A DNA stretch of 47,484 nucleotides from a virus. A model generated the notes under the pieces. It was not told the DNA's origin, searched no databases, and was given only the letters and a program-made list of their open reading frames with translations. Shown here one piece after another: positions 1-47,484 of this stretch. How positions within the stretch are numbered: position 1 is the stretch's first letter; each line of letters opens with the position of its first letter. The stretch is taken from IMG/VR virus record IMGVR_UViG_3300046665_000438, positions 1-47,484 of that record; one strand, written 5' to 3'. Made by a program: the position numbers and the translations under genes.

Positions 1-150
1 CACGGCTGGGTGTCCCTGCTCAGTACCTTCGACCGCGACGAAGCGGACACCCGCCTGCGCCAGCAGCGCGCCAAGAACCCGCTGGTCACCTACCGGATTG
101 AAACCCAGCGCGTGCGCAGCAAGGCCATGCAGACCGTGGGGCTCAGCTGA
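1..150 (+). CDS. Hypothetical protein, 3' end only
   Basis: An open frame runs from the first base to a TGA at 148-150 and gives the last 49 residues of a protein whose start lies outside the window. The tail is basic and polar, with many Arg and Gln residues and no membrane segment. The stop overlaps the next start (TGATG), so the two genes are probably translationally coupled. I do not recognise the family. Confidence 0.6.
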   Translation, partial: HGWVSLLSTFDRDEADTRLRQQRAKNPLVTYRIETQRVRSKAMQTVGLS

Positions 151-374
151 TGGCCCGCTACAACGCGGTTGACGCCGTGCTGCTGATCGTCCTCGCCGCC
201 CGCATTCACAAGACCGACGCCGCCGTGCGCGCCGTCGCCCGCAACATCCTGCACCAGCTGCCCCAAGATGACCGCCCCGGCGTGCGCCGGATCATGCAGA
301 GCAAGCACCCGTTGAAGGTTGCCGAACTGCTGCTCGACTGCTGGGCGGAGGTACACCAACACACCACCACCTGA
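150..374 (+). CDS. Small hypothetical early protein (74 aa)
   Basis: The ATG at 150 shares its A with the TGA of the preceding gene, typical phage coupling. The 74-aa product is probably helical: a hydrophobic N-terminal stretch (about residues 8-17), then a basic alanine-rich region. No cysteine pair or nucleotide-binding motif is visible. It belongs to the early small-gene operon. Function unknown; the hydrophobic stretch is too short and too charged at its ends for a confident membrane call. Confidence 0.6.
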   Translation: MARYNAVDAVLLIVLAARIHKTDAAVRAVARNILHQLPQDDRPGVRRIMQSKHPLKVAELLLDCWAEVHQHTTT

Positions 375-389
375 GAAGGGAGCGACACC

Positions 390-887
390 ATGAAACGTAC
401 CATCCAACACCCCACCCATGAACAGGCCTGCGCCGTGCTGCGCTTTGCCACCAGCAACGGAGTGGCCTGGAAGCGCGCCTTAGACGAACACTGGCTGAGC
501 AACTGTTCAGTGCACCGTATGAGTGACGCCGACGCCGCGCTGCTGCGCCAGGTGCGCAACCAGTGCGGCCCGACGTGGTTGAACGGCGTCACGTTGCCGG
601 CGCTGGAGGCGCAGTGCACCAAGACGTTCCTCGGCCTCGCCGAAATTTTGGCGCGCACGGCCTATGGCCTGACCCTGGACGACTTGGGCATTGAGGAAGG
701 CGGGGTGCTTGAGTCCATCCTGAATGGCGAGAGCGTGCTGGATCTGGTCAATGACCCGGCGCAGGATTCCGACCTTGGCCGCATCGACAAGTCCGACTAC
801 GGCGTGCCGTCGACCGCTGAGTTGAATCAGGAGGATCTGGCCGCCGCGCTGGAAGAACTCAACGCACTGACAGAGGTGCAGCCATGA
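390..887 (+). CDS. Hypothetical early protein (165 aa)
   Basis: A GAAGGGA ribosome site at 375-381 lies just upstream of the ATG at 390. The first half is mixed helical and contains three cysteines (one in a Ser-Val-His context); the second half is strongly acidic and ends in an Asp/Glu-rich helix. No catalytic motif is recognised. The gene ends in an ATGA overlap with the next gene. The acidic tail could suit a protein that binds host proteins or mimics DNA, but that is only speculation from composition. Confidence 0.65.
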   Translation: MKRTIQHPTHEQACAVLRFATSNGVAWKRALDEHWLSNCSVHRMSDADAALLRQVRNQCGPTWLNGVTLPALEAQCTKTFLGLAEILARTAYGLTLDDLGIEEGGVLESILNGESVLDLVNDPAQDSDLGRIDKSDYGVPSTAELNQEDLAAALEELNALTEVQP

Positions 888-1225
888 AACGGATCATCAC
901 GATGACGCTGGAAGGCACCGACGACGACGCCCTCGACGACGCCCAGGCCGAGGCCTGGAAGCGGATCAAGGCGGGCAACCGCGAGGGTCAGGACCAGAAC
1001 GAAGCCGGCGGGTTTAGCTTCACCGTTGATCACCCTGACGAACCCGACCCGGACGCGGCGCGCTACCGGACCTATGCGCAGGAGAACTTACAGCGCGACG
1101 GCGACCTGGAGTTCGATGACAACGCCGTGGTCTCGATGGGCTCGGACCCGGGCGCCTATGTACAGGCCTGGAAGTGGGTCGATCAGTGCGATCTGCCGGG
1201 GGAGGGCGACGAAGGGGAAGACTGA
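884..1225 (+). CDS. Acidic hypothetical protein (113 aa)
   Basis: The start overlaps the previous stop as ATGA at 884-887. The protein is very acidic, with Asp-rich runs near residues 12-20 and 50-60 and a Glu/Asp tail. It has no recognisable motif. Such acidic small proteins are common in phage early regions, where some inhibit host enzymes; nothing here proves that role. It is the last gene before a 79-bp non-coding gap. Confidence 0.65.
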   Translation: MKRIITMTLEGTDDDALDDAQAEAWKRIKAGNREGQDQNEAGGFSFTVDHPDEPDPDAARYRTYAQENLQRDGDLEFDDNAVVSMGSDPGAYVQAWKWVDQCDLPGEGDEGED

Positions 1226-1259
1226 TTTCTGGCTTTCTGCCATCGGGTTTGGGAACCCC

Positions 1260-1281
1260 GACTATCGTTAAATAACTAGGG
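1260..1281 (+). repeat. Shared intergenic motif, copy 1
   Basis: GACTATC (1260-1266) is followed four bases later by AATAACTAGGG (1271-1281). The same two words recur at 3156-3182, again in a non-coding gap before a gene, there nine bases apart. An identical 11-mer in two intergenic gaps is unlikely by chance in 47 kb. It may be a promoter or a processing signal, but the changed spacing argues against a simple two-box promoter. Confidence 0.35.
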
Positions 1282-1304
1282 CGCAAGTTGATCGGAGAAT
1301 CGAC

Positions 1305-1556
1305 GTGCATGTAGTCAGTAAAAAGCGGTGGCAGATCGAGACAGGCTGTGTCGATTTCACCGAAACCGTCATCCAATGCGCCGATTTCCCTGCTGTGCTG
1401 GCCGCGCTTTCCGGCTACCGCCTGCAGAACGGCGCACCCCCAGTGGACCCACGAATCTTGTTCGGGTTGTTTGACCCGAAGGTTCAACAGTGCCCGGTCG
1501 CTTTGTGGGCGACCGATGGGCTGGCAGATAGCGTCACGCTGCAAACGCTGCACTAG
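1305..1556 (+). CDS. Hypothetical protein, GTG start (83 aa)
   Basis: The frame begins with GTG at 1305, six bases after a GGAGA site (1294-1298); there is no in-frame ATG nearby. The 83-aa product starts with a basic stretch, then a mixed helix/strand region containing Cys-Val and Cys-Ala pairs and a Pro-rich loop. An overlapping frame gives a basic low-complexity translation and was discarded. The family is not recognised. The gene is flanked by AT-richer gaps, so it may be transcribed on its own. Confidence 0.55.
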   Translation: MHVVSKKRWQIETGCVDFTETVIQCADFPAVLAALSGYRLQNGAPPVDPRILFGLFDPKVQQCPVALWATDGLADSVTLQTLH

Positions 1557-1597
1557 GAAATAATTAAACGGCTGAATGATCAGCCTCGGAGCCTGAC

Positions 1598-2137
1598 ATG
1601 TTCATGATGAATCCATTGGTTTGCGTGGAACCCCCAGTCATTTCCTCCCCAGCCCCTACCACTCGCGCAGCCACGGCGACCCCGTTGACGCTGCGCACTT
1701 TGCGGCGAACATTGCCGTGCGGGACGGAGATTCTGGCGGTTGCGGTGGCGGTCAAACACCGTGAACTGACGTACAGCATCGTCGCCCTGCCGGGGTTTGA
1801 AGGCGGCGGCAGGGACGCTGACGGCTGCATGATGCCGCGCAGTGTAAGCGCGGCCTACACCCCGAAAGTCTTCAACCCCGAGAGCCAGGTACAGGAGGCG
1901 GTGTGGCCACCCCTGCCGCCGACCATGCGCCTAGTCAACGGCCGTGAGTTCAGCGGCTGGCAATTCCCCGAAACCTCCCTGACCCGCCGCCTGGAACGCA
2001 CCTATGCCGGCGTCGAGCCGCTGCTGCGCCAGCTGTGCAACCTGATCCAGGTCAGGCTGGTCAAGGGCTCACGCAAACAGCAGGTGTCCACCACCGTGCT
2101 GGTCGAGCGCATTAACGAACTGCTGGCCAACGCATGA
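1598..2137 (+). CDS. Hypothetical protein (179 aa)
   Basis: The ATG at 1598 follows a GGAG site by six bases; two more in-frame ATGs at 1604 and 1607 are possible starts. The first 35 residues are rich in Pro, Thr and Ala and probably disordered. A strand-rich region follows, and the C-terminal third is an amphipathic, basic helix region (residues about 130-175). No catalytic motif is seen. Confidence 0.6.
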   Translation: MFMMNPLVCVEPPVISSPAPTTRAATATPLTLRTLRRTLPCGTEILAVAVAVKHRELTYSIVALPGFEGGGRDADGCMMPRSVSAAYTPKVFNPESQVQEAVWPPLPPTMRLVNGREFSGWQFPETSLTRRLERTYAGVEPLLRQLCNLIQVRLVKGSRKQQVSTTVLVERINELLANA

Positions 2138-2146
2138 GGGCTCGGC

Positions 2147-2365
2147 ATGTTCTGGATTCTGCAAGCCAAAACGTACCTGGAAGCCTGGTGGTCGAAGCAA
2201 TTCGCGCTGCGCGATAACTACTACCTGGTGACCCTGGAACAGCCCAACGGGGCACGCAGGCAGGTGCCGGTGATGGCCGCCGACTACGACGCGGCCTATA
2301 TCTGGCTGGGCCAGCACTACCCGGCAGACGACGTTATCGACGTGCAGCTGCAGAAATGGGGATGA
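2147..2365 (+). CDS. Small hypothetical protein (72 aa)
   Basis: A GAGGG site at 2135-2139, inside the end of the previous gene, serves the ATG at 2147. The product is rich in Trp and Tyr and reads as a small alpha/beta domain. The middle (about residues 24-60) resembles small phage domains that carry a strand-strand-helix pattern, but I cannot name a family. It ends in an ATGA overlap with the next gene. Confidence 0.6.
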   Translation: MFWILQAKTYLEAWWSKQFALRDNYYLVTLEQPNGARRQVPVMAADYDAAYIWLGQHYPADDVIDVQLQKWG

Positions 2366-2763
2366 GCATCATGGGGTACCCGTCACGCAACCAGCTCGAC
2401 CTGTTTCCGCAGCCCGGGAACTACGAGGAAGTCCACGGCGACCTCTACGATCGGCGCACCGGCAAGCGCCTGCGCACCGGGTACCGTGACGTGTTCTACC
2501 AGATCAACGACGGCCACCAACTGCGCGCCACGCTGCGCTTTCTGGAGGACGCCGTGGAAGGCCGGCGCTTCGTCTGCATCACCGACGAAGGCGGCGCGAT
2601 CTGCAAGTGTTGCATCCGCTCGATGCTGCGCGACCTGCTCTACGGCATGCGCCACCCGCGCAGTTGTCTGTTGCGGGTGGTGTCCACCGAACCCCGGTAC
2701 TCAGAACCGTTGCGCTGTGATTGCTGCGACGACGAAATCCCGCCGATCGGGGACAGGCCATGA
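2362..2763 (+). CDS. Cysteine-rich hypothetical protein, possible zinc binder (133 aa)
   Basis: Three in-frame ATGs exist at 2356, 2362 and 2371; I chose 2362 because it forms an ATGA overlap with the preceding stop. The C-terminal half carries Cys clusters: a CKCC motif near residue 82 and a CDCC motif near residue 120, with another Cys between. Two such clusters could hold a zinc ion, suggesting a small nucleic-acid or protein-binding domain. The family is not recognised. It overlaps the next gene by ATGA. Confidence 0.6.
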   Translation: MSIMGYPSRNQLDLFPQPGNYEEVHGDLYDRRTGKRLRTGYRDVFYQINDGHQLRATLRFLEDAVEGRRFVCITDEGGAICKCCIRSMLRDLLYGMRHPRSCLLRVVSTEPRYSEPLRCDCCDDEIPPIGDRP

Positions 2764-3032
2764 ATACCCAGCCATTAGCCGCGCAGATCCTCACCACCTG
2801 TCGAAAAGCTCGGGGGGAGGGGCAGTACCTGGACATCGACTTTATGCTGCCCTCGGTGCTGTATAACCGCGGCGCCGGCACCGAGTTCCACTTCCGGGAA
2901 GCGGGGGCACAGAACCTGTTCGATTACTACCGCCCGGTGGCTGAACAGACCGGCCTGCCTATGAAAGACGTGCTGTTGTGGGCCGCGCAGGAATGGGACC
3001 TGTCCGGCAACCGTCTCGATCTTGTGCTATAG
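2760..3032 (+). CDS. Small hypothetical protein (90 aa)
   Basis: The ATG at 2760 overlaps the previous TGA as ATGA, which fixes the start against a longer upstream frame. The product is soluble, with an aromatic-rich centre (His-Phe, Asp-Tyr-Tyr) and a C-terminal amphipathic helix. No motif is recognised. It is the last gene of the first early cluster; the next 158 bp are non-coding. Confidence 0.6.
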   Translation: MNTQPLAAQILTTCRKARGEGQYLDIDFMLPSVLYNRGAGTEFHFREAGAQNLFDYYRPVAEQTGLPMKDVLLWAAQEWDLSGNRLDLVL

Positions 3033-3190
3033 CTTTTAGCCAGAAAAGAAACGCAGCACGTAGCGTAGTCGAATCTAATAGGTTTGCCTCGGCAATATCA
3101 TTTTGTTGTCAAGGGCTTGAATTTAATTGAAAGACTAGGCAACGTACTGCCCACGGACTATCTGGCAACACAATAACTAGGGGGCCAAGA
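3033..3190 (+). other. AT-richer non-coding gap, possible promoter region
   Basis: This 158-bp gap is clearly richer in A and T than its neighbours and separates two gene clusters. It contains the second copy of the GACTATC / AATAACTAGGG pair near its right end. I looked for a -35/-10 pair and found TTGTCA at 3106-3111, but no good -10 box at the expected distance. The gap is a natural place for a promoter of the MvaT-like block, but the sequence does not settle this. Confidence 0.35.
3156..3184 (+). repeat. Shared intergenic motif, copy 2
   Basis: GACTATC (3156-3162) and AATAACTAGGG (3172-3182) repeat the words found at 1260-1281. Here the G run at the end also forms the ribosome site (AGGGGG, 3179-3184) six bases before the ATG at 3191, so part of the resemblance could reflect translation signals. 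Confidence 0.35.
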
Positions 3191-3790
3191 ATGGCTTTAA
3201 ATACAGGATCAGGGTTCAGCAATCTGACGCGAATGGAATCCCAAATACAGGCCGTGATAGCCACTTATGTAGCAGATCCCACCCCTAAAAATCAGCCCTA
3301 CGTTTCCAAGAAAAAAGAAGCCAGGCGCCAGCGAGAGGAACAGGAACGGCAACTAGCTTTGCTACGTTCAACCCCGCTAGATCAGTTAGATTTTGTCCCA
3401 CTAAATTCCGAACCTACTCAAGCCGCTACGGCCCAGTCCGAGTTAGCCGAGCTTGAGCAGCAGATGCGTATCGCGTTAGGGATTGACGTAGTCAAGCCTA
3501 CCGAAGGCGTCAAGGCTAAACCCAAATTAGCCGCGAAACCGATAGCTCCAAAGCCCCAAGTTACCGCCAAGCCCCGCGTTGAATTGCACATCGTCAAGCG
3601 CACGGTCGAGGTGCTACTGCGCATCAAACGTCCTGACGGTTTGGAACTCCCGTTCTTCCACGAAGCCACCGAAGGCAGCCGGCTTGAAGCCGAGTTAGCC
3701 GCCGAGCGCCAGGCGCGTGACTACGGGTTCAAGGTCTTGGGCCATATACAAACCACCATCAAAGAACAGGCTCTGGATCACTGTTCTTAA
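3191..3790 (+). CDS. Hypothetical protein beside the MvaT-like pair (199 aa)
   Basis: A strong AGGGGG site lies six bases before the ATG. The protein has a basic Lys/Arg/Glu-rich helical segment (about residues 38-55) and a second charged helix (about 80-95). A Lys/Pro/Ala linker (about 108-130) follows, then a compact C-terminal domain of strands and a helix. The layout of helix, basic linker and small terminal domain is loosely like H-NS-type proteins, but the NPHTGE signature of MvaT is absent. Codons such as TTA and CTA are used far more than in the flanking genes, as in the two genes that follow. Function unknown. Confidence 0.65.
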   Translation: MALNTGSGFSNLTRMESQIQAVIATYVADPTPKNQPYVSKKKEARRQREEQERQLALLRSTPLDQLDFVPLNSEPTQAATAQSELAELEQQMRIALGIDVVKPTEGVKAKPKLAAKPIAPKPQVTAKPRVELHIVKRTVEVLLRIKRPDGLELPFFHEATEGSRLEAELAAERQARDYGFKVLGHIQTTIKEQALDHCS

Positions 3791-3807
3791 CCCACCAAAT
3801 GTCTGCA

Positions 3808-3830
3808 TGGGCTGCCATATTGGCGGCCCA
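3808..3830 (+). terminator. Weak hairpin between the 199-aa gene and the first MvaT-like gene
   Basis: TGGGCTGCC (3808-3816) pairs with GGCGGCCCA (3822-3830) across a five-base loop, with one G-T pair. Only a short mixed T/G run follows, so termination would be inefficient. It may lower read-through or protect the upstream mRNA end. Confidence 0.4.
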
Positions 3831-3855
3831 TTCTGTATGCGTATAAGGGATGTTC

Positions 3856-4230
3856 ATGTCTAAATTATCAGAGTTTCGCGCAGCGGAAATAGAGCTGGGC
3901 AAACAACTTGCGGCCCTTGAAGCGCTGCGAAACGATTCAGCACTAAAGATGGAGATAGCATTTGAGTCGGCGCTAACAAAACTACTAGCTGACTTCGGCC
4001 TGACCCGTGACACGTTGCTAGACATCCTCGGTGCTAGCCCTGCCCAAGCCGCTAAGTCGTATGAGGTCCCAGGCAAGACACGTAAGACGTTGAAGCGTGA
4101 GATTCCCAAGACTTTTCTCAACCCGCACACCGGTGAAAAGATCACGGTGAAACGTCTCACCAACGGCAAATATCGGGGATGGGTTGAAAAGCACGGCGAA
4201 GTGATCGTGCAAAGTTGGCTGCAAGAATAA
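3856..4230 (+). CDS. MvaT/H-NS-like nucleoid protein, copy 1 (124 aa)
   Basis: The start at 3856 is preferred over the ATG at 3850 because AAGGGA (3845-3850) is then five bases away; the product is 124 aa, which matches MvaT as I remember it. Residues about 1-60 form the charged coiled-coil used by MvaT for oligomerisation. A basic linker follows, then a C-terminal domain with NPHTGE at 89-94 and a final Ser-Trp. MvaT-family proteins bind AT-rich DNA and silence foreign genes. In the DNA-contact loop (about 99-108) the usual Gly-Gly-Asn-His-Lys-Thr is replaced by a Leu-Thr-Asn-Gly-Lys version one residue shorter, so DNA preference may differ. Family assignment is firm; role is inferred. Confidence 0.85.
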   Translation: MSKLSEFRAAEIELGKQLAALEALRNDSALKMEIAFESALTKLLADFGLTRDTLLDILGASPAQAAKSYEVPGKTRKTLKREIPKTFLNPHTGEKITVKRLTNGKYRGWVEKHGEVIVQSWLQE

Positions 4231-4260
4231 GTCCGGCGCTAATTCAAGACTAAGGAAGTT

Positions 4261-4665
4261 ATGATGTTTGAGAAAATTGCCGAGTACACAGCGGCGGAAT
4301 TAGCGCTGGCTAAACAAGTCACCGCTCTGGAAGAACTCAAGAACGACCCCGAGTTGAAGCGAGAGTTAGAATTCAACTCAGAGTTAGAGGCCCTGCTGCT
4401 CAAGCATTCGTTCAGCAAAACTAAGCTGCACAGTTTCCTTGGGGCGCAGCTAGGGGCCGTCCAGGCCGCTGAAACGAAGGCTCCCCGCGCAGCCAAAGAG
4501 AAAGACAAAGATAAAAAGTACGCCAAGCACACCAACAAACTTTGGTCCAACCCGCACACCGGGGAAACTGTGTTGTCCCGCCGTCGCGATCACAAGACGT
4601 TGTTGAAGTGGACCGAAGAACATGGTCTGGAAGCGGTGATGTCTTGGATGACGCCGACCAACTAA
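4261..4665 (+). CDS. MvaT/H-NS-like nucleoid protein, copy 2 (134 aa)
   Basis: This gene lies 30 bp after copy 1 and is clearly its paralogue. It has the same AAE-x-x-L-x-K-Q start to the coiled coil, the same Asn-Asp turn near residue 29, NPHTGE at 97-102, and His-Lys-Thr-Leu-x-Lys-Trp at 111-117. A GGA site precedes two possible starts, 4261 and 4264. The linker (about 72-92) is very rich in Lys and Ala. The Gly-Asn pair that contacts the minor groove in MvaT is replaced by Arg-Asp (109-110). Members dimerise through the N-terminal coil, so the two phage copies could pair with each other or with the host protein. That could either silence phage genes or disturb host silencing. Confidence 0.87.
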   Translation: MMFEKIAEYTAAELALAKQVTALEELKNDPELKRELEFNSELEALLLKHSFSKTKLHSFLGAQLGAVQAAETKAPRAAKEKDKDKKYAKHTNKLWSNPHTGETVLSRRRDHKTLLKWTEEHGLEAVMSWMTPTN

Positions 4666-4684
4666 CCTTTCTCTGAGAAATCAC

Positions 4685-4915
4685 ATGGAAGCGAATCAAC
4701 ACCTGGCGATCTGGACCGTGATCGCCAACCCGGCGGACTACCCCGGGCTGTTTGTAGCCCGCAAGTGGCTGATGGTCGAAGGCAGGGAGGTACCCACCAA
4801 TGAAGTGGTGGTCGGCCTGACCTTGCAGGCTGTGCGCGAGCAGATCCCGATCGGCCTGCAGTGGATGCCCCGGTCTCCCGACGATGATCCGGTAATTGTG
4901 GAGACTTGGTTTTGA
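4685..4915 (+). CDS. Small hypothetical protein (76 aa)
   Basis: The 76-aa product opens with a Trp-Thr-Val-Ile strand, then Tyr-Pro-Gly and a Val-Ala-Arg-Lys-Trp strand. This is a pattern I associate with small phage proteins of unknown function in Gram-negative hosts. Base composition returns to the GC-rich style of the surrounding genome, so the low-GC block ends just before this gene. The ribosome site is weak. Its stop overlaps the next start as TTGA. Confidence 0.6.
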   Translation: MEANQHLAIWTVIANPADYPGLFVARKWLMVEGREVPTNEVVVGLTLQAVREQIPIGLQWMPRSPDDDPVIVETWF

Positions 4916-5370
4916 ACAGCATCGACGATGTACTGGCCCGTGCCCGCGCCGCCCTGCAGAACTCACCCACCAACAGCTCCCCGTTCAAGGTGATGCCCGC
5001 GCCCGTTCCGGGACCTGTCCCACGCCCCGGTCAGCGGAACGCTCCGCGAATCCCCAAGGAACTGCGGGTCGACTCGCGGGCAGCGGACAAGTTCGTGGTG
5101 CGCATGCCGGACGATCTGCGCGCACGGATGGCGCGGTTTGCCAACCAGCACAGGCGCAGCTGCAACTCCGAATGCGTCGAAGCCATGTATTGGTGGCTGG
5201 ATCGGCAAGAGCTGATGTGGCTGATGCTGCAAGGCATCGAACGCGAGTTGGCGCGGCAGGAAGTCCTGCGCCAGGGGGAGGAATTGAAGGCGCTGGACGA
5301 CATCGCCCAGCGTCAACCCGAGACCGCCGCCCTCATCAAACAATTGAAGGCGATGATCAGCCTGGGCTAG
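4912..5370 (+). CDS. Ribbon-helix-helix (Arc-type) DNA-binding protein (152 aa)
   Basis: Residues about 58-95 fit the Arc/MetJ ribbon-helix-helix pattern: a Lys-Phe-Val-Val-Arg-Met-Pro strand, a first helix with Leu-Arg-Ala-Arg-Met, then Cys-Asn-Ser-Glu at the start of the second helix. Such proteins dimerise and insert the paired strands into the major groove. The N-terminal 50 residues are Pro-rich and probably flexible, and the C-terminal 60 form a charged helix. The start is TTG at 4912, overlapping the previous stop (TTGA); a TTG at 4906 is an alternative. It is a good candidate regulator of phage promoters; the target site is unknown. Confidence 0.75.
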   Translation: MNSIDDVLARARAALQNSPTNSSPFKVMPAPVPGPVPRPGQRNAPRIPKELRVDSRAADKFVVRMPDDLRARMARFANQHRRSCNSECVEAMYWWLDRQELMWLMLQGIERELARQEVLRQGEELKALDDIAQRQPETAALIKQLKAMISLG

Positions 5371-5573
5371 TCGGTGGAAGCGCTGCGTTCCGCGACTTGC
5401 GCACGCAGCGCGTCGGCCTGATGGTCATTCAGGAAGCCGTGAAACAGCAGGAACTGAATGCAGGTCTGCGCCCGGCCCGTGTTCGAATTACTCTCCCAGG
5501 CGCCATTGGTGGCGTGGGCTTCCGGCCACGGCTTGACCTTCTTGGTTGGGGCAGGTGTTGGGGGGTTGCTCAC
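5367..5573 (-). CDS. Possible antisense small gene (68 aa)
   Basis: No rightward gene fits 5371-5713, but a leftward frame here gives a protein-like sequence. It has a Pro/Thr/Lys-rich N-terminus, a central Trp-Glu-Ser-Asn-Ser-Asn segment, then a hydrophobic helix (Ile-Gln-Phe-Leu-Leu-Phe-His) and a charged helix. A GTG start at 5573 has a GGAG site six bases upstream; an ATG at 5585 is an alternative with a poor site. Its stop and the stop of the RHH gene share one CTAG palindrome (5367-5370). It would be the only leftward gene in the left arm, so it may be spurious. Confidence 0.45.
   Translation of the reverse strand: MSNPPTPAPTKKVKPWPEAHATNGAWESNSNTGRAQTCIQFLLFHGFLNDHQADALRAQVAERSASTD
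5380..5411. other. Nine-base-pair inverted repeat after the RHH gene
   Basis: GCGCTGCGT (5380-5388) is perfectly complementary to ACGCAGCGC (5403-5411) across a 14-base loop. It begins ten bases after the RHH stop and has no T run, so it is a poor intrinsic terminator. It could be an mRNA end-protecting hairpin or an operator-like repeat. It also lies within the possible antisense gene. Confidence 0.4.
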
Positions 5574-5713
5574 GGCGTTCTCCATGCCCGCAACGGGCGT
5601 CGGCTGTAAAGAGGGAAGGGCACAAGCCCCTTCTTAGTGTGGCATCGAATCCAGAATATCTAAGCTCTCTACTACGCTCAGGGTATCCAAGACGCCCAAG
5701 TAGAGGTGCCCCG

Positions 5714-5974
5714 ATGCAAATCCAAGAGCTGCGTGCGCTGTTGTTGAAAGGCGTGGTCCGCATAGTCTTTCTGAAAACCGATAACAGCGAGCGCACGTTG
5801 CTCGCGACCTTACACCCGTCCCGCATGCCGCCCCCACCCGTTGCCGCACCAGGCACAGGCGGCCGTCCGCTGCCCGAAGGCAACCTGCTGGTGTGGGACA
5901 CCGAAGCCAAAGGCCTGCGCAGTTTTATCGTCGGTTGCCTGCTGGAAGAACCGGTACTCATTGAGGAACTTTGA
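5714..5974 (+). CDS. SH3-like barrel protein, DUF2693 type (86 aa)
   Basis: The sequence follows the layout of small phage proteins of the DUF2693 type. A helix comes first (Leu-Arg-Ala-Leu-Leu-Leu-Lys-Gly), then Val-Val-Arg-Ile-Val-Phe strands and an Asp-Asn-Ser turn. Next come Arg-Thr-Leu-Leu-Ala-Thr-Leu-His-Pro and a final Leu-Val-Trp-Asp-x-Glu ... Arg-Ser-Phe strand pair. These are predicted SH3-like barrels of unknown role, widespread in phages. An AGAGGTG site at 5702-5708 supports the ATG at 5714 rather than the longer upstream frame. The family match is from memory of the pattern. Confidence 0.6.
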   Translation: MQIQELRALLLKGVVRIVFLKTDNSERTLLATLHPSRMPPPPVAAPGTGGRPLPEGNLLVWDTEAKGLRSFIVGCLLEEPVLIEEL

Positions 5975-5975
5975 C

Positions 5976-6722
5976 ATGAATGCAATGCAGATCCGCGAGC
6001 AGGAACGCCGGCTCGCGGCGCTTACTTTCGACCAGTCGCCGTGCCGGGCATTCAGAATCTTCCCGGACGACGGCGACGGGGATGAATGGATCGACCTCAA
6101 ACCCGGCGAAGGCGGGGAAGCCTTCCTGACCTACTGGATGCGCACCGAAGCCACGCGCCGTTTGCAGCTGGTGGGCCTGACCGAACTGGAACCGGGCGTG
6201 TGGACCATGGCGTTGCATTTCAGCGGCGATCGCTGGGCGGCCTACACCCTGCGCGCCGTGGCCTGTAGCAGCTGGTCGGGAGTTTTGTTCCCGCTCGCGG
6301 ATATGGTGAAGAATCTCCCCGAGGGGGTGGTGCTCGATCCCGAAGAGTTCGACTTTGCCCTGGAGCTGGAAACCGATTTGATCGGGCTCGCGCTGCCCGG
6401 GGAGAGCTGGACGGTGCTGGGGTTCCTCGCCAGCGACTACAACGAATACGAGATTGAAAGACTGGCCAAGCAACTGGAAGACCCGTATCAGCGCGCCGCT
6501 TACCTGCAGGAGCGAAGCCCGCTGACCGGGTTGCCACGGCCGGCATTGAAACTGGAACACCCCAACGCGGTACCGCTGGAACGCATTCAGTTCCTGCCGC
6601 CGCAACCCGGCATCGAGGTCGACCCCGACCCCGAAACCAGCAAGCGCCTGTTCAAGGAACACTGGATCTTGCGACTGTTAAACCTGCCTGAAAAGGATCA
6701 CTGCCATGATGACTTCAAGTAA
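5976..6722 (+). CDS. Hypothetical protein (248 aa)
   Basis: The start at 5976 is one base after the previous stop, and a GAGGAA site lies upstream. The product is soluble, acidic and rich in Trp, Leu and Glu, with alternating strand and helix segments. It has a Pro-rich stretch near residues 190-215 and a last basic helix. No nucleotide-binding or metal motif is visible. It is the largest unknown of the early region. Its end overlaps the next gene by 17 bp. Confidence 0.65.
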   Translation: MNAMQIREQERRLAALTFDQSPCRAFRIFPDDGDGDEWIDLKPGEGGEAFLTYWMRTEATRRLQLVGLTELEPGVWTMALHFSGDRWAAYTLRAVACSSWSGVLFPLADMVKNLPEGVVLDPEEFDFALELETDLIGLALPGESWTVLGFLASDYNEYEIERLAKQLEDPYQRAAYLQERSPLTGLPRPALKLEHPNAVPLERIQFLPPQPGIEVDPDPETSKRLFKEHWILRLLNLPEKDHCHDDFK

Positions 6723-7149
6723 CGTTTTAAGCCTCGCGGTCTTCCGCGCCAAACGCGGTTTGCCCGAGGTGTTCCCGGACACCCGCTCGCCGCTGGAAAA
6801 GATCCTCGCCTGCTACCTGCCCCCCATGAAGCACATGACCAAGGACGCCGCGCTGCGGATGCTCGCCAGTGGCTGCGCCACCTCGATCGTGCGCTGGGCC
6901 GAGGCGAACGGGGCGGCGGTGGATGACGCGGCGCGCTTCCAGTTCTACGCCGCCGGCAGCGCGGCGCGGCTGGTGCTACAGATCCGCGTCAGCCGCGTCG
7001 GTCAGCCCAAGGGGCCGTGGCAGGCGATGGAGTTCCACCTGGACGCCAACAGCAAGGAGCTGGTGCCGGAGGCGTATGTGCAGGGGGTGGCCGAGGTGTT
7101 CAAGCCCCTGCTCACCCTGCCGATGTCCGGGTTTTACCGTCTACGCTGA
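6706..7149 (+). CDS. Hypothetical protein (147 aa)
   Basis: AAAGGAT upstream of the paired ATGs at 6706 and 6709 supports this start, inside the end of the previous gene. The N-terminal 30 residues include a basic stretch; the rest is an alpha/beta mix with a central Ala-Ala-Gly-Ser-Ala-Ala turn and a Val-Leu-Gln-Ile-Arg-Val strand. No family is recognised. Coupling with the previous gene suggests the two products are made together. Confidence 0.6.
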   Translation: MMTSSNVLSLAVFRAKRGLPEVFPDTRSPLEKILACYLPPMKHMTKDAALRMLASGCATSIVRWAEANGAAVDDAARFQFYAAGSAARLVLQIRVSRVGQPKGPWQAMEFHLDANSKELVPEAYVQGVAEVFKPLLTLPMSGFYRLR

Positions 7150-7198
7150 TTGGTATGCGACGGAGGATCACCGTCGCGCATATCAATAGGAACCAGCG

Positions 7199-7723
7199 AT
7201 GACCAAGAAGCGCACGCCGTTAACTGTATGGTCGAAGGACAACGCAGAATTCAAGATCATCAAACACGGGACGCTTGAGTTTGAGTCCGTGACCAGTGTG
7301 AGTCGGGTCCGTGGCGCGCTCAACAATCCGGCCACGGTCCTCTACGATTCGATCGCACTGCGCTACAACTTGTGCGAGCCCGGCGACCTGTTCCTGATGA
7401 ACCTGCCGAACAGTCCAACCCTGTTCAACATGCGCAAACACTTCAAGGCCCGTGGAGTCCTGGAAACGGACTATCGCCTGTTCCGCCCACTGTGCGACGA
7501 GACGGGCCGGCGCTTCTCGGCTGACAAACGCCCGGTGGCTGTGCAACGTCTGACCACCGCCCGCATGAAGACCCTGCAACCCTTCCCGCGTGAAGCGGCG
7601 GCACTGGCAAAAGCGGCCGAAGAACGGGGCGCCACGGGGTTCCTTGCGCAAGATGAAAACCCAGTAAATCCGCGGCCTGCAGACGAGTTTCCGGCAGGAA
7701 ATGGGAACGTGGTTAATACTTGA
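7199..7723 (+). CDS. Hypothetical protein, last gene of the early block (174 aa)
   Basis: An AGGA site seven bases upstream supports the ATG at 7199. The N-terminal two thirds read as a compact alpha/beta domain with Lys/Arg-rich strands, possibly nucleic-acid binding. The C-terminal 45 residues are Pro, Asn and Ala-rich and look disordered. I cannot name a family. The gene is followed by the strongest terminator in the left arm, so it closes an operon. Confidence 0.6.
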   Translation: MTKKRTPLTVWSKDNAEFKIIKHGTLEFESVTSVSRVRGALNNPATVLYDSIALRYNLCEPGDLFLMNLPNSPTLFNMRKHFKARGVLETDYRLFRPLCDETGRRFSADKRPVAVQRLTTARMKTLQPFPREAAALAKAAEERGATGFLAQDENPVNPRPADEFPAGNGNVVNT

Positions 7724-7783
7724 GTCTTGAGGGTAAGCGTGCGAGTGACCGGCCCAAGCGAAAGGACGGCACTCAAATTTTAT

Positions 7784-7808
7784 CGCCCGGGAAACCGGGC
7801 GTTTTTTT
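7784..7808 (+). terminator. Strong intrinsic terminator
   Basis: CGCCCGG (7784-7790), a GAAA tetraloop, CCGGGCG (7795-7801) and seven T residues (7802-7808) make a textbook rho-independent terminator. It separates the early small-gene block from the replication operon, so the latter must have its own promoter or rely on antitermination. No clear promoter is visible in the 60 bp before the next gene. Confidence 0.9.
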
Positions 7809-7870
7809 CCCTCGACCTTCTGTGCTGGGCACATTGTCCTCCCGTTTTGGGGGGTTGACCGGGGCGCTTA

Positions 7871-8122
7871 ATGAATCCGCATCATCTTCCTACGACCGGC
7901 GAAAAATTGACTGACGACGAACGCCTTTTGTTCATCCGTCACATCATCGAAAAGCACAACCTCTCCCATGTCGACCTGGCTCGCTTCACTGGGTATGCCC
8001 GTGACAGCGTGTCCGGTTGGCTCACGGAAAAGACCTCGCCACGCTATCGCGCCGTGCCTGTCAGGGCGTTCGACCGCCTGCTCGACCAATTGCAACTGGG
8101 CAAAGTCAAGGGCAGCAAGTAA
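7871..8122 (+). CDS. Small helix-turn-helix protein (83 aa)
   Basis: Residues about 30-55 match a Cro/XRE-like helix-turn-helix. They read Leu-Ser-His-Val-Asp-Leu-Ala-Arg-Phe-Thr-Gly-Tyr, a turn, then Arg-Asp-Ser-Val-Ser-Gly-Trp-Leu as recognition helix. A basic segment and a Leu-rich helix follow. Being the first gene after the terminator, it could autoregulate the replication operon. The size fits phage Cro-like repressors. The binding site is not obvious in the upstream sequence. Confidence 0.7.
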   Translation: MNPHHLPTTGEKLTDDERLLFIRHIIEKHNLSHVDLARFTGYARDSVSGWLTEKTSPRYRAVPVRAFDRLLDQLQLGKVKGSK

Positions 8123-8136
8123 GCGGGGGCGGGGCC

Positions 8137-10959
8137 ATGTATCACTACTATCAGCGCTCGGAACATGACGCTTGGTTTCTGCTCTCCAGCCAGGGTGAAG
8201 AGAACCCGGTGGAGTTGGCCAAGGCGCAGGGCGCAAAGAAACTCACCATCCTCGCGCTGAACCAGATGGTCAACGATGGCACCGAGGCCGAGCTGCCGCG
8301 CAACCGCGACAAGATCGGCTACCGTGGCCCGCTGTACTTCGACATCGACTGCAAGGACGACCTCGGCCAAGCCATCACCAGCGGGCAAGAACTGGTCGGC
8401 AAGTTGTCCCGCATGGGCGTGCCGAAACACTGCATCGAAATCTTTCTCTCGGGCAGCAAGGGCCTTCACGTCCTGGTCAACGAAAGCCTGTTCGGTGCCC
8501 GCCGCTTCACCTTGCGCTTGCCAGAAATCTACAAGGAAATGGCCCGCGACCTGTTCGTGATCGGCCTTGACTACTCGGTGTACAGCAGCGGCCGGGGCAA
8601 CAGTTTCCGCATCGTCAACCTGCAACGCCATGACGGCAAGTACCGGGTGCCGGTGAGCGCCGAGGAACTGGAACAGCTGACAGTGGACGGCTACCGCGAG
8701 CTGGTGAAGGCGCCCCGCGTGGTGGAAGTCGACGACCCGCAGGGGTTGGTGGTGCATGAACTCAAGGCCATGTTTGAAGAGGCCAAGAAGCGCGTCAACG
8801 CCAAGCCGAAGTTGGTGATCATCGCGTCATCCGCCGACATGGAAGCGATCCGCGAGCCGGTCCCGACCTGCATCCAGATGCTGTGCGACAGCGATTCGTT
8901 GAAGGCTGATGCGTCCTACAACCAGGCCGCGACCCAACTGGCCGCCTACATCGTGCGGGCCGGGGTGTCGCAGACGGTGAGCGAAAGCCTCGCCGCCCGG
9001 CTGGCCAGCAGCGCCAAGTCGAGCAAGTACAACACCGCCAAGTTGCGCCGCGATCACATCGAGGCGCAGATCCGCTACGTCGAACACACCTCGACGTTCA
9101 GCTTTGGCTGCAACGCGATCCGCGCCCTGCTCAGCAAGCGCCCGTGCGAAGGCTGCGCGATCGAGGCCGGAGCGAACAAGGGCGGCGATCAGGACGCTGG
9201 CCTGTGCGCCGTGGTGGAACCGGACGGGTATTACATCCGCCTCGGGGACGGCAAGCGGCGCATCAGCAACTTCACCCTGTCGCCGATCGACGTGTTCATT
9301 GACGTACCGCAGGACGGCACCGCCCCGCGCCGGGTCGGCACCCGCATGGCGGTGATGAAGGACGGCAACGAGCTGTCCAAGATCATTTTCAAAGAGGCGG
9401 CGTTTTCCGGCCGCTCGGCGTTTCTGAAAGAACTGGAAGGCCTCACTGACCTGACGTTTCAGGGGTCCGACTTGGAGATTCAGAAAATCAAACTCGCAAT
9501 TTTCCGGGAGGCACAGGACGTGGGAGAAATTTTCCAGGTCTACACCGCCGGGGTTCACATGGACTTCGTCGACGACATCCCGCTGTTCACCTATGTCGAA
9601 CCCGACATGTCGGTGAACACGGTCAAGGTGCGCGGCACCCACCAGTTCCTCGGCAACCTGGTCGCCCGCCCGTACTTTGCGCACACCACCATGCCCGAGC
9701 GAGCGGATCAAGACGTGGACAAGACCCTCGACAACCTGTTCAAGATCAACCAGAAACACGAAGTCGGTATGCTGATCGGCTGGAGCATCGCGGCGCATTT
9801 CAAGACGCACCTGATGTACCTCTACAGCCAGTTTCCGGTCCTTTGCCTGTGGGGCAGCGCCGGTTCCGGCAAGTCGAAGACCGCTGGCCTGATCACCTGG
9901 CTGAACGGCACCGACTACATGCTCAAAGACTCCGGGGTCAGCGCGCCATCGACCTCGCCCTACGGCATGCTGGACTACCTGTCGAGCACCACCACGGTTC
10001 CGCGGATCATCGAAGAATTCAACAAATCCAAGATGACCAGCCATGCCTACAAGGACGTGGGCGAGCGGATCAAGCAGGCCTGGAACGCCGAGTCGACCTT
10101 GAAAGGAAAGCTAGGCCGGGGCATGGGCCGCACCGGCGCCGAAGCGGTGGCCATCCCGCTGTCCTCGCCGCTGGTGGTGATTTCTGAACAAGAAATTGAA
10201 ATCCCGGCGATCCAGGAACGCAGCATCCGTGTTCACCTGACCAAGCAGAAGCGTGGCAAGTGCCGCGAGCCGTTCTTTACAGCCAGCGAGGGACGCAACC
10301 ACCTGCGCCGGCTGGGCAAGGCGATCATGGCCAAGGCACTGACCACCACCCCGGAAGAAATCGAGGCGCTGATGAACAAGGCGTCGGCCCTCTTGCCTCG
10401 GGACATGGACGATCGCCCACGCTACTCGCAGCAGGTGGTGCTGATCGGGCTTTGGCAATTGCAGGCGGTGTGCGAAGAACTGCACCTGTTCCAGTCGCTG
10501 AAAACCTTGGGGCCAATCATTGACACGGTGATCGGCCGCTTCGATGCCCCGGACCAAGGTTATGTGCAGAGCGAAATCGACCTGGTGCTGCAAAAGCTCG
10601 CGATCATCGTGGCCATTTCACGCAGCGTGCAGGAAGCGGGGCAGGGCTACGTGCATCTGGTTGAGGGCCTACACTACTCGGTAACCCCGGAATACTTGAT
10701 CCTCGACCCGGTGCTGGGTCACGCCGCCTACACCCGCTATTGCACCGTCGAGGAACGTGCCTCACCCGTGATCAGCAGCGGGGCGCAGTTCACCAAGCTG
10801 ATCAACGAAGAACCCTACTTCATCAAGTACGCGCCATACGCCGGGTTGGGCGGGGGCCGAGCGATGCTCTACCTGTCACTCAAAGAAATGCAGGGGAAGA
10901 ACATCGACACCAGCCTGCTCGGCTGGGAGGGCGGTTATGAGCGCACCGACTTTAGCTGA
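8137..10959 (+). CDS. Fused archaeo-eukaryotic primase / P-loop helicase (940 aa)
   Basis: Residues about 60-190 carry the signature of archaeo-eukaryotic primases. The catalytic Asp pair is in Tyr-Phe-Asp-Ile-Asp (D69, D71), SGSKGLH is at 105-111, and a Tyr-Ser-Ser-Gly-Arg-Gly-Asn-Ser-Phe-Arg segment follows near 149-158. A probable zinc site uses C325, C337, C340 and perhaps C357. The C-terminal half is a helicase: Walker A GSAGSGKS at 573-580 and a Walker B-like Arg-Ile-Ile-Glu-Glu-Phe near 625. One chain could therefore unwind and prime DNA. The start at 8137 follows a GGGGGCGGGG stretch; a longer upstream frame overlaps the HTH gene and was dropped. The 3' end overlaps the next gene by 23 bp. 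Confidence 0.85.
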   Translation: MYHYYQRSEHDAWFLLSSQGEENPVELAKAQGAKKLTILALNQMVNDGTEAELPRNRDKIGYRGPLYFDIDCKDDLGQAITSGQELVGKLSRMGVPKHCIEIFLSGSKGLHVLVNESLFGARRFTLRLPEIYKEMARDLFVIGLDYSVYSSGRGNSFRIVNLQRHDGKYRVPVSAEELEQLTVDGYRELVKAPRVVEVDDPQGLVVHELKAMFEEAKKRVNAKPKLVIIASSADMEAIREPVPTCIQMLCDSDSLKADASYNQAATQLAAYIVRAGVSQTVSESLAARLASSAKSSKYNTAKLRRDHIEAQIRYVEHTSTFSFGCNAIRALLSKRPCEGCAIEAGANKGGDQDAGLCAVVEPDGYYIRLGDGKRRISNFTLSPIDVFIDVPQDGTAPRRVGTRMAVMKDGNELSKIIFKEAAFSGRSAFLKELEGLTDLTFQGSDLEIQKIKLAIFREAQDVGEIFQVYTAGVHMDFVDDIPLFTYVEPDMSVNTVKVRGTHQFLGNLVARPYFAHTTMPERADQDVDKTLDNLFKINQKHEVGMLIGWSIAAHFKTHLMYLYSQFPVLCLWGSAGSGKSKTAGLITWLNGTDYMLKDSGVSAPSTSPYGMLDYLSSTTTVPRIIEEFNKSKMTSHAYKDVGERIKQAWNAESTLKGKLGRGMGRTGAEAVAIPLSSPLVVISEQEIEIPAIQERSIRVHLTKQKRGKCREPFFTASEGRNHLRRLGKAIMAKALTTTPEEIEALMNKASALLPRDMDDRPRYSQQVVLIGLWQLQAVCEELHLFQSLKTLGPIIDTVIGRFDAPDQGYVQSEIDLVLQKLAIIVAISRSVQEAGQGYVHLVEGLHYSVTPEYLILDPVLGHAAYTRYCTVEERASPVISSGAQFTKLINEEPYFIKYAPYAGLGGGRAMLYLSLKEMQGKNIDTSLLGWEGGYERTDFS

Positions 10960-12469
10960 ATACTTCCAGCGCGCCGGCATCGAGCGGTACCCCTCGTTCG
11001 CGCCGTTCGTACAGCTCAAGCACACCCCGTTCCAGTCGCAGGTGGAAGGCCTGAGCCTGTGCGTGCATTACCAGTGGTTCGGCCTGCTCGATGAAACCGG
11101 TGCCGGCAAGTCGATCCCCGTGGTCGGCGCGGCCCTGCACTACATCGGCATGGGAAATAAGGTCATCGTGCTGACTCTGGCCACCCTGATCTACCAGTTC
11201 GCCGAGTCGGTGATCGAAGAGTTCCAAGGCATCGACAAGTACGTGCGTGTGCATGTGCTCGATGAAGCGCCGACCAAGCGCGCCAAACTGATGGGGCAGT
11301 GGGACAACGAAGGCTGGCCAGAAATGGTGGTCATGAGTTACGAGCTGTTCGCCCACCAGAAGCTGTGCAAGCTGTTCAAGGAAAAGGGCTACGACGTACT
11401 GATCACCGACGAAAGCCAGAAGTGGAAGTCGCCGGAAAGCACGCTGGCCAAGCGCATCGGCGAGTACGTCGGCGACCCGGCGAACCCGGACACCGCGTTC
11501 TTTCCCATGACCGGCACACCGATGCACACCTACATGACCGACTGCTACACCCTGCTGACCTTCATGAGTCCGGGGGCGTACCTGTCGTTTGATCACTTCT
11601 GCCGCCGGCACTGCCGCTACAAGCTGATCCGTTTGAAGGTGCCGAAAGTCACCAAAGGCGGCAAGCGCATCAGCCGGGTCAAGGAACTGGTGGGCTACCA
11701 GCGTCACGCCGAGCTGTCGGCCAACCTGTATGCCCACTGCCGGCGCGTGCTGAAAAGCCAGATCCCGGAGCTGCGCGACCTGAAAGAGCCGATCATCACC
11801 GAAGTGCCGGTCAGGCTGAGCCCGGCGCACCGCGAGGTGTACCGCACGCTGACGATCGAACGCTTCATCGACTTCGGCGACGGCACCATTCTGTCTGCCC
11901 TGCAGGAGCAGGAGCTGCGCCAGAAGGTGTTGCAGATCGTGACCTGCCCGGAACTGTTCCTGCCGGAAGGCAAAAAGGTCGACAACCAGGTGCTCGCCAC
12001 CTGCCGCGATCTGGTCGACACGCACACCGCCGATTCCAAGGTGATCCTGTTCGTGAATTTCAAGCAGACCGTGGCGCGCTATGCCGAGTTCTTCGCTGAC
12101 ATGAACCCGGCGACCATGAACGGCGATCTATCCTCGACCCAGCGCAAGGCGATGACCGAGAAGTTTTTGCATGACCCAACCTGCCGCCTGCTGGTGGCCA
12201 ACCCGCGATCGGCCGGGGCCGGCTTCAACTTCCAAGGGGTCAGCCACACCGTGATCTTTGCCGAACCGACCGGCTCACCGGGCGAGTTCAAGCAGGCCAT
12301 GGACCGCGTGGTGCGGCCGGGCCAGCTGTGGCAGTGCAACATTTACGTGCTCAAGGCGCTGGAAACTCTGGCGCCGAACGCCATCCGTAACATGCTCAGG
12401 CGTGATCAGGACATCGGGCAAGTGACCCTCGATCCTCGCACCCTGCGGCACTTTTACAACGTCGCATAA
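10937..12469 (+). CDS. SNF2-like superfamily 2 DNA helicase (510 aa)
   Basis: Motif I is DETGAGKS at 52-59 and motif II is Asp-Glu-Ser-Gln in Leu-Ile-Thr-Asp-Glu-Ser-Gln-Lys-Trp near residue 158. Motif III is Met-Thr-Gly-Thr-Pro near 190. The second lobe has Val-Ile-Leu-Phe-Val-Asn-Phe near 370 and ends with the SNF2-type motif VI, Gln-Ala-Met-Asp-Arg-Val-Val-Arg-Pro-Gly-Gln. SNF2-like phage proteins move along double-stranded DNA and help replication or branch migration. No nuclease or zinc domain is fused. The ATG at 10937 lies within the end of the primase gene, so the two are coupled. Confidence 0.88.
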   Translation: MSAPTLAEYFQRAGIERYPSFAPFVQLKHTPFQSQVEGLSLCVHYQWFGLLDETGAGKSIPVVGAALHYIGMGNKVIVLTLATLIYQFAESVIEEFQGIDKYVRVHVLDEAPTKRAKLMGQWDNEGWPEMVVMSYELFAHQKLCKLFKEKGYDVLITDESQKWKSPESTLAKRIGEYVGDPANPDTAFFPMTGTPMHTYMTDCYTLLTFMSPGAYLSFDHFCRRHCRYKLIRLKVPKVTKGGKRISRVKELVGYQRHAELSANLYAHCRRVLKSQIPELRDLKEPIITEVPVRLSPAHREVYRTLTIERFIDFGDGTILSALQEQELRQKVLQIVTCPELFLPEGKKVDNQVLATCRDLVDTHTADSKVILFVNFKQTVARYAEFFADMNPATMNGDLSSTQRKAMTEKFLHDPTCRLLVANPRSAGAGFNFQGVSHTVIFAEPTGSPGEFKQAMDRVVRPGQLWQCNIYVLKALETLAPNAIRNMLRRDQDIGQVTLDPRTLRHFYNVA

Positions 12470-12481
12470 GACGACGAACGA

Positions 12482-12520
12482 ATTCCGGGGAACCGGAATA
12501 ACAAGCGGCGGTACAGCCGC
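12482..12520 (+). promoter_or_regulatory. Two hairpins in the leader of the candidate SSB gene
   Basis: ATTCCGG (12482-12488), loop GGAA, CCGGAAT (12493-12499) is a perfect 7-bp stem with a GNRA-type loop. A second stem, GCGGC (12505-12509) with GCCGC (12516-12520), follows after five bases. Neither has a T run, so they are not good terminators. They sit about 40 bases before the ribosome site (AGGGGAA) of the next gene, where a structured leader could allow translational control or mRNA processing. Confidence 0.45.
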
Positions 12521-12558
12521 AATTTGAATGACAAGTTAGAAGACCAAGGGGAATCACA

Positions 12559-13338
12559 ATGCCACTCATCAAAGATGGTAGTGCCGTCAGCAAGGACGCG
12601 GTGGAAACCGCAGAAGCGAGCGCCGCACAGAACTCCGAAACCTTGCAGGAAGAGGCCTCCGTGTTGGAGGAACCGGCTGTCCTGGACCCTGAACCGGCGG
12701 CTGATCCGGCGCCTCAATCCACCAGCACCAACGTCGTCACAAGCGCCGAAGGTCACCGCAGTAACGGCAGCCAAATGGCGGCCATGAAGGAAATGGAAGA
12801 CGCTGGCTTCGGTGGCGGCCACATTGACTTCACCAGTTTCACGAACATTGTTTTGAAGGACGGGGAGTTCCAGTTGGTCGGCACCACCAAGTCGTTTTCC
12901 GCGACCGAAGGGTTTACCGGCACCATCCTGCAGGGTCGCGCCAAGTGGGCGATGCGTGTGGGCAATGATGACGAAGCCGATGTGACGTTCGCCTACTCCA
13001 AGGCGGAATTCAACGACGTGGAAACCGAGTGCGGGGCCAAGGTGGCCGAGTGGCGTGCCGAAGGCTTGAAACCTGAGCTGAAAGAGTACGCCGAGCTGTT
13101 TGTCATGGTCGACAAGATCAACGCCGGTGAATGCAAGGAGCTGGAAGGTGACGCCGTGGTTGTCCAGGTGTCGCCAATGTCGATCGGTCGCTGGGCGGGC
13201 TACAAGTTCAAGCAGCAAAGCCGCACCGGCCGCCTCCCTAACGGCTACAAAACCCTGTTCATCCGTGGCGAGAAAGTCACGGCTGCCAAGTTCCCGTTCT
13301 ACCCATGGGATTTCAAGTTTGTTGAATTGAACGCCTAA
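12559..13338 (+). CDS. Candidate single-stranded DNA-binding protein (259 aa)
   Basis: The N-terminal 70 residues are an acidic, Ala/Glu/Pro-rich, probably disordered segment. The remaining 190 form a strand-rich domain with several exposed aromatics (Trp-Ala-Met-Arg-Val, Trp-Ala-Gly-Tyr-Lys-Phe, Pro-Phe-Tyr-Pro-Trp-Asp-Phe), consistent with an OB-like fold. Position between helicase and polymerase, a strong AGGGGAA site and its own structured leader suit an abundant replication protein. However, phage SSBs usually carry the acidic tail at the C-terminus, not the N-terminus, and no family signature is certain. I call it by context and composition only. Confidence 0.45.
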   Translation: MPLIKDGSAVSKDAVETAEASAAQNSETLQEEASVLEEPAVLDPEPAADPAPQSTSTNVVTSAEGHRSNGSQMAAMKEMEDAGFGGGHIDFTSFTNIVLKDGEFQLVGTTKSFSATEGFTGTILQGRAKWAMRVGNDDEADVTFAYSKAEFNDVETECGAKVAEWRAEGLKPELKEYAELFVMVDKINAGECKELEGDAVVVQVSPMSIGRWAGYKFKQQSRTGRLPNGYKTLFIRGEKVTAAKFPFYPWDFKFVELNA

Positions 13339-13358
13339 GCCTCACGGCTAGCTGTGTT

Positions 13359-13384
13359 TGCTGGCGGGCGGTTGCCCGCCAGCA
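13359..13384 (+). terminator. Long hairpin between candidate SSB and polymerase genes
   Basis: TGCTGGCGGGC (13359-13369) and GCCCGCCAGCA (13374-13384) form a perfect 11-bp stem with a GGTT loop, 18 bases after the SSB-like stop. The following tract is C/T alternating rather than a T run, so it would terminate only partly. Partial termination here would make more SSB-like protein than polymerase. Confidence 0.6.
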
Positions 13385-13417
13385 CTCTCTCTTGTCGTCC
13401 GAGGAATGGGGTGCAAC

Positions 13418-16400
13418 GTGAAACTGAATGGACTTGCTCTGCTCGATGTGCGCGGCTTGCTGCTGCATGCCTACCACCGGGGCACTGACCCCGATGCCAA
13501 ACTCAGCCCCCTGACTGACAAGCCGGTGAACTCGGCCGGCTATGGTCTGCGTGGCTTCCTCGATACCTACATCATCCCCCTGCTGTCTGATTTCTCCCCC
13601 CTCAACATCATCGCGGTGTGGGATGGGGGTAACACCTACCGCGAAGGCCTGTTCGCCGACTACAAAGCCAAGCGTCACGCCGAGGAAAAAGACCCGGCGG
13701 TTGAGGCTCAGCTGAAAAAGATGTTCGACATGGCCAAGGCGCTGCTGGCCTATGCCGGCGCGTTCAACGTGCATGTCCAGGGCGTGGAAGCGGACGACGT
13801 GATCGGCGCCTTCTGCCGGCAGTTTCCCGACGTGCTCAAGCTGGTGCACACCGTGGACCGCGACCTGTCGCAGCTCAACGACGACAACACCACGGTGCTG
13901 GTCAAGAACATGCCGGCCGACGACTTCGAAGGCTACGCGACCCGCTGGGTGCGGCTCTACAAGTCCCTGGTGGGGGACAAGACCGACGAATACGGCGGTG
14001 TGCCCCAAGTCGGGCCGAAGGCGTTTGAATACCTGGTCAGCGAATACGGCTGGGACGGCATGGAACAGCTGGAAGCCTGCGTGGCCAGCAACGACTACGC
14101 CTTCCTGCTGCAAGCGGCCGAGGCCACCGGCTGCAAGGTGCTGCGCAAAATCTACGAGAGCCGCAGCACTTGGCGCCTGATGTACACCCTCGCCGGTCTG
14201 CACCCGGAACTGCTGTACGGAACGCAGGGCCGCATGATCATCCGCCCGGAGTGGTACGTGCGCTTACCCGATGCGACCAAGGTGAAGGACCTGCTGACCA
14301 TGGCCGGCGACCCGAGCCTGTTCGAACACTTCGCCCCGCACATGCCGAGCATGACCCTGGTGACGCCAGAGAACTGGCCGCAGGTGCATGCCGCCTACGT
14401 CACGGGCTTGCAGGACACGCCGCTGGCCAGCTTCGACTATGAAACCTACGACAGCCTCGGCCATGACTGGACGCCGGCCCTGCCGGACACCGCCCGCGGC
14501 TACGTCGACGTGCTGTCGCAACGCCTGACCGGCGGGTCGTTCACCTACGGGTCGAATTTGCAGCACACGTTCTACCTGCCGGTGCTGCACAAGAACACGG
14601 CCAACCTGGATCAGGGCGAGCTGGTCAACGTGCTGCTCGACATTGAGGAAGCCGGCCTGGACTTCGTCGCGCACAACGCCCGGTTTGAAGAACAAGTGAC
14701 CAAGCAGTGCCTGAATTTCCAGCTCGACGGCCCGGTCTGCACGCAGATGCTCGGCAGCTACGTCGACGAGAACCTGGAGCAGGGCTTGAAGGCACACGCC
14801 CGGCAATGGTTGAAGTACGACCAGGTCGAGTACAAGGACTTGCTGGCCCGGCACGGCGCCCGCGACATGCGCGACCTCACCGGCGAGCAGGTGACCCATT
14901 ACGCCTGTGATGACAGCTTTGTCGCGGCGCGCTTGGCCACCCTGTTCTGGCTGATCCTCAAGCTGGAAAACCAGTGGAAGTTCGCCTACGAAGAGGATCG
15001 CTACACCGTCCACCCGTTCAACCGGAGCTTTGAAACCGGGGTGCGCCTCGGCTTCGACCGCCTGCAGGAGCTGGCCACCACTGACGCCGAGGCGGTCCAG
15101 ACCAAGACCGCACGGTTGCACGGCCTGCTGGCCGAGCATTGCAGCCAGATCAGCATCGTCGGCGCCGAGTTCATGAAGAAAGCCGAGGCCGACAACCTGC
15201 TCAAGCTGTACATCCACGACAAGTTGAACCGTTCGCAGGCGCAGGCCAAGGTGGCCGAGGCCTACGAACGCTGGCGGCTGGGCTCGGTGTACACCCCTTA
15301 CCGCGAGACCTTCACCCCGGCCGAGTTCATCGCCACGGAGAAGGGGTTCACCCGCGTGGCCGAGAAGGTCGGGCTGCCGATCGTGATGGAGAGCGTCAGC
15401 GGCAAGGCCATCACCGCCTGGCTGATGTCCAGCCAGCACCACCTGAAACAGCACGGCAGCACCGACCCGCGTGCGCGCCAGCTGGTGGAGCTGGTGCAGG
15501 AAGCCGCCGGGGAAATCCGCAAGCGCGAGGGCGCGGCGTTCGTGACCTTGAAGCGGTTCATCGAAACCGAGGTACTGCACCTGGACGGCGTGCGCGTGAT
15601 CGAGGGCGACGAACTCAACCTCAACAGCCCGAAACAGATGCAGGAACTGCTGTATTGCAAGCTGCAATTGCCCGTGCGCCTGCGCACCTCCCCGCAGAAG
15701 GGCAGCCGCCGTGATGAGCTGGGCCTGGAAGGCAACCCCTCGACCAACGAAGACGCGATGCTCGCCGCGATGGCCGAGGACTGCCCGGAAGGCGATTGGC
15801 GCCGCGAGGTGTTGCAGCTGCTGATCGACACCAAAGAGTGCATGACCCGCCAGTCCCTGTATTACAACAAGTACCCGCACTGGCAGCACCCAAGCACCGG
15901 CGTGGTTCACCCTGGCACCCGCAACTGTGGGACGAAGACCCGCCGCCCGGCTGGCTCCAGCCTGAACATCCTCGCGGTGAGCAAAGGCCCGCTGCGCTCG
16001 GTCTTTCTGCCGCGCTACAAGGGGAATGTGGTCGTCTCCCTGGACTTTTCCGGGCAGGAACTGCGCCTGGCTGGCAGCGCGGCCCGCGACCCGGTGCTGA
16101 TCGAGGCCTACACCGGTGGCGGCACTTACGTCGACGAAGACGGCATGACCCGCGCACTGTTCAAGGACATCCACAGCGTGACCGGCTGCACCTTCGCCGC
16201 CAACGTGCTGGAGCAGGCGATGGGGCCGGAAATCCTCAAGCGCCTGTCGTTCGATGCGTCCGGCTCGATGGACTATGAACAGTTCGTCAGCCTGCTCAAG
16301 GAAGGCGAGCACGTCTATGAACTGGTCGGTGACCTCGCGCTGCCGCTGGGCAAGGCGATCATCAAGATCCGCAAGATGGCCAAGACCGTGAACTTCCTGA

Positions 16401-16984
16401 TCATCTACGGGGGCCAGGCGTTCAGCATGGGCATGAAACTCGGGGTTCCCGAGCGCTTTGCCCAGCGCATCATGGACGGTGTGTTCGCCGGCTACCCGCG
16501 CCTGGCACCGTGGCAGAAGGAAACCGTCGAGCTGGCCAAGCGGCAGGGGTTCATCACCACTGCCTTCGGCACGCGCAAGCACGTCGACCCCAACATCCTC
16601 AGCCGCGACGGCTCCCTGCGGTCGCGGGCTGAGCGCCAAACCGTCAACCATGAGATTCAGGGCTGCGCCGCCGACATCCTGAAAGTGGTGCTGACCGGCG
16701 CCCACCACACCCGCCTGTACGAAGAGACCCGCTCCCACCTAATCGCCCCGGTGTACGACGAACTCGTTAACTCGGTGCCGATCGACAACGTCTTCGAATT
16801 CGCCTCGCGTGCCCAGGACCTGATGAACCTGACGCCACCAGGGCACCCGATCCCGATGCTGGCCGAGGTGTCGATCGGGCGGAACTGGCACGACTCAGGG
16901 AACAACGAACTGGGCGATCGCCCGTCGCAGCGCAAGGTTGAAGCGCTGTTCGACAAATGGATGAAAGAGGGGTGGGCAGCATGA
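13418..16984 (+). CDS. polA: Three-domain family A DNA polymerase (1188 aa)
   Basis: All three Pol I activities are present. The 5' nuclease spans about 1-290 (VEADDVIGAF, TVDRDLSQL, Val-Gly-Asp-Lys-Thr-Asp). The 3'-5' exonuclease has Asp-Tyr-Glu at 340-342, an Exo II Asn-Ala-Arg-Phe-Glu near 420-424 (usually ending in Asp), and Exo III Tyr-x3-Asp at 495-499. The polymerase domain has motif A Asp876, motif B Arg985/Lys989/Tyr997 and motif C Tyr-Asp-Glu (1113-1115, usually His-Asp-Glu). About 45 extra residues sit between the Asp-Ile-His helix and motif B. I chose GTG 13418, six bases after GGGG; ATG 13406 is an alternative. The end overlaps the next gene by ATGA. Replicative use is inferred. 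Confidence 0.93.
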   Translation: MKLNGLALLDVRGLLLHAYHRGTDPDAKLSPLTDKPVNSAGYGLRGFLDTYIIPLLSDFSPLNIIAVWDGGNTYREGLFADYKAKRHAEEKDPAVEAQLKKMFDMAKALLAYAGAFNVHVQGVEADDVIGAFCRQFPDVLKLVHTVDRDLSQLNDDNTTVLVKNMPADDFEGYATRWVRLYKSLVGDKTDEYGGVPQVGPKAFEYLVSEYGWDGMEQLEACVASNDYAFLLQAAEATGCKVLRKIYESRSTWRLMYTLAGLHPELLYGTQGRMIIRPEWYVRLPDATKVKDLLTMAGDPSLFEHFAPHMPSMTLVTPENWPQVHAAYVTGLQDTPLASFDYETYDSLGHDWTPALPDTARGYVDVLSQRLTGGSFTYGSNLQHTFYLPVLHKNTANLDQGELVNVLLDIEEAGLDFVAHNARFEEQVTKQCLNFQLDGPVCTQMLGSYVDENLEQGLKAHARQWLKYDQVEYKDLLARHGARDMRDLTGEQVTHYACDDSFVAARLATLFWLILKLENQWKFAYEEDRYTVHPFNRSFETGVRLGFDRLQELATTDAEAVQTKTARLHGLLAEHCSQISIVGAEFMKKAEADNLLKLYIHDKLNRSQAQAKVAEAYERWRLGSVYTPYRETFTPAEFIATEKGFTRVAEKVGLPIVMESVSGKAITAWLMSSQHHLKQHGSTDPRARQLVELVQEAAGEIRKREGAAFVTLKRFIETEVLHLDGVRVIEGDELNLNSPKQMQELLYCKLQLPVRLRTSPQKGSRRDELGLEGNPSTNEDAMLAAMAEDCPEGDWRREVLQLLIDTKECMTRQSLYYNKYPHWQHPSTGVVHPGTRNCGTKTRRPAGSSLNILAVSKGPLRSVFLPRYKGNVVVSLDFSGQELRLAGSAARDPVLIEAYTGGGTYVDEDGMTRALFKDIHSVTGCTFAANVLEQAMGPEILKRLSFDASGSMDYEQFVSLLKEGEHVYELVGDLALPLGKAIIKIRKMAKTVNFLIIYGGQAFSMGMKLGVPERFAQRIMDGVFAGYPRLAPWQKETVELAKRQGFITTAFGTRKHVDPNILSRDGSLRSRAERQTVNHEIQGCAADILKVVLTGAHHTRLYEETRSHLIAPVYDELVNSVPIDNVFEFASRAQDLMNLTPPGHPIPMLAEVSIGRNWHDSGNNELGDRPSQRKVEALFDKWMKEGWAA

Positions 16985-18261
16985 TCCAGCTGAACAGTGA
17001 TCAGCGTGGCGGCGTCGACCGCATGCTGGAGTTTGCCGAGAGCGAGGAACCATTCTTCCTGCTCGACGGCCGCGCCGGTACCGGCAAGTCCACCAGCGCG
17101 CAGACCTTCGCCCGCGAGACGGACCAAAGCGTGGTGTTCACCGCGCCGACCAACAAGGCGACCAAGGTGCTCAAGCAGATGTGCGAGACCGAGCTGCAGG
17201 GGCTGGTCCCGTGCCGCACGATCTACTCCCTGCTCGGGTTGCGCATGGACAACAGCGGGGAAGTGCGCAAGGTGCGCGCCGCTGACGCCTTCAATCAGGC
17301 CAGCAACTACCAGGTGGTGGTGGTCGATGAAGGCTCCATGGCGAACTCGGGCCTGATGTTTCACATCGAGCGCACCGCCAAGAACGAAGGCGTCAAGTTC
17401 CTGTTCATGGCCGATGTCACCCAGCTGCCGCCGGTGGGGGAGGAACGGTCAGAGGTGTTCAACATCGAGAACCGCTGGCAGTTGGACAAGGTCGAGCGGC
17501 ACGACAACCAGATCCTGACCTTCGCCACACACATGCGCGACTGCATTTTGCATGGTGAGGTGTTGAAACTGTTCAGCGCCAATGATGAACGCGGCGGGGT
17601 CTACCTGCTCGACTACAAGCGTCTGCGGGCCAAGGCGGTCGACGCCTTCAACAGCGACAGCTACCGCGCCGATCCGGGCTCGATCAAGGTGATCGCGTGG
17701 CGTAACGACACCGTGGCCATGTACAACGGGCTGATCCGGGATTCCATGTACGGCGCCAAGCTGGCCGCCGAGGCACCCTTTCAACCGGGCGAACGGGTGG
17801 TGGTGTGCCAGCCAATCATGTCGGTGGACGGCAAAGAGACCCTGATGACCACGGACGAAGAGGGCACGGTGTTCTCGATCGACGTGCAGCTGCACCCGAT
17901 GTACAGCGAGCTGACCTGTTACCGCGTGGAAGTCCGGCCGGAAATGGATGAACACATGCTGGTCACCTGCTGGGTCATCCACCCCAGCTCCGAACGGGCC
18001 TACAAGCGCCTGCTCAACGATCTGTCGGAGCGCGCCAAGACTGGGCAGTACGGCTGGCCAGCCTTCTGGAAAGCCAAGGAAGTGATTCATGACGTGCGCC
18101 CCAGCCACGCCATCACCGCCCACCGTGCGCAGGGCTCGACCTACGAATCCGTGTTCGTCGACTCGGCCGACATCCTGCTCAACCGCAACTACATCGAAAG
18201 CTTGCAGTGCCTGAACGTGGCCTGCACCCGCCCACGTCGCATTCTGGCGATCAGCAAATGA
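16981..18261 (+). CDS. Dda/RecD-like superfamily 1B helicase (426 aa)
   Basis: Walker A GRAGTGKS is at 30-37, motif Ia has Thr-Ala-Pro-Thr-Asn-Lys-Ala, motif II is Val-Val-Val-Val-Asp-Glu-Gly, and motif III reads Ala-Asp-Val-Thr-Gln-Leu-Pro-Pro-Val-Gly. The C-terminal lobe has a Thr-Ala-His-Arg-Ala-Gln-Gly-Ser-Thr motif and ends with Val-Ala-Cys-Thr-Arg-Pro-Arg, as in Dda and RecD2. Such helicases run 5' to 3' and help start replication or clear proteins. The length is close to T4 Dda. ATGA overlaps at both ends tie it to the polymerase and nuclease genes. Confidence 0.9.
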   Translation: MIQLNSDQRGGVDRMLEFAESEEPFFLLDGRAGTGKSTSAQTFARETDQSVVFTAPTNKATKVLKQMCETELQGLVPCRTIYSLLGLRMDNSGEVRKVRAADAFNQASNYQVVVVDEGSMANSGLMFHIERTAKNEGVKFLFMADVTQLPPVGEERSEVFNIENRWQLDKVERHDNQILTFATHMRDCILHGEVLKLFSANDERGGVYLLDYKRLRAKAVDAFNSDSYRADPGSIKVIAWRNDTVAMYNGLIRDSMYGAKLAAEAPFQPGERVVVCQPIMSVDGKETLMTTDEEGTVFSIDVQLHPMYSELTCYRVEVRPEMDEHMLVTCWVIHPSSERAYKRLLNDLSERAKTGQYGWPAFWKAKEVIHDVRPSHAITAHRAQGSTYESVFVDSADILLNRNYIESLQCLNVACTRPRRILAISK

Positions 18262-18755
18262 AGACACCTCAAGAGAAAGGCAAGGCGTTCGAAGAGGAAT
18301 TTCGTCTGTATCTCAAGGAGGTGATGCAGAAACACCCGATGGCCAGCGCCCGGTTCTATGACACGCACTCGGCCGGCGCCTTCCTGCCGGACCAGCCGGG
18401 CGACACCATCGCGTGCTTTCGCGGGATCTGCCACCTGTTCGAACTCAAGAGCAGCGAGGTGCATGCCAGCCTGAGCGCCGGCCTGTCCAAGCTGCTGGCC
18501 AACCACCAGGCCACCCACCTGAAAATTTGGGCGCGAGCCGGCGCCAGCACCCACGTTCTGTTCTGGCAGCAGAGCACCGGGGTGATCGAGCTGTGGGATG
18601 GCGAGTGCGTGGCCGTGGTTCGTCACGCCCCACACATGCGCCTCAAGCCAGAGGGCGTGTGCGAAACCTACCCCGACTTCGAGGCCTTCAAGGCCGCCTT
18701 TACTGCCGCCCTATTGCACAACCCGCGGTACACCGCGAAGAAGGTTTTCAGATGA
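18258..18755 (+). CDS. PD-(D/E)xK nuclease-like protein, possible resolvase (165 aa)
   Basis: The start forms an ATGA overlap with the helicase stop. A Lys-Gly-Lys-Ala-Phe-Glu-Glu helix opens the protein. The catalytic-type triad is Asp49 (in Pro-Gly-Asp-Thr), Glu62 and Lys64 (Phe-Glu-Leu-Lys), the spacing of the PD-(D/E)xK fold. The order of Gly-Lys-x-Phe-Glu helix, Asp and Glu-x-Lys resembles RecU-like Holliday junction resolvases. It could resolve replication or recombination junctions before packaging. The exact substrate cannot be told from sequence. Confidence 0.7.
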   Translation: MKTPQEKGKAFEEEFRLYLKEVMQKHPMASARFYDTHSAGAFLPDQPGDTIACFRGICHLFELKSSEVHASLSAGLSKLLANHQATHLKIWARAGASTHVLFWQQSTGVIELWDGECVAVVRHAPHMRLKPEGVCETYPDFEAFKAAFTAALLHNPRYTAKKVFR

Positions 18756-19843
18756 CCGACATCCTTGTCTTCACCGACCCACACCTCGGCAAGAGCCTGG
18801 TTTCCCACACCACCCTGGACAGCCGGCGCCGCCTGCGGGACGGGATCTACCAGCACAACAGCGGGCTGCTCGATCGCTTCCCGCACGCGGTCAAGGCCTG
18901 CCTCGGCGATCTGTTCGACCGCTTCACCAACCCGGAAGACGTGATCTGGCAAGGTATGAGCCTGGCCGACAGGGTGGATTACATCATGGCCGGCAACCAT
19001 GACCTGGTGAACGATCGGGGCCGCCTCGGCACCCTGCAACTGATGGACAAAGCCCGGCCGGGGGTGATCCAGCTCACGCCGTTTGGCGAGGCCCGGGGCT
19101 ACCTGCACGACGTGCGCCCCGGGGTGTCCTTCCTGTTCATCCCACACCACAGCACCGACGACCTGTTCCATGAATCGCTGGCCGCCGCCGAGAACTGGGT
19201 GCGCGGCAAGGCGGCCGGGACCAAGGCCTATCTGTGCGTGCACTGCAACTACGACTCCGGCTTTGCCACTGACGACACCGCGCTGTCGCTGACCCGCAAG
19301 CAGGGTAAGCAGCTGCTCGATGCCGGCTTCGATTACATCCTGATCGGCCACGACCACCACCCCCGCGAGGACTTTGACGGCCGCGTGGTGATCTTGGGCA
19401 ACACCCACCCCACGGGGTTTGGCGACATCACCGACAAGCGCGTGATGCTGATCCGCCCGGATGGCAAGCACGAATTCCACACCGTGTGGCACCGCAATAG
19501 CGGCTACCTACACCTGGACGTGAACGACCTGATCGCCCCGGACTTCGACTTTGACGAAGACAGGGGCGTGCAATTCATCGAAATCAGCGGCGCGTTGCAG
19601 GCCAGCCAGGTGATGGATCTGGCCCGTGCGGTGCGCAAGATTTGGCAGAGCTGGGCACCCCTGGCCGTGCGCAACACCGCCGAGGTGATCAAGCCCGGTA
19701 CCGGCGAGACGCTGGCCGACCACGACATCCACCAACTGGACATGCAGATCCGCGCCGAGCTGATCCGGCGCCCGGAGCTGGTCGAACTGTTTGACTCCTT
19801 TTGGGCCGAGACTGCGCCCGCCCTGCAGGAAGAGGAAGCGTGA
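18752..19843 (+). CDS. sbcD: SbcD/Mre11-like metallophosphatase nuclease subunit (363 aa)
   Basis: The metallophosphatase motifs are in order: Thr-Asp-Pro-His-Leu-Gly near residue 9, GDLFDR near 51, GNHD near 78, a Val-His-Cys-Asn segment near 163, and Gly-His-Asp-His-His near 199. SbcD-type enzymes bind two metal ions and cut double-strand ends and hairpins together with the SbcC ATPase, encoded three genes downstream. The C-terminal 110 residues probably form the capping and SbcC-binding part. ATGA with the nuclease gene and TGATG with the next gene show tight coupling. Confidence 0.9.
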   Translation: MTDILVFTDPHLGKSLVSHTTLDSRRRLRDGIYQHNSGLLDRFPHAVKACLGDLFDRFTNPEDVIWQGMSLADRVDYIMAGNHDLVNDRGRLGTLQLMDKARPGVIQLTPFGEARGYLHDVRPGVSFLFIPHHSTDDLFHESLAAAENWVRGKAAGTKAYLCVHCNYDSGFATDDTALSLTRKQGKQLLDAGFDYILIGHDHHPREDFDGRVVILGNTHPTGFGDITDKRVMLIRPDGKHEFHTVWHRNSGYLHLDVNDLIAPDFDFDEDRGVQFIEISGALQASQVMDLARAVRKIWQSWAPLAVRNTAEVIKPGTGETLADHDIHQLDMQIRAELIRRPELVELFDSFWAETAPALQEEEA

Positions 19844-20088
19844 TGAGACTGGAAATCGAGCTGCTCAAGACCGAAGCAGAGCGCGTTGAGGCGCCACCGG
19901 GTCGGATCGTCCTGTTGAACGGCGTGCGATACATGGTCTATGGCGTGGCGCACGGAGCCGGGACAAGTCGCCAAGGCGAGATAGTCGTCTATGCCGATAT
20001 GGACACAGGCCGAATGTTCTACCGGACCCTCGCAAACTTCGCCGACCAGATGGCGTGGAACGTGGTTAAACAAGAAGGGGAAGCGTGA
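19843..20088 (+). CDS. Small hypothetical protein between SbcD and SbcC (81 aa)
   Basis: The start (TGATG at 19841-19845) is coupled to the SbcD-like stop. The product is a small strand-rich domain: a Leu-Glu-Ile-Glu-Leu strand, Arg-Ile-Val-Leu-Leu-Asn-Gly-Val-Arg-Tyr-Met-Val-Tyr-Gly hairpin, then Ile-Val-Val-Tyr-Ala and a C-terminal helix. This could be an SH3-like barrel. No catalytic residues stand out. Position suggests a possible link to the SbcCD-like complex, but function is unknown. Confidence 0.6.
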   Translation: MRLEIELLKTEAERVEAPPGRIVLLNGVRYMVYGVAHGAGTSRQGEIVVYADMDTGRMFYRTLANFADQMAWNVVKQEGEA

Positions 20089-20375
20089 TGAAAATCGACA
20101 TCATCAAAGGCCCAGCGGGCTCCGGCAAATCCACCAAGCTGCGGCAGATCGAGCAGGACTACAAGGACGCCGGCAAGGAAGTGCTCAGCATCCACTCGCA
20201 ATTCAGCCTGAGTTACCTGCGCCGGCGGATCATCCTCGCTGCCCTGCAGGGCTACGTGGCGATCGTGCTCGATGACTGTTCCCAGGAGAAGTTGAGAAAG
20301 CTGCTGCGTGCGCAGAAGCAAATCGAGGAACGCATGGATGTCGACATCGTGCTGCACGTTGTGGAGGCTGCGTAA
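20088..20375 (+). CDS. Small P-loop protein between SbcD and SbcC (95 aa)
   Basis: The ATG at 20088 overlaps the previous stop. Residues 8-17 hold a clear Walker A, GPAGSGKST, preceded by an Ile-Asp-Ile-Ile-Lys strand. A Walker B-like Ile-Val-Leu-Asp-Asp strand lies near 60. At 95 aa it is much shorter than normal P-loop ATPases and has no visible sensor or arginine finger. It may be a minimal NTPase. Its position inside the SbcD-SbcC interval is unusual. It ends with TAATG overlapping the SbcC-like start. Confidence 0.65.
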   Translation: MKIDIIKGPAGSGKSTKLRQIEQDYKDAGKEVLSIHSQFSLSYLRRRIILAALQGYVAIVLDDCSQEKLRKLLRAQKQIEERMDVDIVLHVVEAA

Positions 20376-22582
20376 TGTTAGAGCGCCTGGAACTCAACAA
20401 CTTCAAGAAGCATGAGCACCTGGTGCTGGACTTCACCGCTGGGTTGAATGGGGTGACAGGCCCGAACTACCGGGGCAAAACCACCGTGCTCTACGGGATT
20501 CTCTACTGCCTGGGCGGCGCCCGGCTGGTGCCAGGCTCGCGCCTGCAAACCCGGGGCACCAACGCCGGGTTCAAACAATCGCTGTGGCTGAGCTTCGGCA
20601 ACATCGGCCGGTACCGGATCGAGCGCACCAAGACCGGTGCCACCCTGACCGAGCTGTGTACAGACGGCACCGAGCAACCGGTGGCCACCGGCACCACGCC
20701 CGTGAATCAGGCGATCGCCCGCCTGCTGGGCATGCCGCTCAAGCGCTTCGCGCAGATCAAGTACGCCAAACAGCGCAAGGCCAGCGCCCTGTTGGAAGTG
20801 GGCAGCACCGAGTTGTTCAAGATCATCACCGAGCTGACCGGACTGGAGCGGGTCACCCTGGTGCTGGAGAAGGTCAGCGGCCAGCTCAAGGCGTGGAAGC
20901 TGCTGCAGGATGAATCACCCCTGACCGACATTGATGCGCAACAGGTGCAGGTGATGAACTGGCTGGGTGAAGAAATCCAGTTGAGCGGCGACCTGTTGCA
21001 GCTGAACAACGAGCTGACCGAGGCCACCCATCAGCGGGGCATCAGCGAAGACCACGAACGCCGGCTGTCACAGGCGCAGACCGCCGTGTTTGGCGCAGTC
21101 ACCACGCTGCGCCAGGCCGAACGCGAGGCCACGGCCAGCACGGCGGCGCTGGAGGAAGCGCAGCAGCAGCTCGCCCAGTTCCGAGGTCACCCCCTGACCA
21201 CCGAAGGCCTGTTCGACCTGGAACTACAGCTCAAGGATCTGCGCGAGCTGGCGATGTCCACCAAGCAGGCGCGCAACCAGGTCAAGCAGGTGCAGCTGGA
21301 TCTGGAATCCGCCCAGCAGGAATTGCAGGCGGCGGTCAGGAAGGCCGCGCCGCTGCGTGACGACCTCAAGGCACTGCGCCGCGAGGGGGGAGTGGATCTG
21401 GAAGCCCTGCGCGAAGCCGCCGCACAGGCCGAGGCCAACAAACAAGCCGCCGGGGACCGGCTGGAAGCGCTGATCGAGGCCGGCAAGAACGGGGTGTGCG
21501 TGGGGTGCAAGCGGCCGTTTGACGCCTTCAACCCCCACGACCACGCCGAGCAGGTGCGCGAGCACCAAGAGACCTGGCGCCAGAAACTGGGGGCGGCCCA
21601 GCTGGTCAGAGACGCCTTGCAGGCCGAGACGAACTACCGCCAGAACTTGGCCCAGGCCGAGGACGCTTTGCGCCAGGCCGAGAACGCGGTGCACCTGCAC
21701 CAGGTGACGTGCAACCGGCTGAGCGACCAGCTCGATCAGGCCACCCGCGACTCCCTGACCCTGCCGCCGACTGAATCCCTGGCCCCGCAGATCGAGGCGC
21801 TGGAAGCGCAGATCAGCACCGGTCGGCAGGATGCGCACCGCCAAGCCAACTTGCGTCAGGCGCTGGCCGTGGCCGAGGGCAACGCCACGCAGCGCAACCA
21901 GTGGCTAACCAACGCCAAGAACGATTTGCACCAGACCGAAATCCAGCACCAGGTGGTCGGGGTCGACCTGCCTACGGCGCTGCGCACGCACCGCGAGAAG
22001 GTCGAGCAGTTCGACAGCCAGATCCGCCGCCTGCAGGAGCAGATCGGCGTGCTCTCCAACCTCCGGCACGGCCTGCACGAACAACGGATCGCGCTGGAAC
22101 GCACGCTGGCCACCGTGGTCGAGCGCAACCGCCAGCACGAACAGGCGGCACAGAAGGTCGGCCTGCTCACCGAACTGCTGGGGCACATCCGCAGCAACCG
22201 CGATCGCTACAGCAAGCAGGTGTGGGACGTGTTCATGGCCAGCGCCTCGATGTTCGCCAGCAACGCCACCGGCGGGGTGATCGAGTCGATCAGCCGCGGC
22301 GAAGACGGTGCCTTCACCTTCGTCGAGGACGGTTTCGAAATGGAGCAGGCCGAAGCCTCGGGCGCCCAGCTGGCGATCATCGGCACCGCCGTGCAACTGG
22401 CGCTCGATGCCGCCGCGCTGTCGCCACTGAACCTGGTGCTGATGGACGAACCCACCGCCGACATGGACCCGGAACGCGCTCTGGCGTTCAGCACCTTGCT
22501 CGCCGGCAGCGGCAAACAGGTGGTGATGGTGACGCACCGCGAAATGGACGGGGCTGTATTCGACAACACGCTGGAGATTTGA
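20375..22582 (+). CDS. sbcC: SbcC/Rad50-like ATPase with zinc hook (735 aa)
   Basis: The N-terminus has the Rad50 opening (Leu-Asn-Asn-Phe-Lys-Lys-His) and Walker A GPNYRGKTT at 29-37. Long coiled coils follow, split by a zinc hook Cys375-x-x-Cys378 (CVGC), then a second coil. The C-terminal head has Walker B with Leu-Met-Asp-Glu-Pro-Thr near 690 and a Val-Thr-His-Arg switch near 721. At 735 aa it is shorter than bacterial SbcC (about 1000), mainly in the coils, like T4 gp46. With the SbcD-like subunit it would process DNA ends for recombination-dependent replication. Confidence 0.92.
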   Translation: MLERLELNNFKKHEHLVLDFTAGLNGVTGPNYRGKTTVLYGILYCLGGARLVPGSRLQTRGTNAGFKQSLWLSFGNIGRYRIERTKTGATLTELCTDGTEQPVATGTTPVNQAIARLLGMPLKRFAQIKYAKQRKASALLEVGSTELFKIITELTGLERVTLVLEKVSGQLKAWKLLQDESPLTDIDAQQVQVMNWLGEEIQLSGDLLQLNNELTEATHQRGISEDHERRLSQAQTAVFGAVTTLRQAEREATASTAALEEAQQQLAQFRGHPLTTEGLFDLELQLKDLRELAMSTKQARNQVKQVQLDLESAQQELQAAVRKAAPLRDDLKALRREGGVDLEALREAAAQAEANKQAAGDRLEALIEAGKNGVCVGCKRPFDAFNPHDHAEQVREHQETWRQKLGAAQLVRDALQAETNYRQNLAQAEDALRQAENAVHLHQVTCNRLSDQLDQATRDSLTLPPTESLAPQIEALEAQISTGRQDAHRQANLRQALAVAEGNATQRNQWLTNAKNDLHQTEIQHQVVGVDLPTALRTHREKVEQFDSQIRRLQEQIGVLSNLRHGLHEQRIALERTLATVVERNRQHEQAAQKVGLLTELLGHIRSNRDRYSKQVWDVFMASASMFASNATGGVIESISRGEDGAFTFVEDGFEMEQAEASGAQLAIIGTAVQLALDAAALSPLNLVLMDEPTADMDPERALAFSTLLAGSGKQVVMVTHREMDGAVFDNTLEI

Positions 22583-22584
22583 CC

Positions 22585-22803
22585 ATGGCCGATGCCGCTG
22601 ATTCTGCTGGGGACGAACAGGAATTGATCGAGGACCTGCTGCTGCGCCAGCACCGGGCAGCCGCCGCCCAGCACCAGAAGGTGATGGCGACGTGTACCGG
22701 GGAGTGCCTGAACTGTGAGGCGCCCCTTGAACAGGGGCGGTATTGCGATGAAGACTGCCGCCTGGACCACGAACGCCGCGTTACGTCGCACCTACGGCGG
22801 TGA
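22585..22803 (+). CDS. Small zinc-finger protein, DksA/TraR-like ending (72 aa)
   Basis: The ATG lies two bases after the SbcC-like stop. An acidic helix covers residues 10-35, then four cysteines follow in the pattern Cys-x2-Cys-x9-Cys-x3-Cys (about 46-62), a C4 zinc finger, and a basic tail. The helix-plus-finger layout and size recall TraR/DksA-type proteins, which act at the RNA polymerase channel. A DNA-binding finger is equally possible. It is the last rightward gene and runs 23 bp into the converging gene. Confidence 0.6.
   Translation: MADAADSAGDEQELIEDLLLRQHRAAAAQHQKVMATCTGECLNCEAPLEQGRYCDEDCRLDHERRVTSHLRR
22721..22739. other. Perfect 7-bp hairpin near the convergence point
   Basis: CGCCCCT (22721-22727) pairs with AGGGGCG (22733-22739) across TGAAC, inside the zinc-finger gene. 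It reads as a hairpin on both strands, but has no T run on either. It lies about 40 bases past the end of the leftward structural operon, where a leftward stop signal would be expected. Confidence 0.35.
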
Positions 22804-23230
22804 AGTAGCCCGGCTGTACAAAGTCCTCGGCGGTCAGGCCGAGGGTTTTCTTGCGCTTGTTCCAGTAGGCCCAGCCGAAGGTGCGCACCGCCGCGTACAC
22901 CGCGTAGCGGGTGGCTCGATCAATCCCCCGGGCCTCCATGGCCTCCAGAAAGATCAGGTCAGACTCGGCCCGGCTGTAGCGCTGCGAGCAGTACAGCCAG
23001 TCATGAAACACCGTTGGCGTGCGCAACAACCCATTGACGTTGATCGCCCCCCGCAACAGGCGCGGGATCGACCCCATGTCGGTGATAAAGCCCCTGGGCG
23101 CAATGATCTTGTCGCCGTTGCTCCGCAGACCAATCAACGGGTCGATGACCGCCCATTCATCCGGCACGGGGATGCCCCCCGGGCTGTATTCCTGCAGGTT
23201 CAGCAGGCTGATGAACTGGAAGGCGCTCAT
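22781..23230 (-). CDS. DUF1353 family phage protein (149 aa)
   Basis: The sequence has the DUF1353 hallmarks: a Phe-Ile-Thr-Asp-Met-Gly-Ser-Ile-Pro-Arg core (about 68-77), His-Asp-Trp-Leu-Tyr near 96, and Ser-Arg-x2-Ser-Asp-x-Ile-Phe-Leu-Glu-Ala-Met (about 105-119). These conserved Asp and His residues look like a metal or catalytic site, but the family's function is unknown; it is often found near phage tail or lysis genes. Its start overlaps the holin-like stop as ATGA. It is the last leftward gene. Confidence 0.85.
   Translation of the reverse strand: MSAFQFISLLNLQEYSPGGIPVPDEWAVIDPLIGLRSNGDKIIAPRGFITDMGSIPRLLRGAINVNGLLRTPTVFHDWLYCSQRYSRAESDLIFLEAMEARGIDRATRYAVYAAVRTFGWAYWNKRKKTLGLTAEDFVQPGYFTAVGAT
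22825..22852 (+). terminator. Rightward terminator inside the opposing gene
   Basis: CCTCGGC (22825-22831), loop GGTCAG, GCCGAGG (22838-22844), then GTTTTCTT. This is a good intrinsic terminator for rightward transcripts, 22 bases after the last rightward stop. The bases also encode the C-terminal region of the leftward DUF1353 gene, so both functions share one sequence. Confidence 0.7.
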
Positions 23231-23481
23231 GATTTGTCGACCTTGTCGTCCAGCGCCTTGGCGATCGCGTCCTCGATCACGTCGGTCGGCTTGCGCTCAT
23301 CGCGAAAGATCAGGATCAGCGCGATGACCAGCGCGGCCCCCGCCGCCGCCTGTTCCACCGGCACCCCGAGGTAGGCCGACAGCGAGCCCAGGCCCAAGGC
23401 CAGCCCCTGCCAGGTCGACGGCTGCTGCAAGTAGCGCAGCAACAGGTTCAGCAAAGCTTGTCGTGTTTCAGGACTGCCCAT
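23227..23481 (-). CDS. Holin-like small membrane protein (84 aa)
   Basis: Two hydrophobic segments are visible: a weaker one near residues 21-38 (Trp-Gln-Gly-Leu-Ala-Leu-Gly) and a strong one near 45-64 (Ala-Leu-Val-Ile-Ala-Leu-Ile-Leu-Ile). A charged tail follows. Size and layout fit class II-like holins, which open the inner membrane at lysis. Two starts lie two codons apart: GTG at 23487 and ATG at 23481. The ATG has better spacing from the G-rich ribosome site. A hairpin lies just upstream. A tail-region membrane protein of other function is possible. Confidence 0.6.
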   Translation of the reverse strand: MGSPETRQALLNLLLRYLQQPSTWQGLALGLGSLSAYLGVPVEQAAAGAALVIALILIFRDERKPTDVIEDAIAKALDDKVDKS

Positions 23482-23848
23482 ACCCACCCCCCGGCCGGGA
23501 AGTCCCGGCCTTTCCCGACTTTAGGATCATTTCGATCACCGCCTGCTGCACCTGCAAGGCGCGGATCTTGTCGTTGAGCTTTTCCAGCTCACTCTGCAGC
23601 TGCTCCCGCGACGTGTAGTCCTTGGTCAGGGAGGCGATCGCCAGCTTGGCTTGCGCCTGTTCGTTCTCGATCGCTTCCAGCTTCTGGTTGGTGGTCGCCA
23701 TGTGTAGTGCGAGCGTGGGCGCCTGCTTGACCAGGTCCTGAATGCTGCTCAGGAACCCGACCAAAATGGCGACACACAGAGCACTGCACACGGCCGTGAC
23801 AACCCGGGCCAGTCGCGAATACCCAGCCCGACGTTCTTCGATTGTCAT
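23468..23848 (-). CDS. Membrane-anchored coiled-coil protein, possible inner-membrane spanin (126 aa)
   Basis: AGGGGAG five bases upstream supports the ATG at 23848 over a GTG at 23854. A basic N-terminus is followed by one membrane segment (about 15-35, Val-Thr-Ala-Val-Cys-Ser-Ala-Leu). A long charged coiled coil (about 52-110) and a Gly-rich end complete it. This N-in, single-span plus periplasmic coil layout is that of Rz-type spanins. No overlapping lipoprotein gene (Rz1) with a lipobox was found in other frames, so the spanin call is tentative; a second holin or accessory membrane protein is possible. Confidence 0.5.
   Translation of the reverse strand: MTIEERRAGYSRLARVVTAVCSALCVAILVGFLSSIQDLVKQAPTLALHMATTNQKLEAIENEQAQAKLAIASLTKDYTSREQLQSELEKLNDKIRALQVQQAVIEMILKSGKAGTSRPGGGYGQS
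23493..23510 (-). promoter_or_regulatory. Hairpin next to the holin-like ribosome site
   Basis: GGCCGGG (23493-23499) and CCCGGCC (23504-23510) form a perfect 7-bp stem with a four-base loop. On the leftward mRNA it ends a few bases before the G-rich ribosome site and the two close starts of the holin-like gene. In lambda, a hairpin in this place sets the holin/antiholin start ratio. The same role here is by analogy. Confidence 0.5.
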
Positions 23849-23863
23849 AGGCACTCCCCTTGG

Positions 23864-24754
23864 TCACATCAGTACAATCATTCGTGGTTGTTGAGTCACG
23901 GCCACGGCGTTACTGAACGCCACTTCGACCACCATCTGGCTGATCTGGCCGGCGATCGGGGCGCTGATCGCCACTTCGGTGACCAGTTGCGATACGGCGC
24001 CTGCCGCGAGTGTGGCGTGTACTACTTCAACCACTGCTTGCGACACGGTGGCTTGCGCTACGGTGGCGTGTGCCACCTCCACCGCGGCTTGCGATGTTTG
24101 GATCACGGTCGTGGTGCTGACACTTGGGAGCGGCGCCGTATCGCCGTTGGTGGCAACGCTGAACAGGTCGAGATCTCGGGTGCCGGTAGAGTCCTGGTTA
24201 TGTACTCCGACCCAACCAGCCGCTGAGATGGAGGACTCGGTGAGCGTCACCGTCCAAGCGCTCGGCTCACTATCACCGTCGACCCACAGCTTGGCCGACA
24301 GAGTGGTGCCGTTGACCCGGAAGCGCACGTAATACCAAGCGTTGGCAGTCGGGGCAAAGCTGACCGTCGAGGTCAGATTGGTTAGGGCTCCGGCTACATA
24401 CTTCTGAAACTGATAGGTTTGAGAGGGGCCATTGAAGGCGAAGTAGTACCCGGTCTCTGCACCAGCCGCGCCCGAACCCCTGACGAGTAAGCGCAGAATT
24501 TCAGACGAGGAACTGCTGACCCTGACCCGCGCCAGAATCTCGGTGTTAGCGCGGTTGGCGTCCGCGTCGATGGCGTCCCAAGTGAGCAGGTGGTGGGCAC
24601 TGGCAGTGCCGGTGTATTCCAGGCACTGGCCACCTTGCGCACTGGCCTTGCTGCGCACCGCCCAGGTGGTGTTGGCAGTGACCCAGCGCGCTGTCCAGTC
24701 GGACGGTTGCGCGCCGACCGTGTAGCTGTCAAAGCCGGTCGAGTATTGGGTCAT
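23864..24754 (-). CDS. Tail protein with lectin-like fold, possible receptor binding (296 aa)
   Basis: The first 200 residues are strand-rich, with Gly-Phe-Asp-Ser-Tyr at the start and Trp-Tyr-Tyr-Val-Arg-Phe-Arg-Val-Asn-Gly-Thr-Thr-Leu in the middle. This pattern is typical of concanavalin/LamG-like domains in phage tail proteins. The C-terminal 85 residues carry four copies of a Ser-Gln-x2-Val/Thr-Glu-Val-Ala/Val motif at roughly 18-residue steps. The gene follows a related protein by one base. A role in host-surface binding is inferred from fold and position. Confidence 0.65.
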   Translation of the reverse strand: MTQYSTGFDSYTVGAQPSDWTARWVTANTTWAVRSKASAQGGQCLEYTGTASAHHLLTWDAIDADANRANTEILARVRVSSSSSEILRLLVRGSGAAGAETGYYFAFNGPSQTYQFQKYVAGALTNLTSTVSFAPTANAWYYVRFRVNGTTLSAKLWVDGDSEPSAWTVTLTESSISAAGWVGVHNQDSTGTRDLDLFSVATNGDTAPLPSVSTTTVIQTSQAAVEVAHATVAQATVSQAVVEVVHATLAAGAVSQLVTEVAISAPIAGQISQMVVEVAFSNAVAVTQQPRMIVLM

Positions 24755-24755
24755 G

Positions 24756-25850
24756 TCAGAGGTCTGCCGAGATTCTTACGCCAAACTCGGCGGCGTTGAA
24801 GTTTGTTTGCGACCAGTCTGCTGAGGTGTTGGGGTCCTGTTCATACATTTTTGTCACGTACTTCGGCGTGGTCGACAGGGGTTGTGAGGCGGCGAAGACC
24901 TCCGTTGCCCCGGATTTGATGAACACGTCGACCCCGCGGAAGCCCGCGTCCACTTTGTAGCAGTAGGCGCTGAGTTGAACGGCCTTAATCGAGCCGGTTT
25001 CCGAGGCGTCCTGAAACCCATAGGAGTCCTTCGTCAGGGCGGTGCTGGAACTGACGTAGTCCGTGATGTTCGGCGCGGTCTCATCCACCAAGGTGTAGTG
25101 GGTGCTGCCCGTGCTACAGGTCATCGCGGTGTAGGTACCGTCCGCGTTGGGGTAGTAAGGTTTTACTTTGATGTCGCCGAGGAACCCCCCCGTCTCGGCG
25201 CTGCCCGAACTGCTCGTGCGGACATACAGGTCGTCGTAATATTTAGCCGTTGTTTGGGAGGAACTGCCCCCCGCAAACGCGATAACGGTGGCGTAGTTCC
25301 ATGTCTGGGCCTTGGTGTTGATCCCCGTGAGGTTGATTTCAACTACGCCATTAATCCGAACTTCAAGTTGCCCGACAGTGCCGTCAATAAACACCCGCAT
25401 TTCCACGTAGTACCAAGTGGTAGGGGACAGCGTGGTAGTGCTGGCGCCCAGGTCAGTGGCACTGCTAAAGCCTGCACCGTTGATGCTGCCTCGGACAGCG
25501 TGCAGTTTCCCGTCAGAGAGGACCGCCAGCCCAACTTGCCCGGCTAAGGCAAAGTTAAGCCCTTCGCCAAGCCCCATAACAGCCTCCCCGGTGCTTGTAC
25601 TTACCGTGCTCCCCGGGGGGATGATATTCAGGTACAGCCCGAAACCGATGCAGTAGTTACTGGCCTGGCCGATGCTTTTAAACACACCCGACTGAGCGAT
25701 GCTTGTGATTTTTAAGGCCTTCCCCGAGTTCCTGAAAACGGTCGAATCAATGGTTTGGCCACCGCTCGCAGTGGAGGATGACCACTTGGCCCCAATGTCC
25801 GCCGTCGCGTAATGGTCAAAGCCATCCAAAAATTGCGTTACCCAGGCCAT
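24756..25850 (-). CDS. Lectin-like tail protein, related to the next gene (364 aa)
   Basis: The start at 25850 is one base after the fibre stop; a longer upstream frame inside the fibre gene was dropped. The protein begins Trp-Val-Thr-Gln-Phe-Leu-Asp-Gly-Phe-Asp and has a Trp-Tyr-Tyr-Val-Glu-Met-Arg-Val strand near 165, matching segments of the 296-aa protein downstream. Both thus share a LamG-like module of about 200 residues. The last 130 residues form a different domain. It is probably a tail-tip or fibre component that binds surface sugars or polymers. Confidence 0.65.
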   Translation of the reverse strand: MAWVTQFLDGFDHYATADIGAKWSSSTASGGQTIDSTVFRNSGKALKITSIAQSGVFKSIGQASNYCIGFGLYLNIIPPGSTVSTSTGEAVMGLGEGLNFALAGQVGLAVLSDGKLHAVRGSINGAGFSSATDLGASTTTLSPTTWYYVEMRVFIDGTVGQLEVRINGVVEINLTGINTKAQTWNYATVIAFAGGSSSQTTAKYYDDLYVRTSSSGSAETGGFLGDIKVKPYYPNADGTYTAMTCSTGSTHYTLVDETAPNITDYVSSSTALTKDSYGFQDASETGSIKAVQLSAYCYKVDAGFRGVDVFIKSGATEVFAASQPLSTTPKYVTKMYEQDPNTSADWSQTNFNAAEFGVRISADL

Positions 25851-25851
25851 A

Positions 25852-28194
25852 TCAGCGCACCCCTGCAATGGAAAATGAAAAGTCCGCGAGCGTGGCGTCT
25901 GCCGTGCCCGGTGCCTTGAATTGCAACGCATCGCCTACGGCCAGGCTAAACGCCGAGGCGGCAATAAAGGACGGCGCCGCACCGGCTGCGGCAAAGCGCA
26001 CGGTACCCACGGCCGTGACGGCGTGGCCGCTGGCGGCGATCTTGTTGACGGTGATGTCGGTCTGCGCGGTGGCCGCGATCAGGGCGATACCGCTGGAGCC
26101 GGCCATGGCGGCGGCGAAGCTGATGGCGAACGGGGCGACGAACATACCCAGCACCTGGTTGGCTGCCGGCACGCCGTTCCAGGCCACGCCGATCACCGCC
26201 GGTTCGTCATAAAACTCCAGGGCGTTGGCCGCAGCGTTGACCCGCAGCTTCTTGAGCGCCTGCCCGGAGAAGCTGGCCGGCGCGTCTGACAGTCCGACAA
26301 ACGCCGTGGCGCCCGTCGTGTCGGTGACGAACTCCAGCGCGGTCCCTGCCGAGTTGACCCGAACTTTCTTGAGCGAGGCACCCGAGTAGCTGGCAGGGGC
26401 GTCGGACAGGCCAGTGAAAGCCGTGGCGCCGGCGGTGTCAGTGACAAACTCTAAGCCAGTACCGGCCGAGTTGACCTTGACCTTCTTGTTCGCCGCGCCG
26501 GTGTAGTTGGCAGGCGCATCAGACAGGCCAGTGAAGGCGGTGATGCCCGCCGGCACGGTGACGAACTCCAGCCCCGAAGCGTCCGACTTGACCTTGACCG
26601 TCTTGCTGCCTTGCCCGGTGTAACTGGTGGGCGCGTCCGTGAGCCCGATGAAACTGGTAGGGGTGGCGCCTGCCGAGAACTCGATGCCGCTCTCATCACC
26701 CTTGACGGTCACCACCTTGAAGGCGGAACCGGCGTAGGAGTCAGGAGTATCAGTCAGGCCGAGCAGGGTGGTGGTGTCCAGCGAAGCGAATTCCAGCGCG
26801 GTCATCGCGGCGTTGACCCGAACGAATTTCAGCGCGCTGGCGGTGTAGTTTACCGGGGTGTCGGGCAGCTCCAGGAAGTTCGCCGGGCCGGTGCCGGCCG
26901 CGAATTCGACCCCTGTGCCGGCAGCGTTGACCCGCACGACCTTGAGTGCCTGACCGGAGTAGCTGTCAGGGGTGTCGGTCAGGCCGAGCAGTGTCGACGG
27001 CGAGGCGGCAGCGCTGAACTCCAACCCGGTTTCATCCGCTTTGACCGACACCAGGCGGAAGGCCTGGCCCGCGAAAGTGTCCGGGGTGTCGGTCAGTGCG
27101 AGGTAGTTGGCCACCGGGCTGCCGAACTCCAGCCCGGTCTCTGCCAAGTTGACCACCGGCACCTTGCCCGCCTGCCCGGTGTAGCTCGCCGGGGCGTCGG
27201 TAAGCCCCGTAAACACTGTGGGAGCGGCAGCGGCGCTGAACTCCAGCCCGGTTTCCCCGGCATTGACCTTGACCACCTTGTTGGCCTGCCCGGCGTAGCT
27301 CGCCGGCACATCGCTCAAACCGGTGAAGGCCGAGGCACCCCCACCCCCGCCAGTGCCCGAGGCGATCGACACCACGTTGACGCCATCACAAAACAGCGCA
27401 CCGTTGGTGCCGGCAGTCAACGCCACGCCGGTACCGGATGGGGTCTTGACCGTCACCGAGAAGGCACCGGCTGTGTCGTTGTCGATGAAATAGACCTTGG
27501 CCTTCGCCGGCACGATCAGATTGCGTGCGGCGGTCGGCGTGCCGGTCAGGCGGATCACCCCCTGTTCCATGGCTTCCGCTGCGGTCAAGGTCACGTCGGC
27601 GGTGGTGATGGCCTTGCTCAACAGGGCGCTAAATGCCTTTTCCGTGGCCTCAATGCGCTTGTCCGGGCTAGCGTAGGTCAGGCCTGAGTAGCTGCTGCTC
27701 AGCAGATCGAGCAGATCCTGGTAGCCCGGGGCGTAGGTGGCCAGCTTGGTGATGGTGCCGAACGCGGTACCAGACCACACCACCGAGTACAACGCGGCGG
27801 CGCTGGAGCTGTCGCGGTACGGGATGCCGTCGATGCCCATGCGGATGTAGTAGGTGCCGGCCGCCGCGCCGCTGAACGGAATCACCGTGGTGGTCGGCTT
27901 GTAGGCCATTTGCGCAGCGCTCGCGCTCCAAAAGAACCCCGGTTGCAAGGTCAGGTTGGTGCCGGAAGTGCTACTGGCGAACGAAGTCTCGCCGACCAGC
28001 GCCACCGCGATCGGGCCGAACATGGCCTTGCCGATGTTGAACAGGTTGGTCGGACTGGCCGCTGCGCTCTGCAGGGTGTCGACCGTGCCCGACATCGTGT
28101 TGATCGTGTTTTCCAACGTGTCATAGTTGGCGTTGTGCTTGGCGATGTAGGCCGTTTCACCCGTGGTCGCAAGGCGCTGCAATGTAATAGTCAT
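25852..28194 (-). CDS. Tail fibre with ten tandem repeats (780 aa)
   Basis: The N-terminal 285 residues form a fibre base with a coiled-coil start (Leu-Glu-Asn-Thr-Ile-Asn-Thr-Met) and strand-rich domains. A Gly-rich hinge lies at 281-286, then ten repeats of 36-40 residues cover 288-663. Each repeat has Leu-(Ser/Thr)-Asp-x-Pro-x-x-(Tyr/Phe), a Gly, then Val-x-Val-x ... Gly-Leu-Glu-Phe. The repeat type is common in phage fibres and gives a rigid shaft. The last 115 residues are hydrophobic and Ala-rich, a probable trimer tip. Confidence 0.85.
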   Translation of the reverse strand: MTITLQRLATTGETAYIAKHNANYDTLENTINTMSGTVDTLQSAAASPTNLFNIGKAMFGPIAVALVGETSFASSTSGTNLTLQPGFFWSASAAQMAYKPTTTVIPFSGAAAGTYYIRMGIDGIPYRDSSSAAALYSVVWSGTAFGTITKLATYAPGYQDLLDLLSSSYSGLTYASPDKRIEATEKAFSALLSKAITTADVTLTAAEAMEQGVIRLTGTPTAARNLIVPAKAKVYFIDNDTAGAFSVTVKTPSGTGVALTAGTNGALFCDGVNVVSIASGTGGGGGASAFTGLSDVPASYAGQANKVVKVNAGETGLEFSAAAAPTVFTGLTDAPASYTGQAGKVPVVNLAETGLEFGSPVANYLALTDTPDTFAGQAFRLVSVKADETGLEFSAAASPSTLLGLTDTPDSYSGQALKVVRVNAAGTGVEFAAGTGPANFLELPDTPVNYTASALKFVRVNAAMTALEFASLDTTTLLGLTDTPDSYAGSAFKVVTVKGDESGIEFSAGATPTSFIGLTDAPTSYTGQGSKTVKVKSDASGLEFVTVPAGITAFTGLSDAPANYTGAANKKVKVNSAGTGLEFVTDTAGATAFTGLSDAPASYSGASLKKVRVNSAGTALEFVTDTTGATAFVGLSDAPASFSGQALKKLRVNAAANALEFYDEPAVIGVAWNGVPAANQVLGMFVAPFAISFAAAMAGSSGIALIAATAQTDITVNKIAASGHAVTAVGTVRFAAAGAAPSFIAASAFSLAVGDALQFKAPGTADATLADFSFSIAGVR
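26206..27333 (-). repeat. Coding repeat array in the fibre (10 units of about 38 aa)
   Basis: Ten units of about 108-120 bp correspond to fibre residues 288-663. The last three (nearest the C-terminus) are the most alike, sharing Thr-Ala-Phe-x-Gly-Leu-Ser-Asp-Ala-Pro and Ala-Gly-Thr-x-Leu-Glu-Phe-Val, which suggests recent duplication there. Units 3-6 are more diverged. Confidence 0.85.
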
Positions 28195-28196
28195 GC

Positions 28197-28709
28197 TTAC
28201 CTCAGTTCGATCAGGACGCCGCCACGGAAAATCCCTGTCGCGCCGTAAGGCACAACGCCGTAGCCGCCGAAGGTGGCGAGTTCGTCATAGGTCAGGGCGC
28301 GGGCGACCAGGCCGACTTCGACGGTGGTGCCGAGGTCGTAGGCGATCGGGCCAAAGCTGGGATCGGGAATGTGCACCGGGGTGCGGGTGTACGAACCGGG
28401 GCGGCGCTTGGACAGCCCGGTGACTTCCCAACGCCCTGTTTCCGAACGGCGCAAGCGCACAGCGGTGCCGGCATCGGCGTAGATCAGATCGCGGCTGTTG
28501 GCCGCGATCGGCACGTTGCGCAGTGGCGCGACCACTTCGTCACCGGTGTTGCTGTCCATCGACTTGAGGCCCACGTCGACATCGCAGCCGTAGGTCAGAG
28601 ACAGGCCGTCAGTCACCAGCAGGGTCGGGCGGGTCAGGATGGTGCCGTCAATCTCTCTGATCGACTGGTCAATTTCGCCGCGGATGAGGTAGGTCAGTAA
28701 GCCACTCAT
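28197..28709 (-). CDS. Minor tail protein of unknown role (170 aa)
   Basis: The start overlaps the hub-like stop (TAATG), and the stop lies two bases before the fibre start. The product has a Thr-Asp-Gly-Leu-Ser-Leu-Thr-Tyr-Gly strand region, a central basic stretch (Lys-Arg-Arg-Pro-Gly near 101), and a Gly-rich C-terminus ending in strands. I do not recognise a family. Its place between hub and fibre suggests a tip or fibre-attachment component. Confidence 0.6.
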   Translation of the reverse strand: MSGLLTYLIRGEIDQSIREIDGTILTRPTLLVTDGLSLTYGCDVDVGLKSMDSNTGDEVVAPLRNVPIAANSRDLIYADAGTAVRLRRSETGRWEVTGLSKRRPGSYTRTPVHIPDPSFGPIAYDLGTTVEVGLVARALTYDELATFGGYGVVPYGATGIFRGGVLIELR

Positions 28710-30190
28710 TAGACGCGGAACCCCTGTACCGAGAGCATGGCCGATGACCCACGGGTCAGGTCGCGGGTAAACGTCAGCACGTACAGGCGCGAACCGTCCG
28801 GCAATTGCAGGATGTCGCCGCGCTCCAGGGCAGGGTGGTCGATGATGTCGACGTTCCAGGTGATCGCGGACAGGGAGCGATACAGCAACTCACGCACCGC
28901 GATCTGCTGGGCGTGGCCTTCGTTCATCACGAAGTCCGAGTCCATGGTTTCTTCCAGGCGCATCCATTCCGGGGTGCTGTCGTTGTAGGCTTCGGTGGTG
29001 TTGGTTTCGTGGACGTAGTCGTAGGGCTCGCCCCAAATCTCATAGACCCCGGTACCGAGGGACATGATGATCAGGAAGAACGCCACCTGCCCGGCCATTT
29101 CATACGGGCGGCCTTGTGGGATGGTGATCCCGGTGCCGGTGATACCCACCTGCACCAGGTCGGGAACCGTCGAGGCATACAGCATGGCCGCCATCGCGGC
29201 GGTGGCTAAGGTGGGCACCCACACCTTGGTGGTGACGGTGATTTCGCCGCTGAATTCGCTTTTCTGTTCGTAGTCTTCATCGCCGACCGGCAGCAGGCCG
29301 TCGTTGACCGAGGTGACAACCTTCATCCAGGTGTTGTCCGCACGCTGCCGGCGATCGTCTGACCAGTACAGCTCGCGTTCCTGCTTGAGCTTGAAGAACC
29401 CGGCGGTGATCGACTCGCGGGCCATCACCTGCGCCTGCTGCAAACTCTTGCTCAGGTTCGGGTCGAGCCACTTGAGAATCACGGCGGTGACGGAGGTTTT
29501 GTTGCGCGAGCCGGAAATTTTCAGCAGCTGGAACGGCTCCAGCACCAGGTCTGCGGTGCGCCCAGTGTCGCGAGAGATAGGCTTGAAGCGACCCAAGGCG
29601 TCGACCCATGGCTCAAGCCCTGCGACCTGCAGAATCTCCGTCAGCATGTCCCACGCCGGCAAGTCCGCCAGTTGGGTGTCGCCATGCACGGTGCTGACAC
29701 CCAGCACCAGCGAGCCGCGAATCTCCGAGGTGGTCAAGCCAATGGCGGTGAGGACATCCCGCGCCAACACCCCCAGTTCGCTGCCGGCCGGGTAGACATT
29801 GCCAACCCACTTGGTCTGTCGCCACAGGCTGTTGCTGTCGCGGCTGCGCACCGTCAGGGACATGCCCCGCTCGCCGCGGCTTTCGCGCCAGTCCGCCAGG
29901 TCCTCGATCTGCCCGTTGAACAGTGGCAGGCCGTCGAGGCGGACCTGGATCAAGTCGCCGATCTTGGGCTGAGCCACGCCGTACAGTTCCTGATAGAACG
30001 TCAGGCCCACACTCAAGCCCGCCTCGGATTGGCTGATGCTGTCGGCGTAGGGGCTCAGGTCTTGGTACATGGTGGCGGTACCCGCCACCAGTTGTGCCCA
30101 GGTGGTGGTGCTCGCCTTGTAATGCACCAGCTGGACGTTGCGCAGAACGTCCTCGCTCGGGTAGCGCAGGTACGGGTATTCCGTAAGCAT
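28709..30190 (-). CDS. Tail hub or baseplate-type protein (493 aa)
   Basis: The first 100 residues have paired strands with Gly-Asp-Leu-Ile-Gln-Val-Arg-Leu-Asp-Gly-Leu-Pro-Leu-Phe-Asn-Gly. This pattern of a ligand-style barrel is seen in gpD/gp27-like tail hub proteins. A central Trp-Asp-Met-Leu-Thr-Glu-Ile-Leu segment and a C-terminal barrel with Leu-Glu-Arg-Gly-Asp-Ile-Leu-Gln-Leu-Pro-Asp-Gly-Ser support this. Hub proteins cap the tail tube and hold the fibres. One-base TAATG overlaps at both ends show coupling. The assignment rests on pattern, not on a computed fold. Confidence 0.6.
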   Translation of the reverse strand: MLTEYPYLRYPSEDVLRNVQLVHYKASTTTWAQLVAGTATMYQDLSPYADSISQSEAGLSVGLTFYQELYGVAQPKIGDLIQVRLDGLPLFNGQIEDLADWRESRGERGMSLTVRSRDSNSLWRQTKWVGNVYPAGSELGVLARDVLTAIGLTTSEIRGSLVLGVSTVHGDTQLADLPAWDMLTEILQVAGLEPWVDALGRFKPISRDTGRTADLVLEPFQLLKISGSRNKTSVTAVILKWLDPNLSKSLQQAQVMARESITAGFFKLKQERELYWSDDRRQRADNTWMKVVTSVNDGLLPVGDEDYEQKSEFSGEITVTTKVWVPTLATAAMAAMLYASTVPDLVQVGITGTGITIPQGRPYEMAGQVAFFLIIMSLGTGVYEIWGEPYDYVHETNTTEAYNDSTPEWMRLEETMDSDFVMNEGHAQQIAVRELLYRSLSAITWNVDIIDHPALERGDILQLPDGSRLYVLTFTRDLTRGSSAMLSVQGFRV

Positions 30191-31326
30191 TAGGGCACCG
30201 AAGTTTCACTAACGATGGAATTTGAGCCAGCAAGTTCGCCGGTCAGTTGGACAATCACGGTTCCGTTGTTCTCACTAGCTTTCCTGCTAGGGCTCACGGT
30301 TGCCGCTGAATCATTCCCTACAGTGTAGGTCAGCTCTTGACCTACGATCCCTTCACCCGCGCCGCCGTACACACGATTGAACACCGGCACGGTCTTGCCC
30401 TTCTGCGGGTAGCGCAGGGGGATCGGCGGGGTCATGCCGACCGGCAACGGCACCGGGTAATAGCCTTTGACGTTGGTGGTGCAGATGCAGTCGGGCAGGG
30501 TGTCGGGCGAGTTGTAGCAGAACAGCACCCGACGCATGAACGGGTCCCAGGTGAACGCCGTGTTGGCCCAGGTGAAGCCACCACTGACCAGCCCGGTGTG
30601 CAGCACGCCCAGCACTTCGCCGGTTTCGTAGTTGAAGGCGGTGAGGTTGCCATCGGTTTCCACCGCGTAGGCCATTGGCGGTTCGGCGATGAACAGGAAC
30701 TCGATCACACCCGCCACGTTGATGGTGCGCAGCCAGTCGCCGGTGGACAGTTGGCAGACCGACAGCTGCGAGGCCGTGTTCCCGTGCAGGCGGGTGATCA
30801 CCAGGTCACGGGCTGGGTCAACAGCAAAGGTGCTGGTCCCCGGGAACGCGCCGCTGCTGCCAATGTTGGCGCCGTAGTCGGTGAACAGTACCGGCTGTAG
30901 CGTGGTCCGCCAGGTCACCGGGTCAACCTTCAACAGCCCGTAATCGTAGAGGCTGGTGGCCCAGATCGAACCGTCCGGTGCGGAAAACATGAAGGCGATG
31001 GTGAAGGACGTGATGTTCTGGCGCATGCCCTTGTACGCCCCCGACCGCCCATCCCACACCAGAGTCTGCACGCTCCAGCTCGGCCACAAGTCTTGGCGCA
31101 TCACCGCCAGCAGGTGAATCTCAAACTCGCCGGGGTAGTTCGGATCTTTGACCGTGAACAGCCCCCGGAAGAAGTCGATGTACATGGTGCAGGTGAACAA
31201 CGTCTCTACCGGGCTTGTGTAGAAGTAGCTGATGCCGTCCGGGAGGATCAGACCGGCGCGTGGAATGGCCCGTGTGGTTAGCGGGTAGACGGCCACGTCA
31301 GACTCAAAAACCTGTTTGATGGGCAT
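30190..31326 (-). CDS. Tail protein with propeller-like repeats and Ig-like end (378 aa)
   Basis: ATG at 31326 overlaps the previous stop as ATGA; the longer frame upstream is rejected. The middle (about 70-290) shows repeated four-strand units: Phe-Ala-Val-Asp-Pro-Ala-Arg-Asp-Leu-Val-Ile with Thr-Gly-Asp-Trp, and Met-Ala-Tyr-Ala-Val-Glu-Thr with Thr-Gly-Glu-Val. They look like blades of a beta propeller. The last 60 residues are Ig-like. Propellers in tails may bind surface polymers or act as scaffolds; function is inferred. Confidence 0.55.
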   Translation of the reverse strand: MPIKQVFESDVAVYPLTTRAIPRAGLILPDGISYFYTSPVETLFTCTMYIDFFRGLFTVKDPNYPGEFEIHLLAVMRQDLWPSWSVQTLVWDGRSGAYKGMRQNITSFTIAFMFSAPDGSIWATSLYDYGLLKVDPVTWRTTLQPVLFTDYGANIGSSGAFPGTSTFAVDPARDLVITRLHGNTASQLSVCQLSTGDWLRTINVAGVIEFLFIAEPPMAYAVETDGNLTAFNYETGEVLGVLHTGLVSGGFTWANTAFTWDPFMRRVLFCYNSPDTLPDCICTTNVKGYYPVPLPVGMTPPIPLRYPQKGKTVPVFNRVYGGAGEGIVGQELTYTVGNDSAATVSPSRKASENNGTVIVQLTGELAGSNSIVSETSVP

Positions 31327-32285
31327 CAGAGCAGCACCCCTGCGGTGAGGTCGAAGTGAAGGCCGGTGCTGCCGATCGGCAGGGCTACGCGGGTCAGGGC
31401 GTAGCCATTGGCGTCGGTGGTCGACTGCGCAATCTGCACCAGCCCCGGGGTGGTGCAGGACCAATCAACCAGCACGCCGGCACAGGGCTCGGCACTGGCG
31501 CCGAGCAGGCGGGTGCGGTATTCCACCGCGCCGCCTTGGCCGACTGGGGCCAGTGCCACCGGTGCCGAAATGGTGGTGGGTACCGGTTCATCGGAATAGA
31601 TGCTGACGGTGTGGTGTACCTCGGGGCTGAGTTCCTGGCGCACCACAAACCAGACCCCGAGGGCCTGGGAGTAGACCGGCGGAAACGAAGCGCTGAACCC
31701 GAGCTTGCGGTGCCAGCCCACGACTTCCCGGTTGACGTGGTCGTACAGGACGGCGCCATCCATGGCCGAAATGAACACCGTGCCGGCGCTTGGGCCGGGG
31801 CTGAAACTGGTGCCGATACCGCCGTAGTCCATGGTCGGCAGGGTAGCTTCGGTGGTGCCGCTGCCTGTCTCGCTGTGCAGGCGGCTTTTCAACGCCCCCC
31901 ACAACACCCGATCCGCCAGGAAACAGGCACCGCTGGCCAACCAAACGGGATCGGCAATTTCAGCCCCTTCGGGGTACAGAGTCACCGGGTGGACCGAGCG
32001 CACAGCGGTAGCCACAAAGCCACCGGCTACGCGGGCGATGCCGGTGTTCTGCGTGTCGTGGCAGTAGATGTCGTAGGCGGATAATGAGGGGTTGCGCACC
32101 GCTACAAAGCCATCGAGCTGGATCAGCGACCCGCATTGAATGGTGTCCCCCGAGGGCTTGCGGATGAATGTCACCACCGCCATCGCCATCAGCGAATCAA
32201 ACCACGTCGGCTTGTGAAAGCAGCGCGCATAGTTGCCGTCGATGTCCCGCATCGGGTACGGCCCAGCCAGCAGACGGAGGGCCAT
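31326..32285 (-). CDS. Minor tail protein with C-terminal Ig-like module (319 aa)
   Basis: The N-terminal 230 residues are strand-rich with repeated turns such as Met-Asp-Gly-Ala-Val-Leu-Tyr-Asp and Tyr-Ser-Gln-Ala-Leu-Gly-Val-Trp, possibly a propeller like the next gene. The last 80 residues hold a bacterial Ig-like (Big-1 type) module with Val-Asp-Trp-Ser-Cys and Thr-Asp-Ala-Asn-Gly-Tyr-Ala. The start abuts the previous stop. A tip decoration role is likely. Confidence 0.55.
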   Translation of the reverse strand: MALRLLAGPYPMRDIDGNYARCFHKPTWFDSLMAMAVVTFIRKPSGDTIQCGSLIQLDGFVAVRNPSLSAYDIYCHDTQNTGIARVAGGFVATAVRSVHPVTLYPEGAEIADPVWLASGACFLADRVLWGALKSRLHSETGSGTTEATLPTMDYGGIGTSFSPGPSAGTVFISAMDGAVLYDHVNREVVGWHRKLGFSASFPPVYSQALGVWFVVRQELSPEVHHTVSIYSDEPVPTTISAPVALAPVGQGGAVEYRTRLLGASAEPCAGVLVDWSCTTPGLVQIAQSTTDANGYALTRVALPIGSTGLHFDLTAGVLL

Positions 32286-32828
32286 TTACGCCACCCTGCC
32301 GACGATGCGCAGCTTGACCGTCACCGGGAATTCCACCAGGTCGGTGCCGACCGATTGCGGGGACATGGTCATGGGCGAACCCCCGACCTCGATGCCGGTG
32401 ATGATCACCTGGAATTTCAGGCTGGTGACGTAGGAGGGGTGCCACTCAATGAAGCCCACGGCCGGATCGGGCGGGTTCATCCAGAACGCCATCAGCGCCT
32501 TGAGCATGTCCAGCGGCATCGACAGGCCGGCGCTGGGAATCCAGCGTTCCTCCGGCGCCACGTCGCGCAGGCTGCCCGGCCACAAGGTGTTGGACGACGA
32601 CGACAGGGTCATCTGCGAGGTCCAGATCGGCGCGATAATCGCGTCCTCGGCCATGTTGGTCCATTCGTGCGGGGCCAGCGTGTAGTCCAGGGCGCCCAGC
32701 GTCGGGTGGATCATCCGACCCTTGCCGGTACCAGGCGCAGCCGCCGCAACCACCGACAGGACGATGCTCTCGATCACGGGCGAGGCGTCGAGGATGGTGA
32801 AGTTGGTTGTCGCAGTCAGTAGTGGCAT
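32286..32828 (-). CDS. Minor tail protein (180 aa)
   Basis: ATG at 32828 is seven bases after the preceding gene and is preferred to a longer frame overlapping that gene. The product has Thr/Ser-rich strands, a Trp-Met-Asn-Pro-Pro-Asp-Pro loop near 120, and a final strand pair, suggesting one compact tail-tip domain. I do not recognise a family. Position just after the tape measure fits a distal tail-type protein, but that is context only. Confidence 0.6.
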   Translation of the reverse strand: MPLLTATTNFTILDASPVIESIVLSVVAAAAPGTGKGRMIHPTLGALDYTLAPHEWTNMAEDAIIAPIWTSQMTLSSSSNTLWPGSLRDVAPEERWIPSAGLSMPLDMLKALMAFWMNPPDPAVGFIEWHPSYVTSLKFQVIITGIEVGGSPMTMSPQSVGTDLVEFPVTVKLRIVGRVA

Positions 32829-32835
32829 GGTCGCC

Positions 32836-33057
32836 TCACGGAACGTAGTGGACGGAGACAGTCGGGGTGTCGCCTGCCGTGCCGGGGGTGTAGCGAGCCA
32901 GCGCCACACCTTGCGCGTCGGTGACTTCGCTGATCAGGGTCAGGGAGCCGGAGCCGGCCAGCGTCCACTGGATCGCCCGGTAGGGCGGGCCAGTGAACAC
33001 GATCACGCAGCTGCCATCGGTGTGCACCAGGGTGCCGGTGAGGGCGCGCAGGCTCAT
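32836..33057 (-). CDS. Single Ig-like domain protein (73 aa)
   Basis: The ATG forms an ATGA overlap with the tape measure stop. The 73 residues make one Big-1 type Ig-like domain: Ile-Gln-Trp-Thr-Leu, a Ser-Leu-Thr strand, Thr-Asp-Ala-Gln-Gly-Val-Ala, then Val-Ser-Val-His-Tyr. A longer frame overlapping it is basic low complexity and rejected. A free-standing Ig domain of this size is probably a decoration or stabiliser on the tail tip. It is related in pattern to the Ig-like end of the 319-aa protein. Confidence 0.65.
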   Translation of the reverse strand: MSLRALTGTLVHTDGSCVIVFTGPPYRAIQWTLAGSGSLTLISEVTDAQGVALARYTPGTAGDTPTVSVHYVP

Positions 33058-36000
33058 CGTTTGGCCCTCTCATTGAGGATCTGCTGATCCAGCCAGTCGC
33101 CCATGCGCATACGCATCTGCGCCGGGGTGACGTGGACGTTGTAGGTGTCCGTCCCGCCGCCCGAGCGCCCGCCCTGCGAAACCGGCGCCGCCGGCATCGA
33201 GCCCGACAGGCTGGCTTGATCGTTCATCACGTAGCTGGAACGGGCGTTGAGCATCCGCCCGTTGTTCACCGAGTGGATGAAGTCAGCCCCCAGCGCGGCG
33301 GTGGCCTTGGCGTTCAGGATGGCTTCGCCGTTGGACACGCGCAGCTCTTGGTGCTGGCCGCTCGGGCCGGTCAGGTAGGCCGGGATCGAGTCCGATGTGC
33401 CGGTGCCAGGCCCGCTGATGATGCCGCCCCCGGCGAAGCCATACGCGCCCTTGTAGGTGGCTGATCCGCCGCCGGCACCCCCGGCCAAAAGGCTGCCCGC
33501 CATGGTGGCGAAGCTGAGCAGGCCGGAGGCCTGCCCAGCGCCAGTTTTGCTGGCCAAGCCGAGCAGCCCGCCGAGGTTGCCGAACACACTGCCAAAGCCT
33601 TTGGTGACATCGTCCAGCAGGCCGACAAAGCCCCCACCCAGTTCCTCGAAAAAGCCCTTGCCCTCGGTTTCGACCAAGTTGGCCAGCCCCGGGCCTTCGG
33701 CGACTTTCTTCAGCGCCACGCCGGTTTCTGGCGGCAGGCAGCAGCCGTCTTCCTTGGACACGGTGTTGCCGGTCAGCGTGCTGACCACGCTGTCCATGAA
33801 GCTCACCGGCTGGGTCGCCTGCGAGGTGGTGTTAGTGGCCTCGCTTGTCTTCGGCGACCCGCCCCAGCCGAAGCGGGCGAGCAACGCAGGGATTGCCCCC
33901 TGCTGCTGTTGCCCCGGCCCCTTGTTGCTGCCGAACAGGGTGCCGGTGAGGCTGCCGATCGTCTCGTTGCTGAGCGTCTTGATCAGCGTGCGCATGGTCT
34001 CTTTGGAGAGCTGCGAGAACACTTCGTCCAGCGTGCCGCTGAGGCTTTTGCCGTCCACCACGGCATCGGCAAAGGCATCGCCGATGCCTTCGATCGCGGT
34101 GACCACATGGTCATTGATGACCTCGCCGAAGTGCTCAAGCGACGATTCCGACTGTTCCAGGCTGCGCTGGATGACGTTCGGATCAAAGGCGCGCTTGAAC
34201 CCCGACTCCCAGGTGCCGGTGACGCGCTCCAGGGCCAACTCGGTATTGCCCAGCTCGGTGTTGGTGTCGGCCAGCACCCGGTGCAGCTCGTTGACTTCGG
34301 CTCGCGCCACCCGCAACGATTCACTGATGTGCTTGTTGTCCTTGTCCTGCAAAGATGCTGCCGTCAGCTCCCCGACCTTGTCCTGCGCAAACTGCAAGGA
34401 GCCTTGGGCGCTGTTGCCCTTCTGGATCAGCAGGTCACGGTTGCGCAGCAGGTAGTCGCGGCGCTGCGTGCGGTCGCCCGGCTCCAGCCCCTTGTCTTCC
34501 AAGCGCGCATCGTTCAGCAAGTTGCCGGTCGACAGGGCCAGCGCCAGCTGGTCGTCGATTTCGTCCCGGGTCTGACGCTCACGACGGAACACCAGCTCCA
34601 GGTAGTCGGCCTGTTGCTTGTAGGGCACCAACAGCTTTTTCCGTTCCTCAACCTCGGCTTCCGACTGGCCGGTCAGCGAGCCTTCCAACGCCTTGCGCCG
34701 TTCAAAGATTTCCAGCAGGTCCTTGTTGACCTGGTCGTACTGTTTGATCGTGTCGTCGATCACCGCCTGCGGGGTCAGGTTGGTGGCGTTGTCCAGTACG
34801 CCTTTGAGCCGGCGCTGCTCGGCGGTCTTCTGCCCTTGCGCCCGGCCCAGGTCAACCTTGGACGCCTCACGGTCGATCCGCGAGGCTTCCTTGGCTTGCT
34901 TCTGTTGCAGCTCGCCGATGCGCGCCTCGGCCTCGATCCGGCGGCGGATAAGGCCCTTGTTTTTCTCCGGGTCCTTGCCCACGTCCAGGTCCAGCTCATC
35001 CTGAGCTTCCTTGGCCTTGCGCTGCTCGATGGCGATTTCAGCGTTGGTCAGCTCGACCAGCTTGGCTTTGGCCAGGCCGAACTGTTTGTCGGTACGCGCT
35101 TGCTCGTATTCCTCGGCGGCCTTGGTGCGCGCTTGCTCCATGGCCAACTGCTTTTTGGTTTCCTTGGTGGTTTCTTCAACCAGCTGATCCTGCCGACCCT
35201 GAACGTCCCGGTACTCTTTGACCTTCGACGCTGCGAACTGGTAGCGCTGGGTGTTGCCCCGCGCCTCATCCTCCGGCACGCCACCGGCACTGATGTCGCT
35301 GAACAGCTGCTGAGCGCCGCCGGTCTTCGCGTCCGTGGTCTTTTTCAGGTAGGCCAGGAACTTGGGGTTGTTGAAGGTCTTGGCGATCGTCTCGCCGTAC
35401 TTCACGCGATCGGCGGTTTCCTGCAAGACCTTGGTGGCTTGGCTGTCGAGGGTTTCCTGGATCTTGCCGACCGACAGGGTCAGCAGGTTCTTCATCAGCC
35501 CGCCTTTGAGCTGGTTGGCCGCGTCAAACAGGGTGCCCTGAATTTCCTGTAGGTGGCCGATCGCGGCGCCGTCCAGTTCGTGGAAGCGGGCCAGCAGCTC
35601 GATGACGGCTGCGCGCATGTCGGCTTCGGCGGTGCTCTTGTTGTCGCTGAGCGAAATCGCTTTGATCCGCTGAATGAACTGCTCGGATACCTTCTTGGCG
35701 TTGGCATCCAGTGGGTTGACTGCGCCGTTCGCCCGCATCTGGTCGGCCAGGGTCTGCGCCGCTTGCTGGAGAATCCCCAGCTGCATGTCCATGGCTTCCT
35801 TGCTGGTCCCCGCCAGGATCTGCTGCAACGATTCAGACTGCGCCACGATCTGCTGGTACAGCTGGGCTTCCAGTTCCTGCTCGTTGGCAGGCGCCGCACC
35901 ATCCATTTTGTCCAGCGTCTTGCGGGCATTGACCAGTTTGGTGTTGAGCTGGTCGGTCATGCCTTTCAGGGTGCCACTGACCGTGTTGCCCAGTTCCTCG

Positions 36001-39000
36001 ATGGTGTACAGGGCGCGGTCGGCTTCGCTTTTGGTCATGCCCTGAATGAGCGCGGCCATTTGCGGGAACTGCGTTTTCAGCACTTCCAGCTGATCGGCGC
36101 GCTCACTCGGGGCCAGCTTGGTGTAGCTCTTGACCAGCTCCAGCACCTGCTCGTTGCTCTTGCTCAGGTTGGTGCCGAACACGTTGCTGATCGCCGCGTT
36201 CAGGTCATCTGCTGTGCGGCTGGCCGTCAGCAGGGATTCCGCGGTGGAGCCTACGTTCTGGCCGAGTTCCGCCAGTTTGATGTCCCAGGTCTTGGCCGCC
36301 TGGTCATATTTCTGGAACAGGTCCTCGGCCTGGTTAATCTCTTGGCCTTGGGCGGTAGCCTGCGCACCCGCTTCATCGGCGCTCTGTTCGCCAGGGAACA
36401 GGCGACCGACCGTGTGGCGGTAGGCGAACTGCAGGACCTGCCGCGGCGCACCGCCCAGCAACAGTTCCCCAGCGCCAGGCAGCCCCGACTCACCTTGGGC
36501 ACGCTTATGCAGGTCGTAGCGATCCAGTGCCTGGATGGCCTTGTCCGCGTAGTTGATCACGTCGGTGAAGAACGCCAGAACCCCTTCACTGCGGTTGTAG
36601 GTGAACCCGCTGATGGTCGATTTCAGGCGGGTAAAGCTGGCCTCCAGGCCTTTGATTGTGGTGTCCGCGCCTTCCGCTGCCGCCCGGCCAAAGGTGATCT
36701 TGGATTCGTTGGCGGCCAACTCTTCCAGGTTGCTGATCATCGCCTTGATGGCGTTCGCCGAACGAATGTCAAAGGCTCGCGACAGGCCCAGCGCGCCCTC
36801 ATCGTTGAAGCCCAGGCGTTTCAGTTCGGTGAGCGCCGCTTGCAGCGGGGCACGGCCCTTGCTGAATGCAAAGAAGCGCGCCTTCACCGCCTCGGCGCCC
36901 ATTTCCTCGCCCATGGCGCGGTAGCGTTCCTGCAACGCCTTGGTCAGCTTCAAGTCCGGGCTGAAAATCTCCAGCATGCCTTGACGCAAACCAGTGGCGG
37001 CGGTCGACGCCTTGAGGCCAGCGTTACGCAGGGTGGACACCGCTGCGAGGAACTGTTCGGAGGTCAGGCCAAACGACTTGGCGGTCTGCGCGCCAAGGGA
37101 GAGGATGGTTTTCAGATCCTCGCCGGTGAGTTTGGAAATGTTGATCGCCTTGGCCAACTGGTTGGCGATCACGTCATCCGACAGTTCTTTGAACACCGAG
37201 CGGGTGGTGGAAATCAGATCCGCCGCGACCTGCAGGTTGGACCCGGTGGCTGCCGCAAAGTCCGCGGTGGCCTTCAACGTGGTGTTCATGTCCTCGACCG
37301 ACACGCCGGCCTGCGCCAACACCTTGGCGGCTTCGGTCAGTTCCGTGAGCGAGAACTTACTGTTCTTCGCGACATCGAGCACGGTCTGCGACAGCTTGCC
37401 CATCTGTGCATCGGTGGAACCGGTGACCGCCTGAATGTCCAGAAAGGCGGTCTGCAGATCAACCACGCCACGGGCCAGCGCGCCCAGTGCCGCGGCAAAT
37501 CCGTACAGCGCGGCGTAGCCCACGGCGTACTTGAGGAACGAACGCAGGGTGCTTTGCAGCAGGTTGAGGCCCGAGGCCGGGGGTTTAATAGCCTCGTTTA
37601 GGACATCCAGATCCCCGGCGAATTTTCGCGCCGCATTGCCTGCCGCCACGGCTTGGGTGCTGCTGACCCCATAGAGGTTGCTGAACTCCTTGCCTTTACC
37701 GCGCACCTCGCTAAGCCGCGCCTGCACATACTGCCGGGCGCTTTTCGCGTCTTCCTCATTGAGGTTGACCAGGCCGCCCGGGGCCTTGCTGGCGTCCTGA
37801 TAGATTTTGCGGCCTTCGGGGTAGACCGCACTGCCGACCGCACTACGGGATGGCCGCGACACCCGCGTTTTGCTGTTCTGCGCCAGGCGTTCTTGTTGGG
37901 CATTCAGCTCGGCTACGGAACGGGCGTACTTGTCCACCTCAGCGGAGACTTGCTTGTACGCATCACTGTCACGCCCAGCCTCTTTGGCGGTGGCTTGTTG
38001 TTGCAGTTCCAGCTGGCGCAGTTCGTTCTCGGCGAACTTGGTGGCCTTGCGCACATCGCCAAGGGTCGACAGCTGACTGTAATCGCCGTCCGCCCGTTCG
38101 AACAGTTGCTTGCCTTTGGCGTTGACGGTGCCTCGGGTTCGCCGCTTGTCTTCCGAGGTCTGAATTTTCTCCTGCAGACGGTCGAGGCTGTTCTGCTCAA
38201 CCTTGGCAGAGTTCAGTACCTCGATCCGCCCCCTCAGCTTGTCCAGGTAATCCCCGTACTTTTCGGCTTCCCGGCCAGCGCGCTTGGCCTGGTCGCTGCT
38301 CGCACCAAAGGCGTTGGCGTAGTTGCGTTGCAGGGTGGCCAGGTCGTTCATTTCGCCCCGGACAAAGGCCTGCGCCTTGCGGGCGGCGCCGATGTCGGTG
38401 AACGCATCGACGTTACCGTCCACACCGCCGGCCTGTTGCAGCGCTTTACGGCCTTGGCGTTCAGCACGCCCGCGCAGGGTGCGGTTGAACGAGGCGTTGC
38501 TTTCCGCTTTGGCGACGGCGTTGGCTGCGGCTTCATCCTTCTTGCGCAGTTTCTCGACCTGGCGCAGTTCCTCAACACGATCTGTCAGGCGGGCGTAGGC
38601 CTGCGATACCGCGTCCAGCTCGCGTGCTGTGCGCTGGGCTTCCTTGGATTCCGCGCCAAACATTTCGCGGGTCAGGCGGTTGATTTGCGTGCGCGCACTC
38701 AGCTCTTTTTCGGCAAAGGCGAGGCCGGAGCTGGCGTTTTTCGAAGTCTCGATCGACGCCGTGTCACCCCGCGCCGCTGCGTAGAACGCCTTTTGGCCGG
38801 TGGGGTTCTTCTGCTGCGCAACGCGAGCGTTGGTGTCAATTACCTGCTGACGGATCGCCTGGGCATCGCGGGTACGTTTGGTTTGCCGGGCCGCCGCTTC
38901 CTGTGCCGCAAGCTGAGTGGCGCGGGTGTCGAGGTCGTTAAAGGCCTGCGCCGACAGGGCCAGCTTGCGCTCAGCACGGCGGGCCTCCGGGGAGTCGGTC

Positions 39001-39710
39001 CCGAACTTGTCTTGTTGCAGGCGCACCGCCCGCTCGCTGGCAGTCAGCGCCGAGGCGGCAAAGGCGCGGCCCTGCTTGGCACTGGCCGAAGTTTCCACCG
39101 CGCCGGCATTGCCGCGAGCGGCGGTGAGGAATGCCTTGCGACCTTCCGGCGACTGGATCGCCTTGGTCCGGCGCGCACGCTCCAGCGTTTCAGTCGTGCG
39201 GGCGCGGGATTCTTCCAGGCGCTGGTTGCGTACCGCGTCGGTCTGCGCCTGGCGCACGGCGGCGCTGTTGGCCTTGAAACTCTTGGTGACGTTGTCGATC
39301 AGGGGCGCAATGTTGCGCGAGGTGGCCCCCAGGCTGGCCATGATCTTTTCCAGCCCGGTGAGGTGCCGGAACATCGGGATCTGTTCAGCGTTGCCGGCGT
39401 TGCGCAGGGTGTTGGCCAGCTTGCCCAGTTGGTCCTGGAAAGTCTTGAGTCGGCCGAACGCTTCGGGCAACCGTGCCTGCTGGCCACGGGTCAGCCGGTC
39501 GGGCGTGGTGGCCGCCCGGTCCAACAGCGTCTTGTCTTTCTTGACCTGGGTGAGCAGCTTACCGAGTTCTTTGGCCTGCTTCTTGGCAGGGTCGAGGTTG
39601 AACGCGGCGCCGAGTTCTGTGAGGGACTTTTTGGCTTTGGCCAGATCCTCACCTTCCAGTGTGATACCAGCCCGGATCAGCGTCTTGATGATTGCGTCTT
39701 CGCCGGCCAT
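33054..39710 (-). CDS. Tape measure protein (2218 aa)
   Basis: This is the largest gene. Residues 190-708 contain five charged coiled-coil repeats of about 100-115 residues. A hydrophobic stretch (727-753) precedes a TP901-type tape measure core (about 750-1090), with Thr-Gly-Ser-Thr-Asp-Ala-Gln-Met and Ala-Ala-Thr-Gly-Ser-Asn-Leu. Long coiled coils follow. The Gly-rich end has Gly-Phe-Ala-Gly-Gly-Gly-Ile-Ile-Ser-Gly, usual for tape measures. The protein sets tail length. At about 0.15 nm per residue the tail would be near 330 nm. It lies three bases after, and in the same frame as, the tail chaperone candidate. Confidence 0.95.
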   Translation of the reverse strand: MAGEDAIIKTLIRAGITLEGEDLAKAKKSLTELGAAFNLDPAKKQAKELGKLLTQVKKDKTLLDRAATTPDRLTRGQQARLPEAFGRLKTFQDQLGKLANTLRNAGNAEQIPMFRHLTGLEKIMASLGATSRNIAPLIDNVTKSFKANSAAVRQAQTDAVRNQRLEESRARTTETLERARRTKAIQSPEGRKAFLTAARGNAGAVETSASAKQGRAFAASALTASERAVRLQQDKFGTDSPEARRAERKLALSAQAFNDLDTRATQLAAQEAAARQTKRTRDAQAIRQQVIDTNARVAQQKNPTGQKAFYAAARGDTASIETSKNASSGLAFAEKELSARTQINRLTREMFGAESKEAQRTARELDAVSQAYARLTDRVEELRQVEKLRKKDEAAANAVAKAESNASFNRTLRGRAERQGRKALQQAGGVDGNVDAFTDIGAARKAQAFVRGEMNDLATLQRNYANAFGASSDQAKRAGREAEKYGDYLDKLRGRIEVLNSAKVEQNSLDRLQEKIQTSEDKRRTRGTVNAKGKQLFERADGDYSQLSTLGDVRKATKFAENELRQLELQQQATAKEAGRDSDAYKQVSAEVDKYARSVAELNAQQERLAQNSKTRVSRPSRSAVGSAVYPEGRKIYQDASKAPGGLVNLNEEDAKSARQYVQARLSEVRGKGKEFSNLYGVSSTQAVAAGNAARKFAGDLDVLNEAIKPPASGLNLLQSTLRSFLKYAVGYAALYGFAAALGALARGVVDLQTAFLDIQAVTGSTDAQMGKLSQTVLDVAKNSKFSLTELTEAAKVLAQAGVSVEDMNTTLKATADFAAATGSNLQVAADLISTTRSVFKELSDDVIANQLAKAINISKLTGEDLKTILSLGAQTAKSFGLTSEQFLAAVSTLRNAGLKASTAATGLRQGMLEIFSPDLKLTKALQERYRAMGEEMGAEAVKARFFAFSKGRAPLQAALTELKRLGFNDEGALGLSRAFDIRSANAIKAMISNLEELAANESKITFGRAAAEGADTTIKGLEASFTRLKSTISGFTYNRSEGVLAFFTDVINYADKAIQALDRYDLHKRAQGESGLPGAGELLLGGAPRQVLQFAYRHTVGRLFPGEQSADEAGAQATAQGQEINQAEDLFQKYDQAAKTWDIKLAELGQNVGSTAESLLTASRTADDLNAAISNVFGTNLSKSNEQVLELVKSYTKLAPSERADQLEVLKTQFPQMAALIQGMTKSEADRALYTIEELGNTVSGTLKGMTDQLNTKLVNARKTLDKMDGAAPANEQELEAQLYQQIVAQSESLQQILAGTSKEAMDMQLGILQQAAQTLADQMRANGAVNPLDANAKKVSEQFIQRIKAISLSDNKSTAEADMRAAVIELLARFHELDGAAIGHLQEIQGTLFDAANQLKGGLMKNLLTLSVGKIQETLDSQATKVLQETADRVKYGETIAKTFNNPKFLAYLKKTTDAKTGGAQQLFSDISAGGVPEDEARGNTQRYQFAASKVKEYRDVQGRQDQLVEETTKETKKQLAMEQARTKAAEEYEQARTDKQFGLAKAKLVELTNAEIAIEQRKAKEAQDELDLDVGKDPEKNKGLIRRRIEAEARIGELQQKQAKEASRIDREASKVDLGRAQGQKTAEQRRLKGVLDNATNLTPQAVIDDTIKQYDQVNKDLLEIFERRKALEGSLTGQSEAEVEERKKLLVPYKQQADYLELVFRRERQTRDEIDDQLALALSTGNLLNDARLEDKGLEPGDRTQRRDYLLRNRDLLIQKGNSAQGSLQFAQDKVGELTAASLQDKDNKHISESLRVARAEVNELHRVLADTNTELGNTELALERVTGTWESGFKRAFDPNVIQRSLEQSESSLEHFGEVINDHVVTAIEGIGDAFADAVVDGKSLSGTLDEVFSQLSKETMRTLIKTLSNETIGSLTGTLFGSNKGPGQQQQGAIPALLARFGWGGSPKTSEATNTTSQATQPVSFMDSVVSTLTGNTVSKEDGCCLPPETGVALKKVAEGPGLANLVETEGKGFFEELGGGFVGLLDDVTKGFGSVFGNLGGLLGLASKTGAGQASGLLSFATMAGSLLAGGAGGGSATYKGAYGFAGGGIISGPGTGTSDSIPAYLTGPSGQHQELRVSNGEAILNAKATAALGADFIHSVNNGRMLNARSSYVMNDQASLSGSMPAAPVSQGGRSGGGTDTYNVHVTPAQMRMRMGDWLDQQILNERAKR
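37587..39143 (-). repeat. Five coding repeats in the tape measure
   Basis: Units begin at protein residues about 190, 305, 420, 533 and 633. Each opens with Gly-(Arg/Gln/Lys)-Lys/Gln-x-Phe/Leu/Tyr, then an Ala/Asp-rich segment. A helix with Ala-x-x-Phe-Ala follows, then a Phe-Gly-x-x-Ser or similar turn and a last helix with Tyr/Leu-x-x-Leu. The units are diverged but clearly share a plan, pointing to old internal duplication. Confidence 0.7.
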
Positions 39711-39713
39711 ATC

Positions 39714-40244
39714 TTAGAACCCCAGTTTTTTCATAATTTCGATCATGGAATCCACCGACTTCTTGTCGGTCATGTCGATGTCGTGGACCGATTCGTTCTG
39801 GCTGGTCAGCTTCCCGCCCGCGCCGAGTAGGCAGGCTTCAAAGCGGGTGCGCAGGTCTTGCCAAACGTGCGCGGTTTTCACCTCGATCATGGCCTTGACC
39901 AGGTCCATGTCGACTTCGCAGTACAGTGTCTGAGCCCGCAGCGGGTCGTAGTCGGCCAGCCACACGCAGAGCTGGTCGGTTTTCAGGGAGTTCAACCAGG
40001 TGGTGTAGGCCGAGCCGTAGCCGTTGCCCTTGGGGCCGATCTGCGCAGGGGCGGCGGGGGTCTGGTTGTCTTCCAGCAGGCGTTTCGCCAGTGCCTCCAG
40101 GTTGGGGCAGGGCATCTTTGCTTGTTCGGCGGCCAGCTCGATGGCCAGCCCGAGGGCCAAGTCGGGTTGATGCTCGATGACTTCGCCCAAAATCTCTTTG
40201 AACAACAGGGTGATCTTTGGCTTGCTTTGACGGAACAACGACAT
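39714..40244 (-). CDS. Tail assembly chaperone candidate (176 aa)
   Basis: It lies between the tube and tape measure genes, where tail chaperones are almost always found. A GGAGGTG site is well spaced from the ATG. The protein is helical, with Leu-Gly-Leu-Ala-Ile-Glu-Leu-Ala and a Trp-Leu-Ala-Asp-Tyr-Asp-Pro-Leu segment. It has no signal peptide or membrane segment. Usually a second, frameshifted chaperone follows, but no long second frame is present. Chaperone identity is by position and composition. Confidence 0.6.
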   Translation of the reverse strand: MSLFRQSKPKITLLFKEILGEVIEHQPDLALGLAIELAAEQAKMPCPNLEALAKRLLEDNQTPAAPAQIGPKGNGYGSAYTTWLNSLKTDQLCVWLADYDPLRAQTLYCEVDMDLVKAMIEVKTAHVWQDLRTRFEACLLGAGGKLTSQNESVHDIDMTDKKSVDSMIEIMKKLGF

Positions 40245-40267
40245 CGCACACCTCCGATCGCTGATGG

Positions 40268-40291
40268 AAAAAGGCCGGGCAGCGCCCGGCC
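40268..40291 (-). terminator. Intrinsic terminator after the tail tube gene
   Basis: On the leftward strand GGCCGGGC (40291-40284), loop GCT, GCCCGGCC (40280-40273) and five T residues (40272-40268) form a good terminator. It lies 19 bases after the tube stop and before the chaperone ribosome site. Partial termination would give many tube subunits and few tape measure molecules. Confidence 0.85.
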
Positions 40292-40309
40292 CCTGTTGCG
40301 TTCCCGGAC

Positions 40310-41113
40310 TTAGCTACCGCCGAGGGCGAGGAAGCCAGTTGGGTGGGTCGGGATGATGTTGGCCAGGTGCGCCAGGTTGGCCCCGACGCCGTACTCAGCC
40401 GATGCCGGCTGCAGGCATTTCAGGGTCATGGTGGTGCTGGCGAAGTCCGAAGCGTTGGTCGCGTACTCCAGGTTGCCCGAGATAGAGGCCTTCCAGAAGT
40501 TCCACACCAGCGGACGGCCCGAGCTGTTTTCCTTCTGAACGATGGCCGCAGCCATGTAGTTCGTTTGGGAAACCGCACCGATCGCCACTTGCTTGGCGAC
40601 AAACACCGGGTCACCTACCGCCAGGTCGAACAGCAGCGGGGTGGAGGCGTCCAGGGTCAGGGTGTTGGTGGACACCGAAGCCACGCGCAGGATCTGCACG
40701 GTTTCCGGGGTGTTGACCTTGTACGACACGATCAGGTCGCTGCCCGAAATGCCGGTACCTGCCACCAGGGTCAGCGAGGTGGCCGCAGCCGAAGCGGCGG
40801 TACCCACAGTGCTGGCCACGTCCGCGACAGCGGTGGTCACACCATCACCGATCGCGATTTTCAGGTTGCGGCGCGAGTATTCGCGCAGCACGGTGGACAC
40901 TTCGGCGGTTTGACGCACCACCGCGGAGTCCATCAATTGCTTCGGAAAACCGCCTTCCAGGTCGACGGATTCTTGGCCGATGGTGACCGAGCAGCTGTCA
41001 ACCAAGCCCACGGAGTGGGTCTGGAGCAGCTTCATGGCCGAGGTCATCGGGCCGACGCGCAATTCGGCGGTCCCGATCTGAAACTTGTTAGTGACTGGCG
41101 AGCCCAAAGACAT
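40310..41113 (-). CDS. Major tail (tube) protein (267 aa)
   Basis: Length, position before the chaperone candidate and tape measure, and composition (Val, Thr, Ser, Ala-rich strands) fit a siphovirus tube protein. A region near 95-170 rich in Thr-Ala-Ala-Ser-Ala-Ala and Asp-Pro-Val-Phe-Val-Ala may be an inserted surface domain. An Ala-Val-Gly-Asp-Pro-Val-Phe motif resembles small beta domains seen in tail tubes. The strong downstream terminator agrees with high expression. No family signature is certain. Confidence 0.75.
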   Translation of the reverse strand: MSLGSPVTNKFQIGTAELRVGPMTSAMKLLQTHSVGLVDSCSVTIGQESVDLEGGFPKQLMDSAVVRQTAEVSTVLREYSRRNLKIAIGDGVTTAVADVASTVGTAASAAATSLTLVAGTGISGSDLIVSYKVNTPETVQILRVASVSTNTLTLDASTPLLFDLAVGDPVFVAKQVAIGAVSQTNYMAAAIVQKENSSGRPLVWNFWKASISGNLEYATNASDFASTTMTLKCLQPASAEYGVGANLAHLANIIPTHPTGFLALGGS

Positions 41114-41117
41114 GGCG

Positions 41118-41852
41118 TTATCTCCTGCGAAGTAGTTTGATCATCTGTTCCTGCATTGCCTTGCCCAGCCTGTTGGCCAGTGGTCGCATCAGAGGCCGGC
41201 GACCTTCGTTCAAGAACGCGCGGTAAACACCGTCCCGCTTGTTCGTTCTCCCCAAAGGTTCCAGCACTACCCCGCGCCTTCCCGCAGCGGCCCCCGCGAT
41301 CAGCGCCCTACGAAGCGCTTGATCAAGGAAAGCCGGAGACAGTTTTTTGAACACAAGGGGGTGATCCACTTGGAAATCCCCATTGCTGAGTTGTCGAATG
41401 ATTGGCTTGGATTTGCTCATCCGCGCCTTGCCCGGCGCCCATGCCGCGAAGGCGGCGTGCAAGGTGCCGGTGTCAAGCCAGAACACCGTGGGGCCGATGC
41501 TGCGCCCCAGCCCGGCGTAGCCACGCTGTGCACGTTTGTGCTTGCTCTCGCGCCAGGGCTTGCTCAGGGCCTTCCAGTCCACCGCGACTTGCATGCGCCG
41601 GCCGCCAGGCAGGTACGGGTTGCTCACCAGAAATTGGCTGCGCGGCTGGGTGTTGCCCGGAATGCCTTCGTTCAACAGTTTTTGGGTCGCGTCGACCGCC
41701 GCCTGGTAGAAGTTGGTGCCGATCACTTCCAGGAAATGCTGCTTGCCCACGGCGCGGGTTTCCACGGCCTTCTGCACACCCTTGTGTTTCAGGACCAGGG
41801 CGCGCAGCGCCTTTTCGTTGAACTCAAAGCTGACGCTGGTGTTGTTAGCCAA
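41118..41852 (-). CDS. Tail completion or neck protein, TTG start (244 aa)
   Basis: The start is TTG at 41852 (TTG-GCT-AAC), overlapping the previous TAA; the next in-frame Met is far downstream, inside conserved-looking sequence. The protein is very basic, with Arg/Lys-rich helices at both ends and a Trp-x-Asp-Thr-Gly-Thr-Leu motif near 125. Size and place resemble HK97 gp10-type head-tail joining proteins, which close the connector. The family match is by position. Confidence 0.6.
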   Translation of the reverse strand: MANNTSVSFEFNEKALRALVLKHKGVQKAVETRAVGKQHFLEVIGTNFYQAAVDATQKLLNEGIPGNTQPRSQFLVSNPYLPGGRRMQVAVDWKALSKPWRESKHKRAQRGYAGLGRSIGPTVFWLDTGTLHAAFAAWAPGKARMSKSKPIIRQLSNGDFQVDHPLVFKKLSPAFLDQALRRALIAGAAAGRRGVVLEPLGRTNKRDGVYRAFLNEGRRPLMRPLANRLGKAMQEQMIKLLRRR

Positions 41853-42318
41853 AGTTCACCGCCTTGCCCCGGATCACCGCGAAGCGGATACCGGATTGGC
41901 GATCGAACATCTGCGGCGAAATCTCGTTGGAAATCACCCGCACGAAGCCCTTGCTGACGTTGTCTGCCGGCGAGCTGGTGGCCAGGATGTAGTTGAACAG
42001 CTGGAATTCCTGGTCCGCCCGGAACACGTCACGGATCTGTGACACCAGGTCGATCAGCGCGTAGTTGCTCGGGTCGGCCACGGTGCGGGCCCCCACCGAG
42101 AACTCAATCTCGTACAGCGGCGCCCGCGGGTCAGGGGTGAACGACCCGAACTGCCAGAGCAGCGCTGGGCCTTGACCCTTGAACGCCGCGTCGGTTTGCA
42201 GCATGTCGTCGACCTCGGCCCACAACAGGCCGGGGTACTGCGCCTGCAGAGCGGCGCACTTGTCCGAGACCAGCTTGTCGATGGTGCCTTTCACAATCAG
42301 GGGAAAGTCGTTAGCCAC
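41845..42318 (-). CDS. Tail terminator-like protein, GTG start (157 aa)
   Basis: GTG at 42318 (GTG-GCT-AAC) overlaps the TAA of the preceding gene; a longer frame upstream lies wholly in that gene and is rejected. The protein has an alpha/beta layout with Leu-Tyr-Glu-Ile-Glu-Phe-Ser-Val-Gly-Ala strands and a helix with Asp-Leu-Val-Ser-Gln-Ile-Arg-Asp-Val-Phe. This is similar to lambda gpU-type terminators that cap the tail tube. Position between connector and tube fits. The assignment is moderate. Confidence 0.55.
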   Translation of the reverse strand: MANDFPLIVKGTIDKLVSDKCAALQAQYPGLLWAEVDDMLQTDAAFKGQGPALLWQFGSFTPDPRAPLYEIEFSVGARTVADPSNYALIDLVSQIRDVFRADQEFQLFNYILATSSPADNVSKGFVRVISNEISPQMFDRQSGIRFAVIRGKAVNFG

Positions 42319-42916
42319 GGCGTTGGACCCTCGCGGCTGGGATTTCCAACGATTGGAAAACCTCGGTGATGTCGAGCACTTCGTTGGTGTCCAACCGACG
42401 CACATACATGTCGGTGGTGGCCACGACGTTGCGCGGGAAATACACGGTGTAAATGGTGAAGTCGGTCAGCGGGAACTCGCGGGAATCCACCGCCGAGTAG
42501 CGCGACATGTTGACCCAGGTGTCAAACAACACCTCTTCGGCGCCGGTCTTGCGCTTGGCCCCGGACTGCAAGGTTTCGACGACTTCACGGCACACGCGCA
42601 CATGGAACGGCGCCTGGTGCAGGGCGAAGGTCGTGCCGTACACTGCGGCGCCTTCGATGTCCTGGTTCAGGCTTTCCAGCATGTATGCAGTCGGACTGTT
42701 GCCGAGGCGGATCACCGCGTAGGGCGCGGGCAGGGCTTGGTCACCGGCCAGGGTCAGGATGCGTTTGCGCTGGCCAAAGTCGCGCTCAGTGATAAACCGG
42801 TCGTAGACCTGCAAGCGCCCGCGCAGGCCGGTGTCGTCCCAAACGCTGGTCGCAGCGTTCCACCCCATTAACGGGGTGTGGGCGAAGCGGCCGAGGGCGC
42901 GGGCGAGGTCGGCCAT
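42311..42916 (-). CDS. Head-tail connector protein (201 aa)
   Basis: Start and previous stop share TAATG. The protein has Trp-Asp-Asp-Thr-Gly and many aromatic and basic residues, mixed strands and helices. One long segment near 85-135 has Tyr-Gly-Thr-Thr-Phe-Ala-Leu-His. In this gene order it would be a head completion or stopper-type protein. No signature is certain; the context (capsid side, then tail side) supports a connector role. Confidence 0.55.
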   Translation of the reverse strand: MADLARALGRFAHTPLMGWNAATSVWDDTGLRGRLQVYDRFITERDFGQRKRILTLAGDQALPAPYAVIRLGNSPTAYMLESLNQDIEGAAVYGTTFALHQAPFHVRVCREVVETLQSGAKRKTGAEEVLFDTWVNMSRYSAVDSREFPLTDFTIYTVYFPRNVVATTDMYVRRLDTNEVLDITEVFQSLEIPAARVQRRG

Positions 42917-43395
42917 TACTGGATCACCTCGGTCACAGGGTCGGCGCCAGGTGTCGCCACGTTGACGTAGTTGGTGTACGGCGCCACGGTTTGCGCACCG
43001 TCGACCGCACCCTGCAACTCGTTTTTGTACTTGGCCACCTTCTGTGCCGCCAGTTCCGCCACCGTGCTCAGGTCGACCTTAAAACGGTCGAGTTGGGCCT
43101 TGCCGTCCGTGACGATCTGCGGCACGGCCAGCGGGCGGTTGGCGAACTCCAGCGCCACGAACCACTGGGCATAGAGCTTGATCCGGTCGGCGATCGCCTT
43201 GGCAGCGGTAGTCGGGCTGACGACGGTGCCGGCGGCGTACAGGGTGGCGTGGGTCGGCAGCCAGCCGTCGAGGTCGAGGCTCAATTCCAGCGCGACCTGA
43301 GAATCCACCATGTAGCGATCCGGGCAGTCATCCTGATCAACGCCCAGGCAGCCGCGCACCGCTTCGGTGGTGGTGTACGTCCCGAGCGCAGTCAT
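42916..43395 (-). CDS. Head-tail adaptor-like protein (159 aa)
   Basis: The gene starts with a TAATG overlap. The protein is mainly helical, opening with Thr-Thr-Thr-Glu-Ala-Val-Arg-Gly-Cys-Leu-Gly and containing a central Ile-Lys-Leu-Tyr-Ala-Gln-Trp-Phe-Val-Ala helix. Helical proteins of this size directly after capsid genes are commonly gp6-like adaptors that dock to the portal. This is a positional inference. Confidence 0.55.
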   Translation of the reverse strand: MTALGTYTTTEAVRGCLGVDQDDCPDRYMVDSQVALELSLDLDGWLPTHATLYAAGTVVSPTTAAKAIADRIKLYAQWFVALEFANRPLAVPQIVTDGKAQLDRFKVDLSTVAELAAQKVAKYKNELQGAVDGAQTVAPYTNYVNVATPGADPVTEVIQ

Positions 43396-43655
43396 TACAG
43401 TTCGCCAATCAATTTGGCGGCCATCTGAGTCGCGAGCCAGCTGCCTTCCGAAGGCGCAGCGTCAACGCGAACCACAGTCACCGGGCTGTAGTGGATGTTT
43501 GTCACAGGGTCGGTGTACCCGAACGGGGTCATCGACTTGAGGAATTTTGGCCAGTCGCTTTTGGCTACTGGTGCAGGTGCAGGTGCAGGGGCCGGTGCTT
43601 CGGCTGCGGCAGGTGCTGCGATGGGTGCTTCGTCTTTGACTTTAGGACGTGTCAT
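43395..43655 (-). CDS. Ala/Pro-linker protein after the capsid gene (86 aa)
   Basis: GGAG upstream supports the ATG at 43655 rather than a longer frame. A basic N-terminus (Thr-Arg-Pro-Lys-Val-Lys) is followed by an Ala/Pro repeat linker (about residues 10-32) and then a compact domain with Phe-Gly-Tyr-Thr-Asp-Pro. The repeat comes from three GGTGCA units (+ strand). A linker plus small domain may be a head accessory or connector peptide. Function unknown. Confidence 0.6.
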   Translation of the reverse strand: MTRPKVKDEAPIAAPAAAEAPAPAPAPAPVAKSDWPKFLKSMTPFGYTDPVTNIHYSPVTVVRVDAAPSEGSWLATQMAAKLIGEL

Positions 43656-43677
43656 GTCTCTGCTCCGTGTGGGTTGA

Positions 43678-43693
43678 GGGGTCTTGCGACCCC
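43678..43693 (-). other. Hairpin after the major capsid gene
   Basis: GGGGTC (43678-43683) pairs with GACCCC (43688-43693); on the leftward mRNA the loop is GCAA, a GNRA tetraloop. There is no T run, so it probably protects the capsid mRNA end or weakly slows transcription rather than ending it. Confidence 0.45.
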
Positions 43694-43725
43694 CCGATTC
43701 CAAGCCCATCCTTTATAACCAAACC

Positions 43726-44931
43726 TTACAGTGTGAGTGTCATCACCTTGAAGGCATCGGTATAAAGGCTGTGGGTGATTTCGCCATAGTCCACACGGAA
43801 CGCCGTGGCGCGACGGAGCACGAACTGCTCGATCGCGCTGTACTGGGCGCTGATGTTGATCACGCGGCGCAGGGCGAAGCGGGTATCGAGGCCAACAAAA
43901 GTGTTGGTCGCGATCACGCCGTCATCGACGATCAAGATCCGTGGATCTGGACCGGTCAGGTTGTCGACGGTGATGCCCTGGTTGAACGCCTCGGCTTCCT
44001 TGATGAACACGGTGTCGCGAGTCGGCTTGCCGGTACGCGCTTCGATGGCCATCGCGGTGTCCAGATCGCAAATACCGCCCAAGGTCATCATCTGGCGACG
44101 ATTCTTGTGCATGTACTTGACCCACGCCTTGTGGGTCATCTGGCCTGCGGCAGTGATGCCGGCAGGATCGAGCGAGTCAGCGGTGAAGCTGGTCTTGGCG
44201 GTCTCACCACGGTCCACGTCGCCGGCAACGATCGCCGCGATGTCACCTTCAACCATGCGCACACGCTCTTGGCGGGCTTGTGCGGTCATGGCCAGGTTGA
44301 CCAGATCCAAGGTGGAAGCCTGAGCAGCCTGGTCGGAAATCAGCAGGCCGATCGACTTGGTTGGGATGCTGTTCGAACGATCCGAGGTGGTGATGCTCAG
44401 CATCACGTCCGGTTCAGCGAGCTGCGCGATCGGAGACGACGCAGTGCCTTGCGGGCGGGTGATGTTGATGATCGGCTGATCGAACTTCGGCCCAGTCACC
44501 GTCTGAGTCTGAGCGATGAAACTTGCCCAGGTGCCCAGCAGGTCGCCGTAGTCGTCGCGCAGCTTCGACTCGATGGCGCGCATCAGGATTTCCGGGTACA
44601 GCATGCGGCCGGCCACGGTGTGACGGTCGGAACCGTCACCACGGGTGATCGAGCCGAGCTGAATGCCGGTTTCCAGCATTTCCTTCATGCTCGGTGGACG
44701 CATGCCCATCCGGTGGTCAGTGCTGGTGAGCATGCCGGAGTGCAGCATGGCCTGTTGCAATACGTCGCCGTATTTCACCAGGTCGGTGCTTTCGCCGTAC
44801 AGCTGGTTCAGGTGCTGGGACAGGGACAAGCCCTTGGCCGACGCTTCCGCGTACATCTGGACGTGGAACGGCACCTCGATCAGGTTCCCTTCCGCGTTGC
44901 GCACCTTGAGGTTGGTCTGCATATCACTCAT
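43726..44931 (-). CDS. Major capsid protein (401 aa)
   Basis: ATG at 44931 follows a GGGGGA site by seven bases. Length, position after the protease/scaffold and decoration genes, and a long soluble alpha/beta sequence fit an HK97-fold capsid protein. The segments Phe-Asp-Gln-Pro-Ile-Ile-Asn-Ile and Ile-Glu-Gln-Phe-Val-Leu-Arg-Arg-Ala-Thr-Ala-Phe-Arg-Val-Asp-Tyr look like the P-domain end. There is no obvious N-terminal scaffold-like extension, in agreement with a separate scaffold. The fold is inferred, not computed. Confidence 0.85.
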   Translation of the reverse strand: MSDMQTNLKVRNAEGNLIEVPFHVQMYAEASAKGLSLSQHLNQLYGESTDLVKYGDVLQQAMLHSGMLTSTDHRMGMRPPSMKEMLETGIQLGSITRGDGSDRHTVAGRMLYPEILMRAIESKLRDDYGDLLGTWASFIAQTQTVTGPKFDQPIINITRPQGTASSPIAQLAEPDVMLSITTSDRSNSIPTKSIGLLISDQAAQASTLDLVNLAMTAQARQERVRMVEGDIAAIVAGDVDRGETAKTSFTADSLDPAGITAAGQMTHKAWVKYMHKNRRQMMTLGGICDLDTAMAIEARTGKPTRDTVFIKEAEAFNQGITVDNLTGPDPRILIVDDGVIATNTFVGLDTRFALRRVINISAQYSAIEQFVLRRATAFRVDYGEITHSLYTDAFKVMTLTL

Positions 44932-44964
44932 TTCAAATTCCCCCAAAACTATGTGGTTGGGCGC

Positions 44965-45462
44965 TTACACGCGCTCAAGCAGAACCAGATCACCAGCCAC
45001 CCCGGTGCCCGAAATGATGCGGACTACCTGCCAGTGGTAAGGGCTGTCCATCGGAATGGTCGCCTCATCCGGGGCAGGTGTTGCATCGACCTGAACCACC
45101 ACGGTTGGACGTGGGGCTACCTGTGGGTAGCCAGCAGTGCCCAGCGCGGTTTGGGTGTAGGCAACGACAAAGCCGTTCAGCGTGACGGTCTCACCGGTGC
45201 CGACTTGCGCGATCTTGCGACCGCGGCGCTGGACCGAACCGAAGCTGAAGCCGGCGTTGACGGTGCTCGGCTCGATCGCGGCGACAAAGCCCTCGATCGC
45301 GTCGTTGTCCGCGCACAGCACATAGTTCTGAGCCGTGCCGCGTTTCACCGCTTTGCCGATGTCGTTGTTACCGAAGGGTGCGGACGAACTGGCACCCAAG
45401 GCCGCCGAAGTGGTGTCCTTGAGTGCGTCGGTAACGCTTTCCCCGTATGCGAAAGTAGTCAT
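44965..45462 (-). CDS. Head decoration-type protein (165 aa)
   Basis: The gene sits between the protease/scaffold and capsid genes, as lambda gpD does. A GGGGG site precedes the ATG, like that of the capsid gene, which suggests high expression. The protein is strand-rich with Gly-Thr-Gly-Glu-Thr-Val-Thr-Leu-Asn-Gly and Val-Val-Val-Gln-Val-Asp strands. It is somewhat longer than gpD (about 110 aa). Decoration by analogy of place. Confidence 0.65.
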   Translation of the reverse strand: MTTFAYGESVTDALKDTTSAALGASSSAPFGNNDIGKAVKRGTAQNYVLCADNDAIEGFVAAIEPSTVNAGFSFGSVQRRGRKIAQVGTGETVTLNGFVVAYTQTALGTAGYPQVAPRPTVVVQVDATPAPDEATIPMDSPYHWQVVRIISGTGVAGDLVLLERV

Positions 45463-45488
45463 GAATCAATCCCCCAAAGAATGTTGTG

Positions 45489-46070
45489 TTAGAGCTTCAC
45501 GCAGTCCGCATTCGGGACGTAGGCCTGGGTCTTCTTCTCGCCCAAGTCGCTATCGCCCGGAACCTCGGCTTGCGCGCCGATCTTCATCCGCGAGTTGAAA
45601 TCGGAGAGCGTGCGGTGGTACGTGCCGATCAGGGTTTCCGCGCTCATACCGGTGAAGCTGGTAGGGCTACGGCTCAACGGCAGTTCCATGCGGTTGATGG
45701 CGTCACCACAGATTTTCATCAGGGTGGCCATGCTGGCCGAGCGTTCCGATTCACTGGCTTGCAGGCGCTTGACCTCACCACGGGCGTCGGCCAAGTCGCT
45801 CGAAAGCGAAATGATCTTGTCCAGGGTCTGGTCGGACATCTGCTCAGCTTTTGCGGCCGGGGCCGGGGCTGGTGCGGCTTCTGGTTCAACCTTCGGATCT
45901 GTCACGACCGGGTCAGCAGCAGCGGCAAGCGCAGCGGCTTCGGCAGCTTCACGTTCTTCCTTGGTTGGTTCTTTGATTTCTTCGGAAAGCTTCGGGTCAG
46001 CCAAGGCCAGTTTCTCAGCCATCCCCGAAGCGACGGCCGCTTGGCCCGCGTCAGTCAATTTGCGCTTCAT
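45489..46070 (-). CDS. Possible nested scaffold start (193 aa)
   Basis: Inside the protease gene, Met310 (ATG at 46070) follows an AGGTG site eight bases away, exactly at the border between the peptidase domain and the coil-rich region. A separate scaffold made from this start, in the same frame, would match lambda Nu3. Only experiment could show that it is used. Confidence 0.45.
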   Translation of the reverse strand: MKRKLTDAGQAAVASGMAEKLALADPKLSEEIKEPTKEEREAAEAAALAAAADPVVTDPKVEPEAAPAPAPAAKAEQMSDQTLDKIISLSSDLADARGEVKRLQASESERSASMATLMKICGDAINRMELPLSRSPTSFTGMSAETLIGTYHRTLSDFNSRMKIGAQAEVPGDSDLGEKKTQAYVPNADCVKL

Positions 46071-46997
46071 ATGGTCCACACCTAAGTAGGTTGATGGGGT
46101 GAGTACAGAGACCTGTGGCTGTCGATCACCCACTGCTTTCATCACGGCGGAAACCGCCTTGTCGAAGGTAGTGATTTGGTCTACTAGCCCCACTGCCACA
46201 GCGTCATCGCCCATAAAGACGCGACCCTCGGCGGCGGTTTCGATCAGTGCCGGTACGGCGATGCCACGGTGCGTGGAGACGTGCGAGAGGAAGAGGTCGT
46301 AGAACTTCCCCATGCGCGCCTCGATGTCGGCCCGTGCCTTGTCGTCCAGCTTTTCGTAAGGCGAACCCAGTGCTTTGAATTCACCCTGGCGAAGCATCGT
46401 TACGTCGATCCCTTGCTCTTTGAGCATCCGGGCGTAACTGAAATGTGCGCTCACAACGCCGATGGACCCGTCCATGGCCATCGCGGAGCTGAAAACTTTG
46501 CGGCCGATGCAGCCGATCCAGTAACCGGCGGACAGCATCTTGGTGCCGGTGTACGTGTAAACAGGGATCACGTTCTTATCGAACTCGGTCAGGAAGTCCG
46601 ACAGTTCGCCGATGCCCTCGGCGCTGCCGCCGCTGGTGTCGATGTCGAGCAGCAGGCCGCGGCAGCCGGACTCAGCGGCGACGATCGCGGCGTTGCGCAC
46701 TTCCTGGTACGAGCACAGACCGACGTAGCGGTTGTAGTAAGTTTCCTTGCTGACCATGCTGCCGCTGATGCTGAGCACCGCGATGTCGCCGTGGCGGGCG
46801 AGCATGTAGCTGTATTCCGGGAACCCGTCGAAGGCTTCGTCTTCGCCGTCGTCGTCGCCGGCATACAACTTGGGGTCAAGCGCGGCCAGTTGCGTCAGGG
46901 CATTGCGGGCGGACAGCATGCTGTCGTCGTCGCCATACCAGATGTCGCCGAGTTGCAGGCTCTGGCCGCGAGGTGTCTTGCTGCGTTTGGCGGTCAT
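45489..46997 (-). CDS. S49-type prohead protease fused to scaffold (502 aa)
   Basis: Residues about 70-290 form an SppA/S49 serine peptidase domain: Asp-Thr-Ser-Gly-Gly (120-124), Ser156 in Met-Leu-Ser-Ala-Gly-Tyr-Trp as nucleophile, and Lys208 in Gly-Glu-Phe-Lys as likely base. A region from about 310 has Glu/Ala-rich coils, an Ala/Pro linker and a coiled coil, typical of scaffolds. This is the lambda gpC-Nu3 layout. The protease would cleave head proteins during maturation. ATGA overlap with the portal gene. Confidence 0.88.
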   Translation of the reverse strand: MTAKRSKTPRGQSLQLGDIWYGDDDSMLSARNALTQLAALDPKLYAGDDDGEDEAFDGFPEYSYMLARHGDIAVLSISGSMVSKETYYNRYVGLCSYQEVRNAAIVAAESGCRGLLLDIDTSGGSAEGIGELSDFLTEFDKNVIPVYTYTGTKMLSAGYWIGCIGRKVFSSAMAMDGSIGVVSAHFSYARMLKEQGIDVTMLRQGEFKALGSPYEKLDDKARADIEARMGKFYDLFLSHVSTHRGIAVPALIETAAEGRVFMGDDAVAVGLVDQITTFDKAVSAVMKAVGDRQPQVSVLTPSTYLGVDHMKRKLTDAGQAAVASGMAEKLALADPKLSEEIKEPTKEEREAAEAAALAAAADPVVTDPKVEPEAAPAPAPAAKAEQMSDQTLDKIISLSSDLADARGEVKRLQASESERSASMATLMKICGDAINRMELPLSRSPTSFTGMSAETLIGTYHRTLSDFNSRMKIGAQAEVPGDSDLGEKKTQAYVPNADCVKL

Positions 46998-47484
46998 TGG
47001 CTCGCGCCTCCGGCTTTTTTCGGTTCATTCGATTGCAGGGCGCGACCCTGCGGGTCGGCGTTCGGGCTGGCGTCGTTGGCATTGATGCCGCCGCTGCCTC
47101 GGCGGAAGCCAGTGCCGGCGAGCGGCGGGGCGCCCGGGGCGCGTGGGCCAGTGCCGAGGTCCCAGGCCGCTTCGTCGTCGGTCAAAAAGCCTTCGGACAA
47201 CAGTTCGAGGGTCCGCGCCTGGCGCATGGTCTTGAACGCTTCCAGCTCCAGGTCCGGGCGCAGGTTGATCGGGTCGAAACGGAATTTGATGTACACGTCG
47301 GCGCCGTACAGGCGGGCGGCCAGCGTGAGGATGCGCGACAGGTTGGTTTCGACCGGACGGCGGGCGGCGTTGGCGATCTTGAGGAACACCAGGCTTTCGG
47401 TGTTGCTCAACGATTGCGAGCCCTGCATGCGCAGGCCGAGCATCGACGGGTTGGACTTGAGCGAGGTGGCCAGCAGGCCGGAGA
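46994..47484 (-). CDS. Portal protein, C-terminal part
   Basis: The frame runs off the right edge, so only the last 162 residues are seen. They include Leu-Leu-Ala-Thr-Ser-Leu-Lys-Ser-Asn-Pro and a long helix region, then Thr-Leu-Glu-Leu-Leu-Ser-Glu-Gly-Phe-Leu-Thr-Asp-Asp-Glu-Ala, typical of portal wing ends, and a Gly/Pro/Asn-rich disordered tail. Location directly before an S49 protease gene is standard for a portal. It overlaps the protease start by ATGA. Confidence 0.75.
   Translation of the reverse strand, partial: SGLLATSLKSNPSMLGLRMQGSQSLSNTESLVFLKIANAARRPVETNLSRILTLAARLYGADVYIKFRFDPINLRPDLELEAFKTMRQARTLELLSEGFLTDDEAAWDLGTGPRAPGAPPLAGTGFRRGSGGINANDASPNADPQGRALQSNEPKKAGGASQ

Follow-up and report, generated by a model that had tools for sequence, protein, structure and literature searches.

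A conserved tandem pair of phage-encoded MvaT-family proteins in which the AT-pincer residues are replaced

Introduction

MvaT and MvaU are H-NS-family xenogeneic silencers of Pseudomonas. Single substitutions have defined residues on which MvaT depends. R80A and K108A reduce DNA binding more than tenfold, N100A and K105A reduce it more than threefold, and none of the four mutants represses cupA (Ding et al., 2015, PMC4466236). The window analyzed here, which is the whole 47,484-bp IMG/VR virus record IMGVR_UViG_3300046665_000438 (62% GC), carries two adjacent plus-strand genes that resemble MvaT and differ from it at the DNA-contact loop. We therefore asked whether both genes encode genuine MvaT-family proteins, whether the altered residues are a fixed property of a phage lineage, and what such a pair could do to silencing.

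Results

The locus and its neighborhood contain the following features.

3033..3190, no strand assigned: AT-rich intergenic stretch, candidate control region (44% GC versus 62% for the record)
3191..3790, plus strand: 199-aa ORF upstream of copy 1 (no Pfam match; same place in the related loci L003, L004, and L009)
3809..3829, plus strand: GC hairpin directly 5' of copy 1, GGGCTGCC-ATATT-GGCGGCCC (RNAalifold)
3856..4230, plus strand: copy 1, MvaT/MvaU-family protein of 124 aa (NF041859, 87.4 bits; AlphaFold; Foldseek)
4108..4218, plus strand: C-terminal domain of copy 1 with the loop KRLTNGKY (PF22055 below cut-off; gapless 2mxe alignment)
4264..4665, plus strand: copy 2, MvaT/MvaU-family protein of 133 aa (NF041859, 83.1 bits; PF22055; AlphaFold; Foldseek)
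4537..4647, plus strand: C-terminal domain of copy 2 with the loop RRRDHKTL (gapless 2mxe alignment; RRDH invariant in five phages)
4685..4915, plus strand: downstream ORF of 76 aa (relatives in L003 and L004)
4906..5370, plus strand: downstream Arc-like ribbon-helix-helix protein of 154 aa (PF03869, 35.5 bits, cut-off 20.4; relatives in L003 and L004)

Both copies exceed the 75-bit cut-off of the NCBIfam MvaT/MvaU family model NF041859 and carry the NPHTGE signature, which confirms the first-pass annotation of two adjacent MvaT paralogues. Two orthologues of copy 2 fall just under the same cut-off (74.3 and 72.1 bits). The Pfam model PF22055 (MvaT_DBD, cut-off 27 bits) is passed by copy 2 with 32.3 bits, and is matched over its full length by copy 1 at a score under the cut-off. 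The two proteins are 36% identical to each other, and each has an alternative in-frame ATG, at 3850 for copy 1 and at 4261 for copy 2. Both also match PHROG 34034 (‘unknown function’) over the full length, making this group a candidate for relabeling as MvaT/MvaU-like.

The AlphaFold models of copy 1 (pLDDT 80.9) and copy 2 (pLDDT 84.4) have the same plan, in which a loose linker joins two coil helices to a C-terminal domain. The coil helices are predicted at residues 3–25 and 28–46 of copy 1 and at residues 2–26 and 29–47 of copy 2. The N-terminal coils of both copies match the solved MvaT-family coils 8h8h and 5b52 with E-values of 1e-6 to 5e-8, so the oligomerization coil is retained in both, as had been proposed. 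The segment LRDIIAILDP, which follows the coil in the MvaT family, is lost from both. The top Foldseek match of either model is the MvaT structure 2mxe, with 42 columns, an rmsd of 1.0, and a probability of 1.00 for copy 1, and 45 columns, an rmsd of 1.3, and a probability of 1.00 for copy 2. The E-values are weak (0.04 and 0.0018, respectively) because the match is short.

We then inspected the residues that contact DNA. The alignment of both C-terminal domains to 2mxe is gapless. The copy 1 loop KRLTNGKY lies opposite K97-G98-G99-N100-H101-K102-T103-L104 of MvaT (KGGNHKTL), and Arg108-Asp109 of copy 2 lie opposite Gly99-Asn100. The Arg-Asp replacement noticed in copy 2 thus stands, while the idea that the copy 1 loop is shortened does not, being ruled out by the gapless alignments to 2mxe and within the five-phage set. 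An intact Gly-Asn pair elsewhere in the loop, which had been named as the result that would speak against altered contacts, was sought and not found. Arg80, which forms the second arm of the AT-pincer, is replaced by Glu82 in copy 1 and by His in copy 2. In the lysine network, Lys108 is replaced by Val and Thr, respectively, and Lys105 by Leu in copy 2. Both copies retain Lys83 and the NPH[TS]G signature, and the net charge of the C-terminal domains ranges from -2 to +4.

Four further IMG/VR records of 73–84 kb, from related uncultured phages, also contain the tandem pair, and the replacements recur in all of them. Across the five phages, copy 1 has Glu at position 80 (MvaT numbering), Arg-Leu at 98–99, Ser or Thr at 100, and Val or Ala at 108, with Lys or Arg kept at 105. 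Copy 2 has His, Ala, or Gly at 80, Arg-Arg at 98–99, Asp at 100, and Thr or Ile at 108, with Leu at 105 in four of the five. Hence KRL[ST] and the Glu in place of Arg80 are fixed in copy 1, RRDH and the absence of Arg80 are fixed in copy 2, and the Arg80-Gly99-Asn100 pincer is absent from both copies in 5/5 phages. Arg enters both loops where other family members have Gly.

For comparison we took 122 other family members, encoded in Pseudomonas genomes, on plasmids (pCAR1 among them), and on other viral contigs. Arg80, Gly98, Gly99, and Asn100 are present in all 122 and Lys108 in 121. Retrieval of loci L010–L089 and L143–L187 used some KGGNH-containing patterns and may have been biased; the plasmid loci and L112–L140, retrieved without such patterns, likewise retain GGN. 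TKGGNH is found in 45/45 other viral MvaTs and Arg80 in 44 of them. Gly-Gly-Asn persists in far more divergent members, carried on plasmids of Halomonas and Marinobacter, so the lost residues cannot be put down to divergence alone. As far as these sequences go, the substitutions are not chance, being fixed in five phages and absent from the 122 other members. Two human-gut matches, MT838404 and MT835634, were considered as members of the group and rejected, as they are single copies with KGGNH.

The RRDH pattern was found in none of 299 Pseudomonas genomes, with the control pattern GGNH found in 50 of 59. A search of genome contigs with three copy 1 orthologues returned no pair in host genomes or prophages, and the H-NS/MvaT models matched neither of the nearest cultured phages, SHOU24 and Lana, the Lana search being one without a positive control. 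The suggestion that a duplicated pair is unusual for a phage is borne out by the survey, as 44 of the 45 other viral MvaT loci have a single copy within about 3 kb. L158, the only other viral locus with two nearby matches to the family model, has either a second gene or a split frame.

In the phylogenetic tree, the two copies share one clade (99/95), and the sequences of each copy group in a clade of their own within it. The uniting clade holds after the longest branches are removed (98/95); the bootstrap had yet to settle fully, and the stems of both copies are long. A single duplication within the phage lineage is likely from this topology, though not proven. Both coil and C-terminal domain are under purifying selection (dN < dS, with dS often near saturation). 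The best-conserved part of copy 2 is its coil (73–93% identical, dN 0.05–0.19), which suggests that copy 2 may be suited to a partner or decoy role. Compared with the most distant phage, copy 1 is 61–75% identical in the C-terminal domain and 33–39% in the coil, a pattern that would argue against a pure decoy. With dN < dS and both the coil and the domain fold intact, the two copies look like working proteins and not decaying ones.

The surroundings of the pair are AT-rich. All 15 of the lowest-GC 200-bp windows of the record begin within 2951–4501, a span made up of the 199-aa ORF's leader together with the cluster, so no other part of the phage is as exposed to a silencer that seeks AT-rich DNA. 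A block within the AT-rich intergenic stretch, TTTTGTTGTCAAGGG, is conserved in three phages and partly in a fourth. The 199-aa ORF, which has a weak match to a PHROG of the ‘replication’ category, precedes the pair in all three relatives read by ORF list. The hairpin between this ORF and copy 1 has 10 pairs, three of them with a compensatory change in at least one sequence (RNAalifold, five phages). Its T-run tail is present in the relatives but weak in this record, and the terminator scan did not report it. The hairpin is terminator- or attenuator-like and could serve attenuation or processing of the transcript. A sigma-70 promoter scan of 2700–5000 found none. An ORF of 138–148 aa lies directly after copy 2 in L004 (6408–6824), L003 (6781–7212), and L009 (6807–7253); it is missing here, where the next ORF after copy 2 starts at 4685.

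The record is classed in IMG/VR as linear, i.e. without end repeats, and is shorter than its phage relatives; it is therefore probably a fragment of a tailed phage of ~75–85 kb. Its major head protein is nearest to that of Vibrio phage SHOU24 and relatives (about 78–85 kb, 37–39% identity), and is also akin to those of the Pseudomonas phages Lana, PMBT3, and UAntarctica (81–88 kb, 35–36%). The DNA polymerase is nearest to the same SHOU24 group (33–36%). Replication genes occupy the plus strand and structural genes the minus strand. The MvaT pair sits in the block preceding the replication genes, which we take to be early. From the known range of the MvaT family (PMC7074111) and the phage relatives, we infer that the host is Pseudomonas or closely related to it. 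The five pair-bearing records, which may be incomplete, yielded no tyrosine integrase. Small resolvase-family recombinase genes are present in three of the four related phages (G005, G006, and G007), so a temperate lifestyle is possible.

Discussion

The two genes represent a branch of the MvaT family specific to phages, in which the coil and the C-terminal fold are kept and the AT-pincer, with which MvaT reads AT-rich minor grooves, is gone. This combination, pincer lost and coil retained, is consistent with entry into silencer filaments by proteins that do not grip AT-rich DNA. The explanation we prefer, at a little short of even chances, is that the two proteins co-assemble with each other and/or with host MvaT and thereby weaken or redirect AT-rich silencing. 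Specifically, both would be made early in infection, and their coils would let them assemble mutually and with host MvaT/MvaU. The filaments would gain subunits unable to grip AT-rich DNA normally, and the bridging and silencing of AT-rich phage DNA would be weakened or redirected, beginning with the cluster's own AT-rich leader. Copy 2 would be the coil-driven partner, while copy 1 probably still contacts another kind of DNA or a protein through its conserved rebuilt loop.

Co-assembly agrees with the replacement, in both copies of all five phages, of residues required in the MvaT mutants, and with the cluster being the AT-richest part of the record. Several observations pull the other way. 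Contact with host MvaT is predicted from coil similarity only, in a host that is itself deduced, and loss of the LRDIIAILDP motif could impair partnering with it. At 62% GC, most of the phage DNA would be a poor MvaT target, and the Arg-rich loops could still enter the minor groove. A conserved C-terminal domain would be superfluous in a pure decoy, yet that of copy 1 is its best-conserved part against the most distant phage; since the rebuilt domain is kept and conserved, a decoy role alone falls short as an explanation, for copy 1 at least. The main rival, which we hold possible at roughly one chance in three, is that the proteins build the phage's own re-specified chromatin apart from host MvaT, with rebuilt loops binding GC-richer, modified, or single-stranded DNA for packaging or for timing of phage genes. 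The invariance of KRL[ST] and RRDH indicates loops that are fixed and not eroded, and the Arg residues at former Gly positions and the copy 1 domain outlasting its coil in the distant phage point the same way. Lys108, however, is lost, Lys105 is mostly lost in copy 2, the domain charge is modest, and the DNA target is purely putative. A two-component variant, in which a captured silencer with two different loops would form mixed filaments of new specificity that take the place of host MvaT on phage DNA or overwrite it, appears rather doubtful.

The remaining readings are harder to reconcile with the data. The copies may be ordinary accessory silencers that bind and silence AT-rich DNA like Pmr and other phage MvaTs despite the substitutions. 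They do pass the family cut-off and keep the fold, Lys83, and NPH[TS]G, but residues that MvaT requires for repression are replaced in both, and all other mobile-element members examined, including Pmr of pCAR1, keep Gly-Gly-Asn, so that we regard this as unlikely. It is similarly improbable that the C-terminal domains have turned to binding a protein, such as a phage regulator or RNA polymerase, and that the coil serves dimerization alone; acidic residues do occupy DNA-facing sites in the five phages (Glu at Arg80 in copy 1, Asp at Asn100 in copy 2), but the neighborhood genes name no partner. That the copies are decaying or altered by chance and have no function is very improbable, as only their divergence from the family speaks for it, and the intact frames, dN < dS, the same altered residues in five phages, and the conserved gene order speak against it.

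The pair shares with MvaT/MvaU the plan of coil, linker, and C-terminal domain, the NPHTGE signature, the predicted fold, and the family score. It differs from them in that Arg80, Gly99, Asn100, and Lys108 are replaced and LRDIIAILDP is lost in both copies. Pmr of pCAR1 and other plasmid or prophage MvaTs are likewise MvaT proteins on mobile elements, and an interaction of Pmr with TurA and TurB has been reported (PMC7074111); unlike the pair, Pmr keeps GGN, as does each of the other mobile copies examined, and the other viral loci are nearly all single-copy. LUZ24 gp4 (Mip), with which a Pseudomonas phage relieves silencing by MvaT, resembles the pair in proposed outcome; it is described as an ‘electrostatic zipper’ that attaches to MvaT and prevents bridging (PMC8501957), whereas the pair members are themselves MvaT relatives. 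The proposed logic is also that of H-NST, a truncated H-NS of enterobacterial islands and an oligomerizing paralogue that antagonizes the host silencer (PMC5647153, PMC8501957). H-NST has no C-terminal domain, whereas both copies here keep a conserved one with new loops. H-NS of phage EPV1 and actinophage Lsr2 are further phage-encoded homologues of xenogeneic silencers (PMC3097231, PMC7074111); they belong to other families, and the portions of these sources consulted report no replaced DNA-contact motif. A literature search of partial coverage turned up no earlier description of a replaced AT-pincer in phage MvaT paralogues.

The pair is real, conserved, and unusual; phage-encoded MvaT is already known as a kind, and the replaced pincer sets these copies apart from the other members surveyed. 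Phage homologues of silencers are known, but this phage branch is the only part of the surveyed MvaT family to depart from an otherwise invariant set of minor-groove residues. The natural replacement in two paralogues offers a direct test of which parts of MvaT serve filament entry, bridging, and DNA choice. It also offers a test of whether phages counter silencing by altered copies of the silencer as opposed to unrelated inhibitors such as LUZ24 gp4. Judged from its residues and their conservation, the pair suggests a phage-built version of MvaT that may block or redirect the host's silencing of foreign DNA.
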